Both the position numbers and the translations under genes were made by a program. From the NCBI GenBank assembly GCA_025201705.1, contig MU616564.1, forward strand, positions 7,185 through 71,184: a DNA stretch of 64,000 nucleotides, read 5' to 3'. A model generated the notes under the pieces. The model was not told where the DNA came from. It made no database searches and worked only from the letters and a program-made list of their open reading frames with translations. This stretch comes from Dissophora ornata (taxonomy: Eukaryota; Mortierellomycota; Mortierellomycetes; Mortierellales; Mortierellaceae). Every line of letters begins with the position of its first letter. The first letter of the stretch is position 1. Below are positions 1 through 64,000 of this stretch, piece by piece.

Positions 1-942
1 CGGATGTGGGATGTCAAAACAGGAGATTGCCTCCACACCTTGAGCGGCCATGGCGGCATTGTTTCAAGTGTAGTGTATTCGCCCAAAGGATATCAGATTG
101 TGTCTGGCAGTGATGACAAGACAGTGCGTCTGTGGGATGTTGAAACAGGATATTGCCGTCACATCTTGAGCGGCCACAGCGACAATGTTTCTTGTGTCGT
201 GTATTCGCCAAACGGAGATCAAATTGCGTCTGGAAGTCATGACAAGACAGTGCGGCTGTGGGATGTTGAAACAGGATGTTGCCTCTACACCTTGCGCGGT
301 CATAGGGACATTGTTTCGAGTGTCGTGTATTCGCCTAAAGGAGGTCAGATTGTGTCTGGCAGTAGGGACTCCACTGTGCGACTGTGGGATGTTGAAACAG
401 GAAATTGTCGCCGCACGTTGAGCGGGCATAAGAACAGTGTTTCTTGTGTCGCGTATTCGCCAAATGGAGATCAAATTGCGTCTGGCAGTAATGACGAGAC
501 AGTGCGGTTGTGGGATGTTGAAACCGGAGATTGTCTCCGCACCTTGAGCGGCCATACCAGCAGTGTTTGGAGTGTCGTGTATTCGCCAAACGGAGATCAG
601 ATTGCGTCTGGCAGTGATGACAAGACAGTGCGGCTGTGGGACATTGAGTCGGGTGAGTGTCGTGTGGTGATTAAAAACTACTCTGACTACTCTTTGGAAA
701 AAGGCATCTTCTGGATGGTAACTTCCGACGTTAAATATATTGTTGCTGGATGTGGTAGTACAGTGCGGGTGTTGCATATCGTTGAAGATGGGAATGAGTG
801 TTGCGCACGGTTACATTGGAGATCCCCGCCAGTGATGCTTACTTTATTAGATACATCAATTCAAGGCGTGGGAGGGTTAAGCCGTCTGAATAAACAGCTC
901 TTATTGCAACGCGGGGCCGTAGGTGAACCGGCTCCGCTGTAG
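1..942 (+). CDS. WD40-repeat protein, 3' part (5' end outside window)
   Basis: The frame is open from base 1, so the gene starts left of the window; the ATG at 4 is only an internal Met. Five complete WD40 units and one degenerate unit are visible, with WD dipeptides at exact 126-base spacing (Trp codons at 7, 133, 259, 385, 511, 637), each unit 42 residues of the form WDVETG-C--TLSGH---VSSVVYSP. A roughly 100-residue non-repeat tail follows, ending in Leu-rich and basic residues, a tail type I associate with Mortierella WD40 proteins (from memory). WD40 propellers are protein-binding scaffolds; in such fungal families they often follow an NTPase domain, which cannot be seen here. Function unknown. 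Confidence 0.85.
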   Translation, partial: RMWDVKTGDCLHTLSGHGGIVSSVVYSPKGYQIVSGSDDKTVRLWDVETGYCRHILSGHSDNVSCVVYSPNGDQIASGSHDKTVRLWDVETGCCLYTLRGHRDIVSSVVYSPKGGQIVSGSRDSTVRLWDVETGNCRRTLSGHKNSVSCVAYSPNGDQIASGSNDETVRLWDVETGDCLRTLSGHTSSVWSVVYSPNGDQIASGSDDKTVRLWDIESGECRVVIKNYSDYSLEKGIFWMVTSDVKYIVAGCGSTVRVLHIVEDGNECCARLHWRSPPVMLTLLDTSIQGVGGLSRLNKQLLLQRGAVGEPAPL

Positions 943-2007
943 ATAGAGCATTTGCGAAGAGAATGTGAAGATAGCTAGCATGATAAACTCTTGCACTCAT
1001 CAAGCTGCTGGACACTGAAGTTTGAGAATATTCCAAAAACCAATCCTACCATTGGGAAGCTGGATGAATCCACCGCTGTCCTTTAGTCTGACTAGATGAC
1101 GAATATCCAAGCAGGAGCTTGTCCACGAAACATGTGACCCGTACAACGGCTACTGTGCCCAAGCTACGTGTGAACCGCTGAGGACTAGAGCAAGAAAGAC
1201 CAGCCTTTTGAATGATTCCAATACACTTTTCTACATTGTGTTTTATTCACGAGGTTGTTCTACAAACGAGAATATTCAATCCCACTACAGATGGCCCATC
1301 CGCGACTCACAACGAAATCATCCTCATGAACAGTCAACATAGCACAGTGCCTTGACCTCCATGCTCTTGGAGAAGACCCGCAGATATTCCTCAAAATGAA
1401 GCAAGGCGATGCACAGAGGCGGTCGATAAAAGCAAGTTAGAGGTGTCCTCTTTTTTTTGGACGTCAACCAACATATACATACATACGAAACACATTACTT
1501 TTTTTTATTTGTTAGTATTTCGATCTGCGCTCGAATTGTTGTGTCAATTGAAGCATTGTGTTTATGAATTGAGAACGGATGTATGAGAGATGTGTTGATG
1601 TACCGCTTGAGAATTATGAAAATCAAGTTGTGTGGACAAAAGAAAGCGTCGTTTCTAGATGTTCATGAAAGTTATGCGGTTCGGAGTTTTGTTTGGAATT
1701 ATCGCAATTGCAGTTTATTGCTGTGCCAGGAACAAGTTCTTTCAGTACCCACCAGCATGATTACAGGAACAAAGACCAATTCGACGCAGTCTATGTGGGT
1801 TGGCTACAAACAGCAGGGAAATGTTAAACAGATACGATTACAGGAGAGTTCTTGACTCGATGATCAAATTCTGCAGATCCCTCTCATCTACCTCTCCGCG
1901 CAACATCGGCGGAGCCATCGAAAGGGCGTCGACTCTTTGTGTCCGTAATATGAATTCTTGAAAATGCTTTTTTATTTTTTGCCTAACTTTGCCTTGTCTT
2001 TTTTTTT
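943..2007. other. intergenic, no gene seen
   Basis: About 1.06 kb between the WD40 gene and the 3' end of DAHP synthase. Only short unconvincing ORFs and T-rich runs (near 1450 and 1500) are present. It presumably holds the 3' UTRs of the two converging genes. Confidence 0.6.
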
Positions 2008-3283
<1,276 letters not shown>

Positions 3284-4313
3284 TTTGTCGAGCGTATTAT
3301 ATAGTGGTGGAGAAAAAAAATTGATTTCGGTTTGTTTACAGTGAGATGGTTGTTTGTGTGATAGATGAGGTGCAGATTGAAGATCGAAGGGGGTGGGGGT
3401 GGGTGCGGGTATAGTCCTGTGGGTAGTGCTGGTAATTAAAGAGCAAAGAAGTAGAGGGTTAGAAGGGTGGAGGAAGGAGTTGGTGCCTGGCCGGACAGGG
3501 GTGGCTATTTATGTGAAAACGAAAGGGCCCGTTATCTCTCGGGTTTGCGATTAGTCGATGTGAGCTGTTCGGCCCCCGCGCACTGCATGCATGTGCGGAA
3601 CTTGATGAATGGGAGTGCGATCGGTAGGTTCTCCCATCTGCGTGGACCGAGACAGGGCATCACTGGTTGCTGCTGTCTCGGTCCGTCCGCCACTGTTCTA
3701 GGAGGAAACTCTTCGAGTCATCGAATTTGTGGTTGCTCGCCCCTCCTCAGGCCTCATTCTCCGATCCAACAACATGGCAATCTCCACTCAAATCCCCGCA
3801 CAGCGACACATGAAGATTGATCAAAAAAATTAAGGCACACAAACGCCTTGACTCATCATTTTCTGCTCTGTTTTTTTACATTTTAGTGTGTACTCCACTC
3901 CACGCCATCCTGTCGAGTCACAGCAAAAAATAAAAAAAGTTCGAGTCAACAACGACGTGTCCGTGTCCCTCTGCAGATCCTCATTCCTCTGTGTCCCCCC
4001 CTTTTTTTCCTTTGCTCCCACTAACTTGCTCTCTTGTTATCGAATTGACAATGTCGCCTTCTCTTTGCAAGCCCCGACAACTCATTTTCTTTTAGTTCTC
4101 CGGCAACTCGTTCACCTGTCGCACCATAGCGCAGCACAATCTGGAGCGCCTCTCTCCCTACTACAGTACTTTGGAGTGTATCTTTTCTCTTTTAATTGTC
4201 TTTTTTCTTTTTTCTTGTTTTTTCTTTTTTGTGATCGTTCGATATAATTAAAATGAAATCAGAGCAAATAAACAACATGATTATCATCTCGCAATGCTTA
4301 TTGGCCCAGACAT
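3284..4313. other. intergenic, 5' region of DAHP synthase and 3' region of the eIF4E-like gene
   Basis: About 1 kb without a supportable gene. G-rich stretch near 3390-3410, TATATA-like motif near 3296-3302 just upstream of the DAHP synthase start, and the bZIP-like sites listed separately. Short ORFs here have no recognisable content. Confidence 0.6.
3713..3948. promoter_or_regulatory. cluster of Gcn4/CPC1-like sites upstream of DAHP synthase
   Basis: One perfect TGACTCA (3849-3855) and three copies of TCGAGTCA (3713-3720, 3913-3920, 3941-3948), 430-665 bases upstream of the DAHP synthase start. TGASTCA is the known binding site of Gcn4/CPC1-type bZIP factors that induce amino-acid biosynthesis genes; the TCGAGTCA copies deviate in the first half-site. 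Regulation is inferred. Confidence 0.35.
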
Positions 4314-7300
4314 TCATTGTTGGCCCTGTCGCTCCTTCTCTCGCTGTTCTTTCAATTGTTGTTGATGCTTCGCTTCTGACGCCGCAATCGCCGCCGCTGC
4401 CATCGCTCGCACCTTTTCATCCCGCAACCGATCCTTTTCCGCCTTCTCCTTCTCAAACCGCTCCTTGCCCAGTTGCATGATCCGTTCCTGCTCTTTCAAA
4501 GCATCCCTGTCCCGGTCCCGCTCTCGTTCCCGCTCGCGCTCTCGGAGTAATTTCTGTTGTTGCTGGTGTTGTGAAAACGCCTCAAACGACTGGAACTCGC
4601 TCATCCTGGGTGTCATCGGTAGCAACGGACTCGACAGTCCATGAAATGCATTCGTTACAGGCGTTGATACCGCAGACGCTATTGACGTCGGTGTCGATAC
4701 TCCAGGCGTTGCACTTGCAGATGCCTCCTTCTTCGACTTTTCCTGCCGGCCATCAAAGTGCTTCTTGTACTTTGCAATCTTGACAAGTTCATCTGCTCCA
4801 CTCGCTGCCAACTCTTGACACAATACTCCTCGAATGTGCGCCAAAGCCTCGGGCGTATCGTCCGCACCAAGCCACACCTCCACGCGATCGCCTCTGGCTC
4901 TACGAGCAAACACTAATTATTTTTCAAACCAGGGGGGTTAGAAATCCATACACTACGTACTACACATACAGTAGCACATTTTCGCTAAAAGCATCGCAAA
5001 ACTCACCGGCTCCGGTTCCCTCGCCGTGATGATCCAGAACGTCTCCAGCCATCAAAATCAAAACAGTCTCCCAGACAATGTCCAGCTGTGCACGCGGTGG
5101 ACATATCGTCAAGCGACCTCCATACTTGTTCTTCGGATCCTCCCACATGGGCTTGATTCCCTTCTTGAACCAATGCAAATTTTGGTTCACCTTCATGGTT
5201 GCAGGTCGAACACGCTCACGTACGTATTTCCAGGATGTAGCGAATTGAGGGACAGTATGACATGAAAACAAGGGCGTGATGGCGCTCGAGTACGCATCGT
5301 GGACTCCAGACTTGTCTTTGGCCCGAGATGTATCCGAGAAGAACAATGTCCTATTAAAACGATACAACGAAACGTACGTCAAGATTATATTTCCTTAAAA
5401 CATCCAAGGTCAATAATTTCGCATTGTGCATTTTTTTTTTACCATTCATCAGAAAGAGGCATCTCGTCTGGATATTGCCTCGCTGACAAAAACGAGCGGA
5501 TGCGCTCTAGCTCCTCCAATTGAGCATCTCCTTTAGCCCAGTTGGGGAAAAAGCCATTCTGGATCATGGGTGTTGTCACCATCTGCAAACGTCCATAATA
5601 GTCGTCGTCGTCATCACCAAAATCGCCACCAGGGGTCATCGGTGTGCGAGGCGCATGCATAGGTCGCATCGAGAAATAGTCTGGCGGTCCATCACGCGCG
5701 CTTCTGGGTGAGAACATTGCCTGCCCACCCTCACTCAAAGTCTGTAAGTTGTTGTTCTGGCGTGTGCTCAACAGTCGTGCAGGGCGAGGACCGCGACGCT
5801 TCAAATCTGACTCAACAACGGTGCTCATATTAGGGCTGCGTGGTGCTGAAGCGGCTGTTGGGCTCATTGGTGGATCTACCGCGGCTGAGTGCGAAGGAGC
5901 AACATTGCTTGGGGGCTCGACCACAGGGGCAGGAGCAGATAGAGAAGTGGGCGCAGCACCATTCGCGGAGGGTGGTCCTGCGCTAGCCAACGTCATATTA
6001 TGGGTTGGTACCCAAGATGGCGTCTGGGGCACAGGGGGGACAGATTCATTGGACGACCCTTGACTGGAGCTGTTGTCGGCATGAGCGCGGCTGCGGGACC
6101 TAGACCTAGACCGCGATCGAGTCCTAGTCTTTTTAGGCTGATCTGTGGCCCCGCTTTGCTTGCTACCTGCAGCATCCTGCTGTTGCGTCTCGTCCAGTAC
6201 AGCCGACTCTAGTTGATCAGCTGCCTCCTTGTCCGAGTCCTGCTGCTGAGTACCGTCCAAGCTTTTGTCCTTGCGATTCCTATGACTTCTAGAGCGACGG
6301 CGACGACTAGGTGTGGTAGGTGTGGTAGGTGACCCTGGAGTCGACTTTTCTTCCACGCTGTTATTTCCTGCGAGGTTTAAAGGGGGTGGCAGTGCTTTTC
6401 TGGGGCGACTAGATGAGTTGGCCATAGGGTTGGGAATCTCTGCAGCCGGTGCAAGTGGTCCTGTTGCTGCTGCTGAAGCTGGAGTGTCTTCCTTATCCGG
6501 AGTCGGCGAGAGGAGTTGGAGGGGGCGCTGGGTATCTGCGACAGAGGACTTTCTTTGACCATTCGTGGCAGCACCATTACTCGACTTGATTTCAGCAGCA
6601 CTCCTCAGGCGGCTGTTGGGGGGCCTATAAGGCTGCGAGGGTACTGGCGAAGCAATAGCTGGTGGCTTCGAGGACAAGTCTTCGTCCAAGCTCACCATAG
6701 AGGCCCATGACATACGCTTGTCCACAACTGTATTGCGAGTGGCCGGCCGTGTTGAGTCCTGAGCAAGCATAGATTTCTCAGCAACTCCAAAACTGTGCTG
6801 CTCCGAGTGTGGCTGCTCTGTTGTGGTTTCCTCCTCGTGCTCATATTCATAAAACTCAAAATCATGCACGTTTCCAACTGGAAGTCGATGAGCACAAGTG
6901 ATCCCCTGTTGCTGACCAGGCAGCTTGACAGAGATGATCGAGGTGGGATAATAGAGTGCGGTGTGGTGATAGGCGAGCTTGCGCTTGCGCGCGAATGGAG
7001 AGATGGGTAGCGAGGTCGGGCCAGCCGCCCCTGGGAGCAAAAGTCGAGGTGAGGTGTATGGTGAGGGGAATTCGTGAGGGATGGAGTAGGCAAAAAATGG
7101 TGGCACAGAGACGTTGGAACGGTCACGCGCAGTCCTGCCCGAAACCAAGGAACTGGGTCGCGAGGAAACCGATGGGGAAAGAAGAGGCGCCGAGAAGGTG
7201 TCGCGGAGAGGTGTCGAGGGAGCACTAGCCGAGTCCAGTGTAGAGGCCCGCCATGCAGAGTCCAGCTGCAGATGGGCGAGACCTTGTCCTGGAGACTTGT

Positions 7301-8165
7301 CAGCGGGCTCCGGCACCGATGGCTGTGAATCTTGCGTGGGCGAGGATGTTGCAGGGGTGGTCGATGTGGTCGAGATCTCATCTGCAAGTTCTTCAGAAGC
7401 TGCGTCTAGAACCACAGAAGCGGAATTGACTTCTGATATAGCCGGTAAAGAAGCGCCAGAGTTAAACACGTGTGATGATCTTGCTCTTGTCTCCGACGCG
7501 GCGGGTACTCCTGGGGCGATCGGGGTAATAGATCCTGCAGAGGCGTCTGTGTTACTGGATACGACAGCGAGTGGCGGCAAATCCATCAAGTCCGTCGAAA
7601 CTGCTGCAATGGCCTGCTTCAGGTCCTGCACAGTGACAGTAGAGCCGTTTCTACTATGTGTGCGATAATGAGTCTTGAGGTGCTGCTGGTTTTTTGGCGG
7701 CGCCAAAGATCCATTCGTAAGAGATACAGAGATTCGGTGGTTCTCGCCATCGGAGAATGCTGGCGCCGAGGACGCTTTATCGGTGTCGACCGCGTTGCTG
7801 GTGTTGGTGTCGGAGGAGGAGGTGAAGGTGATGACTGTTGAGGGTGCAAGCACACTTTCTTTGAGATCCTTGTGAAGCCCGTTACCATTGGCGGGATGCG
7901 CCGAGGATGGTGGGGTCTGTGGTTTTGGAAAGACAAAGTCCGGGCGAAGACCTTCGCCAAGTCCGCGTGATTTTCGTCTAGCTTGCATCGCGGCCTTGAC
8001 AGCAGCGGCGGAGGATGGGGCTGCTGATGCATTCGACTCTGCGGCGACTAGGGCGAAGGTGGCTCCTGCATCTGTTCCTGCAGCGGCGGCAGCGGCGGTT
8101 GAGATTAGCTGATGAGCCTTTGGGGAGGATGATGGGACTTTGTCCGACTGGCTGGAGGCGGACAT
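4314..8165 (-). CDS. eIF4E-family cap-binding protein, 4EHP (class II)-like, with very long disordered N-terminus
   Basis: Three exons, 8165-5443, 5350-5007 and 4912-4314 (introns 5442-5351 phase 2, 5006-4913 phase 1), 1221 aa. Residues 1 to about 905 are low-complexity, rich in Ser, Pro, Ala and Thr, with an RS-rich stretch (coding DNA near 6060-6130). The eIF4E domain follows, about residues 908-1080: a WTLFFSDTS start, then GIKPMWEDPKNKYGG, which carries the cap-stacking Trp and the Glu of family members, and a Gly-Ala-Val turn. The position of the first cap-binding Trp of class I eIF4E appears to be Tyr (DAYSSAI), as in 4EHP/eIF4E2. A charged R/E/D/K-rich coiled-coil tail of about 100 aa ends the protein. 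Canonical eIF4E is about 210 aa, so this is a derived cap-binding regulator, perhaps a translational repressor; that role is inferred. Confidence 0.85.
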
Positions 8166-8584
8166 TTCGTGGAGATCAAAATTCTACGGCGGACACTTTC
8201 TAGGTCAGGTTGCGGGGTAGGATGAAGCAAATTAGCGCGGGCTGAGGGGATGAGTGATGGACAGATTATGGTAGAATGCAAATGAGGATGCTTTTGAAAA
8301 GAGACTGAGAGAGAGGAGGAAGAGAGAAGAGAGAAGAAAGAAGAGAGAAAGAAAGAAAGAGAGAAACAGTAAGCAGAGTGGACCAGCGGTTCTTCAGCGC
8401 TGCTCTCTCTCTGCTCTCTGCGCTCTCGTCTCTCTTCTCCGCAGAGAGAGTTTTTGGATGTGGGAATCTGGTGTAGTATTGACTGAATACACCTTTAATG
8501 CCCTTTAGAGTTTATGATTCTGTAGCTCTTTCATATCACTGTCCTCGCCCTCGTTTATGTTGTTCCGTCGCTGACATTTATTGT

Positions 8585-8668
8585 TACTGATGATGTTGAT
8601 GATGTTGATGATGTTGATGTTGTTGATGCTGTTGCTGTTGTTGTTGTTGTTGTTGTTGCTGTTGTTGT
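8585..8668. repeat. TGATGT/TGTTGT microsatellite
   Basis: Imperfect tri/hexanucleotide tandem repeat, first TGATGT-like then TGT units. Non-coding; the apparent poly-Leu ORF across it is a by-product. Confidence 0.85.
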
Positions 8669-10159
8669 CGCGCTGCCCCACCCTTTCTCTCTCCCAATCC
8701 TCGTCCCGGATGAGTCTATGTAGCTACCGGGGAGTCACCCTCTGCAACCCATTATTTACCCGCATCATCGCCGCCATGACGCCGATCTCGGTCAAACACG
8801 CGACAGAAAACAGGCTTAGACACCAATGTGTCAAAGCTACTTTTATTTTTATATTGTGTGGATCTGATCTAATTGCGAATAGCCGATTGCCCGAATGGCT
8901 GGTGATCCCCCTCCTCGCGCGTTCTTTGGAATACGTCGTGGCATTACATCCCCTCAATCACACACACACACACCCCTGTGGCCCATTTCGCAGCTGAAAG
9001 TGTACAAAAAGACCCAGAGAAGAGACCGAGAGCAAGAGGGAGATTATGAGAGACAGAGAGGAAGAGAGAGAGAAAGAGAGAGAGGCGGCGTCGTAAATTA
9101 AAGCGCATTAGCGATGGTGCAACCTATCCACTTCTTGTCGATAAATGACTCTCATGAGCATGCTCACCGCCTGAGCTGAGCGAGGACTGATCCCGAAACG
9201 CTGTGAGCACCACCTCCACCAAGCATAGAGGACAGGTTCCCCCTAGCCTCGCTTGCATGTGGGATATTGCTGATCTGCACACAGAAAGAGGCCACTCCTT
9301 TTGCCACAAAACAACAACACAAAAACCAAAAGAATAGTGTGGGCGCCCAAATGTCATAATAAAGTTTCTCGAAAGAGAACAAAATGAAATTTCATTCGAC
9401 TCGCGTCCTGGTCTTGCGCGACCGATTGCCGGGCGCCGACTGATCCACCGGCAGCCTCATTTGAACAGAAACCACCAGGACCTTTGGGGGAGGGGAGGGG
9501 AAATGGGCGTTTCGGGACAGCACATGTCTGGAACCTTGATGACAAGCCATGCAGACCTGCACGAGAGCAATGAACACCGACCACATGCTGCATGACTTTA
9601 ACCTGCAACTGACAGCACGCGCGTGGACGGCATTGTTCCTGTCGTTCCCTGATTTCCTCGATTCATTTTGCACAACGGGAGGGATATTGCGAGGCGCATC
9701 ACCAGCGCGCTTCACACTCGCTTTCCTCAGCCGCTCCACTCCTTCCTTTGCTCTCTCTCTCTCTCTCACACACACTCATTCTCTCGCTCTCGTTCTCTCT
9801 TTCTCTCATTCTCAATCTAGTCCAGTGTAACCACATTTGTGCAAACCAGTCGGCATCAGTTATCAGTTATCAGTAACATCAACGCCGACAGATTCATTTG
9901 TGCGCGTGTTGTATTTCGTTCTTTTTTGTTTTGTACGCATCCTAAAAATAACAGCGCGCCATGACAAGGCTCGGTCAGGCGGTCTAGCAATTGGTGAGGG
10001 GATACTTGGAACCAATAGGAAAGAAAGATGTAGTCGCCTCTCTCATCGCCGACTTACAAAGTCGCAAAAGGAAACAAAAGTGTGAATGGATACGAGTAAA
10101 TACCTTGAAGAACAGAACAAAAGACCCTCGAGGTGGTACCTGCCCACGTCCGCGCTCGC

Positions 10160-10162
<3 letters not shown>

Positions 10163-10190
<28 letters not shown>
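10163..10190. repeat. T homopolymer, 28 bases
   Basis: Uninterrupted T run in intergenic DNA. Confidence 0.9.
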
Positions 10191-10920
10191 CCTGTCGTCT
10201 GAACAGAGATATTGCATGAACAATGTCGACCTTTCGCCCGCGTTCGCCAATATCATGCTGCTCATTAACATGCATAATCGATTCTTTTTTCTTTCTTTCT
10301 TCTTTAAGGAAGGGCCATATGTATTTTTTAGCGGTGCTCATGTGGACGCGGCTGCTGCATGGAGAGCATTCTTTAGCCCCTCTTAATTACGATTGCATTC
10401 CGAAGAAGGATAGCGTATGTACTCTACATGGATAGGACGCGTCCCTGCTCTACCCGTAGAAGATGAGCAGTATGCAAAGTTCATATCCGTAGAAAAGCAA
10501 CGCGCGGGCAGCCCCACTTCGGCGCAAATTCCCATGATGTGGAGAGAGGATCCCTTCGCGTACCCCCGTTTCCTACTCAGACTCGTATTTTTGTACATGT
10601 ATTTCGTCGCAACGGACGGACGAAATAAAATTTTGTGCCCGTCCCTGGGACGTTCGTTGACGATAGTCCGTGGGTACTTCTTCCTTCTCTCTCCGTGCTA
10701 CTCTGTGTTTCTGCAAGGACAAAACTGCCTCCTTTGACCTCCTCAACTCCCCCCTCCCCCCTCCTCCTCCTGTTCCGTCCCGCTCCCTTCCCCTCCCTTC
10801 TTCGCTAACTCGTCGTTCCTTTTTTAGCCGTTGCCGGATATTTCTCCTTCGTTTTCTGCCCCATACCTCTCGCCTCATTGACAATTCGTCCCACGTTTCT
10901 GACCCATACCAAATCAACGA

Positions 10921-12512
10921 ATGCCGAAATCATACACAGGAAGCGTCGCAACGGTAAACAAAACCTCATTCCAATCCGAGCAGAGCAAAGGAGAAGGGGG
11001 GGCATATGGCAATCGTTGAGATCTTGAAGATCCGAATTTCAGGAACCAGGAACTGCAAAGACCTTGCAATGGAGCCATTTGAGAAATGGGCTTGCTCTTC
11101 ATTCCGCAGTGCTGAAACCACGCTGATCTCGAGAGGAAAAAAAACAACAAACAAACAAACGCTGGATCGGATCCATATGCTAACGTTCGCCCCCACTTTT
11201 TCATCTGCTTTTGCACCAATAGGACCAAGCATTGGCCGGATTCACTGGCGGTGCAGTCTCAACAATATGTCTCCATCCTCTAGACCTGATCAAAACACGC
11301 TTCCAAGGTAAAAAAAAAGACATCACAAGGAACATGATACCTTGATCTGCCAGGTGAAGAGGGCTACGTTGTTAACAGACCTGGAATGTTTTTTAGTCAA
11401 CGCTTCGCAATCATCACCTCGGATCGGAGGCACACTCCGCAGCTTTCAACAGATCTTCAGGAATGAAGGCTTCCGACACGGACTCTACCGTGGATTGACA
11501 CCGAATTTTGCAGGAGCCACTGTTTCATGGGGCCTCTACTTTTATCTCTATGCGGGCATCAAGGCTAAAATGCCTGTTGATCCTAACACAGGGAGACTTG
11601 GCCCTGGACAACATATGACTGCCAGTATGCTCGGAGGTGCAATGACGGCAGTGGTGACGAACCCGTTCTGGGTGATCAAGACGAGGATGTGTACGACCAA
11701 GAAGACAGATCCTGGCGCGTATCGGAGCCTCGTCGGAGGGCTCGTCACACTGGTCAAGACCGAGGGTATCAAGGGCTTGTACCGTGGCATCGTGCCAGCA
11801 CTTTTTGGAGTCAGCCATGGAGCAGTCCAGTTTGTGGCGTATGAACAATTGAAGTACTGGAGACAGGAGGTCAAGAGGAAGAACTGGGAGAAACACTTTC
11901 TAGAGGAGATCCACGGCAAGTCGAGTGCGCTCATCTCCGGTACAGAGGGCGGTGTTCAATCCTCGGAAAGGACAGGAGTCACCATGGATGCAAAGACATT
12001 TGAGAAACTGAAAGAGACGAGGCTATTGGAGATGAAGCATGACTGGGAGACACTTTCGACAGTCGAGTACCTGTGCATGGCTGCGTCTTCAAAGGTCGCA
12101 GCTACAGTGGCAACCTATCCTTACCAGGTCCTCAGGTCGAGATTACAAATGATGAGTAATCCGCAGAGTGGAGTTGTTTACACTGGAGTGATTGACTGCG
12201 TCCGTAAAATCAAGAGGTAAGAGCATCTCTCTTTGTAATGAAATAGTTCCAATGATACTTGATACCACTGGAGCTAAGTTGGTCTTCAAATTGCCTGGTT
12301 ATTTTAGAGCGGAGGGACTCTTAGGATTCTACAAGGGCGTGGCACCAAATGTGATCCGAGTGCTCCCAGGGACATGCATCACATTCCTTGTCTACGAGAC
12401 CGTCAGTGCTTGGTGTCGCAAACATGCTCGATATGGGGCTCACAAGGAGCAGCGACGACTTGCGCCACCAAAACGAATTTGCGCGGCGCCACTGAGCGTT
12501 CAATGGATTTGA
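10921..12512 (+). CDS. FLX1: mitochondrial carrier, FAD/folate (Flx1/SLC25A32) type
   Basis: Inner mitochondrial membrane solute carrier; the closest family is the FAD/folate transporters. Four exons: 10921-10953, 11223-11307, 11397-12216, 12308-12512, all GT-AG and in frame, 380 aa. The three carrier signatures are visible: [18 protein letters not shown] and the divergent third one PYQVLRSRL, whose Q in place of the acidic residue is typical of SLC25A32. Also seen are [30 protein letters not shown] and [17 protein letters not shown] loop of about 60 aa between the second and third repeats is longer than in the human protein. The 11-residue first exon is the least certain part; it starts with ATG at 10921 and its donor gives the right phase. 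An AATAAA lies at 12717-12722. Confidence 0.9.
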
Positions 12513-12864
12513 TCCAATTTATACACTTTTTTTTTTTTCCTGCATACTTTTCATATCATGTTTTCATAGACAAGTGGGGGACTCTTTCCCAAACAACATT
12601 CGCATTCGCATCATTATTCTTTGTGTTTATTGTTATGTTTCTTTTTTTTTATCTGACTATCGGAGCGATCCGCGGCCACATAATGACTTATCTTTTAATG
12701 ACATCCACGACTCTGAAATAAAGAAAAAAAATGTGAACGATAGAGACGATGCCGATCCCGCAATGGCGGACTGGGCAACTCGATGACCAGTGACTTTTTT
12801 TTTAGACCCTTCTTTGTGAAGTGATGTGTGTGTTAATATACAAGTGTGTTTTTTATTTTATTTT
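12513..12864. other. convergent intergenic region
   Basis: About 350 bases between the stop codons of the carrier (+) and the Mic12-like gene (-). A poly(A)-signal-like AATAAA at 12717-12722 fits the carrier. No gene seen. Confidence 0.6.
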
Positions 12865-13536
12865 TTATGATTGCTTCCATTCATGGAAAGCCTCTACAGT
12901 GCCAACCAGTCCCGCATTCCAGTTTCCTTGCCCCGCCTGCTTGAGTTTCCTCCAGAGCGACTTTTCCCGCTTCTGTCTCCTCGATGTTTCCTCGAGCGCA
13001 TTCATCACCTGCAGAAATTCCTAAAGATTTCATGGAAAAGAAAAAAAAAAAAAAACATCGCAGGATATGTTAACAAACACTATTGATCTGAGCAATTGAG
13101 AAATTCCCCTGACAAGTTTCGACTAATGTCCTCCTCCCGGATCTGGGGACCTGCGGTCATATCCATGTATATTACGGTAACAAAGTTGCCTGTGATGGGT
13201 TGTCCCTTGCATCCTTGTATCCTTGATAGATCCGCAATGGGTCGCTTGATAGCGCCCTCTCTCTATATCCATGAGTTCCATGTCCCCTGACTGTTGTTTT
13301 GTGTTCTGCAACTGTGTGATGCTACTGTGAGTAATCGTTATTCCTTTTTTTTTTACCTCATCGCGAATGAATAGCGGTAAGCCATACTCGATCGTTCTCC
13401 GAAACCTCTGCAAGGACTGATCAAGGGCCCGAGCATCTGTCCGTAACTGATCAGCCACTAATGAATACGCTGTCATCGAACTCAGCACCCCGCCTGTGAA
13501 TCCCAAAATCGACTGGGAGACTGGAACGACCGTCAT
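12865..13536 (-). CDS. MIC12: MICOS complex subunit Mic12-like protein
   Basis: Probable small subunit of the MICOS complex, which shapes crista junctions in the inner mitochondrial membrane. Two exons, 13536-13357 and 13020-12865, joined over a 336-base intron (phase 0), 111 aa, the usual size of yeast Mic12/Aim5. The N-terminus has one hydrophobic, Gly-containing segment (about residues 8-27, GFTGGVLSSMTAYSLV), followed by a helical polar region. The second exon holds the conserved-looking tail LWRKLKQAGQGNWNAG and then a Trp near the C-terminus. The family call rests on size, the single TM segment and the W-K-x-NWN-G tail; sequence conservation in this family is weak. Confidence 0.65.
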
Positions 13537-14048
13537 GTCATGGATGGGGCGGTAGATGATTTTTCGTAGGGGATGGAAGAGGGGGGAGGGGGGGAGAGAG
13601 AAAGAGTAGTAATTGGAGGGATGCGAATGCGGGGAGAACGGGAAAACGCGTCAACGTTGAAGTTGCATGTCAAAAAGGCTAGATTCCAAGTGGCTTGGAG
13701 GGTGGGGGGAGGCAAGTTTTCAGGAACTGGGGGCTGTCGGCAAAAGCGCGATTGAGCTGGTATCACATTCACGCGTTTCCATACAAGTTCGCTCCACACA
13801 ACACAGCACCTCTCCCTGGCAGGCTACGAGTCTGCATGCGAGACCGCAAGATCACGGGGGGGAAAAAAAGGGCGAAGGGTCGAGTAAAAAACGCTCATTT
13901 ATTTACTATTTGTTCCTTGTTCTATCCGGTCAGAAAACCCGTCTGAACAAAAAAAAAAAAAAATACTTTGGTGGGAAGGAAGGGGAGATTGAGAATGTTT
14001 GTGTGAAGAGAATCGAGTCAGGAATATCCATGGCGCTGATTTTTGTTT
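13537..14048. other. intergenic, 5' region of the Mic12-like gene
   Basis: About 510 bases between two minus-strand genes. A purine-rich stretch (GGAGGGGGGGAGAG-like, 13573-13600) lies just upstream of the Mic12-like start and an A run lies near 13950-13964. No gene seen. Confidence 0.5.
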
Positions 14049-15605
14049 TTATTCCAAAGCCATCTCCTTCTTGATCTGGGCAATAGCAAGACCCTACAAA
14101 CATGAAACAGAAATGAATATCAGCTGTTAGAACCAGCGAACAATAACTACTCCATCCTTCAAGAGACGCACGCCTGCCACAGCCGATAACTTACGGGGTT
14201 GAGACCCTTGGGGCAAGTCTTGGCGCAGTCTACAGAAGAGTAAGAGAGATGGTTATGATAGCAATCGGTTAGTACCAAAAGGGCAGGGCCAGTGCATTCA
14301 CTTGCACTTTGTGCTAAACAGTCAGATTGCAAACTTACTCATGATGGTGTGGCAGCGGTACAGGGAGAAGGGGTTCTGAAGAGCTTGGCGACGCTCAGGG
14401 CCGAACTGATCTCTGCTATCAATCATCCAGCGGTAAGCCTGCATCAAGACAGCAGGTCCGAGGTACTGATCAGAGTTCCACCAGTACGAGGGGCAAGAGG
14501 TGGAGCAGCAGGCGCAGAGAATGCACTCGTAGAGACCATCCAACTTCTTGCGGTCCTCAATCGTCTGCAAATTCTCACGCTCGGGCTCGGCAGTCTTTTG
14601 CTTCAAGAAAGGCTCGATCGACTTGTACTGGGAGTAGAACTCGGTCAAATCGGGGATCAAATCCTTGACAACGTAGGCTAGATTGGACAAGGAAATGGAT
14701 ACAATGTCAGTGGACAGTCGGACAAAAAGGACGCGTCATAAAACGTGTTATGGGACAAAAACATGGTAATGAATGGCACATACTGTGAGGCAAGGGGTAG
14801 ATCTTGGTGGGCTTGGCATCGACCTCGATCTTGCAAATGCAAGCCAAGGTGTTGCGACCGCCAATGTTCATGGCGCAGGAACCGCAGATACCCTCGCGGC
14901 AGGAGCGACGGAAGGTCAGCGTGGGGTCGATCTCGTTCTTGATCTTGATCAGAGCATCAAGCACCATTGGTCCACAGTTGTTCATGTCGACCTCATACGA
15001 CTGCAGCTTGGGCTTCTCAGCAGGCTGGTCAGGGTTCTGTTCCCATGCGCAGATTGATGGATAGTCGTGTGTCGTGTGAGTTCGGAAATAAAACCCCCCC
15101 ATTGAATAAAAATATATAATTTTGTGTTAGTTTCGGAGTCCATCGCCGAACTAGGGCGGTCCTGAATCGCGCTTCGGAGAGTTAAGAATCACGGCAGGGA
15201 AAGCACACGTTACCCAGCGATAGATCTGGAAAGTCTTGGTATTCTTCGCAGGAGCTTCGGTAGCGAAGGAGCGCGCAACAGCAACGGGGGCCTATAGCAT
15301 GGACAAAATGACGGAGGATCAGTGCTCTGCTCGGATGTCCAGAAACGAGCTCATGACGTGTGCCACCGGAACGGGAGAAAAACGGGATGCGGGCCACTCG
15401 ACTTGGAGTTGATCGAATGCGAGAATGGATGGACGTGCAGGTGTAAAAGAGAGCGTCAAAGTGGAGAGTGGAAGGCGGAGGAGCGGTTTGGTCCGCGATG
15501 GTGACGATGCGTCGAGGGGATTGATGGTATTACCGATGGGATGCTGTACTTCAAGACAGGGCGCGTAAGTCCGAGGGCGGACTGCTTGACAATGGAGAAG
15601 GACAT
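14049..15605 (-). CDS. SDHB: succinate dehydrogenase iron-sulfur subunit (complex II)
   Basis: Passes electrons from the flavoprotein subunit to ubiquinone in mitochondrial complex II. Six exons: 15605-15534, 15291-15214, 15036-14784, 14677-14339, 14229-14195, 14093-14049; 273 aa. The N-terminus ([16 protein letters not shown]) is a basic mitochondrial presequence. The [2Fe-2S] ligands are Cys96, Cys101, Cys104 and Cys116 ([10 protein letters not shown] then TLAC). The second ferredoxin-like domain has [11 protein letters not shown] from residue 186, and the remaining cluster cysteines are in [16 protein letters not shown]. Exon 5 is a 35-base microexon that encodes [11 protein letters not shown]. 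Every splice junction restores a conserved residue, so the model is firm. Confidence 0.97.
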
Positions 15606-16271
15606 GGCGTAGTTTTTATTTGTCTTTCCGACAGGGAATAGATATGCGGCTTGGAGTGGAGAGGGAAGGGAGAAGGGGCAGTTTCCGGCAGGCGATCAGG
15701 GACAACCAACAATGACCAGAGGGGAGGGAGGATGGGCAATGGTCGCTAAAGGAAATTGATGGAGAAAGCGAAAAGAGGAGGGGAAACGAGAGCAAAAAGA
15801 CCGCTCGGAATACAGCGCGAGACGATAAACAAAGCCAAAGGGACTTGTCACATGATTTTAACCCAATTACCCTTCCTCGTCGCATTCCCCTTAATTCACA
15901 CAAGTCTCGGAGCTGTACCTCCCTTTTTTGGACAGAGCCGTCGTGATGTTGGACACAAGCTCCTCAACGCTACGAGGAAGCAGACGGAAATGCTTCGTAA
16001 ACTGCGGATTGGGAAGACACGTCGAATCTGAGTGAGGGGTGGTCAAATCAGAGGCGTTTTTACCATGCGGATCGTACGTCATTATCGTTATTCAAGCAAA
16101 AACTCATATGTCTCTTCACTGATCAAGTCGCCTGGATGCGTTACCAGATTCATAACATCTAAAGTTCCTAAATCCTGCCTCAAATATAATATGCCAGCTG
16201 TTTGTTTATTGCACTATTGAGTAAGATGGATAGGCCAAAGGCTTCTTGAGCATCTCACCGCTTGCAGACTT
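15606..16271. other. intergenic, 5' region of SDHB
   Basis: About 670 bases upstream of SDHB and downstream of the secreted peptide gene. Purine-rich on the + strand near 15640-15800. No gene seen. Confidence 0.5.
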
Positions 16272-16376
16272 TTACAGCAATCCATCCTCTTTGGCAAGAT
16301 CTTTAACTACCAAAAGATCCCTGGACATCTCCCCTGCCGTTAGACCACGCTTCCTCAAATAGTCCCCTTTCTTCAT
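16272..16376 (-). other. 34-codon ORF overlapping the stop of the secreted precursor, possible out-of-frame extension
   Basis: Starts at an ATG that overlaps the TGA of the precursor gene in an ATGA arrangement (16373-16376) and encodes 34 aa that include a RKR basic site followed by GLTAGEMSRDLLVVKDLAKE and a short tail. The basic processing-like site resembles those of the upstream frame, so this may be the former or frameshifted C-terminus of the same precursor. No intron with usable splice sites joins the frames. It may also be chance. Confidence 0.3.
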
Positions 16377-16792
16377 CCCTTGGTAGAGCCACCAACAACT
16401 GGAATGTCTTTGAGCATGCTTAGAAAGGAATCGCGTTTCCTCATCTGGCTTTCTTCAATGGCAAGGCCGTTGACAGCTGGAAGATCGTTGATATTTTGAC
16501 CGAAATTGGCTTCACGCTTCTCAAGCAACTTGCTGGGGTTGCCAAGGACTGGAACTGGGAGGCTACTGAGGATGTTTCCGGCGCCGACGCCACGTTTAAC
16601 AAAGGACTCATCGAGGTCAGACTTTGGAGTTTTCGCGTTCTTGGTGGCAGCAGATCCTGGGAGGATTCCTTTTAAGCCATCCAGCAAGCCACGTTGGGCA
16701 AACCGGCTTGGTGCATAGAGTTGAGTACGCTCTTCAGATGCGTAGACAATTGCGGCCACGGCAGAAAGTAGAATGATGGAAGAGATCTTCAT
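16373..16792 (-). CDS. small secreted precursor with Lys-Arg sites (putative kexin-processed peptide precursor)
   Basis: 139 aa, single exon. Residues 1-18 are a signal peptide (hydrophobic core IILLSAVAAIVYA, likely cut after Ala18). The rest is short, polar and divided by Lys-Arg at 66-67, 92-93 and 119-120, giving segments of about 24-30 aa. Each segment holds a loosely similar core with hydrophobic residues, then Leu/Ile-Pro and Val/Gly (GILPG, SSLPVPVLG, NDLPAVNG, KDIPVVGG). This is the layout of fungal kexin-processed repeat precursors, which include pheromone and secreted peptide precursors; that function is inferred. No cysteine is present. A TATAAAT-like site lies about 105 bases upstream (16896-16902). 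Confidence 0.7.
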   Translation of the reverse strand: MKISSIILLSAVAAIVYASEERTQLYAPSRFAQRGLLDGLKGILPGSAATKNAKTPKSDLDESFVKRGVGAGNILSSLPVPVLGNPSKLLEKREANFGQNINDLPAVNGLAIEESQMRKRDSFLSMLKDIPVVGGSTKG

Positions 16793-17409
16793 GATGATGT
16801 GTTGTGCGCAGTGAAGTGGTTATTACTGTGGGATGTGGGAGTGAGAAAGTGAACGTTGAATAATGGCGGGAGAGTGCTCGAAGAAAAGCTATTGAATTTA
16901 TACGTATTTCTCAGAAGGCCGAGCCTAGGATACTTTCCTATAGGCGGGACATACCCACAAAGAAACCAGGCAAAGAAATATCATGCTATGAAGGACCCGC
17001 ACTTCTCCTTTCTGGTTATTGGCAATATTGCTTTGGCCCCGAGGATATCTCCTTTGTTTAGACTGCGTCTTGTAATTTCATAGAATCGGGCAAAGCCCTG
17101 CACGGCCGCCACTATCGTGCAGTCGTCTATCGTAAAGATTCTATCCTCACGGCACACGCAAGGGCTCTTCAGTCTGCGTTCGTTAGACTGTGCACCTCCT
17201 GGTTTACTAAACGACGCCCTCAGCATCGATCAGGTGGACGACATTTGAAGCGTCTAGGGCTGCACAGCAACTGTGCCTGTTCACGTGCTGCGAGACAGTA
17301 GTGACAGTAGTGCAGATTCGCAGCACAGACACGTCCTGTCGCCCAATTACGATAAGTGATCTCTTTCGCTCTGCCCTGATTACCCTGCATGCACTGAGCC
17401 AAACGGATC
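16793..17409. other. divergent intergenic region
   Basis: About 620 bases between the secreted precursor (-) and the RUS-family gene (+). TATAAAT on the minus strand at 16896-16902 fits the precursor gene. No further gene seen. Confidence 0.5.
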
Positions 17410-19569
17410 ATGCTGCATTCCATCCGCTCCTCAGGTCATCCTTCCAAATGGAGCTCACGCCTCTACTCCTCCTCTCTTACCACCCTTACGACCTCGAGAT
17501 CCTATCCCGTTGCGAGGACCGGCTTCCTGATCAGCAAATGGACAGCCAGAATTCTACTCCCAGCAGAATCTAGATTCCTCTCAACTGGACCGCCTTCCTC
17601 CAACAACAGCAATGGCCACAGCGACAGCAATAACAGCAATCCCACCGCCAACTCTATAAACGTCAGGCAGCGCAAGAATGGGACTTGGTTGCCAAAGTGG
17701 CACGCGCTCACGCTCTCCAAGGACCAGCGCTCAACCACTAGCACGTTTCAAGCTTCAGCGAATGGGGAGCTGTCGCCCAAAGTGGAGTCTGTAGAAGAGG
17801 AGCCGATAGGTGCCGCCAAGTACCTACTATCGCCGCAGACAGCTCTCGCTGTATTCTTGCCCAAAGGCTTCCCGGAATCTGTCACACCCAACTACTGGAA
17901 GTTTGCAAAGTGGCAGTTCATACACAATGTCGCTGGATCGGTTACATCAGGTTGGTTGATCTTTGGGGGGAGATTATCGTGAGAAAATCAGAGGGGAAAT
18001 GATCATCAAAAGGATCGTTGCCTATCCTAAACGTATTAACACACCTTACTCTGCTTTCTAGTCATCTCGACGCAGTCATTACTCTTCGCAATGGGTCTAG
18101 GAGCAGGATCAATACCGATGGCCGCCGCACTCAATTGGATCATCAAGGACGGGTTGGGCCAACTGGGTGGTGTCGTGTATGCATCGTTTGTGAGTGACAA
18201 ATTTGATTCCGAACCGAAGCGCTTTCGGTTCCAGGCTACAGTGGCAATGCAGGGCGCCAATGTCTTGGAACTGCTAACACCACTTTGGCCCAGCTACTTT
18301 CTGGTGATCGCATCCATATCCAATATCGGTAAGTGAACCCCCTTATCAGTGACATACAAGCGCCGATCAGTTATCTTGATCCCCAAAGCAGTCATACTGA
18401 TCTCGATGCCGTGTGTCAATAGGCAAGAACATGGCATGGTTGGCAAGTTCTGCCACACGGGCACAGATGAACAAAACTTTTGCACTGCGAGACAAGTAAG
18501 TGTTCAGAGGGGCTGAGATATTATAAAACGGTGCTCTATGACTATGATGGACTCACAAGTACCATTTTACTGACCACAAACAGCCTGGGCGATATTACTG
18601 GAAAATCTGGATCTCAGACGACTGCAGCAGGGCTTGTTGGTATGCACCTTGAATATTGCTTGGCTTGAATACACCCGTGTCTTTGACATACTGTTGATAC
18701 TGACGCTCCCTTTTACATTTTCTCTGCCAACATTTTGGCGACCTTCAGGAACGGGGCTAGGTGTCGTTATTGCAGCCTTGATGAGCCATGTCTCACAAGA
18801 TCCTACAGTCCTTCCTTTGGTCCCAATGTGCCTGACATTCCTCCCGTTCGCGGTTTTCAACATCTACGCCAACTACCGAGCGAGTTATTATGTTACGACG
18901 TCATCTCTCAACGTTCCACGAACGGAGGCTGTGTTCTACAGCGTCCTGAAGGAGTTGGTATTGGAGCATCAAAACTACAGTAAAGAGAAGCCCTCAGTCG
19001 CTCATTTGCAACAACAGCTGGAACGCTTGGTCTCAGTCCCAATGGAAATCGCACATGAAGAGGTCTTTGTAACAGCCTACCAATCACCATTCCACGTCGG
19101 CATCGATATTGAACCATCCATCACACGATTCACAGGTCGAGGTGATGAGATCGAGGCGCTAGATAGGGCACTCAGACAGGCGGACTTTTTGAAAAAGGAG
19201 CGGTACTATATTATGGTGGATGAGTCAATCAAGGGAAGTAGGAAAGCAGGACCCTGTAATGGCAAGGTCGTTATCTGGTTCGACAAGAGTGCAAAGGGTA
19301 GTGATTTAATCCAGGGATTCTATCATGCCTGTGCTGCAAGGACAATCTTGGAACACGGCAGCAAGCTCCATACATCGACAGAATCGAAAATGGCTGGAGC
19401 TGAGGACACTCCTCATGAGGAGAGTGAATGGAACCGGGCTGTCAGGATGGCTCATAAAGAAGCGATTGAAACCGTACCAACGCTAGTAGAGGTGATGGAC
19501 CAGAAGGGCTGGGACACGTCCAGCTTGTTCTTGACGGATGGCGAGCACAACCGCATTCAGCTGGGATAA
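17410..19569 (+). CDS. RUS family (DUF647) membrane protein
   Basis: Homologue of plant ROOT UVB SENSITIVE proteins and human RUSF1; membrane proteins of unknown biochemical role. Five exons: 17410-17950, 18062-18328, 18423-18495, 18584-18639, 18749-19569; 585 aa. The first about 130 residues are Ser/Asn-rich and look like an organelle-targeting leader. The DUF647 core is seen as FLPKGFPESVTPNYWKFAKW, LLFAMGLG, IKDGLGQLGGVVYAS, the aromatic LTPLWPSYF region, KNMAWLASSATRA, GDITGKSGSQTTAAGL and YASYYV-like (NYRASYYVTT). Several hydrophobic segments are consistent with a polytopic protein. The C-terminal 250 aa is soluble. AATAAA follows at 19656-19661. Confidence 0.9.
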
Positions 19570-19704
19570 CAGAATAGACGCATTGACACTATAGACCATA
19601 CTTGCCAAGCACAGCAAAATAGAGTCCTGAAACACCGTGAGGGTCCTCAAAAGCAAATAAAATTGATCCCACTCTTGTATTTATTAGGACCTCCAACGAG
19701 GACC

Positions 19705-19709
<5 letters not shown>

Positions 19710-19744
<35 letters not shown>
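19710..19744. repeat. CT dinucleotide microsatellite
   Basis: About 17 consecutive CT units. Confidence 0.95.
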
Positions 19745-19746
<2 letters not shown>

Positions 19747-20782
19747 CTACCCCTTACTCGCTACGTACATTTTATCTTGGTATTGAGGGCGGTATGGCAG
19801 GTTTAATACTTTTTCAGCGGATATATTTGGGAGTAACGATTTGGTCCTTGACTGGTAGCGCTGGAGCCAATGGAACGCGGCTTCGGCTACATCTTCTCAC
19901 GTCCAGTTTTCGACGAGCCATTCGTTTGAAAAAAATGGGGGGGGGGAGGGCTCGAGATTCCGTCGATATTTGCATTGTGTGGACCGTTAGAAGGGAATGC
20001 GGGAGTGATAGTCGGAAGGACTATTATCAGCATATTACTGTCAGTTTATTTCTTCAAAACGACCGATTGTGTCTTGGCATGAAGGGTTGCATTGATCACA
20101 TGCTGCTTGTAATCCTAGGTTGCTTCTCACCGCGTGAAATGGGCATAAGCAGGACGCGAGACTAGCGTGGTGGGCGCAGTGAAATGGCGCTTTGGTTCGG
20201 AAAGTCGCGTCTCTCTCCCCTGCGCACTACTGTGCTGCTGCTGCGCTGTTGCTGCGCACTTGCTACTACGCTTGGCCTTTTTTCTCCTTTTATAGGCGCC
20301 CTTTCAGGCCTTGTGTTTTCCTCCCCCCATTTTCCATTGAAACGAGCAGGATGCTTGTCCGTTGCGTTCAAAGATCAGACAGAGAAAGCAGGATGACAAG
20401 GATGCGAAGAAGAATGGCCATGTGTGATTGGTTAACGTTCTAGGAGGCTATTTTATTCAAGGTTCCGACGCTTGCGCCCAAGCGCTAGCTCGCCTTGGCG
20501 TGCAGTCAGATATACGCGTGCGGGATAAATCAGGCGCCGTGCAGAATATGGTTCACATGTGCTGGAACGCAAGGATTTCTACGCGCACGCCGAATGTGCC
20601 AGGATCAGGGGCAAACTCTGGTCGCGTCTATTTCGTTTTGAACCTTATTTGTAGCACGTTCATGCATTTGGAAGATGCGTCTGTGAATATCGTTTGATAC
20701 TACTCTTCAATAGGGATAAATCTGTGACACCACAACAAAAGTCTGAAAGACATCTCCAACGCTCACCAGCGTGTTCCATTGC

Positions 20783-20789
20783 TATAAAA
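20783..20789 (+). promoter_or_regulatory. TATA box of the SDR gene
   Basis: TATAAAA, 99 bases upstream of the ATG at 20888, with a pyrimidine-rich stretch after it. This decides the start: a longer ORF opening at 20771 would begin before the TATA box. Confidence 0.6.
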
Positions 20790-20887
20790 AGGCCCTGGTT
20801 GGCACACTCTGTTCTCTCCTCAACTGTCCAAAACACACTCAACCTTCCACAATCCAATCAGCACAAGACTCACCACGCAAAACAATC

Positions 20888-21730
20888 ATGGCCTCTACTC
20901 GTCGCGTCGCTATTGTCACAGGATCCTCTCGTGGAATCGGCCGTAGTATTGCCGTCCGCCTCGCCCAGGATGGCTTCCATGTCGTAATCAACTACCAGTC
21001 CAATGCCAGCAAAGCACAAGAGGTCATCGACGAGATCGCAGCCCTGCCCACCACTCGCGTCGCTGGCGAGCCACAGGACCGCGTACGCGCCATTGCCATC
21101 AAGGCCGACATCAGTCAAATCGATGAGGGACAGAGACTACTGGACGAGATCATTGCCGCGTTTGGACGTCTAGACATCGTAGTGCTGAATGCAGCCTGGA
21201 TGATGGCCCAGACGATCCACGAACTGACCGAGGACTCATATTTGCAAGCCTTCGATACAAACGTCAAAGGCCCGCTCTTTTTCTTAAAGAATGTGCAGCC
21301 GTACCTTGCCCAAGCCCAAGAAGATCAGAAGCATCTGCTTCCGGTCCAGGAAGGAGGCAGCCCAGTCGGCGGATCGAGAATTATTACAATTTCGAGCAAC
21401 TTGACAAGCGTGTCCGCAGTCAGGGAGAACTACTTGACCTACTGCGCGACCAAAGGAGCGCTTGAACAGATCACGCGCGTCCTGGCCAGGGACAAGGCGT
21501 TCGGAGGCAAGGGTATCACGGTCAACACCGTCGCACCAGGTCCAACCGATACGGAGGGTTTCAGGAGTGGCAAGGACGAGGCCATGCTCGGTTTCTTTAA
21601 GACATTGCATCCAGAGGGACGCCTGGGACGTCCTGACGATATTTCAGGTGTGGTATCCTTCCTTGCGAGTGAGGATTCCAGGTGGGTGAACGGACAGACT
21701 ATCCGAGTCAATGGTGCCATGAGCGTTTGA
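20888..21730 (+). CDS. short-chain dehydrogenase/reductase (SDR), 3-oxoacyl-ACP-reductase-like
   Basis: 280 aa, single exon. Classical SDR: the NAD(P) motif TGSSRGIGRSIA near the N-terminus, NAAW where most members have NAAG, the Asn of TNVKG, catalytic Ser in TISSNLTS, catalytic Tyr-Lys in YCATKGA, and PGPTDTEGF after the sixth strand. Arg in the SSRG turn suggests NADP(H). The substrate cannot be told. An insertion of about 15 aa follows strand 5 (QPYLAQAQEDQKHLLPVQEG). The start at 20888 is chosen because the TATA box lies upstream of it. Confidence 0.9.
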   Translation: MASTRRVAIVTGSSRGIGRSIAVRLAQDGFHVVINYQSNASKAQEVIDEIAALPTTRVAGEPQDRVRAIAIKADISQIDEGQRLLDEIIAAFGRLDIVVLNAAWMMAQTIHELTEDSYLQAFDTNVKGPLFFLKNVQPYLAQAQEDQKHLLPVQEGGSPVGGSRIITISSNLTSVSAVRENYLTYCATKGALEQITRVLARDKAFGGKGITVNTVAPGPTDTEGFRSGKDEAMLGFFKTLHPEGRLGRPDDISGVVSFLASEDSRWVNGQTIRVNGAMSV

Positions 21731-22992
21731 ACGATATATTTCTTGCTCTAGTAGTAAATAGTTGTGACCCTCGTGTTACTGAAGATTAAATTAAATGAGA
21801 GCGAGAATGACACGGATATTATGATCAGTAAACAACGCGACAAAAAGGGGACGCGTCTTTGGTTTAGCTGGTGCTGTGAAATGACGCACGATAGAAGACG
21901 AGACCCGGCCATGCTAATGCCTCTGTGTCGGCTACGGGAGAACTCTGGAGGATAAGCAAAGAAAGTTTCCTGCCCGATGTACATGAAACTCAGGAGGTGG
22001 GACGCAGATGTATTTCACTGTCCCCGCATATTCTCCAGAGCTATCCAAGGGGCCGCAGATCGAAGAGGGGGAAAACGGAGTGCACGACAGTTGAAGTATA
22101 GCGGGGCTAGGAAATAATACTAACAATATCAACAAAACTCTGCTCCTGTATTTTGGCGTCTGTATAATCGGAGCGTGTGTCTCCACGGCCGGAGCACCGG
22201 AAAAAGACATGCATCACAGAATTGGGGTCCCCAATACACGTCCCCAGACTGATCCAAATAAAAGGAGGAAGATCCGTCTTATTTCTCACAAGTGTTTACA
22301 AATCACTCTCCGTCTCCGTGTCCGCCTGGCCTCCTTACCTCTGCTTATCCGCATAAAAAAATAACTCACCCCACCGCGTTCTCTGTCTCTCTCTCCTGCA
22401 TACTTTCTTTTTATTGCCTAACTGACGGGGACAGTCTAGCAACATCGGAAATAAGTGCCACTGGGGACATCCCACAGCTCGTCGCGTGATCGCTCTTGTG
22501 CTCTATTATTGTCATTGTGATGGTCCAGACATTGCAACGGTTTGGGCCAACTGAGAGGCATGTTTGTTTTTCTTGTTGTACACAAAGAGTCTCCTGTATT
22601 CGCCAATCACTCTTTTTCATTTGTCCTTTCACAACCTTTTGTTCTGCAGTGGAAAGGTTACCTTGCTCTTTTATTCCTCCTTGATCCGGATATGCGACAC
22701 ACATATCATTCATTTCATTTTTATTTTTTCATCCACCTTTCTTCTCGCACTATCAGGCGGGTTTTCTTCTGACACTTGAAATTTATTTGGCAAACTAGCA
22801 AAGAACGCTGCGGTGGCCTCTCTTCCCCTTTTTCGGATTCTCCGACATCTTATCAATAACATCTGCCATCACCGACATCATCGGAAGTAGCGCGTCTTGG
22901 ATTATCCCAATCACAATCATATACGTCGTAGACATTCAGCAACACACACGCTCTTTCCTTGACAGCGGTTTATGTTACTTGCGCCATCGCAC
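21731..22992. other. intergenic, 5' region of the protease gene
   Basis: About 1.26 kb with no gene I can support. C/T-rich near 22290-22400. Short ORFs only. Confidence 0.55.
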
Positions 22993-23010
22993 ATGCAGAG
23001 CCATGGCAGG

Positions 23011-26000
23011 ATGAGTCTTTGGACCAAGCTTATAGGTGCGCTGACAGTGTTCCTGGTGGTATCCAATGCCGTCGTCTCGGCAGGCGTCGATGTCATGAAC
23101 CTCCCGCCCAGTCATATCGACCTTTGGTAAATTACACGCGTCCACGTCGTTCTGTCATCTTCATCCAACGGATTTATCATTTTCAATTGCGCCGACACAG
23201 AGGAGCTGGAATATTGCGCACGCGACATCTCTACCTTCTCATATCCCCGTCCACTCCCTTCTTTTGCTTTCCGATTCCTGGGGGGAAATCGTAATAGTCC
23301 GAATGCATACCTGCTCGAATTCAGCAGTGAACCCGGTGGATTCTTGGCTGCTCAGGAAGCAAGGGCCATCAAGGCCAAGATCCGTGGGATGAAGAGCGTC
23401 CGGATCCGACAAGAGTTCGGAGTGTTGTTGAATGCGATATCTGTCCAAGTCGAGGATCAGGACGAACTGAGGGAGATAATGACACTACACGAGGTTGTGA
23501 GGGTGTCACCCTTAGTAAGACTCTATTTTTTTCCAATTCACGGATCTTGATTTGAGTTGGTAGGTTACTTATGGTACCTCTTCGTTTTCCTATAGACAGT
23601 CGTGTCGCCGCCGGATCGGGTCCAACCGACACAAAATGCCCTGGTCACGAGCGCGTAAGTGGATCAATGAATGGTAAACGAAAAGGTCTATTAAACCGAT
23701 GTTAACATTCGTTGTTGCCCCTCACGCACATCTCAGGCTCAACATGACAGGCGTGACGAGAGTGCACTCGGAGCTGAAGTTGAAGGGCAAAGGCATCAAA
23801 GTCGGAGTCATTGGTAAAAAGAAGTGCGAGATGCTGACTGGAGAACATGCGCATTTTTGCATGTTGTACACACCACTAATATCCCACTTGCCCATACTCT
23901 CTCTTTATGTCTTACTCACTGTTTATATCGTCCTTTGAAGATACCGGTATCGATTTCACTGTAAGCACATAGGATCTCCCTGAATTTACTAGACCTTATG
24001 TTACCGCATCTCTAGTTTACGAGTATAACTTTTCTAACAGTACCACCTTGGCCTTAATACGGATTAGCATCCAGCACTGGGAGGTTGCTTCGGTGCGAAT
24101 TGTAGAGTAGCGTATGGTTACGACTTTGTTGGAGATGACTACAATGGCAAGAACACACCCAAACCTTCGGAGATTCCGATGGACTGTGCCGGGCATGGTT
24201 CCCATGTCGCGGGTATCATCGGTGCTTCAAGTGATATTATTGTGGGCGTTGCCCCAGAAGGTATGTGTTTCGATATGCCACAGAGCGCGTTTTTTCAAAA
24301 AAAAAAATATATATATATATATATATGCGAAGCATGCCACTTCCAGCACTAACTACCACACTCAAACTGCCCTCGTAGTGACTTTAGGGGCATATAGAGT
24401 TCTGGGTTGCGAGGGCAGTACAAATGACGACTTGATCCTCGCGGCGCTCGAACGCGCCGTTTCCGAAAAGATGGATGTCATCAATCTCTCCATCGGAGAG
24501 TCCAATGGCTGGCCCTACAATCCCTTGTCTCGGGCAGTCAGCAAAGCCAAGGCGATGGGAGTAATTATCACTGTTTCTCAAGGCAATGATGATAAGCTGG
24601 GGCTGTTCAGCGCCAATTACGTGGGGGAAGGTCCTTCCGTGATGGCGGTGGCCTCTATAATCAATACGAGACTTTTGTTGCCGTACTTTACCACGTCCTT
24701 GGAGCCTGACTATCGATACCGTATGTCCTCCCCCCTTTTTTTATTTATTTTTATTTTTGGCTATTCATCATGGTTGTTGCTGAAAACTCGCTTGAGTAAC
24801 TTGTAGTGCTCATTAGGTCGAACATTCCAGGACTCAATTCAACGTTGCCTCTGGTGGCGGCTCTGAACGGTACCCAGTTTGGACTAGGATGCGAGTCTTT
24901 CCAAGTCGACCTGACAGGAAAAGTCGTTGTTGTCATGCGTGGCTCCTGCAACTTTTCAGTCAAGGTGAATTTTTTTAAAAAATTTACTTGCACAGTCTGC
25001 ACAGTCTGCACAGTCTCGACAAGATTACTAACACGCTTGTAACAAACGAACAATGCAACGGTGCAAAAATAGGCTCAGCACGCACTTGACAAAGGTGCAG
25101 TCGGAATCCTGTTCGCCAACAACGTCCCTGACGTGTTTTCAGCCTCTATAGGGCCTCTGATATTCCCTTACGCGGGGATTTCTCAGGCTGACGGCCAAAG
25201 ACTGTTCGATTCTCTGAAAGCCAACACCAAAACACAGGACGGAAGAATGAGCACAGAAGTCATGTCCTTCTTCAACGTCACTCCCATACCGTTCGTTAAC
25301 GAGGCCGGGGGATCAACGTCGCAGTTCAGTTCTTACGGACTCGATAATGAACTCCATATCAAGCCTGATATCGGCGCCCCTGGAGAGAATATTTATTCGA
25401 CATGGCCCGTTAGGAATGGAAGTTACGCCACACTGTCAGGGACTTCAATGGCTAGTCCTCATGTAGCAGGAGCTTTAGCCCTCGCTTTACAGCACTTCCG
25501 AGGCATTACTGGGCGCTCGACCCCCCCGACATGGCCCCAGGTTCAGCGGATCTACGAGACGTTTAAGAACACAGCCGAACCTTCACATGTATTCAAGAAT
25601 CACACCCCTTTCGACTTGTTCGCAGATACCGCTGAGCTCACGCAAGGGGGTAAAGAGTCGGGCCCAGTAAAACCTGCAGCGATGAGTGGCTCTGAAGCGA
25701 TTACTTCTGTTGCGAAGCAGGGATCCGGAATGATTAATATTTATCGTGCGCTGACAAGTCTTGGATATGGCCTCAGATCCACAAAAGCTGAAGGAGCCTT
25801 GGGAGCTGGGGAAGGCAATGATGGAGCTTTTCCTCCAATTCGCTCAACATTTGTCTCCCCAGCATCCCTGGAGTTGAACGATACCGAGTTTGCGTCCGGT
25901 CAGCATCAGATGTTGACAATCCACAACTATGGCTCAGAGACCGTTCAGTACGAGCTATCTCATTTGCCTGCAGAGTCCTTGCACGAACTCTCGATCGAAA

Positions 26001-27199
26001 CCAAACAAGTGAAGCTCAAAAGCAGCAACAATTATACTGCACCGTCCCCTGATGAGAAAAAGTATAATGTTCAATTCGTGGATGCCGAGGCCAAAGTCGT
26101 CTTCTCGTCGAGTTTTCTAACGGTTCCGGCGGGAGGACAGCGTCGTGTGTCCCTTAGGATATTGCCGCCACAAGGTATACCTGCCGATCAGCACTGGATC
26201 TACTCTGGATACATCGCCGTCCGCGCAGTGTCTGCTTCAATGTCAACTGCACAGGAGAGGGTCTCCACCTCGGAACTGATCCACGTGCCCTATGCAGGTG
26301 TCAGAGGGGCAATGAAGACCCTACCCATCTTCCTGCGGCCGACAGCTACAGAACTCCAGGCCAATAACCGAACATCGCTGTGTCAGGTCCTCGGGAGTGG
26401 AATTGCAAATGCGACCGATTTTGTCTACTCATTCGAGGGCGAGAATCTTCCGATCCTTTCCTTTTGTGTTATGAATCCAACGCGCTTCTTACTCTTGGAT
26501 CTCATCAGTGCAGGAAAGAGAGACGACCTAGACATTAACCGATCTCTGGCGGGCAAAAGCGAAGAGGCGCAGAGCCTAGAGGCAGATTATGAAGTTTATG
26601 GAAGGATAGCCTCCAACGACTTTGTTCCTCGGTCTGAGATTACATCGATTGTGTCTGCGATCCAATGGGATGGTACTTTGGACTTGAAGGAAGGGCACGA
26701 TAGTAATAACACGTATCCGGTCAAAGACCGCGAAATGGTCCATCATGAGCCAGGCAGGGATCTCATTTACGGGATGCGTGCCAAGACTGCCAACGACAGA
26801 CAAAATGAAGTCTCGGACACGGGAAACCGTTTAACGCAGCTAATTCAACGTGACGACACGGAGGCTGGCAGCTTAACAAATGAGAGCAGAAATGATGGAA
26901 GGGGTAAACATAGAAGCAGAAAAGATCTCAAAGGCAAGAGTGCTGAGGATCGCTCTACGGTGCCAGAGGGCAAGAATTCACGGAACCTGCATCTGCTTAA
27001 ACTTGCACATGGCCAAAATCGCACCAACATCCCGGTTCCAGATGGGCGGTATCGATTGCGCCTGCGGGCACTGCGAATCTTGGGTGACATTGATAATTCA
27101 GACGATTATGACGTGTGGATAACGCGGAATTTCGCGATCCAGCGTACGGGGGCGAAAGTTCCAGCTTTTGTGATGGTGGACCCAGCTACTCCCAAGTGA
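23011..27199 (+). CDS. secreted subtilisin-like serine protease (S8) with PA insert and C-terminal beta domain
   Basis: Nine exons: 23011-23126, 23298-23514, 23596-23654, 23737-23813, 23941-23960, 24068-24260, 24379-24720, 24807-24964, 25073-27199; 1102 aa. An in-frame ATG at 22993 is an alternative start. Residues 1-24 are a signal peptide ([18 protein letters not shown]). A prodomain follows ([18 protein letters not shown]). The catalytic triad is Asp157 (VGVIDTGIDF), His206 ([11 protein letters not shown]) and Ser519 ([15 protein letters not shown]). A PA-like insert lies before the Ser ([27 protein letters not shown]), as in Vpr-type subtilases. The long C-terminal part looks like the Fn3-like region of these enzymes and ends with a Lys/Arg-rich segment. 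It probably degrades extracellular protein. The catalytic Asp codon is split between exons 4 and 5; the exon 1/2 junction is the weakest. AATAAA at 27263. Confidence 0.92.
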
Positions 27200-27496
27200 T
27201 TCCATGAGCCATGTTTACTATTTTATTTTATTAATACACAACGTCTAATCATCCGCGCGAATAATAAATCTGACTACGTGCGTTTTTAGACACCACTCAA
27301 GTAATGGAGGAGTGAGAGGCATCGATACGCCAATCGTGTACTCTACTTCTAAATTTCTAATTCACTCGAATCAAAATTCGAAAACGCGTGACGCAACACA
27401 TTTTTATTTTTAATTATCGAATGTTTACATTCAATGATTCTTTCTTGCCCATCACCACCATCCTCGCGACTTCTCGTTCACATTTCGAATTCGAAG
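27200..27496. other. short intergenic region
   Basis: About 300 bases. Contains the poly(A) signal of the protease gene (27263-27268) and the 5' leader of the next gene, with an in-frame upstream ATG at 27434. Nothing else seen. Confidence 0.5.
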
Positions 27497-29788
27497 ATGA
27501 CATTGACAAGGAGCAGACGTGCCACTGCAACCACCGACCCGGCGCCACCAATACCCTCAACCACAGCCGAGCAGTCAAAAGAAACACGGCGAAGTAGAAC
27601 GCGTGTCACCAACACCATCACGGAAAAGAACAAGTGTGATGAACTAAGAGAGGACGTTGATAAGTCCATCAGCATTTCGCCTCGAACTACTAGAATCACA
27701 TCCTCCTCAACATCCGCCTTTGCATCCGGGAACGATGCACCGTTGACAGCGCGAGGTACTCGCAGCACTCGGCGCACCTTAGTGACGAATAGTGGTGGAG
27801 CAGCAGGCGTCCCAGAGACAAGCGCGCGAGATTCGGCTGAGGAAGATGAGGTAGAGACACCCCGTCGGGCACGCGCCGAGTCTGTGATTTCTCTCGGTCA
27901 TTATCGGAAACAAACTCCCTTAATCCCTTGGAAGGCGCTGAGCAGCGACGATATTGAAGGAAGCAAGACCTCAAAGGCCTTATCGGGCTATCGCATTAAC
28001 TTGGAAACAAGAGCAGGGATCTCGTACGCAGAGCGACTCTTAAAAGCGCTAGAACCAATCGAGGATGACGAAGACTACAGCCTTGTCCAATTCTCTAGTC
28101 TCTCAATCACTTCATCTCCACCGCCTACATTGCTCGACATGGGAGAGGAGTATGATGACCTGGAAGCAACAGCGGCAGGTCCTTGGCTGATGGTCTTTGA
28201 CTCTGGACGCTCGAGTTCCCCCTCTTTCCCGTCCTCGCCGTCCCGTCCTCACCGCCAGCTTTCTTACACGACATTCGATGATTTGGAAACTGCCCAGGAT
28301 AGCGACCTCGACCACCGTCGCCATTCTTTCCTTCCAAACACTTCCAGCATGTCAGATTCACTTGACCAGACTGACACATTTTTTGCAGGCGTGTTGGACG
28401 AGGATGTGGGTCAGGACAAGCAAGAAGACGATGATCCCTTTGGATTCACAAGAGTTGAGCGACAGCTTTTGAGGACCAGGAGTCTGCGGCCAAAACTCAT
28501 GGCGATCAATGAGACGAATAATCGCACTGTTGCAGCCGTCGCAACTCAACGCAACAGCAGCAACGGCAGCGACCCCACTCTGGACTCTGAAAATTCCACC
28601 AATTCCAAAGAGAGGCTTGATCAGAGTGTTCTGGAGAAAGCTGCAGTCAGGAGAAGAGGCGACAGCAGGAACAAGGGCAAAGCTGTTGATCGAGGTGACA
28701 AGGGTGCTACAAATGGCTCTGAAGTCAACGGTAGGAGCCGAGGGGATACCAGCCCCTCTCAGATGGATGAGGACATACAAAGAGCCATCCAACTAAGCAT
28801 ACGCGATGTGGATTTGGAAAGCGGTGAAGGGAGCTCGTCGTTTGCCTCTTCAAGACCAGCAACGACCTTGTTATCATCAAGGTCCGACTTACTGCAAGGC
28901 GAAATTACTAGCGACGAAACAACGCCTTCGAAGAGCATCTTATCAACGACGGCAACACAGGACGTTGTGGCTACGATATCTGCAACCACGAGATCGAAAA
29001 GACGTATATCGCGATTTTATGGAAAGGCATCTGCGGTTTCTGTCGATACTCAAGATACCCCATCCGCGAGCGATGTCACTTCGGTAACAGAGACGGATAA
29101 CCTAATTCCAGTTCAGGTCCTTGACAGTGATGAAGGTCTGGAATTGGACAACCTCAATCAGATGCCGACGACACCACAGAAGAAACCAAGCTCCCCCGGC
29201 TTTGACCTTTCGTTCAATTCGGACGACTACCCAATTACCTTTGAGACAACTCCCAAGAAGAAGCCTGAGGCTGGGATGCCTCTATCATTGGAATCAACAT
29301 CATCGCAAACAACCAAAGGACGACGATCGCAAAAGAAACAGTATATACTGACGGAGCAATTGCAGGCAATGCTACCGCGCCGTCGCCGCAACCACAGAAA
29401 CATGAACGTCGAGCAAGTTGTGAGCATTAACAGCGGAGGCGAGGACAATGCCTCGTTTTCAAAAGACAGCAGCGAGGCCGAGGAAGAAGAGTTTCTGGTG
29501 CGACGCCGTGGAGGTCGTGTAGTCTCTAGGCCTGCGACAACGAAATTGCCAACAACAACAGGAAGTAAGAAACGAAGCGCACCTGCAGAGACACCAGCGC
29601 CAGCACCGGCCCGAAAACGCAACCAGCCGTCCAGACCCGTTTCAAGTTTGTCAAAGCGCAAGGAGAGGCAAAGTGAGAAGATGGAGGATCGAAGCGAATG
29701 GACTGCATCACAATTGGCGGCTCAGGAGGAACGGATCAAATACTTTCAGCAGGTGGACGATTTTGAGCTGGAGGTCGAAGGCGTGTAG
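27497..29788 (+). CDS. disordered nuclear-type protein with FGF motif, UIM and sororin-like C-terminus
   Basis: 763 aa from the ATG at 27497; an in-frame ATG at 27434 would add 21 aa. Single exon, mostly disordered, rich in Ser, Thr, Arg and acidic residues. Three features stand out: an FGF motif in acidic context at residues 315-317 (DDDPFGFTRVE); a ubiquitin-interacting-motif-like helix at about 423-440 (MDEDIQRAIQLSIRD); and a basic motif LTEQLQAMLPRRRR near 615-632. The last 30 residues (EW...YFQQVDDFELEVE) match the pattern F-x3-[DE]-x-F-[DE]-L-x-V-E of the end of animal sororin, a cohesin protector whose FGF motif binds Pds5. Sororin homology is my inference; without it this is an unknown protein. 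Confidence 0.6.
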   Translation: MTLTRSRRATATTDPAPPIPSTTAEQSKETRRSRTRVTNTITEKNKCDELREDVDKSISISPRTTRITSSSTSAFASGNDAPLTARGTRSTRRTLVTNSGGAAGVPETSARDSAEEDEVETPRRARAESVISLGHYRKQTPLIPWKALSSDDIEGSKTSKALSGYRINLETRAGISYAERLLKALEPIEDDEDYSLVQFSSLSITSSPPPTLLDMGEEYDDLEATAAGPWLMVFDSGRSSSPSFPSSPSRPHRQLSYTTFDDLETAQDSDLDHRRHSFLPNTSSMSDSLDQTDTFFAGVLDEDVGQDKQEDDDPFGFTRVERQLLRTRSLRPKLMAINETNNRTVAAVATQRNSSNGSDPTLDSENSTNSKERLDQSVLEKAAVRRRGDSRNKGKAVDRGDKGATNGSEVNGRSRGDTSPSQMDEDIQRAIQLSIRDVDLESGEGSSSFASSRPATTLLSSRSDLLQGEITSDETTPSKSILSTTATQDVVATISATTRSKRRISRFYGKASAVSVDTQDTPSASDVTSVTETDNLIPVQVLDSDEGLELDNLNQMPTTPQKKPSSPGFDLSFNSDDYPITFETTPKKKPEAGMPLSLESTSSQTTKGRRSQKKQYILTEQLQAMLPRRRRNHRNMNVEQVVSINSGGEDNASFSKDSSEAEEEEFLVRRRGGRVVSRPATTKLPTTTGSKKRSAPAETPAPAPARKRNQPSRPVSSLSKRKERQSEKMEDRSEWTASQLAAQEERIKYFQQVDDFELEVEGV

Positions 29789-30010
29789 ATATTTTTACGT
29801 AGTGTAATCTACATCAGAAAGTAAAAATCCACGGCAACACAAAACACTTTTCTAGCCTATTGGACCTCACTTCAAAAGTAATGCTTCACCGCTGCGTCGA
29901 GCTCAATCGCGATCGTCTTTACTTGCGCATGCAATAGTACCACAGTAGATAGTCTATGTATTGCAAACGAGATTTGGTTTCTCTACCATTCTTCGTCTTT
30001 CTTTCTTTTA

Positions 30011-31709
30011 CTACCAGGACGCAAGTTTGGCCTTGTTAAACATGTCCGCCCAAGCGTTCGTTGTCTCGCAATCTGATTTGTTATAGGTATCCATGGCCTC
30101 GGGCATCCACTGCTCCAGTTTATGAATGCGGTCCTTGCTTGCAGGGTGGGTGTTCAAGAAGGCAAGCGAGAGTCCCTTTTCCTGCGAGGCCATACGGGCC
30201 CACATCTGGATACTCTCCCGCGGATCGAAACATGCCTGAGCAACGAGGAGGAGTCCGATCTGATCAGCCTCTGTCTCACACTTTCGACTGAATGGGAGCT
30301 ATAATAAATACATTTAAAATAGCGGTACAAGAATATTAAACGATGATCTCGAGCAGACGAGGCAATGAAATAGCGGTGATATATATTATATACCATCATG
30401 CCAAGTTCCATCATGATACGCTGCATGGACCAGGAGGGATCAAAGACGACCGCGACAATGACACCGATAAACATTGCGATTTTGGCGAAACTCAGTTTCT
30501 CGGCGGAATGACGCGCTAATTGATGCGCAATCTCATGTCCCAAGACCGTTGCTAGTCCATCTTCATTCCCTGCTATTGGTAGAATTCTATTGAACACCAA
30601 AAAAAGGAGGGGAAGCGTAAACAGGGGGGTAAGAAATCTTTGCTGGACTCAAATGACGGCAATCCCGCAGTATATGTACCCTGTGAAGACAAAGACCTTG
30701 CCTCCAGGCAACACGAATGCGTTTTTTTCATCGCTCTGGATAACATGAAACTCCCAATCAAGGTCTAAGCGACAGGGGGGCGGCAACATGATGGTACATT
30801 AGTAAAAATATTTCTTCACATAAGATCGTCGCAGAACGTGAGTCCTGTTCTTCGCCCGGTTTTGTCTACTTACTCTCCATCCCAGCAGCTTTGATAATTC
30901 TCCAGGCGATCCGTTCCACGTACTTGGTGTATGGGTGATTCGATGGCAGCATCTTGTGTCCAAACTTTTATGCAAAAAAAAATAAAAATAAAAAGAACTG
31001 TTACCAAACAGACCATTACCCTTCCCGTAATCTCGACATTTACAAAGAAACCCCTTGGACAGAATTGTACCTCAGACATGACTTGCTTATAGGCTTCTTT
31101 CGCCATCATCTCCTCCTGTTGAGGCGTCACATCCATGAACCGACGCCGACCTGTCATCGGCACACTATTTCAAGACCGCGATCCAGTAAAGAAGATGTGG
31201 AAACATTCATCAGCAAGCGCGGCAGTTCGGTTCTTTGTGATTTCCACAGAATAAAGACATGGCCAGAGCAACTCTGAAACTTACGTCTCCAAATGTGTCA
31301 CGTAATAACCCCCAGCTCCGACCGCAACCACCCCTCCAACAATCTGGAACCGTCTGTCAAATAAAATCGGCACTCCTCGTCCGCCGCCACGACCGCCGGG
31401 ACCAGGATTCTGCCCAAACCGCTTGTACTGTGGTCGAAGGATGATCTTGTTCAACATGTTCGTGTCGGAAGAGGAGGGGGGTCGTGGTTGTGGGATCATG
31501 TCACCCCAAGACGACGGCGGTCCGTTGCGGAAACTTGGTGGCGAGGAATGAATTCCGCGAGTGAGGAATGAGACAGGCGACACCTGTGAAGCCGTGGCTG
31601 CAGACAGCGGTGATGACCTTGCAGTTGAAAGCAAAGTGGCACGGTATGGCTGGATTCCATGACGGGTGATCCGCGCTAGGACTGAGCTTGCATTTGCCGC
31701 TCTGCACAT
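30011..31709 (-). CDS. OMA1: mitochondrial inner-membrane metallopeptidase OMA1 (M48 family)
   Basis: Stress-activated zinc peptidase of the inner mitochondrial membrane, known for cleaving OPA1/Mgm1-type and misfolded membrane proteins. Six exons: 31709-31285, 31164-31071, 30964-30874, 30764-30680, 30586-30394, 30298-30011; 391 aa. The start is the ATG at 31709; the frame extends a little upstream only through a TTG. The Arg/Ser-rich N-terminus is a presequence, followed by a short TM segment (IVGGVVAVGAGGYYVT). Then LPSNHPYTKYVERIAWRII, VLPGGKVFVFTGILP, the zinc site HEIAH at residues 249-253, a hydrophobic stretch, and the third ligand Glu in CETEADQIGL. The protein ends with the region around WADMFNKAK. 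All junctions fit OMA1 conservation. Confidence 0.93.
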
Positions 31710-31932
31710 TGTTGAATGAGGAAGCAAAGAGATGTTTGGCTTTCTTGAAAAGGAAAGATCTGATCCTAAGCGCGACGCGTGTCACGGACATCGGGAAGAG
31801 AGGAGCATTTCGAAAATTTTATTTACTGCACCTTGTCTTTGACGCAAGATAATTGATATGAACTGCAGATCGAGGATAACAGGGTAAAGAAGAGAATAGA
31901 ATGTACTAACTACTTTTCTTTTAGACCCCGCC

Positions 31933-34245
31933 TCACCAACGACCCAAGTGCCGCTGCAGGTCCTTCCATCGACGCTTGACATCCTTCTTCACCTCGTTCG
32001 CCTCACGCACAAGTTTTTCGCCCGTCGGAGTAGTCTTGAAGTGACTCAACTTGCGCTTCATGTTGCGGTTGATATTGCGCGCAAAGTCGGAATCAAGAGC
32101 TTCTTCAAACTTGGCCTCGGCCTTGTACGCAAGTCGGTCCGCTTGGCGCTTGATTTCATCAACGTCCACTTTGTCTGCCACCCAAGAATCAACACTATCT
32201 TCCACATCCGCTAGAAACTGCTCGGCCCAATGAAGGAGCTGATCAGCCTTACGAAGGGCCTTTTTCGCTGATGGCTTGTCAAATTGGTCCTTGAAAATCT
32301 TCTTCCTGAAAGTAGAAAACTGCTGTTTGCCCATAAACGCAGTTTGACCATGAATTTGAGTCGCCAGTTGCTGGAGTTTCGAAGATACCCGAATTTTCAG
32401 TTTCTTGGCGTTTTCTTGCGCGCGCATAATGGCAGCGTTCACGTCGTCCATGGGAGCGTTCACATGCGTCACCACGAGAGTCTTCCACTGCAGCAACGCA
32501 TCAGTCACAATGTGAGCGGAATACTGGGAAAAGTCGTAGGCTACTTGAATCAAATCTCGGAGCTGGGATAGTACTGGCTGCAGAAGATCCCACCACATGG
32601 CCAATGATGACGACAGCGCTGAGTAGCTTTCTGCTACTGTATCCGCTACATGCTGAAGTTGGTCCTTCAAGTACGCTAGGTTGTCATCATACACGTCGTC
32701 CGCATCCCCTTGATCTGTGATGGATTTTGTAGACGAAGGTCGTGACAAACACTCCCGAGGCTTGCTTCCTCCTTCACCACGGCTGGTAAAGATTTCTGGA
32801 GGCGTGTTTGAGACTCTTGTTCCGTTGGCAAACCATATGTGTAGGTAGTATGAGGTGTCCGAACAGAGCCAGGGCGACTGGTTCTTGTGAGAGCGTTTCA
32901 GAAGCGATGAAACATAGACACGGCAATAGCCTCCCCACACACAGCTGACAATGGGCTCAGCAAAGAGATGCATGGGCTGAACCGGCGCGTCCTCCAAGCT
33001 CCACGGCTTGTTGTCATTCAATACTCGGATGTGGAACCCAGGCGGACGGTTAGGGCGCTGTTCTTGCGTGAGGCGGGATGTATATACCTCGAGCAGGACA
33101 ATTGCCAGGCGCGACTGCTCAGAATAGTTAATCTCAGACACGACAACATGGGCTGGTTGAACGGAGTAATGATATTCTGCTGCAAGGTAGCCTGAGAAAA
33201 TTAGCAGCGACAGGAAACCAAAGCAGCCCGCCAGAACTTTGACCACGCTCCACGATGGATTGATTGAGACGAACCCAGGTCTCACACCGGTATGCGCCGA
33301 GAGATTTTGAGAGACATGGTCGAAAAGATCCTTGACAGAGGCAGAAGACTGAGCTTCTGTCCTGCCCTCTTCCTCGTCAGACTTTTCCTTCGTCGCCTCG
33401 GACAGTTCGACACTCTGGGGATTTAAGACTGGCTGAGCTGAGTCGACGCCATCGTGTGCATTCCCCCCGAGTCCCTTATCTTCCTCTGCTAGGGCCTGAG
33501 CTGGTGCCAGCTCTACTGTTCCGGAGAGGGGGAGCAGATCGTCGGTGGAGTCGTTGTTTGCTCGGTCCTTCTCCTGGTCCTTGTTGGAGGCCTGATTCTG
33601 CTCGGTTTGTTCGTTTATGTTGCGCCTTTGCTGTTCGCTATGTATCACTGTCGGTTGTGGCGCTCCTGAGAGCGTCTCCAGACTTGAATCTATTGCGGTC
33701 GGAATGTCATGTGTTGGGGGTATGTGCAACGTGTCTTGACGAGAAATCTTATCGACTGCGACTTGTTGAGCATCGTCGTCGTGAAGCACAGGAGCCATGG
33801 AGGGCTGTGAGAGCACCATGGAGGGAAATACGAGGCTCATAGGGTCCTCTGAGCGACTAGAGAGGGAGCTGTGGGGACGGCTTGGAGGCTCGACTAGCAA
33901 GAAGTCATCTTGCTCTTTGATCTCTCGCCGACGTCGTGGAAGGAAACGCCGATCAAAGTCTTGACTTGAGAAGGAAGACGATGGAAGTCTCTGGTCCTCG
34001 TCGTCCGTGTCGCCATCACTCTCGCCATAGGTCTCTAGGCTCTGGGTAGAGAGTGAGGTAGAATATGAAGGCATGGGGGAAGCTGAGAGCGAGCGGCCAT
34101 GGCCCTCGCTGTCGGATGGGTGCGAGACCAGCTCCGAATCCGAGGAGGGATGCAACTCGTCTGTGTCGAAGCCCCCGTACAGATCCTCCGAGTCTGAGTT
34201 GTCGCTTGATGGGTGTGGCGCTGCGTGTTGCTCAAACAGCTTCAT
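31933..34245 (-). CDS. unrecognised single-pass membrane protein
   Basis: 770 aa, single exon, not recognised. Residues 1 to about 330 are acidic, Ser/Asp/Glu-rich and disordered, with a basic patch (RRFLPRRRREIKEQ). One strong TM segment lies at about 332-355 (VLAGCFGFLSLLIFSGYLAA). After it comes a folded-looking part of about 130 aa (LAIVLLEVYTSRL, FHIRVLNDNKPW, a Cys pair in VSCVWGGYCRVYV, SYYLHIWFANGTRV). The last 270 residues are predicted helical, with repeated Lys/Ala/Glu patterns and a strongly basic end (RRWKDLQRHLGRW). The folded part resembles a beta-sandwich with one candidate N-glycosylation site, suggesting it faces a lumen. Topology and role are not known. It lies 224 bases downstream of the OMA1 start, same strand. 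Confidence 0.85.
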   Translation of the reverse strand: MKLFEQHAAPHPSSDNSDSEDLYGGFDTDELHPSSDSELVSHPSDSEGHGRSLSASPMPSYSTSLSTQSLETYGESDGDTDDEDQRLPSSSFSSQDFDRRFLPRRRREIKEQDDFLLVEPPSRPHSSLSSRSEDPMSLVFPSMVLSQPSMAPVLHDDDAQQVAVDKISRQDTLHIPPTHDIPTAIDSSLETLSGAPQPTVIHSEQQRRNINEQTEQNQASNKDQEKDRANNDSTDDLLPLSGTVELAPAQALAEEDKGLGGNAHDGVDSAQPVLNPQSVELSEATKEKSDEEEGRTEAQSSASVKDLFDHVSQNLSAHTGVRPGFVSINPSWSVVKVLAGCFGFLSLLIFSGYLAAEYHYSVQPAHVVVSEINYSEQSRLAIVLLEVYTSRLTQEQRPNRPPGFHIRVLNDNKPWSLEDAPVQPMHLFAEPIVSCVWGGYCRVYVSSLLKRSHKNQSPWLCSDTSYYLHIWFANGTRVSNTPPEIFTSRGEGGSKPRECLSRPSSTKSITDQGDADDVYDDNLAYLKDQLQHVADTVAESYSALSSSLAMWWDLLQPVLSQLRDLIQVAYDFSQYSAHIVTDALLQWKTLVVTHVNAPMDDVNAAIMRAQENAKKLKIRVSSKLQQLATQIHGQTAFMGKQQFSTFRKKIFKDQFDKPSAKKALRKADQLLHWAEQFLADVEDSVDSWVADKVDVDEIKRQADRLAYKAEAKFEEALDSDFARNINRNMKRKLSHFKTTPTGEKLVREANEVKKDVKRRWKDLQRHLGRW

Positions 34246-35439
34246 TTTCTTTCAGTTATGGCTTGCAAGCTGCCTGTGCTGCCAAGAGGACGAGGGTGGG
34301 CGGAGAGGGGAAGAGCGACCCAGGAGATGGGAAAAGCAGACCGAGAGAGTGGGGTGAGTGATTGATATAAAATCTGTGTAGAGCGGTGGCAAGGCCGGGT
34401 AGATGGAAGGAACAAAGGGCTGCGACGGCATGCAGGTCGAGCGAGCTGCTTTGCCCTCCTCGCCCGTGACTCCCATTTTTTAAATGCAGCTCATTTTTGG
34501 GGGAAAGCGCTGCGAAAAGGGGAAGAGGGAGGCTGTGAAAGCCCCTCCCGAGCTCGACCATGAGGAAACACGTCATTGCCAACTCGCCCCTGGAGCAGGC
34601 CGCAGCTCATTGCATGAGCCTGCGGCGACGTACAGGTTCTCACACCCGGGCTTCAATCCCTTGCCTCCAAATGGAGCGCAGGCATTCCATTTGTGGCAGC
34701 TGCGGGAGTGTAGGCAGGGACAAGGGATGAGGATGGAGAATGTGAAGGGATGCGGTGGCATGCGACGATCGCTACCACGGGGGGAAGGGGGGGGGTTTTT
34801 CTATTTTGCGTTTGCCTTCATTACCTGATGTCGAGGTTGAGACAGAGGCTTCTGAATGGGCTAACGGGAGTGAGAATGGTGTGGTGGAATGAACGTCGAG
34901 GACAGAGAAGCGCGAAATAAAAGATAAAGAAGGCCAAGAAAAAACGCCTTCCGCCACGTGATGGTAAACGAGGGCTGCGGGAGAACAATGTGGCCACTTG
35001 GGCTCACAGGAACGTACTGTGCAGCGGGAAAAGTTGCTAGGCACGGCTAGGACTGCACTGTGCAGACGGGGGAGAGGATGTGGTTCCAGGATCTGGCTCC
35101 AGCTATGGCGCCTGTCACAGCAGCTCTCGGTCGGGTCCCCGGCGACTCGCCATCTTGTGGCTGCCAACGTGACCAGTGCGCGCCACCAATGCAAGAGGCC
35201 ATTTTAGGTTGGGCGCTGCACCAAGCGGTACTTCCCCGCGGCCCTCTCGCTCGTTGATTTCCATATCCCCTTTTTTGTTCTTCGATCCACCCAGGCACAC
35301 TTCCGTTGGCGAATCTCTCTTGACATCTCCCATCCTCCATTCCTTCATTCACAACCTGCCTCGCCTCCCCTTTCCTTTCTCTTTTGATTTCCTCTACTCC
35401 TCCCTCTCAGCTTACACCTTATCTTCGTGCCAAACAGCA
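34246..35439. other. divergent intergenic region
   Basis: 1.2 kb between the membrane protein (-) and Opy2 (+). G-rich run near 34780-34797 and a C/T-rich leader (35335-35410) just before the Opy2 start. No gene seen. Confidence 0.5.
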
Positions 35440-38046
35440 ATGCCAGACCAGGATGGGGACGACCCCATTATCACCTCCACCTCCTCCTTCGCCCCCATCT
35501 CCACAACCTCTCTTGTGGCACCCTCCACAACTACATCTTCCACAACCACCTCTCCCACAACCACCTCTTCACAGACTACCTCTTTCACCACTACACCTGC
35601 CCAAGTGTCTTCCACAACCACCTCCAGCATAACATGTCCAACATTAACCTGCCCGTCCAGCTCACGCACCTGTCCACCCTGCCAAACTGGATTTGTCTGT
35701 CGACTGAGTGTAATCGACGCTTCTTGTGAATGCCCCGTCGCCAGTTGTGTCAAACCGGCCTTCGACACTGGTGCCAACAGCTCCAACTCAGGATCTGGCT
35801 TCGGTGGCTCCAATAACACCACAAACAACAAATCCCTCCTCGTGCCAGTACTTGGTGGTGTTGTGGGACTCATCGCGGTGATTGCCGTGGCCCTGCTGAT
35901 AATCCGCTACAAACGAAGCAAGACCACAAATGGGGACGCCATGCTGGACCAACAAGGAAAACAGGATCGCTTTGGGAACTCGTATAATAATAGAGACACG
36001 AAATTCAACGATGAAAACCAGAGCTGGCGCGGGGTAAGCTATTTTTTTTCAGTTTTTTGTTTTTATTGTTGCTATTTTCTTGGTGTCTTTGTTCGCCTCC
36101 GCTTATTAGACCATAGCGCTTAGCGCAGGTTGCGATATTGGATGCCCTTGTAACCATTGCGCCTGCATTGGCCCGTTGAGAGCTGTAGTGCGGGCCTGTC
36201 CATGCGTTATTACAATACACACCGTGTGCGGGTTGTCATTGTAATGTTTCCCTATTTCTAATTCATTTGCAGGATGGGAAGAGCAGGCGGCTCTCGCACT
36301 CCCCCCCCCCTCTCTCCTTTGATCATGACGGTGCCTCTTGGCTTGTTGAGTACGTGCGCAGAAGCGGGTTTTCCTGTAGCTTTTGTTCTTCTTTATTCTC
36401 ATTGAAGTATCCAGTGTGTGTGCTTCTGCAACTTGGGTGCTCTGTGCCCCCAGCGCTTGATGATGTTTTGTTTGTGCGGGAGGAAAATTAAACTAAATTG
36501 CGCGTACATGAACTTGTTTGAAGAACCCCTCCCTCCCTCCAATATAATCTGCGCTTAATTGGTATTTCGCCCCCGATCCATTATTTCCCCCACTCACACC
36601 TTCTGCCCTTGGGTACCCGTCGCAATATCCCTCTCCAAGTCATGCGGAAAATTGTTACGCCAGAGGGCTGTTCACAGCCCACACGCGCACACTCTCTCCC
36701 CCACTTATCTTTCGTTGCCGACGTGCGCTGTGATGCAGTTTCATTAGTTTCATTCAATTCAGGAACGCGATTTCCCCCCATATTAAATTATATCCACAAT
36801 CAACCCTGACATGCACCCCTCTCCCAGGCAGCAAACCTCCTTTTTTTTTTTTTTTTTTAAAACTGAGCTCCTATTATGCAGGGACTAGTTATGCATGTCC
36901 TAGCATCTTCATGTCGCCTAACCGAACTGCCTTATTAACCCAACGAACCATAATGGACTCGATGTTAATAGCTATCATCCGATACGATGCGCCAGAAAGA
37001 TGTCATCCGAATTGGTTACGTCCCCAGCATGCACGAAGATCAACGCTATCGGATACCCGGGATCGCACAACTAGGCGGAGGCAAGTTCATGATCGCCTGT
37101 GCTACACCAGCACGCACGTGCACTTGAATGTCTACTCACCAAAGAACACTTCGTCTAACCGCTACTTCCTTTCTACTCAATGACATCCAAAATTCTAGGC
37201 CCTCGGGCATCGTTTTTCGCCGAGGAAGACGACAAGCACTCTTCGCTGGCATCCAGCTTGGAGACCGGGGTCTTGGACGAAGCTATTTCCGTGGCTATAA
37301 GCAATATAGCCACGCCTAAACTCTTGCAGCTCGACAACATCAAGGTTGAGAGCAGAGGCATGATACAAAAATCCAACAGTCTACACTCTTCCAATTCTCT
37401 CAGGAGATCACAGTCGCAAAGTAGAGCAATTGAGCGCAAGGAAACTACGACTGGAAGTCATGGAATAGGAGCGGGTGTGTCAACTGGCGAGACGCATAGA
37501 TACAGCCACTATGAGCAAAATCAACAGTTTACGCCAGCAGTGATGGTTACGGCTCCCTCGACTCGATCCTCAGCCCAGTCTACTGCATCTGCCACACTTA
37601 GACCGCGTCCTCCAAGTATGGTACTAGAGCCGCGACCTCTCCACTCAAACTATAACGCCTACCAATCCACGTCATCACCTACATCAACCCACGGACAGAG
37701 CAAGGCGGCGGTAACGCCTTTAGGAACAACACTCGCACCCATATCAACGACCTCGCCACCACCGTCATCTTTTTCATCATCATCATCATCATCGAATTCG
37801 AGGATTCACTCAGTTCTGATGCGGCACGCAGAACGTGGACGCGAGTATGAATACAACACAGAGGTTTTGAGGCGCAGTCGAACAGATGGTGGCTATGGTG
37901 TCCGAAATAACGTACGGCGGACTACACGGAGCTCAATGTTCTCGACACAGTCTGATTCAAGATCGACGACGACACGTGGAGATGGTGAGGAGATTATGAT
38001 TTTCTGGGACGGCAATCGCCACTCAAGAGCTTCCTCGAATATGTAA
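35440..38046 (+). CDS. OPY2: Opy2-like membrane anchor
   Basis: Opy2 anchors the adaptor Ste50 at the plasma membrane in the HOG and filamentation MAPK pathways of yeast. Model of three exons, 35440-36033, 36273-36330, 37199-38046, 499 aa and in frame. Exon 1 carries a Thr/Ser-rich extracellular start without signal peptide, the Cys-rich Opy2 N domain (ITCPTLTCPSSSRTCPPC, FVCRL, CECPVASCVK), a Ser/Asn-rich stalk and a TM segment (LVPVLGGVVGLIAVIAVALL) followed by RYKRSK. The last exon is a disordered cytoplasmic tail; its IATPKLLQLDNIKV resembles a short block seen in Opy2 tails. The second intron (868 bases) is far longer than others here. The last exon could instead be a separate gene starting at ATG 37180. 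Confidence 0.7.
36841..36858. repeat. T homopolymer, 18 bases
   Basis: T run inside the proposed long second intron of the Opy2-like gene. Confidence 0.85.
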
Positions 38047-38851
38047 CGATCACAGCAATAGTTAGCAACAACAGACCCTTTCACTGGACGCGAAGCAGGC
38101 CTCGCGGAACAGAGCTAGACGGTGATGACAGATATATAGAGTAGGAAGAACCCGATGGCATTGTAATTAACAAAACAAATATAAATAGCACACTCATTTC
38201 GTCGATCGCATTTTCAGTTGTTAGCATAGCCGTTTTTTTTTATTGTCTTCATCTTTGTCATCGTCTCTGCTTCTAGGATGGCTACTTATTGCTTGCTTAT
38301 GGACGCATAAAGTCTTTGCAGAGCCATAATTTTTACTAAGCAGTCTCATGCATTTGATTATTCAATGGTGGAGGGGAGAGAAGCAATTAATGTTTTGCAA
38401 ATCATATTCCCCCGAAAGAAATCATTGGCACAGCCCACAGCTCCCAACATGTGCGACAGTTCACACGCGCGTGAGACAAACACTTCACATGGTTATTTTT
38501 TTCTTAATTAAAAAAAAAATTAGGCACAATCGGTGCATTACCAGCATGCATGCGACCGTGGCCATTTTTTTTTTTAATTATAGTTTTTTGTATTTGTAGT
38601 TTTTGTTTTGAAGTTGAAGGGATGAGTGGACCTGATTACGAGTAGTCTATGTTCTAAGGATTGATGAATGGATATGCGTAAGGAAATGAAAATGGGAAAT
38701 GGTGTCTATCTAATCTACAGGAACAATTTTGATGGTGGCAATGAGGAGTGTAGAAAACAAAAATATGAAAGGGATGCTTTGCTTGAGATAATCCGAAGCA
38801 AGGATGAGGGTATAGAAAGAAAAAAAAAGGCAATAGGATGAAGCACAGGCT
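38047..38851. other. convergent intergenic region
   Basis: About 800 bases between the 3' ends of the Opy2-like gene and the DPBB gene. A/T-rich with several A and T runs; no gene seen. Confidence 0.55.
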
Positions 38852-40033
38852 TTACATGAAGCCCCACTGGAGTTGCAGTTCGCCGACACCCAAGCCCGCA
38901 AACTTCTTAAACGCGGCCTGGGAAAGATCTAGGTCTCCAGAGCTGCAGAACTGGCTAGGACACATGTCGACAACCGTCACCACCACTTGGACGTTCGATC
39001 CCTTTTCCGTCAAGAGGATCTTCTTGCCACAGAGACTCGTGCCAGTTCCCATCTGGGCCTGATTGACCGCCACAATCAAGTCCGATTGCGAGTACGAGTG
39101 CCCGCATTGACCGTTCGTGTCCGAGTACCATGTCGCACGTCCTGTGAAAGGAGTCGAGGGCACCGAGGTTGGCGTGGGCGTACTTGTGCTGGTAGTAGTT
39201 GTCGTCGTGGTTGCCGTCGTAGTTGCCGTCGCGGTTGCTGTCGTGTTTGCAGTCGTGGTTGCTGTGGCGGTACTAGTGCGGGTGGTGTTAACATTCGATG
39301 ATCCAGGAGTCGAATCAGAGGTCGCTTGTGGAGGATCCGAAAGGGACCAGACAATGTTCAGCAAGTTCTTGGGCGAGATGGTGGTCGAGTTGATAGGCAT
39401 GGGAGAGATAGGATCCAACAGGTCTGCGATCGTGTTGTTCGAGCTACTATCAAAGGTCATGTCCTCAAAGGGCACATTTGGTGCGAGCTCGCTCAACGCT
39501 CCGATCGACAGATCAACAGATCCATATTCACAATCATCGCAGACGCCAACGATCTGAGCATAAGTCGATTGCTGTGTGTTTTCACGGTTCTGGATCTGGA
39601 TCCATTCACCGCAGGTCGAGTTGGAAGAAGTGATATTGCCGAATTGAAGGGGGTTCATAAGAGCAACGTTGTCGGTGGGCGAAAAGGTCTGGTTGTTGCA
39701 TCCGGTGTATGTCTGGTTTTTAGTGTTGTAGTAGACGAGAGATGAGTTTGTGGTGCTGAAGGCTGGTGTTGAGGAGGGAGTAGAAGGCGATGTCGATGAG
39801 GTGGATGTGGGGGTAGAGACTGAGGATGATGTGGTCGAAGAAGGTGTGGAGGATGAGGGAGAGGTCAAGAGCGTGAGGTTAAGAAATGAGGCTGATCCGG
39901 TGTATTCGGTTCCCCAGACTGTGGCATTAAGGCCATTTGTGGGCGGTGAACTGCTCGGTGCGGAGAAGGCTGTGAAGAGCGCTCCTGTGATGATCGAGAG
40001 AGGTTTTGCTGCGGTGAAGGGAATGGGTGCCAT
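38852..40033 (-). CDS. secreted double-psi beta-barrel (RlpA/expansin-like) protein with two barrels
   Basis: 393 aa, single exon. The N-terminus is weakly hydrophobic (PLSIITGALFTAFSA), compatible with a signal peptide. A Ser/Thr/Pro linker follows, then a first barrel-like region (about residues 110-235: TGCNNQTFSPTDNVALM, CGEWIQIQNRE, VGVCDDCEYGSVDLSIGAL, LNIVWSL). A Thr/Ala linker separates it from a classical C-terminal barrel (about 300-393: GRATWYSDTNGQCGHSY, LIVAVNQAQMG, CGKKILL, VVTVVDMCPSQFCSSGDLDL, then an LQWGF end). Both carry the D-x-C and DLS signatures of the barrel. Such fungal proteins are secreted and linked to walls; enzymatic activity is usually not shown. Expansin's carbohydrate-binding domain is absent. 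The many N-x-S/T sites and Thr runs suggest heavy glycosylation. Confidence 0.85.
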   Translation of the reverse strand: MAPIPFTAAKPLSIITGALFTAFSAPSSSPPTNGLNATVWGTEYTGSASFLNLTLLTSPSSSTPSSTTSSSVSTPTSTSSTSPSTPSSTPAFSTTNSSLVYYNTKNQTYTGCNNQTFSPTDNVALMNPLQFGNITSSNSTCGEWIQIQNRENTQQSTYAQIVGVCDDCEYGSVDLSIGALSELAPNVPFEDMTFDSSSNNTIADLLDPISPMPINSTTISPKNLLNIVWSLSDPPQATSDSTPGSSNVNTTRTSTATATTTANTTATATATTTATTTTTTTSTSTPTPTSVPSTPFTGRATWYSDTNGQCGHSYSQSDLIVAVNQAQMGTGTSLCGKKILLTEKGSNVQVVVTVVDMCPSQFCSSGDLDLSQAAFKKFAGLGVGELQLQWGFM

Positions 40034-42073
40034 TGTGGAGGGGAGAGGAGAGTGGGCAGTGGTTTGGAGGGGAGGTAAGGATTAGGGCACTGTAGTGAAG
40101 ACGCAAACGGAGAAAGAAAGAGAGAAGAGAAGGGGAATGCAGGCAACTGGCGAATTGTTGCGATATTTAAATGAACACTATGTAGTGGGTCCTAGTCCAG
40201 ATATGGCGCGGATGCAGCATGGTGGGGTAAATGGACAGGGCAGGGGCGGCGATCAAGGATTGCGAGATACATTATTCAGGTGCAGTGCAGTAGTTGAGAG
40301 CACATGAGTAATCTAGCAAAAGACAAATAATTGCTGGGCCAGGGATCAGACCGCTACTGTTTGTGAGCCTTCTTCTTCACAAGGAGCAGTCGGAGCCTTC
40401 TTGTGAATGTCCGTTGTACATACCCACATGAATATAAAATCTCTCGCGCTCATCGTTTCGGACTCCCATCCCCTGATGCTAGGCTATGCTGACGACCAGG
40501 ACGCGTCTCAGTTGCGGTTCAAAGGCGCGACATTCCCCATTTTTTATTCTTGAACAAAGAATCGACAACGCCCCTGGCTACTACTCGACCTGACTACCTT
40601 TGGTTCGTTTTACATGGAGATGAATAGAGACATAGAAAGAACGGTGCCATTACCCAAAAGGAAAGAGGCTCTTATTTATCTCTCGCTCTGTTCTCTTCGA
40701 TGCTTTCATTTATTCCTCTTTTGTCACTCACCAATTAACTCTATACACTCACTCTGAGTGGGATCCCGATCCACTTCTTGGCCGTTGCTCTCATATTTTT
40801 TTTCCGTTTGTTGTCATTTTCCAGGACCGATTCATCGTTCGAACACCCGACCCGCTGCGGCAATGTATCTCATCGCCCTCTTGCCTGCTTGCCCCATTGT
40901 TCGATTTCTTTCGATTTCATTTTACACGCGACAGAATATATATATACTGTAACTTCATTAAAATAAACGAAATGTGCACATGGTATGTACACATTGTTTT
41001 CTACCCATCAAGTCAGGATCAGCGGCTGAGATGTGACCATGCGCCGGGGGCGGACATGATGGACACATCATATGTCAATCGCCGGAAGCCAAGAACCCGC
41101 CCATCCCATCCACGCTCATGACGACATCGTAATCGAGTCGTCATACTACTTTAAACAGCATTCCTCAGACTCCCTGCACACGCAACACATGGTCGAGGGT
41201 CGAACAGACTCGGAGCTGATTTACGGTTATATAATGCGAACAGAGGAAAATGACTGGGGTAAGAGATGTGTTCAATGGAGAGAGGCCGCCGTCGCATCGC
41301 TCTCCTCTCAGTGTCGATATGATGCGGCCGTGTACTTTGAGCTGCTCCTGGCTGAGCAATGAATGAATACGAGTCACAGAGGGAGGGAGAGACGACACCT
41401 TGTGGGTACAATCATCAAATATCTCTTATGCTGGGCTCCTTCTCATCATACTTCAACTTAGAGCCGTCCTTCTCTCTAGATGGTCGCCGATAGATACTAT
41501 TGGACATGCCGTTGACCTCCATGACACTTCAAACGGCGGTGCCTCTTACGACTGTTGTCTATAGTTTTGAAGGGCATCTACTCGGGTGACTGCAGATCAC
41601 TGCTCCACAACTCCGCCAATCTGTTGACATGTCAAAAAGGCATTGCACGAGTCAAGACAGGCTGAGTTTGTTCGGCGTATCCATAGTCTTCTTTTGGCCC
41701 ATTCCCTCTAACCCGCGCCATCCGGCCTGTGCTCACTAGTCGGGGAACTCGGATCCTGAATTCTGACTTGGACAGGGCGCCTCGTCCTAGAGCAGAATGA
41801 TGGCTGTGTTACCAACTATTCACTAGCCTCAAACGACAGCGCCAAAGGGTCTGTTGAAGCATGATTAGTGCCTGGACCATCTTGGAAACCACACACGCGG
41901 CTTCGTACTACATTCTGCCACTTGATTGGCGCGTGAATGCCATTGGTCAATGCTCCTCGTCTTTTCGCATCAATTCACGCCACTGCAGTGTTGCTACCTT
42001 GCTGCGAACTGAGTGTATATTATTATTATTATTATTATTTTTATTATTTTTATTTTATGGACAGTAAATATCC
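40034..42073. other. long intergenic region
   Basis: 2 kb between two minus-strand genes (DPBB start and transporter end), with no gene I can support. A TTA/ATT repeat occupies 42018-42056 next to the transporter stop. The longest ORF (41072-41362) has no recognisable feature. Confidence 0.55.
42018..42056. repeat. TTA trinucleotide microsatellite
   Basis: About ten TTA/ATT units, the last ones interrupted by T runs, just downstream of the transporter gene. Confidence 0.85.
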
Positions 42074-42657
42074 TTAAATACGCCCGAATAGCTTGGGATT
42101 CATCATAAACTTGAGAAGCACCGTCAGAGCCACACCAACCGCCATGACCAAGCCCGCCCAGAGCTGCAGCGGTCGATAATCCAGCCCCTTACTCAAATCC
42201 AACAGTGCTCCTCCAACGGGCGAGCCAATCAAGGTTCCTGTGGCAATGCCTCCATAAACAATACCTGTGACACTAGCCAAGCGACTAATGCCACAGAGAT
42301 GTGCCGCGACCGTGGGAACGATGGCGACGAAACTTCCGGAGAAGAAACCATAGATGACGCAGAATACAAGCATCAAAGGGATGGATGTCCCTGCCAGTAT
42401 CCAAACCACCAAAATACTCAGACTTGCGCAAATTGTCGAGATGAGAAGGGTGTTGATATCTCCAATATGGTCACTTGCTAGACCCATGGTAACTCGACCA
42501 AGTGCACTGGAGCCGTTCAAGATTCCGACCAGAAGCGATGCCGTGGATACAGAGGCACCATGGTTCTGCGCATAGGCTATTTTAAATCATTCCGGACAAA
42601 CCAAAGCGACGGAAAATGGAATTAGAAACGTTTGAATGGCTAGGCGAGACAAAAAAC

Positions 42658-42714
<57 letters not shown>

Positions 42715-43920
42715 GCAGATCACCTACTTGGGAAATAGTAGTACGGATTGAAGTACCCATTGGCGACGAAAAACGAAATAGATACCAAAAGAAAGAACCG
42801 CTTATCTTTCAATGCCGAGAAATCAATCATTTTCTTCTTTTGTGCCAATGTGGTCTGCGATTCGTTGTTTTGCAGGCCGAGCCCATCGCCATGTTGTGTC
42901 GTCATGGTCAGCTCACGGTCCAGTTGTTCCCGTTTCAAACGCTTGGCACGACCTCTTCCTGACTCGACCCGAGCTTTGAAAAGAATTGAGGCCGGAATCA
43001 CGATTGCGAGATGGGCCAGCGCCACTGCCCGGACCGTCCAGCGATACCCTATTGCGCTAAATAGTGCTGTTGTCACCGGAGAGAGCACCAGCCCTCCAAA
43101 CCCGCCTCCAGCGACAGCGATTCCTGTTGCAAACCCACGGCGTCTACGATTTTTTAAGCGGTAACTCGATCAGTGTTGAGCTCGCGGTGCAACATTCAAG
43201 AACAGGGAGAGGTGATTATTACCTCTTAAACCATTGGGAAGGCAAGCTCAGCGACGGGAAAAATGCCAGACTTGCACCGAGCCCGTACAAGATTCCCTGG
43301 AAGATATACAACTGCCAAACCTGGGTTGAGAACGAAGTAGCAATAAGGGATGCACCCATGATCAATGCCCCGGCAAATGCGCTGAGCCTGTATCCAAAGT
43401 GGTCAGCAAATTGTCCAGTGAGGGGTCCTGACATGTCCATGCCGACGACGTTCAGGGTGCCCACCCACGAGAGCTGGAATGTGCTTGAAGTGTTGTATTC
43501 GTGAGTGATATACCGGTCCTATTGGTGAAAGTGGTCAATCCGGTCAGCAACAGCTACTGCCGATAAAATTTTGACGACAGAACGTGAACGTCTGTTTCCG
43601 TAAGTTACCTCATAGACACCGTATCCATTGACGGTGCCGACGACTATTGCTTGTACAAAAAAAGCCGCTCCGACGACAACCCACCCATAGGGCTGTTCAT
43701 TGTCGACGTCCTCATGTCCGTCGGAGTGTATATGATGATGATTATGGCCATTGTCCTTCAGGTCGTCTTGTATCTTTTCGTCGTCATCCTGACCGTTAAT
43801 TGCCTGTGGTGAATAGACTATTGCTGGGGTTACGAGAGTTGTCGGGGCTATGTTGTCCAGCACACTGTTATCGTCCCTCAAAGTGTCCTCGTGGATTTTC
43901 TGAGCATCTTGCGTTTTCAT
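42074..43920 (-). CDS. MFS transporter, monocarboxylate (SLC16)-like, copy 1
   Basis: Plasma-membrane or organelle solute carrier of the MCT-like MFS family; substrate unknown. Four exons: 43920-43609, 43518-43223, 43143-42728, 42576-42074; 508 aa. The N-terminal about 75 residues are polar and include a His-rich patch (HNHHHIHSDGHED). TM1 begins with YGWVVVGAAFFVQ, the signature start of fungal MCT-like proteins. Also seen are SWVGTLN, YQLYIFQGILYGLG-like (LYIFQGILYGLGASLAF), SQWFKRRRGFATGIA, GRVTMGLASDHIG and GTLIGSPVGGALLD. The middle loop is cytosolic and charged. Intron 3 holds a 55-base A run on the + strand. A TATAAAT-like site lies about 130 bases upstream (44051-44057). Introns 1 and 3 sit at the same positions and phases as in the paralogue at 48522-50712. 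Confidence 0.92.
42659..42713. repeat. A homopolymer of about 55 bases, inside an intron
   Basis: Uninterrupted A run (poly-T in the sense direction) in intron 3 of the first MFS gene (42577-42727), taking more than a third of the intron. The Lys-rich ORF across it is an artefact. Confidence 0.9.
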
Positions 43921-44630
43921 TCTCTGCCGTATGTGTCTGGGATCCGGATGCAGCTGACGAATATGTATATGTATGTCTCTTCAAGAGCCGCTCGAGCTGG
44001 GGTCTACAGATGGAAAGAGAGAGAAAGAGAAAACAAGAAATGTTGCGAGTATTTATATGACACAAGCGAAGTTTAGTGTTCTTAAGATAGCCCTTTCGTG
44101 CACAGATTATCCTCAATGGATCTTGATGAACTGGGTGGATACAGGGTTTTCGAACTATATTTTGTTTGTGAGTGATTATTGTGCATGTTGCACTTGCGGC
44201 TGCTAGAAGGGGCAACCAATCAGTGCCTTTTTGAACTTTTGCCCCGCAGCTACAGCAAGTTAAACGTTTGTAGAAATTCAACCTTCGGCCTTTTGGCCGC
44301 TGGAACGCCACATGCCCCCCTCGTTCTTTGCCGGCTGGGACCGATGCACTTACTAATACATGTGTATGACCTTGCTCTTATCCATAGTCCTGCTTCAGTT
44401 TTCCGAAATCACGTATAAAATCCCCCGTTCAGGGTTAATGTATACCCAAAGCTTTTGCTGTATGAAGCTCGGCACCTGCAAAAGGACAAGAAAACAACCT
44501 GGATGATGCTATGTGAGTCACTGTATGCGGAATAAGTAAACAAGCAAGAGAAGAAGTACGAATGCGTCGCCACCCCTTTCTAGCATACTATTTTATTCGC
44601 GCTTTCTATTCCTTGCTGGACGCTCATCCG
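43921..44630. other. intergenic, 5' region of MFS copy 1
   Basis: About 710 bases between two minus-strand genes. Minus-strand TATAAAT at 44051-44057. No gene seen. Confidence 0.5.
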
Positions 44631-46053
44631 TTACATTACGCCCTCTCTCCTCCACAGAAACGTGGTCCATAGTCCGCACATCACATCGTGCCACGGTCCT
44701 GAAATGTGGTCGACTATTCTGTTGAAGTGAAACCTATCCGCCCGCTTAACGTCGCAACCAGGTAATGAAGTCAAGGAGCCACGGCACTGAAAGTCAGATA
44801 ATGGTACTTCTTGCCCAAGTTGACCATATTTTCCCCAGCCGCAGCTCCAGGCATGTCCCTGGTCTAATAAAAAAAAAGAAAAAAAAACATTTACTACTCG
44901 TTCTCTTCTCGTATCTTCAATTACATTACATCTTAAGAAAAAAAAATCGATGTCCTTGCCATCCAGCGCCACGGTGTGGGCATGACCGCAAGCAACCTTG
45001 ACGATATTGACATCTCTTCCCTCCTCCTCATCATTGCTCTCATAGAAATCAACAAGCTGTGGATACGCCGTATTGCGCTTCTGTGTCCGAGCTCCCTCTT
45101 TGATGCCCGATGACGATTGCTGTTCTCCTATGCTGAGTTGCCCGTGGTCGTTCAGACCAAAGCTGTAGATGTCTCCCGCCTCTAACATGTAGGGAACGAA
45201 ATGATTTAAGTGTTACACTTGTGAACACGCTTTGTACCATGAACAAAATAAAAAAAAAGTACCTGAAAGCGCGACACTGAAAGATGCTCCACAGGCTGCG
45301 TCAATGATGCGCATACCCTGAAGCGACTCAATTGGTTTGGGCACGGATTCTGAGACCAAATCGCCATGCCCGAGCTGCCCATGTCTTCCAGAACCCCAGC
45401 TGTAAAGAGTTCCATTTGAAGCAAGTGCAAGCAGATGCGCCTCGCCAGCCCAGATCTTTTCAAACTTGACGTTGTTTACCAATGGTGTCGCGGAGACGGA
45501 GAAGACAGGCTGAGGGATGGGGTTGAGGTCCGTCCAGTGGTACAGTTGCCCTGTGAGGGCGTCAATGGCCACGGTCAAGTGATCCGTAGATAGTCCACAG
45601 GCGGCGACGTCCTTCGCGTTCTGGAAGTGCACATGCGCGTTGCCTGGTCGGTCGCAATAAGATGCATCAGGCGGGGTGTGCTGACAGAGGTTTACGACGC
45701 TGCCTCCTGGCGCTAGAAATCCTTGCAAGGACTCCCATCCATACAGCTTGTGGGACAATTGTGAGTGCGACGAGTTCGGACTTGAGACCTCTGCAGCTAG
45801 AATCCCGACGAGATCTGCTTCTTCAGGACTAGAGTCTCCACAAATCTCGATGAGGTTATTCGCGTTTTCTGTCGATAAGAATTGTAGTTTATTTTGTGAG
45901 AATAATAGACCATGTATACTTGTGCAAGCAAAGGGGAGGGGGGAAGACGAGTAACGTACCGATGACGACGGATGTCCACCCAGCAAAGTAGAGTTTTGTG
46001 GCGTTATTGGCGGCGTCATGGGAAGAACTGAGCCCAAAGCATGTTGAAGTCAT
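44631..46053 (-). CDS. RCCD1: RCC1-repeat protein, RCCD1-like
   Basis: Beta-propeller of RCC1 repeats; the human homologue RCCD1 partners the JmjC enzyme KDM8. Four exons: 46053-45960, 45868-45263, 45181-44960, 44863-44631; 384 aa, the size of human RCCD1 (about 376). N-terminal MTSTCFGL is followed by a repeat start FAGW. Repeats are clear later: LASNGTLYSWGSGRHGQLGH, EAGDIYSFGLNDHGQLSIG, ACGHAHTVALD, then QGHAWSCGWGKYGQLGQE and a CG-x-W end. The order 'short N part, SWG-GRHGQLGHG, IYSFG, GWGKYGQLG, CG-W' follows RCCD1. Intron 3 (44959-44864) starts with GC instead of GT and ends with AG; it is 96 bases, a multiple of three, without in-frame stop. Splicing it restores repeat spacing. Confidence 0.85.
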
Positions 46054-46989
46054 TTTACAGCACGTCCCTGATGCACAGTATAAGGAAGTGAATCAGCAAT
46101 GGCGGCAATGATCGAGTGTAATTGAGAATGTTCCTGGGAATCAGAGTTTGTTTGAATGAGCTTTGTGTGTGCCAGCTTGTGCCACCAATTAACAAGGATG
46201 AAAGACGTGTCATCTTTGACCCGCCGACCGTGAGACCTCGGGAGCGTCTGCGAACGCAGGTTCCAGCAATAGGAAGGACACAGCATTCAGTACCGAAGCA
46301 GTGGCACAGCACGCAGAACTCGATGGCCTTGTGCATACACAGTACACTATCTACGCGTGGCAACGATGAGGCCATGGTAGGACCCATGTTCCTGATGTCA
46401 CCCTGGCAAAGTAGAAACGACTCTATTTAAGTTTGCGCGGAGAGCGCCTGCGCAACCTCCCTGGAGTACAGTGCAATACTGCATAACGTGGAAGCAGGAG
46501 CCCAGGCTGGGGCTATTCAGCTTCGTCCTTCCCGGAACCGGTCTAAACTGCGCTGTGGCCAGTCTAGTTGCTCTGGCCTTTCTCCTGCAAAACATTCAAG
46601 CGCTGTGCCTGGCGGCCCCTCAGGACCAGGATGGATGTGGGCCACAAACCAAAGTAGAAAGAGAACAAAAGGTTGCAAAAACGTAAACAAGCGCACAAAC
46701 GCACTCGTTCCGTTGTGTCCATTGGCGGTTATTTATTTGGGTGAGCATGCACAAAGTCGAGAGGGAAATTGAGGGATTAAACGCATGGCGGCCGCACGAG
46801 TCAGGCAAAGTCGATAGTTTATTTGTTCACCCGCAACTCTCATAAAAAGAGGTCTTTCATTGCATCGCTCATCAGTTCCTTCATTCTTGCATTCACAGCT
46901 CGCCGCAACGAGCCACTGTTACTCCTCCCCAGCCTCCCACGCCTCGCCTTACTTCGCCTCATCCCTCACACGATCGATATACTCGCACA
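46054..46989. other. divergent intergenic region
   Basis: About 940 bases between the RCCD1-like gene (-) and the stomatin-like gene (+). CATAAAAA at 46841-46848 may serve as the TATA element of the stomatin-like gene, followed by a C/T-rich leader. No gene seen. Confidence 0.5.
46841..46848 (+). promoter_or_regulatory. TATA-like element of the stomatin-like gene
   Basis: CATAAAAA, about 140 bases before the ATG, with a C/T-rich stretch between. Confidence 0.4.
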
Positions 46990-48307
46990 ATGAGTCGCTC
47001 CCGCACTGACGATATCACCATGGAACCCATTAGCCCCCCTGTCACCCAGCAGCCCCGTGGCCAGCACGGCATGCAGCAGTCCTTTGCAACCGGTAAAGGA
47101 AACCCGCCCCTGGAACTGTTTCATTCGCATCACAATCTTCAAAAGTCACCATCCCATTCCACTCTCGTGGATGTCGCCCTTTCTAACGACCAGTTTACCC
47201 CTTGAATTTCTACTTGCGAATAGAGTTCTCGCCTGATGATGAGAACCACGGAGTCTACGGCAGCATGATGAACGCCGCTGGAAGCTTTATGGGTGCCTTT
47301 GGTTCCATCCCCTGCTGCATCTGCTGTCCCAACCCCTACAAGGTACTGCAACATGAAAAAAAAACTCTTGTTCAACATGCCAGCAGGGCAGGAGCTCTCC
47401 CTTTACCCCTTGCCTGGTCTGCAACGCCAATAATACCAATTATGCTTATTTAATTCAACCTCGTGACCCATTATAGTCAGTTTCGCAGGGACATGTTGGC
47501 TTGATCACTCGCTTTGGCAAGTTCTACAAGATTGTCGACCCAGGTCTGACAAAGATCAACCCCGTTACCGAAAAGATGATCAAGGTCGATATCAAGATCC
47601 AGATTGCAGATATCCCTCAGCAGGTCATCATGACCAAGGACAATGTCAATGTCCAGATTGACTCGGTCCTCTACTGGCACATCATCAACCCTTCACAGTC
47701 CGTTTTTGGAGTCAGCGATGTCAAAGCTGCCCTGATTGAGAGGTAAGGAGGCTGTGAATCTGATATAGATGCATACGTGCTATGGGACTATAGGCGTACA
47801 GCTCTACATAACTACAAGGCATCTTTCTGACCCTACCCTGCTGTTTCATTCTAATCAATCAGAACCCAGACCACCCTTCGCCACATTCTCGGCATGCGTG
47901 TCCTCCAGGAATTGATTGAGAACCGAGAGGCAATTGGCGAGGAGATCCAGGAAGTGATTGATGCCCCCGCGCGCAACTGGGGCGTCAAGGTCGAGTCTGT
48001 CTTGATCAAAGACATCACATTCTCCAAGGAACTTCAGGAGTCGCTTTCCTCCGCAGCTCAGGCCAAGAGAATGGCCGAATCCAAGGTCATTGGTGCTCAG
48101 GCCGAGGTCGACTCTGCAAAACTGATGAGGGCCGCTGCCGATATTTTGAACACCCCCGCAGCTATGCAGATCCGTTACCTGGAGACAATGACCAACATGG
48201 CCAAGGGCTCAAACACCAGAGTTATCTTCATGCCGACCCAACAAAGCGGCGGTAATGAGATGACACCCCTCCAGGCCAACCAGTGGGAGCAGATGAGCAA
48301 GCAATAA
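46990..48307 (+). CDS. stomatin-like protein (SPFH/band 7 family)
   Basis: Membrane-hairpin scaffold protein of the SPFH family that oligomerises on the cytosolic side of membranes. Four exons: 46990-47092, 47224-47342, 47477-47742, 47863-48307; 310 aa, usual size. A polar N-terminus is followed by a short Gly/Ala/Phe segment and a cysteine cluster CCICCPNPYK, a probable palmitoylation and hairpin region. The band 7 domain follows: GHVGLITRFGKFYKIVDPGL, VTKDN-like (MTKDNVNVQIDSVLYW), LRHILGMRVLQELIENRE, a helical segment AQAKRMAESKVIGAQAEVD and RYLETM. The client process cannot be read from sequence. It is divergent from RCCD1 and convergent with MFS copy 2. Confidence 0.93.
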
Positions 48308-48521
48308 GCTAAAACGCGCTGTTGCTTTGTTTGTGAAAGAACAACACCTATTTCAAGTAATCACCTTATTCATATCTTCAACGACATACCACTTTTTTTT
48401 TATACGTCTGTCCTCGTACACATGCTGGCGTGGCATAGAAATACCTCGTTCCTTGTGCACCGTGTATATAAATTACCAATATCAGTCAGCTTTTAATAAA
48501 TAATATGTAGTAATGCTGCCT

Positions 48522-50712
48522 CTAAACTTTAACAAACATCTTCTTGTTCGTTGAATATTTCAAAAAGAACAGGATAATGGTTCCGATCATCATCACGATG
48601 CCTGACCACAGAATCACACCCGTGTAGTTGGTCTTGTGTCCAATAGAGTCCAGGATCGCGCCCGATACAGGCGTTCCAATCACGGACCCAACGGCCATAC
48701 CTGCGTAGATGATGCCTGTCACTGTCGCCAAGCGCTCCAAACCACAGATCGCAGCAGAGACCGAGACAGTCGCAGACAGATAGGCGCCACAGCAGAGACC
48801 GTAAAGAATTGAAAATACAAACATCACGGCGGTCGTCTTGGCAAATGTCCATACCAGCAAAAGTGTAAGTGTAGAGGCAAAGGTTGAGATAAAGAGAGCG
48901 TTGATACAGCCGATCTTGTCAGAGACCAGGCCCATGACGATACGACCCACGGCAGAGGCACCGTTCATGAGACCGACCATCATGGCAGCGGTGGAGCTAT
49001 CGACACCGTACTGTTGTGCATATGCTATACGTTGAAAGGCACATGAATGGGTTGTCGTTAATATCGCGTCCTGTAAAAAGAAAACGAGGCCAATCATGTT
49101 TGGCAGTTAACCTTAAATAGGATACTTACAGTTGATAAAGTAAAATGGTGTGAAGTACCCACTGACAACAAAGATGCCTGCAACAAACAACAGGCAGAAG
49201 CGTGTATCTTTCATGATTGTGAAGTCCACGAACTTCCGACTCTTCTCCTGTTCTAATGACTCGCCTTTTCGGCATCCGAATTTTCGGATCCTCTTGGCTC
49301 TTTGGCGGCCAGATTCCATTCGCGTCTTGAAGAGCATACACGTAGGGAACAAGATGACCATGTGCCCAATTGCGATCGCCAGCATAGTCCAACGCAGACC
49401 CTTTGTGTTCAGTAAATTACTCACAATCGGAGACAGCCACAGCCCTCCGACACCTCCGCCACTAATCGCAATACCCGTGACCAGGCCACGGTTTTGTTTG
49501 AACCACTGCGAGGGAAGAGACAGACCTGCGAAGTAGGTCAAACTGCCACCCACTCCGTAGAGCAGGCCTTGGGTCAGATAGAGCTGCCAGACCTCGGTTG
49601 CGAACGCAGCTGCGACCAAGGAGAGGCACATGATGAGGACGCCCGTCAGCGCTGCTTGCCGGTGTCCAAAATAGTCACAGATGGATCCAGAGAATGGACC
49701 GGTGAGGTCGAGCGCCATAACGGCCAATGAACCGATCCATGCGAGTTGGAAGGTCGAGGTTCTGCCCTCGAATGTGTGTGTGAGGTAGTAGTTCTATGCA
49801 GCAGCAAGAGAGCATCGATGTCGGCGTTTTAGTCAGCATGTATTCAAGATTGTCTATGTGAGGCATGGCGCTTTGAATAACAACATGCCGATTGAAAAGG
49901 CTGCGGAAGGATTGATATCACGTCCGTTGTATGTGCAGGAGAAAAGGGTGGGATGCAGGGGCAAGAAAGACAAAATAGGGAGTTGGATTCAGTGTTGATC
50001 AAACCGGGTACTTGTCCATAGTTGGTGTGCATTGCGGAAAGAAAAAAATGGTTGTGTGGTGTGGTGTGGTATGGCGTGGCGTGGCGTGAGTGTTGATCCG
50101 TGTGGTTCAGCGGGGCGGGGAATAAACAAGCTTTCCCACGCAGTGCGATTTTGTATTTTGCTCATTAAGGTTAAGGTCGACAAAAGGGCGTAAAAGAGTC
50201 ATCTGTATTCATACACAGGAAATGTACTTCACGAAGGGTAATTTTTTTCCCTCTCAGGGATACATGACGGAATGGATCTGATCAACGATATGCGCACTGG
50301 GGGGTTGCAACGGAGCGAGCGAGAGAAAGCGAGAGACTGGCTTGCAGAAACTGTCCCATTTGGGACGCAATATGAATGTATTGAATGGGATCATTGAATC
50401 CAAGCATGGGATATGCAATACCTGATATACGCCGTAGACGTTGCAGGTCCCCATCGAGATCATTTGCGTAAGAAACGCGGCAAAGACTACGACCCAGCCA
50501 TAGATGGGGCCATCGACTAGTGCCGGCTGTTCTTGGGCGTCGACGGTGGCTGAAGCCTGCTCAATGTCGAGAGTGTCCTCGCAAGAAAGCTTTGTCTGCT
50601 TCTCGTCCTCGGTGATAGTGAGTTCCGAGTCGCGGTGAATGACGGTGCTCAAGGTAGAGCGAGATGGCGCATTTTCTTCTATGGATAATTCCTCGTTCTT
50701 GAGGGATGCCAT
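48522..50712 (-). CDS. MFS transporter, monocarboxylate (SLC16)-like, copy 2
   Basis: Paralogue of the transporter at 42074-43920. Three exons: 50712-50422, 49793-49130, 49024-48522; 485 aa. TM1 starts with YGWVVVFAAFLTQM; AWIGSLAVMALD, YLTQGLLYGVGGSLTYF, SQWFKQNRGLVTGIAISGGG, GRIVMGLVSDKIG and GSVIGTPVSGAILD mirror the first copy. Intron 1 falls after GVYQ (GVYE in copy 1) in phase 0, and the last intron before YAQQYG (YAQNHG) in phase 1; both last exons are 503 bases. Copy 2 lacks copy 1's middle intron. The N-terminal cytosolic part has no His-rich patch. A TATAAAA (minus strand) lies at 50977-50983, about 265 bases upstream. Substrate unknown. Confidence 0.92.
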
Positions 50713-51192
50713 TGCTGTAGACTGTGTATGGGTACAAATATTGGTGGCAACACAAGTGTGTGGTGGTACAAATATGGGGTATATGCGAGTGGCGCAGGAG
50801 AGGAGGACTGGAGCAACTGGAGCAACTGGAGTAAATAAGATTAGGAGGGAAGTAGAGGCAAAGACTGGGATACGTGGGGCAACAAGGGGAGAGGGAAACG
50901 GGGCCGAGGATGGCGAAGAACAGAGTGAAGAAAGGGAGATGAAAAAAAAAAAAAAAAAAAGAATCCTCTGAAGTACTTTTATAAACCCTGGCGAAAGGGT
51001 TTCTACCGGAATGTCATGTCCTTTCGGTGACTGACATGACAAAGTTCAATGTCCATCCTATCAGCATGCTCGGACCTCTATTTCAGTGATCCAGTAAACC
51101 TGTGCTTAGAAATGCAGAGCGATCGCCGTCTTGCCCAACTCTATTGTTGTGGGTGCAGGAACGTCTAATAAGAATAAGCATTTTATTTCAAC
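50713..51192. other. intergenic, 5' region of MFS copy 2
   Basis: 480 bases. Minus-strand TATAAAA at 50977-50983 and a run of about 19 A near 50942-50960. No gene seen. Confidence 0.5.
50977..50983 (-). promoter_or_regulatory. TATA box of MFS copy 2
   Basis: TATAAAA on the minus strand, about 265 bases upstream of the ATG; implies a long 5' leader. Confidence 0.45.
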
Positions 51193-52574
51193 TCAACTCA
51201 TGCCAGCGTATGTTGCGCTTGCGCTAGTGGTAGTATTATACGGCAATGGAGACCCTTTGCCCTCCAAGGTTTCGCCCGTGCGATGGTGACCATGTGCCAT
51301 GTAGGAGGCCTGCTCCTGGTGGGGGTGAACAGGTCGTGGGTGATGGAATTGTAACGACGGATCGTGAGTCATGTCGTCATCTGGTGTGTGCCGGTGGGGG
51401 AACTGCTGCTGCTGCTCCTGTTCTTGCTGAACCTTGAGCATCTCTGGAAAGCACTGGTGGCCGCACCCCGTTGGACACTCTGCCGATTGTGAGAACCATT
51501 CCTGTGCATGCTGTAAATGGAACCCATGCGAGCACTGCGTGCACCATGTAAAGATCCCGCGCACGGTCTTGTGGCAAACAGAACACGAGCTCAGGACTTT
51601 GCGACATCGATCGCAGGCCCAGAAGCCGGACGAAGTTGGCGCCCTGGTGAGAATCGGTTTCATACAGCTCGAGCAAGAAGTATGGATGGTTGTCGAGTCC
51701 TGGTTCATAGTGTGGATCCCCGGGTCCTTGCAGGCCTGCGACACTGCCGTGGCAATGCTCCAGAGCTTGAACCGGGAGAGCAAGTCGATGTATGATCCAA
51801 ACCATTGCTGTGAACGGCTGAACTCTGGTACGTCCTTCTCACTCGCCAACACTAGCAGAATTGTAACGCACATCTGTACTTCGCCCAGCTCTGCATAGTA
51901 CTCGAGCAGGCTACGAATCGTATCATCGTGGGACCAATCACGCTTGACAGGTGCGTCTGAGACCTTGATGGCAAACAGACTAGGCACGACTGGCCTCACC
52001 AGTTGTGTTTCCGAGTCGTCCGAGTCGTCGCCCTCGTCGTCTGGCACTTGACTGTCGTTCTGTTTGTTGGCAGCCTACCCATTAAATCAATAAAAATGTG
52101 AGTATCGTCTCGAGGCATCACGCTTGTCCATTTCAGGGCTTGCTACAACTCACATCCGCTTCGCTGGAGGCAGCTTCAACTAGAGAAAGATCGATAAAAC
52201 ACGAGGTTGAGTCAGGACGACACTTCAGAATATCTCAACATTTCATGTACTTTGACTCATAATTTTTTTTTTTTTTTTTTTTTTTTGGCTAACCTTGAGA
52301 AACGACAAGGGCGGCTTCCGCCATGTCGCTGTAAAACAATTTTATCGCCGTCCACGTTTGAGAATCGCGAAATCTGTTAGCTTGCCAGGCTATATTGGAG
52401 TTGTGTTGGCACGCATCCCGTACGTTGCCAGCCTCGGTCGAGTAGTTTTGAGCGCAGTATATAAATGCTTCGTGGTTGAACAGTTCACAGTCAAAGACGC
52501 CTCCTGTTTGTCTTGTGCGGTATGTTGTTGCCTGGTGCGAGTTCATACGCACGCACGCACGCAAAAAAAAATAA

Positions 52575-52628
<54 letters not shown>

Positions 52629-54852
52629 AAAAAAATAAAATAAAATAAAATAACAACAACAACAGTCAGTTTTAAACGTGCAGCCGACGGTTTAAACAAC
52701 TTATTCTGCGGTTTCATCCTTACTTCTGCACTCCCATCCAGTGCCGCTGACTTGGCGTTTGGTCGACTAGGCCTGGGTACAAGGTCTCGCTCAAAAGAGT
52801 CGTGACCACCTTTACTAGAAACCATAAATGCAAGCTGTCCATAGCAGTTCATCGCAGCATTCCCGCTAGGCAAAAGATCTGCAGAGAGAGGTTGACTTCG
52901 TATGTGGGTGGAAGAGAATGTCTTGTCCTTGGAGACTGTCCATAACACATCTGTATCTCTCCAGAGGATCGAGGTCGCATCTTTGTCGTGTTGTGAGAGT
53001 ACGTGAACCGGTACAAACGGTCGTCGAACATCAAAGATCTGAACCGTGGACTCGTCCTTAAAACTTGCAGCAAGATGGTATGGCTTGTTGGGTCGCCACT
53101 GCACCTTTGACGTATATTGGATTGTCGGAATAGAATGGATTTCCCTTCGTTTTTCGTCTTCCATATCCCAGACCTATGCCAGAAAACCGGACGACTGGTT
53201 ACACGACAGAACTTACTCCACATGACAATAGAACAAGTTAAGTGCATGTGGTCTTGGAAAAGCAGGTGGGGCATCATCCCACATACCTTAATGGTCCTAT
53301 CCCGACCGCCACTGGCCAAGAAGCGCCCATTGGGGTGGTAGTCAAGAGACGTGACAAATCCCATGTGTGCCATAAACTTCTTTTCGCTGGAACTCAGATT
53401 TCGAAGATCCCAACGCTACATCATCGACAAAAAAATAGCTGTTTTAAGTCACGCTCCGTGCTCGATAAGTCCAGAAACCACACATATTTGGTCTTACCTG
53501 GATGTTCCCGCTCTCGTATCCTGCCACGATGTCGTTCGTCGAAACAGGATTAAACTGGACTTCCCTCACAATGTCCTTTGTCTCCATCACCGACCCTGGT
53601 CTATCGCGGACACGCAGATCCTGCAGCATCGAAAACAGGGTTAAGTTACAGCAGAGTGGGCACGAAAGCACTTCCCTCATGCGAGCTCCTTACCCAAAGG
53701 CGGACAGTCGAATCCGATGAAGCACTCAGTAGCAGATTTGGATCTTGTGGTGAAAAGCATATCCTATTGACAGATCTCGTGTGTTCTTTGATAGTTCGAT
53801 CTAGTTATTGAAAAAACGTGGACAGAGAAGCTGCAATTAGCCTGTCGCTCTTGATCGACATTTGGATATATCCTCGTGAACGTCTTTTATCGTCAGATAT
53901 CCTACCGATTTTGTTATGTGTTCCAACATCCCAGATAACAATGGGTCCGTTTGTGCCTATGGTCGCAATTTTCGCGTCTCGTCCTACAGCATGCGAATTG
54001 ATTTTGTTTCTTTTGAGTTTGCAGGCTGCTTAAGAACACTCGTTTTTGAAGTGCGAAGCTGCCTGCTTACCTGACGTTGGACCCCACTTAACATCCGTGC
54101 TTCCTGTAAAGTTGTTCCTGATGCCTACTGTCTTGAGATTGATCATCTCCTCAGCTCCACTGTCCGTGACGCTCAGAATCTTTAGCACTATTCATCAAGC
54201 CCAGAGAATAATAGCTGTTGAGCAGAGCAACATAGACACGCCGCGATGCAACACCAAAACAATCCTTCATGACTCTGTATTTACCATCGCGACCCACTAC
54301 TGCCACCATCGAGAAGTCTGGCGATGCGGAAAGCGCCCAGAGAGCGCCAGTGGTATCAAACTTGAATGTCTTTGTACCAATTCGTGGGGTCTTTTTACGT
54401 CGCAATGCTTCAGATGGACTATTGGTGCCAGAAGACGCTTGCGAAGTGTGTCCGTTCCCTAGTCCAATCGACGGTCCTGAGGACGCTCCTGTACCCCCAC
54501 CTGCACTAACAATGCCTGGGCCTGATCCTACTGTTGAGGCCGATCCAGTAGTTCCTACGGCTGTGGATATGGCTGTCGTGATAGTCGAAGGCGTTGAGGT
54601 AGTTGGAGTCATTGACGCTACTGCAGTAACTGAGGCAGTTGTGGCAACGGTCAGAGTAGATCCCGACCCTGACGCTGATCCTGGGCCCACTCCCTTTGGC
54701 GAGGCGCGATGTCGACCGCCGCTTCCTCTACCCTCAGAACTTCCTAGCCTAGGCGAGACAGGGAATGCATTGGTGGTCGAAGTGGTGACGGTCGCGGCGG
54801 AGAGTGGGATAGTGGGATCCTTCCGCAGCTTAAGCATCTCCCTATTCATCAT
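51193..54852 (-). CDS. WDR24: WDR24/Sea2 subunit of the GATOR2 (SEACAT) complex
   Basis: GATOR2 regulates TORC1 in response to amino acids at the vacuole/lysosome. Ten exons: 54852-54285, 54187-54071, 53983-53906, 53800-53694, 53620-53498, 53415-53287, 53173-52724, 52531-52294, 52179-52154, 52074-51193; 905 aa. After a Ser/Gly/Thr-rich N-terminus the propeller follows: DTTGALWALSASPDFSMVAV, FTGSTDVKWGPTS, IATIGTNGPIVIWDVG, SVNRICFSPQDPNLLLSASS, REVQFNPVSTNDIVAGYESG, LDYHPNGRFLASGGRDRTIK, VQWRPNKPYHLAAS. After a helical middle comes the C-terminal RING-like zinc domain (CSSCMKPIL, CDRCRKVLSSCSVCHKTVRG, CTQCSHGFHLQHAQEWF, CPTGCGHQC), typical of WDR24. A Gln/His/Pro tail ends it. Intron 7 (52723-52532) is 192 bases, stop-free in frame and T-rich in the sense direction. 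Confidence 0.93.
52263..52286. repeat. T homopolymer, 24 bases, in WDR24 intron 8
   Basis: T run on the + strand a few bases inside the intron next to its donor site. Confidence 0.9.
52563..52657. repeat. A-rich homopolymer tract, in WDR24 intron 7
   Basis: A run of more than 45 A with a few T and C interruptions and AATAAA-like ends; sense direction is poly-T. Confidence 0.9.
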
Positions 54853-55170
54853 TACGGCAGTCCAGTTTTAAGCGCTCCTTGGACAGGATGCCAGTCGCGT
54901 GTTGGGGTCGATGGGTGGATTGAGAATGTGGAGATCCAGCAAACAATCCTACGATTAATAGAGGCAACGTGAAACCAGAGCTCGAAAGGAGGAGCAGCCC
55001 ATGTGGGCTTCCCGTGACTCTGAATGTGCTGTTCGGCTTTGATCGCTTTTGTTTTGTGTGGAATCTCTTGTTGCATCTCTTTCCACAATCGCGCCTGTCA
55101 TCTCGTGTCACTCAAGGGACCAGATCATCACGCCAGGAGTGAAAGCTGGATATCAAAGACTGTACATACG
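54853..55170. other. divergent promoter region
   Basis: 318 bases shared by WDR24 (-) and the LisH-WD40 gene (+). No TATA box is obvious; short enough to act as a bidirectional promoter. Confidence 0.45.
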
Positions 55171-57696
55171 ATGGCATCGACAGGGAAGAACACATCATAC
55201 GACGTCGACGGGGCGCAGGGTGAGCTCGCTCGGTCGTTGCAGGCTCTAGACATAAGACTTGGTCAGGATAATGGATCTGCAAAGCGGACGTAAGAGCCAT
55301 ACATCTCTCTACTCGCCCTCCACCCTGGAGGCGACAGCAGGTCGCATTTCAGCTGTAGCATTGACTCCTGGCTAACGACATTGTCGGCACTTCCTGGCTA
55401 CTTGATAGAATGTCAGCTATGGCAGCCACTCACAACCATGTGGGCATGAATCCCAACAGGATAAGACCGACCGAGGATATATTCAACCCGGACGACCCCC
55501 ATATCCGCGAGGCAAGTGCTGCTGGTTGACATTGTTGCTGCTTCGGTTAAAACGACTCTCGCTCTAACCTCTATTCAACCGATTTCGCTAAGCAGGATAT
55601 TATCCGTATGATCATGCAGTATCTTGCGGACGAGGGTTACAACGCTTCACAAACGACGATTCAGGACGAGTCAAACGTCAAATGGCATGAGCGAGAAGAA
55701 AATACGAACGAAACACGTCGGCTGAAGAAGGCCATTCTTGGTAAAGACAAGGGCTGAGGTCCGAAATGATGGTACTAAGGCGAGTATTTCGTTTACGCCC
55801 AGCGCAGTACATTCCGCGACCCTAACGTTTGATGCAACTGCCTCTCTCTGTAGATGGAGAATGGACTGAGGTTGATAAGATTTGCTCGAAGCCACTGTTT
55901 AAGAATCAAAAGAGCTTTCTCTTTGCTGTCTACAAGCAGCAATATCTAGAGTACATCGAACATCGAGAGATGCAGAAGGTAATCTTACTGCGCTTGACAT
56001 ACCTCGCACTATCGCCAGCAGATCGCTTAATCATGTAGTTTCATTACTGTATAGGCTTTTACTTTTCTTCAAAAGCGTTTGAAGCCACTGGAGCAGCACC
56101 AGAAGACGCCCATAGAATTCAAGGATCTCTGTTACCTCCTCACCACAAAATCCATCCACGACGCGCCTTCTTTCAAAAACTGGGAGGGGATTGCTCAAGG
56201 GAGGGACCGACTCGTGGAGCACTTTCAGAGCATGCTCGAGGTTGAAAACTCTGTCAAGGATGGTTCTGTGTATGTTCCTCCAAACAGACTGCTTAACTTG
56301 CTCCGGCAAGCAGTCGCATACCAGATTGAGGTTTCGCGGTATCACCCCCGGATCTCGCCTATCGTGGAGACGCTCCTGCAAGACTTCTCCCCATTCGTCA
56401 TTCCCAATGCCACGAGAACAATCATGCAAGGCCACCGCGGCAATGTAAAATGTGCAGAGTTTGTAGGAACCGAAGGCCGTTCTATCATCTCAGGGTCTAG
56501 GTATAGTAATCTGCTCCATGTATCATATCGCCCACCTCCAGCCACCTTTAATAACGCAATCATGAAACTCAAAATACGTATCTTTGCATGATTTCTAGCG
56601 ATAACACGCTTCGGATCTGGGACACGGAAACGGGCAACTGCCTTCACATATTGGAAGGTCACTCTTCCAGAATATGGGATGTGTCGTCGAACGACTCTGG
56701 CACTACTGTGGCTAGTGCAAGTGGCGACTCGACAGTAAAGATTTGGGACATAAAAGGATCCAAGGCATCATGTAGAGCAACTTTAGGCGGCCACTCCGGA
56801 GATGTTTATACCGTGAAATATCATCCCACAAGTGTATGTCGAATGCCGCCCGGCCTTGATGGCACTTGGCGAGAGGGGTTGAGATGAATCTCAGGCTGAC
56901 CCACCCTGTAACATTAACATCCCCGCTTGTTAGAATCATGTCGTCTCTGGAGGATATGACAAGATTGTCAGACTGCACGATCTGACAACTGGACAGGTCG
57001 TAAAAACATTTAGTGGCCATCAATTGGCTGTCTCAAAGGTCATAGTCAATCCCGTTGGCAACTTGGTCGTGAGCGGATCAAAAGACAATACGATCAAATT
57101 TTGGGATCTGGTGTCTGGGGTGTGCATAAAGACCATTACCTCACACCTTGGAGAGGTCACATCCGTTGCCATGAACTCGGTCGGTACCCTTCTGCTCAGC
57201 AGCTCGAAAGATAACTCCAATCGGCTGTGGGATGTTCGCATGGTAATTACAATACGCCGTTATGAAAATCTACAGTGCATTTGCGGAGACACTTTTATTC
57301 ACAGCCAAACTATTTACCTAGACACGTCCGCTTCGCAAGCTTAAAGGGCACCAGAACACTTCAAAGAATTTCATTCGAGCAGGGTTTGCCCACAATTCTC
57401 TGCTCGTGGGAGGGTCCGAGGACGGATTGGTATATATCTGGGACCAAGAATCTGGAGACATCCTTCAAAAACTCCAAGGACACGAGGCCATGGTCTACAA
57501 CGCGGTCTGGTCCCCAAAACAGAGCATGTTTGTTAGTTCTAGTGACGACAGAACGGTCCGCACATGGTATTATGACGGTAAGTGCTGGTGGTTAGTGTTG
57601 CGCTGCCTTTGTCTGCCTTTCCATCTATCGAATTAAGTAATAATCAACTCGCCTTGTCTGTGCATACTTTGCATAATAGAAAAACGAGCGCTTTAG
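55171..57696 (+). CDS. LisH-CTLH-WD40 repeat protein
   Basis: Nine exons: 55171-55289, 55409-55511, 55596-55740, 55854-55978, 56055-56500, 56599-56833, 56934-57242, 57322-57577, 57680-57696; 584 aa. The LisH/CTLH part reads DIIRMIMQYLADEGYNAS, YIEHREMQKAFTFLQKRL, FKDLCYLLTTKSIHDAPSF, VPPNRLLNLLRQAVAYQIE. At least six WD40 units follow (IMQGHRGNVKCAEFVG, NTLRIWDTETGNCLHILEGH, STVKIWD, IKFWDLVSGVCIKTITSH, SNRLWDVR, VYIWDQESGDILQKLQGH, RTWYYD). The architecture is that of WDR26/Gid7 and SMU1; I cannot place it in one of them, so ubiquitin-ligase (GID/CTLH) or splicing roles are only possibilities. Intron 2 (55512-55595) has a GC donor (GAG then GCAAGT); reading through it meets a stop. The last exon is only 17 bases. 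Confidence 0.88.
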
Positions 57697-57827
57697 GATC
57701 TCAATAAAATACTCGCAGACCGGACACTTTTTCGAGGTGTAATATTCATTCACATCTACGACAATGTAGCCCAGGGATCTAGCCTAGAGAGAGGCAGTAA
57801 TTGTAGAGAGGCGATTTAGCCCTGATG

Positions 57828-58091
57828 TTAAACATAGAAACCATAGGGCCACGAAAGACAAAAACGCTCTCTTACCCTTTGAACAAAGTACGATTGGAAC
57901 AACTCGTGCAGAGAAGACAGTCTGGTTTTTGTGAAAAACTTTCCAAAACCCTCAACGATCACGACTTTGTTACTATCTTCTCTCTCGGTGCCAATCGATC
58001 CTCCGACTAACTTGAAGAGACGGTTGGTAATCTGAAAGTACTCCTCATCTCGTGCCTTTCTCGCGTTCCAACTGTGTTTCTTGAGGACCAT
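57828..58091 (-). other. possible gene fragment of a repeated fungal ORF
   Basis: An 87-codon ORF with KVVIVEGFGKFFTKTRLSSL in the middle. This V-x-G-x-G-K-F-x-x-x-x-x-LSSLH pattern looks to me like that of multi-copy Mortierella proteins, but I cannot confirm it. Its ATG abuts the DDE remnant. Probably a broken copy. Confidence 0.3.
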
Positions 58092-58099
58092 GTTGCTGT

Positions 58100-58815
58100 C
58101 ATAATCTTAATGATGACCTCAACCTTACCCACCTTAACGTCATGTTTTTACCTCCTAATGCCACCAGTCATTTACAGCCCATGGGCGCAGGCATAATAGC
58201 CAACTTCAAAGCCAAATATCGGGACCTGTGTGAACGGCGATTTGACAAGGAACGCGAGAGTGGTCTTCCATCAGGTTTACTCAATCTGAAGAAGATCCAT
58301 TTGCGGGAGGCTATAACATATATTGTCCGAGCCTGAAATAGTATCGCGGCTTCAACTATAGCTAACTGCTGGGGAGTGACTGGAATCCTTGGGGAAGGCG
58401 ACGTTCAATAAGTACACCCGGATATATCGGCTCATGACAAGATGCCCGGGTGGGATTCATTATCAACGAGATTCCAAGCGAAGTTCTTCTCAACCCAATG
58501 AGTGCCGAAGAATATCTGGGGTTCCAGCAGGACCACTTTCGAATGGAAAAACCGAATCAATTGACGAGATTGTAGATACTGTGGTCGGCAAGGATAGAGC
58601 TGAGGAATAAGCCGAGCAGAGCGAGGGTGAGCTCGAGGATGAAATCCCTCCGCCCAAGCCGTGGGACGCCGCAACAATGATGGAGGGTCTTGAGCAGCTT
58701 GCGATGTACTGGCAAACTGAGGAGGGGAAATGGATGAACAAGCCCTATCGGCACTACACAGAGACTCTTCATTTGATGGAAGGACTTGCTGTTGAGGTCC
58801 GACAGCTAAGATGTT
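58100..58815 (+). pseudogene. decayed DDE (pogo/Tigger/jerky-type) transposase remnant
   Basis: The reading frame around 58142 gives NVMFLPPNATSHLQPMGAGI followed by NFKAKYR, the known C-terminal catalytic region of DDE_1 transposases, then EAITYIVRA. A stop at 58334-58336 is followed in frame by NCWGVTGIL, the next conserved block. After about 58392 the similarity moves between frames (SAEEYLGFQQ in one; GELEDEIPPPKPWDA in another after further stops). The N-terminal half of the transposase, including the first catalytic residues, is absent and no terminal inverted repeats were seen. This is an old, truncated, inactive copy adjoining the 3' end of the LRR gene. Confidence 0.75.
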
Positions 58816-58845
58816 TCTTTTACTATAAAGTTTCCCTGAATAATG

Positions 58846-61153
58846 TCACATGTCACATCTACATGTCTTGGACACGTTGGTCAACGCTAGAGCTTCTTCT
58901 TTCTCAATCGAGTTGTTCCACAAGTTCAAAGCGGTCAAAGTGGTGTTAGTCTTGAGTGCTTCCGACAATGCTAGAGCCCCGTCCTTCCCAATCAAGTTGT
59001 TCCCCAGGTTCAAAGTGGTCAAAGTAGTGTTGGTCTTGAGTGCCTCCGACAGTGCCAAAGCTCCTTCTTTCCTAATCGAGTTTCCTGTCAAGTCCAAAGT
59101 GGTCAAAGTGGTGTTGGTCTTGAGTGACTCTGACAGTGCCAGAGCTCCATTCCCAATCGAGTTCCCCTTCAAGTTCAAAGTGGTCAAAGTAGTGTTGGTC
59201 TTGAGTGCCTCCGACAGTGCCAGAGCTCCTTCCTTCCCAATCGAGTAGTGCTGCCAGTTCAAAGTGGTCAAAGTGGTGTTGGTCTTGAGTGAATTTTCTA
59301 TTACTCGAAGTTCACTAGCTCCAATTGATCGAGGTTTCATCTCAAAGGATAGTTTATGAAGGTGTGATGATCTTTTGGGCTGCAAACTGGAAAGTTTTTT
59401 GAAATCCCCGCTTAGAACAATATGAATCATTTTCATATTAGGATGTTCTATGATGCGAATAAGTATTTCATATCGTGTGGATGTTGAAAGTAGTTTGCTG
59501 GTAAGGCCTGTTTGAAAGTCATGAAGGACAAGTCGAAGAATTGACACAGTGGACATCTTGAGAGCCTTCTCAAGTGTCTTAAGATCAGTGCTGGAGAAAC
59601 CCCAGCCGAATGTAATATCTAACTTGTCAACACGTCTGGCTTTGGTTAAGGCGCCGAAGAATTCTGCCGCTCCGATTTTGGATCCTAATTGGACAACTAC
59701 TTCACTGAGTTGAGGATCATAAATGCCACCATTCACCTCGACTATATCTGCAAACGCCTGCTGTTCTTTTTCTTTGTACGTCGAACGTAAGTGGCCGATG
59801 CAAACCAATTTGACATGGCAATCGTGAGAGACAATCCGGTAGAGGTTTCCTAGTACTCGATGCTCGTCTTTGCTCTTGATAAACGTTTCCAAGTGACGCA
59901 AGTTTGCACCTTCCAAAGCGTCCAATCCAACGAAAGGCTCCACCTCCGTGTCCTTGATCAAGTCGTGGTTCTCTGAATCTTTGTCCACGATATATTGAAG
60001 ATATTCAATAGCCTGGTTGACATTTGCCTCTGAGATGGTGTTGCGAGCTTTTGAACTTGTCGATAGCTCCAGAGGCGCTGACGGCAGCAAGTGCGGGAAC
60101 GGTGAACCCAGCAATCGTGACGCCATACTTGATCATCTCGAGCAAAGTAAGCATGTACCTGCCGTACTTTTGAAAAAACTCTTTTGGTCTCTGAAGGTCA
60201 TATCCTTCATGTTTGGCGAGGTGAATGTGGTGCGGAATTTTGGCGTTGTCACCACTGAGCACCTGAGTGTGCTCGCCGCACTTGCAGAGAAAGTATAGTC
60301 GAAACTGGTTGTTGATAATGCTGGCAGAGTTCCACGTGGAGGTCTCACTTGGTAAGATAATGAGCAATCGTGGGATCGGATACTCGTGCAGCTCATACGT
60401 TTGTGTAAGGAGCGCCTGGATTCGTCCTTGTATGACTGCAAGTCGATCAAGCGCCTGCTGTTGCATCTGGAGCGTGAGTTGCTTCATCTCGCTCATCTCT
60501 CGCTGAAGGTCGTGATTCTTGGCCATAGACGCCTGCAATGCCGAGAAGCACTTCTGAAAGTCGCCTCGAATAAGGCCTGCCTGCTCCCTCTGACCATTTT
60601 TAATCGACTTAACAAAGTCTTCATAGAGCGCAACTGATTGCTGGAGTTTGTCCTTCTCCACGGACGAAACTGAAGCTGACTGGAGGATAGTGTTTTGCCT
60701 GGTCAGGTGTCGAGGCGATATTGTTGAGGGATCCTGGCTAGCCCTAGGGTGTGAAGGCGACATGAAGCTCGATCCTTGAGACACTCCTGATAACGACACG
60801 GAGGGCTCGGCTTTGGCGATCTCGACGATCATTCGAGGCCGGTAAGCAAACAGCAGGGGCATCAATCTAGATGCAAGTTTTAGGTGTATGTCGGTAGCTG
60901 CTCCTTTCTTCAACATCAGTTCACAGAAAGAAATAAGCGTTATGTATTGACACCTATTGTTGTTGTTGGCGTCACGCACAAGGCTAACGAGGTCTCTGCC
61001 ACACATGAACTTGGCGGCATCCGAAAAGTAATCTTTGATATCTTCCAAAAGTACATATGGAACTTCTTGGGTCTCTCTGACACCTGGATAGACCTGTACG
61101 CGAAAGGACTCGTTTCCGTACTGTAGCTGCTGCCACTTGCCGTCGGTGGACAT
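58846..61153 (-). pseudogene. leucine-rich-repeat (RNI-like) family protein, frameshifted
   Basis: Two overlapping frames together make one family protein. The upstream frame (61153-60005, 382 aa) has an N-terminal domain (WQQLQYGNESFRVQVYPG, VPYVLLEDIKDYF), a Ser/Pro linker, a coiled coil (REQAGLIRGDFQKCF, MKQLTLQMQQQALDR), RLLIILPSE, an FRLYFLCKCGEHT block, and a hydrophobic segment (YMLTLLEMIKYGVTIAGFTV). The downstream frame (to 58846) continues with EANVNQAIEYLQYIVDKD, ANLRHLETFIKSKDEHRVLG and five LRR units of 28 residues (LKTNTTLTTLNLKGNSI-type; one lacks a residue). The change is +1 near 60070-60030; no splice sites explain it. Either a pseudogene or a one-base error. Such families are thought to act in recognition; unproven. 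Confidence 0.7.
58880..59300. repeat. 84-base coding repeats of the LRR array
   Basis: Five tandem units of about 84 bases with nearly identical core (AAAGTGGTCAAAGT/AGTGTTGGTCTTGAGTG), each encoding one 28-residue LRR on the minus strand; one unit is 3 bases shorter. Confidence 0.85.
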
Positions 61154-61885
61154 GTTCAACTAGTAATGGAGCAAAGTGCAATGGGGTTGTAAGAGTGATG
61201 AGCTTGCGGGAAAGAGCAAAGAAGAAAGACATGAGAGTGCCTCGCAATTTGTCGTCTTCGCCCTTGCCCAATGTCACTTGAGTCAGAGGACCCCTGAGAT
61301 CTTCTTTTGTTGTGGTTGTTAAGCGAGCCAAACAAACTACATCCCATGGATTGTCCATGCGCATTGAGCTGGTATGTTGGTAAGGAGCGGGCCGCAAAGT
61401 CTACCAACAAGCGCAGTTGGATCAATTTCTGGAACTGGAGCGCACCATTGTAGTTTCTTCAGGTGAGTTGAACGCGTGTAAACAAAGCGACGTTTTATAC
61501 ACGAATCTACATGACATTTCTGTGGTGGGGTAGCGAACACTGTTCTAGTATGAGCTTGGTTAACTTTCTGATAAACCAACACCCGACCACCCATGGTGCA
61601 GCTTTCATTGCGAGTTACACTCTTGCAGCAGACCGTGGTGTCAAGGCAAATCACAAACTCTTACAAATGTGACTCGTATTCCTGTCGAGTCAACACTTGG
61701 CATCTGCAACCAAACATTCACCCCTTCCCCCTTCCCTTCAACCACCTACCAACTATCACACCTCCACAGGCACCGGCTCTCTCTATCTATCTCTCTCCCC
61801 AGGTTGTTTCTCAAATAATTACTCTCCGTCCTCTTGCAACCTTGCAAGATAAAAAACACGAAAAAAAAGAATACGGGATACAGGA
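61154..61885. other. divergent intergenic region
   Basis: About 730 bases between the LRR gene (-) and the Crypton-like gene (+). C/T-rich 61710-61800, A run near 61860. No gene seen and no inverted repeats noticed. Confidence 0.45.
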
Positions 61886-64000
61886 ATGCAGCGCCAACAG
61901 CCAGTTTCTAGTTCTTATGGTGGAGAAATTACCTCGGTCTCAGAGGCGGAGGGCAGCAATTCATCCAGACGAAGAGGCAAAGAGGTAATACAGAAACGTA
62001 AGTCTCACGCGTTTTATTATCCATTGTAGATGAATTCGTAACAGCTGAACTCCGAGCAGGATCAGACTTGGAGGTGATGAATAACTGCACTTTTAAATCT
62101 GAGAACATAGCAGCTGAGCTTCAAGAAACAGGGGAGCTAGAGGAACGGATAATCGAGGCCATCGACTCAGATCCCGAAGTTGTGTTGTATGAGCAGGACC
62201 CGGACGGACAGAGCAACAGCAACAACAAAGGCAAGGGGAAAGGTAACCAGCATGTTCTATTTACTATATCACAATGTGGCATATGGCATGAACATTGGAC
62301 ATCTCTCACCAACTCACCAATTCCAACTCATCTACTTGCTACTTGTTATTTGTTTGCTCGTTATCATGCAGCAACCGAGACGCCAAGAAAGAGAAAGGCG
62401 AGGCCAATGCCGCCAAGAATACGAAAGCGTCCTGCGAAAGAAGTGATCGAAGCTGTAGCGGATAACCTTACTACATCGGACAACACTACAACAGTTGCTT
62501 CAACCTTCACGTCAACAGTCGCCCCGACCGTCGCCTCAACAGCTTCTTCAGCGGTCGTATTTGCGCAAGAGCAGCAGGGATCACATCAGTCGCCTACACA
62601 AGCTGACTATGGCCTTCATAACGCGTTTACTCAGAAGGAGGCGCTGCTAAGAGTCGTATCCACTCGCAAGGAAGTTCAAGTAAAATCCGCCCAAGTTCAG
62701 TATAAGAAATACCAGGAACACTGGACGGTAAACAATTTTTGCACTTCGTACCACGAGGCATATTGTAATGAATAATTGATTACCATTAGCTAATATTTCA
62801 TTCGTTTCGTCCCAAGGCATGGTGTGAGCGCAAGAGGTACAACAATTACGACAAAATCACCCGTGAGAAGGTGTTGGCCTATGTCGCCGAACTCTTGGCT
62901 CCCCAGACCATCGTCAATGCGGACAATCCTCATCTCAGCGTATTGCCTATCCGTGTCAATAGGACAGACACTTACGATGGTGACTGCCCTTCTTACCCAA
63001 CGATCGCGTTCTATCATAAGGCAGTCCGAGATCTCTACATTCAGCAGTGTGTGAATGAGAACGTAGCCGCAGATATTGCTGGAACGACAGGCGAACCGGA
63101 AATCCAGGCGCTATTGGACGGTTATCGAAAGGAGTAAGTTTTAGAGGGCGCCATCGCTTTATTGCTATTGAGTGAAGTTATGGCCTGCGTTAAGCTCTGC
63201 CTCACATACTTTTCCTCGATTCTACAGGTATCACGAAAAGATGTCGACCAATGATGCTCAGCAGCTGACAGTTAGTGCAGCATATTCTTTATCATCGCTC
63301 AAGAATTTTCTCAAGAGTTCATGGACCAGGAGCTACAAGCATCTGAACGGTGGTTCCAAGACACAGAAGTTGATCGGCGCTCGCAATCGACTATGCTTTG
63401 CGTTCAGTCATTTCACAATCACCCGGGGACAGAGCATACGGGATTCCTTAGTGAGCCACCTCTCCCCCCATCACTTTGCAACTGCAGAGAATGGACACCA
63501 GTTCGCGCTTGGAATTGTAATCGCGACGCCTCACGGGAAGATGAACAACGATAACACGCTACACTCAGTATATATCCGCAACAAGGATGTGGAGATCTGT
63601 CCTGTTGGATGTCTCGCATTTTATCTTCTCGAACTATGGGTATGCCATTGTTTGCTTTTGCTTTATAGCTTGCTGTCGCCATCAGCAGCGCAAACCACTC
63701 ATTAGCCATTAGCCATTAGCCCATTAGCACTTTACGCCGACTAACAGACCGCCCTGACACTCAATTTATGCAATAGTCGAAAGGATCTGCTCCTGATTTT
63801 CGCATGCACGACTGGAAATCCCATTATCTCGTATTCGCCTCTGACAAAGACAAACCTATGGATGCTGCGACTCTCTACAGGTAAACCAAAGCTGACGAAA
63901 TCGCAAAGACACAACTGCAACTGAGCTACGGAACTACTGGACGAGACTGGAAGACCTGCTCGTTTCTAATCTCTAACGACATCTACTTGTATGCAGATCC
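61886..64000 (+). mobile_element. Crypton-like element: tyrosine recombinase/Ndc10-like gene, 3' end outside window
   Basis: Cryptons are DNA transposons that carry a tyrosine recombinase; many fungal ones have the Ndc10 (CBF3 domain 2) type. Exons: 61886-61997, 62030-62242, 62372-62727, 62817-63133, 63228-63639, 63777-63880, and a last one from 63997 to beyond the window. The N-terminus is disordered and Ser/Thr-rich with basic patches (PRKRKARPMPPRIRKRP). A SAM-like region follows (VQYKKYQEHWTAWCERKRYN, REKVLAYVAELL). Then ARNRLCFAFSHFTITRGQS, with Arg before and inside it, and HSVYIRNKDVEICPVGCLAF, the block typical of the Ndc10-like core. All junctions keep the frame, and the gene looks intact as far as it is seen. 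The catalytic Tyr would lie beyond 64000. No terminal repeats or target-site duplications can be judged here. Confidence 0.75.

Follow-up and report, generated by a model that had tools for sequence, protein, structure and literature searches.

A very probable sororin in fungi of the Mortierellaceae, with a Sororin-box-like C-terminal tail and a conserved FGF block

The window, that is, the whole stretch of DNA analysed, covers 64,000 nucleotides of contig MU616564.1 of Dissophora ornata (assembly GCA_025201705.1). The species belongs to the Mortierella-type fungi, which are soil fungi. An uninterrupted reading frame runs from the ATG at 27497 to the TAG at 29786-29788 and very probably codes for sororin, a largely unstructured protein that holds the copies of duplicated chromosomes together until the cell divides. 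The genome-wide search of the 31.4 Mb genome matched this gene at its own locus only. The neighbouring genes, a subtilase and an M48 peptidase, give no pointer to cohesion. The features of the locus and of the product, called P0001 here, are as follows.

25073-27199, plus strand: subtilase gene with an Fn3-like domain, neighbour on the same strand
27497..29788, plus strand: open reading frame of the putative sororin P0001, 763 aa, intron not required
28427..28513, plus strand: FGF block DDDPFGFTRVERQLLRTRSLRPKLMAINE (residues 311-339) with FGF at 315-317, second most conserved 15-mer
28763..28807, plus strand: UIM-like helix MDEDIQRAIQLSIRD (residues 423-437), PF02809 match below cut-off
29000..29026, plus strand: RRISRFYGK (residues 502-510), candidate Pds5 APDAP-binding motif of YSR / YG[KR] type
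29249..29281, plus strand: TPKKKPEAGMP (residues 585-595), conserved block with a CDK-type TPxK site inside
29351..29386, plus strand: TEQLQAMLPRRR (residues 619-630), conserved block, fourth most conserved 15-mer
29609..29668, plus strand: candidate K/R-rich stretch ARKRNQPSRPVSSLSKRKER (residues 705-724) ahead of the box
29699..29779, plus strand: Sororin-box-like tail WTASQLAAQEERIKYFQQVDDFELEVE (residues 735-761), most conserved 15-mer, Sororin_C match
30154-30645, minus strand: M48 peptidase gene, neighbour on the opposite strand

At full length the only Pfam match of P0001 is a weak one to PF02809 (UIM); the same scan found no WAPL domain, and a pattern scan found no KEN box. No sororin was matched in the PDB by whole P0001, its tail, the tail profile or the human tail, and a match of the tail profile to RPA1 there (E 0.48) was read as chance.

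Relatives were gathered in two steps. A search with residues 650-763 gave three of them, and a profile reaching from the FGF block to the C-terminus then gave at least 29 proteins including P0001 at E <= 10 among the best 7991 candidates. The relatives, at least 28 in number, share 26-40% identity with P0001 and are mostly named 'hypothetical protein' in the database. All 25 whose source is named fall within the Mortierellaceae according to the NCBI taxonomy (Mortierella, Benniella, Entomortierella, Haplosporangium, Gamsiella, Modicella, Dissophora, Linnemannia and Podila; one species was checked for the placement of Mortierella), and therefore there is no sequence-based tie to other fungi; among the matches listed, no sororin outside the family was reached. 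The C-terminal 344 residues as a query gave no relatives at E <= 10 among the best 7988 candidates, the full-length members of the family being mostly outside the searched length range. Four Podila members (P0026-P0029) are 567-571 aa long, about 195 residues shorter than P0001, and keep the FGF and the box, with neither the UIM pattern nor RRISxxYG[KR]. P0025 (Mortierella sp. GBA30) is annotated as a dynein light chain of the roadblock type and has PF03259, perhaps through an annotation fusion of two adjacent genes.

Conservation was scanned in 15-residue stretches of the 29-sequence alignment, blind to the motif positions noted previously. The two highest-scoring stretches were residues 747-761 in the Sororin box (0.88) and 312-326 in the FGF block (0.86), against a mean of 0.38, although the relatives had been gathered with the FGF-to-end profile, which may inflate the apparent conservation of that part. 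The first-pass annotation had staked its sororin reading on the conservation of these motifs in close orthologues, and across the 29 members they are indeed the two most conserved stretches. Next in rank, behind the box and the FGF block, come residues 583-597 (TTPKKKPEAGMP, 0.81) and 615-629 (TEQLQAMLPRR, 0.77), which hold the blocks TPxKKPEAGMP and TEQLxAMLPRRR. PEAGxP is present in all 29 members and [ST]PxKxPEAG in 23, and the strict pattern [TS]EQLx[AV]xLPxR in 17.

The tail of P0001 is SEWTASQLAAQEERIKYFQQVDDFELEVEGV. It had been suggested that its last residues follow the animal sororin pattern F-x3-[DE]-x-F-[DE]-L-x-V-E, and FQQVDDFELEVE fits this pattern, ending two residues before the C-terminus. 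The EW dipeptide noted before it holds up only in its second residue: the W is invariant (29/29), whereas an E directly before it is found only in P0001 among the 29 tails. Every member has W-x14-F-x2-[VIL]-D-x-F (V in 21, I in 6 and L in 2 at the variable position), and the box always lies 2-3 residues before the C-terminus. When the tail is laid on the animal box consensus, [W/F/Y]xxx-hydrophobic-NxxFxE[A/hydrophobic][E/D]x[F/Y]ELx-hydrophobic-E (PMC10656103), P0001 agrees at 8 of the 9 specified positions from F onward. The agreement is 9/9 in 3 members, 8/9 in 22, 7/9 in 2 and 6/9 in 2, and among 2,000,000 random 25-residue tails of the family composition none reached 8 or more positions, 64 reached 7 and 1608 reached 6. 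The portion before the F, with its W spacing and the N, is unlike the animal box.

Comparison with the sororin profile of Pfam gave a partial result. With the last 40 residues of P0001 as a query, PF25220 (Sororin_C) was the sole Pfam match (E 0.022). Residues 25-38 of the query align with positions 11 to 24 of the 24-position profile, in register up to its last position, but the score is 15.1 bits, short of the 27.4 bits set as the curated cut-off; a human sororin tail scored 44.4 bits. The last 60 residues scored 13.8 bits, and full-length P0001 gave no match at E <= 10, as was the case for P0002 and P0004, with P0003 at E 1.5. Of the 27 distinct tails in the family, 18 matched Sororin_C at E <= 10 (weakly, best 0.0067; 9 without a match), and none of the 27 shuffled tails did so. 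Comparable E-values on the tails were obtained with Sas-6-like (4/27, best 0.0083) and DUF1931 (1/27, 0.0069). A profile comparison of the family with the human tail had the correct register at P = 0.025 and a probability of 1.9%. Searching PF25220 genome-wide gave no match, and control genomes gave no match either. The stretch before the box contains 8 K/R in 20 residues in P0001 and 5-12 in 20 across the 29 members, and may correspond to the basic stretch that precedes the box in known sororins.

The FGF motif noted earlier at residues 315-317 is there, and DDPFGF is found in 29/29 members. Its acidic context applies to the N-terminal side, where EDDDP precedes it, while the residues after it range from mixed to basic; the flank does not fit the vertebrate consensus [S/T]-hydrophobic-FGFExL. 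An FGF is expected by chance 0.023 times per protein of this composition, and a single FGF is modest evidence when taken alone. The block may serve to contact the WEST trough of Pds5, the cleft of Wapl or both, the binding sites described in PMC10656103. According to the same paper, FGF and YSR are dispensable and the box is essential when vertebrate sororin is overexpressed, and for that reason conservation of FGF/YSR type is weaker evidence than conservation of the box. The vertebrate-style RRSYSRL is absent from P0001, but the variant RR[ITV]SxxYG[KR] is present in 21 of the 29 members, in all of these 159-201 residues C-terminal of the FGF.

Following the FGF, RPKLMAINE (residues 331-339, window 28487-28513) has the form LxxIxE in 25/29 members. 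LxxIxE is the docking type of PP2A-B56. A Dalmatian-like phosphatase dock was rejected as the main reading, the flank being basic and the N, which is free in that motif, invariant; both features argue that the segment does something else, perhaps extending the FGF element.

The consensus of a UIM is acid-hydrophobic-xx-A-xxx-S-xx-acid. The UIM-like helix described in the first-pass annotation is real as a pattern, with a PF02809 match at E = 0.012 (15.8 bits, cut-off 21) and a predicted helix at the same place. The pattern occurs in 23 of the 29 members, the 6 without it including all four Podila proteins, and the stretch is last (0.58) of the 11 non-overlapping conserved stretches listed. Among the full-length relatives PF02809 gave E 0.021 in P0002 and E 0.25 in P0003, both below cut-off, and no match in P0004.

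Most of the protein outside the motifs was expected to be disordered, and the AlphaFold2 models agree, with pLDDT below 50 in 602 of 763 residues with 29 sequences and in 635 with 4 sequences. The 29-sequence model has short helices at residues 177-182, 317-328 (directly after the FGF), 371-386, 421-435 (the UIM), 619-625 and 737-754 (the box). The box helix block has pLDDT up to 91, and after it DFELEVE is predicted as extended at lower confidence (block 72). In the 4-sequence model the box helix spans 737-762, and since the helix there continues to 762 the extended end is not firm. In sororins a short helix of about six turns is described, with the last 4-5 residues touching a beta sheet (PMC10656103).

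Candidate partners were found in the same genome. PDS5 is matched at a locus that has LRIYAPDAPYT (APDAP), STAG/Scc3 is matched as well, and Rad21/Rec8 N-domain (kleisin) matches lie on two contigs. The WAPL domain has two matches on one contig (C840), separate from P0001; the weaker has internal stops, as would be expected of a match that crosses introns. At the Wapl locus the sequence RQTYGRQRSVL agrees with TYxxxR[T/S]-hydrophobic-L, the consensus of the fungal Wapl motif docking on APDAP (PMC10656103). The Eco1 acetyltransferase model had no match in this genome and none in the control genomes. A weak match to an Eco1-type zinc finger at 1501-1590 of L009 (G000:C144:17997-18086), at 24.6 bits, below cut-off and with a TGA within the matched frame, was left out of the argument.

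It is very probable that the gene encodes sororin, as the first-pass annotation had suggested: the two most conserved stretches are the two motifs, the box has the spacing of S. pombe Sor1, and Sororin_C recognises 18/27 tails as against 0/27 shuffled ones. We consider it likely, with good confidence, that P0001 is the Mortierellaceae sororin, with the box acting on cohesin and the FGF and YG[KR] on Pds5, in competition with Wapl. We infer the binding steps and the function wholly from known sororins. The box, a helix with a short end, would dock on cohesin, most likely at the interface of Smc3 with the N-domain of Scc1. The FGF block and, in most members, RRISxxYG[KR] would engage Pds5 at its WEST trough and APDAP loop, and perhaps also Wapl, and engagement of Pds5 would compete with Wapl. 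As the outcome, post-replicative cohesin would stay bound and sister chromatids would be held together. Older work implicates STAG2 as a sororin contact (cited in PMC11148194), but in more recent modelling the Sororin box sits where Smc3 meets the N-domain of Scc1, and no contact with SA2, Pds5B or Wapl was found (PMC10656103). Scc3, the partner first proposed for the tail, may thus be the wrong one to begin with, because the modelling sets the box on Smc3:Scc1 and not on SA2.

A more elaborate version, for now a speculation with few chances, sees the Mortierellaceae sororin as a clamp that grips Pds5 with two hands and also reads ubiquitin. The FGF-YSR distance in vertebrates, at most 15 residues, is too short for the WEST trough and the APDAP loop to be occupied simultaneously (PMC10656103), whereas with the 159-201 residues found here both Pds5 sites could be held and Wapl shut out of both. 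The UIM, for its part, could recognise ubiquitin placed on chromatin that has just been replicated, which would give a signal of replication in addition to Smc3 acetylation; for human cells, PARP activity has been put forward as a signal of this sort (PMC12759081).

The alternative that survives best, though unlikely, is that P0001 is a different regulator of cohesin or Pds5 which is recruited to cohesin by a sororin-type box, uses its other motifs for another task and does not antagonise Wapl. Arabidopsis Haspin has the box YFRDIDAFE, and the plant protein illustrates that the box by itself does not define function (PMC11148194). The PEAGMP, TEQLxAMLPRR and UIM blocks also have no counterpart among the sororin features in the literature searched. 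Against this, P0001 has no other Pfam domain besides the weak UIM, and its box sits at the extreme C-terminus as in sororins, accompanied by the FGF and a putative basic stretch. A ubiquitin-binding chromatin adaptor unrelated to sororin, with the UIM as its working part and a convergent tail, would account for the UIM pattern in 23/29 members and the PF02809 E-value of 0.012, but we regard it as improbable: the UIM is missing in 6/29 and scores low in conservation while the box and the FGF are in 29/29, and PF02809 was below cut-off in all four full-length proteins scanned. Chance likeness of the tail of a disordered acidic protein could be argued from the short motif, the sub-threshold Pfam score and the weak profile comparison, but is scarcely credible and already disfavoured, given that none of the 2,000,000 random tails equalled it, no shuffled tail matched Sororin_C and both predicted motifs are conservation peaks.

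Sororin was long regarded as an animal protein and is now known from plants and Ascomycota. Since sororins have already been published for S. pombe, Sordaria and Aspergillus (PMC11148194, PMC12758814, PMC10656103), P0001 would be an already known kind of protein in another phylum. In the literature searched we found no published sororin from Mortierella-type fungi, Mucoromycota or Rhizopus, although the supplementary tree of PMC11148194 may include such fungi, and no report of a sororin with a ubiquitin-interacting motif. If sororin is conserved in Mortierellomycota, where all members found have the box and the FGF, this would favour the view that the Wapl antagonist arose early, before the Dikarya split, and the presence of the FGF in all these proteins would suggest that it was lost in Sordaria. 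The analysis also provides one probable name for 29 mostly 'hypothetical' sequences and an alignment usable for multi-chain modelling.

Among known sororins, S. pombe Sor1 (SPAC9E9.05) has F, V, D and an aromatic residue at box offsets 0, 3, 4 and 6, a likeness that holds in 29/29 members of the P0001 family, and shares a putative FGF, the absence of a KEN box and, as a candidate common feature, a basic stretch before the box (PMC11148194). The corresponding Sor1 mutants F299A, V302A, D303A and Y305A each fail to rescue in vivo, but the mutant proteins have reduced levels; D303A weakens cohesin binding (PMC11148194). In contrast to Sor1, which is called short and was tested at residues 299-305, P0001 is long (763 aa), has F instead of Y as the second aromatic residue, and carries the UIM pattern, the RRISxxYG[KR] motif and two extra conserved blocks (PMC11148194). 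Loss of sor1, as well as loss of AtSORORIN in somatic tissue, is reported to be suppressed by loss of WAPL.

With vertebrate sororin (CDCA5), P0001 has in common the FGF and a box that contains a W and two F and closes in acidic and hydrophobic residues, and as candidate shared features a Pds5-type tyrosine motif and a basic stretch (PMC10656103). The W-to-F spacing is 15 in the P0001 family and 8 in human (W233, F241), YG[KR] replaces YSR, and the tyrosine motif follows the FGF after 159-201 residues instead of about 10-15 (PMC10656103). The KEN box of vertebrates is not conserved, being found in 6/29 members at scattered positions. Vertebrates and Dalmatian have one, whereas the sororins of S. 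pombe, Arabidopsis and Sordaria are reported to lack it, and the KEN box is not a defining sororin feature outside animals. The sororin of Sordaria macrospora (SMAC4_08091) resembles P0001 in being long (701 aa) and largely unstructured, with a C-terminal box and no KEN box, but the FGF, found in 29/29 members here, is reported absent there (PMC12758814). The FGF is not universal in sororins, being present in vertebrates and S. pombe but reported absent from Sordaria and Arabidopsis. Finally, RRISxxYG[KR] of P0001 has the YG[K/R] core in common with the N-terminal motif of fungal Wapl, [M/hydrophobic]xxYG[K/R], the residue three before the Y being S in P0001 and M or hydrophobic in Wapl (PMC10656103).
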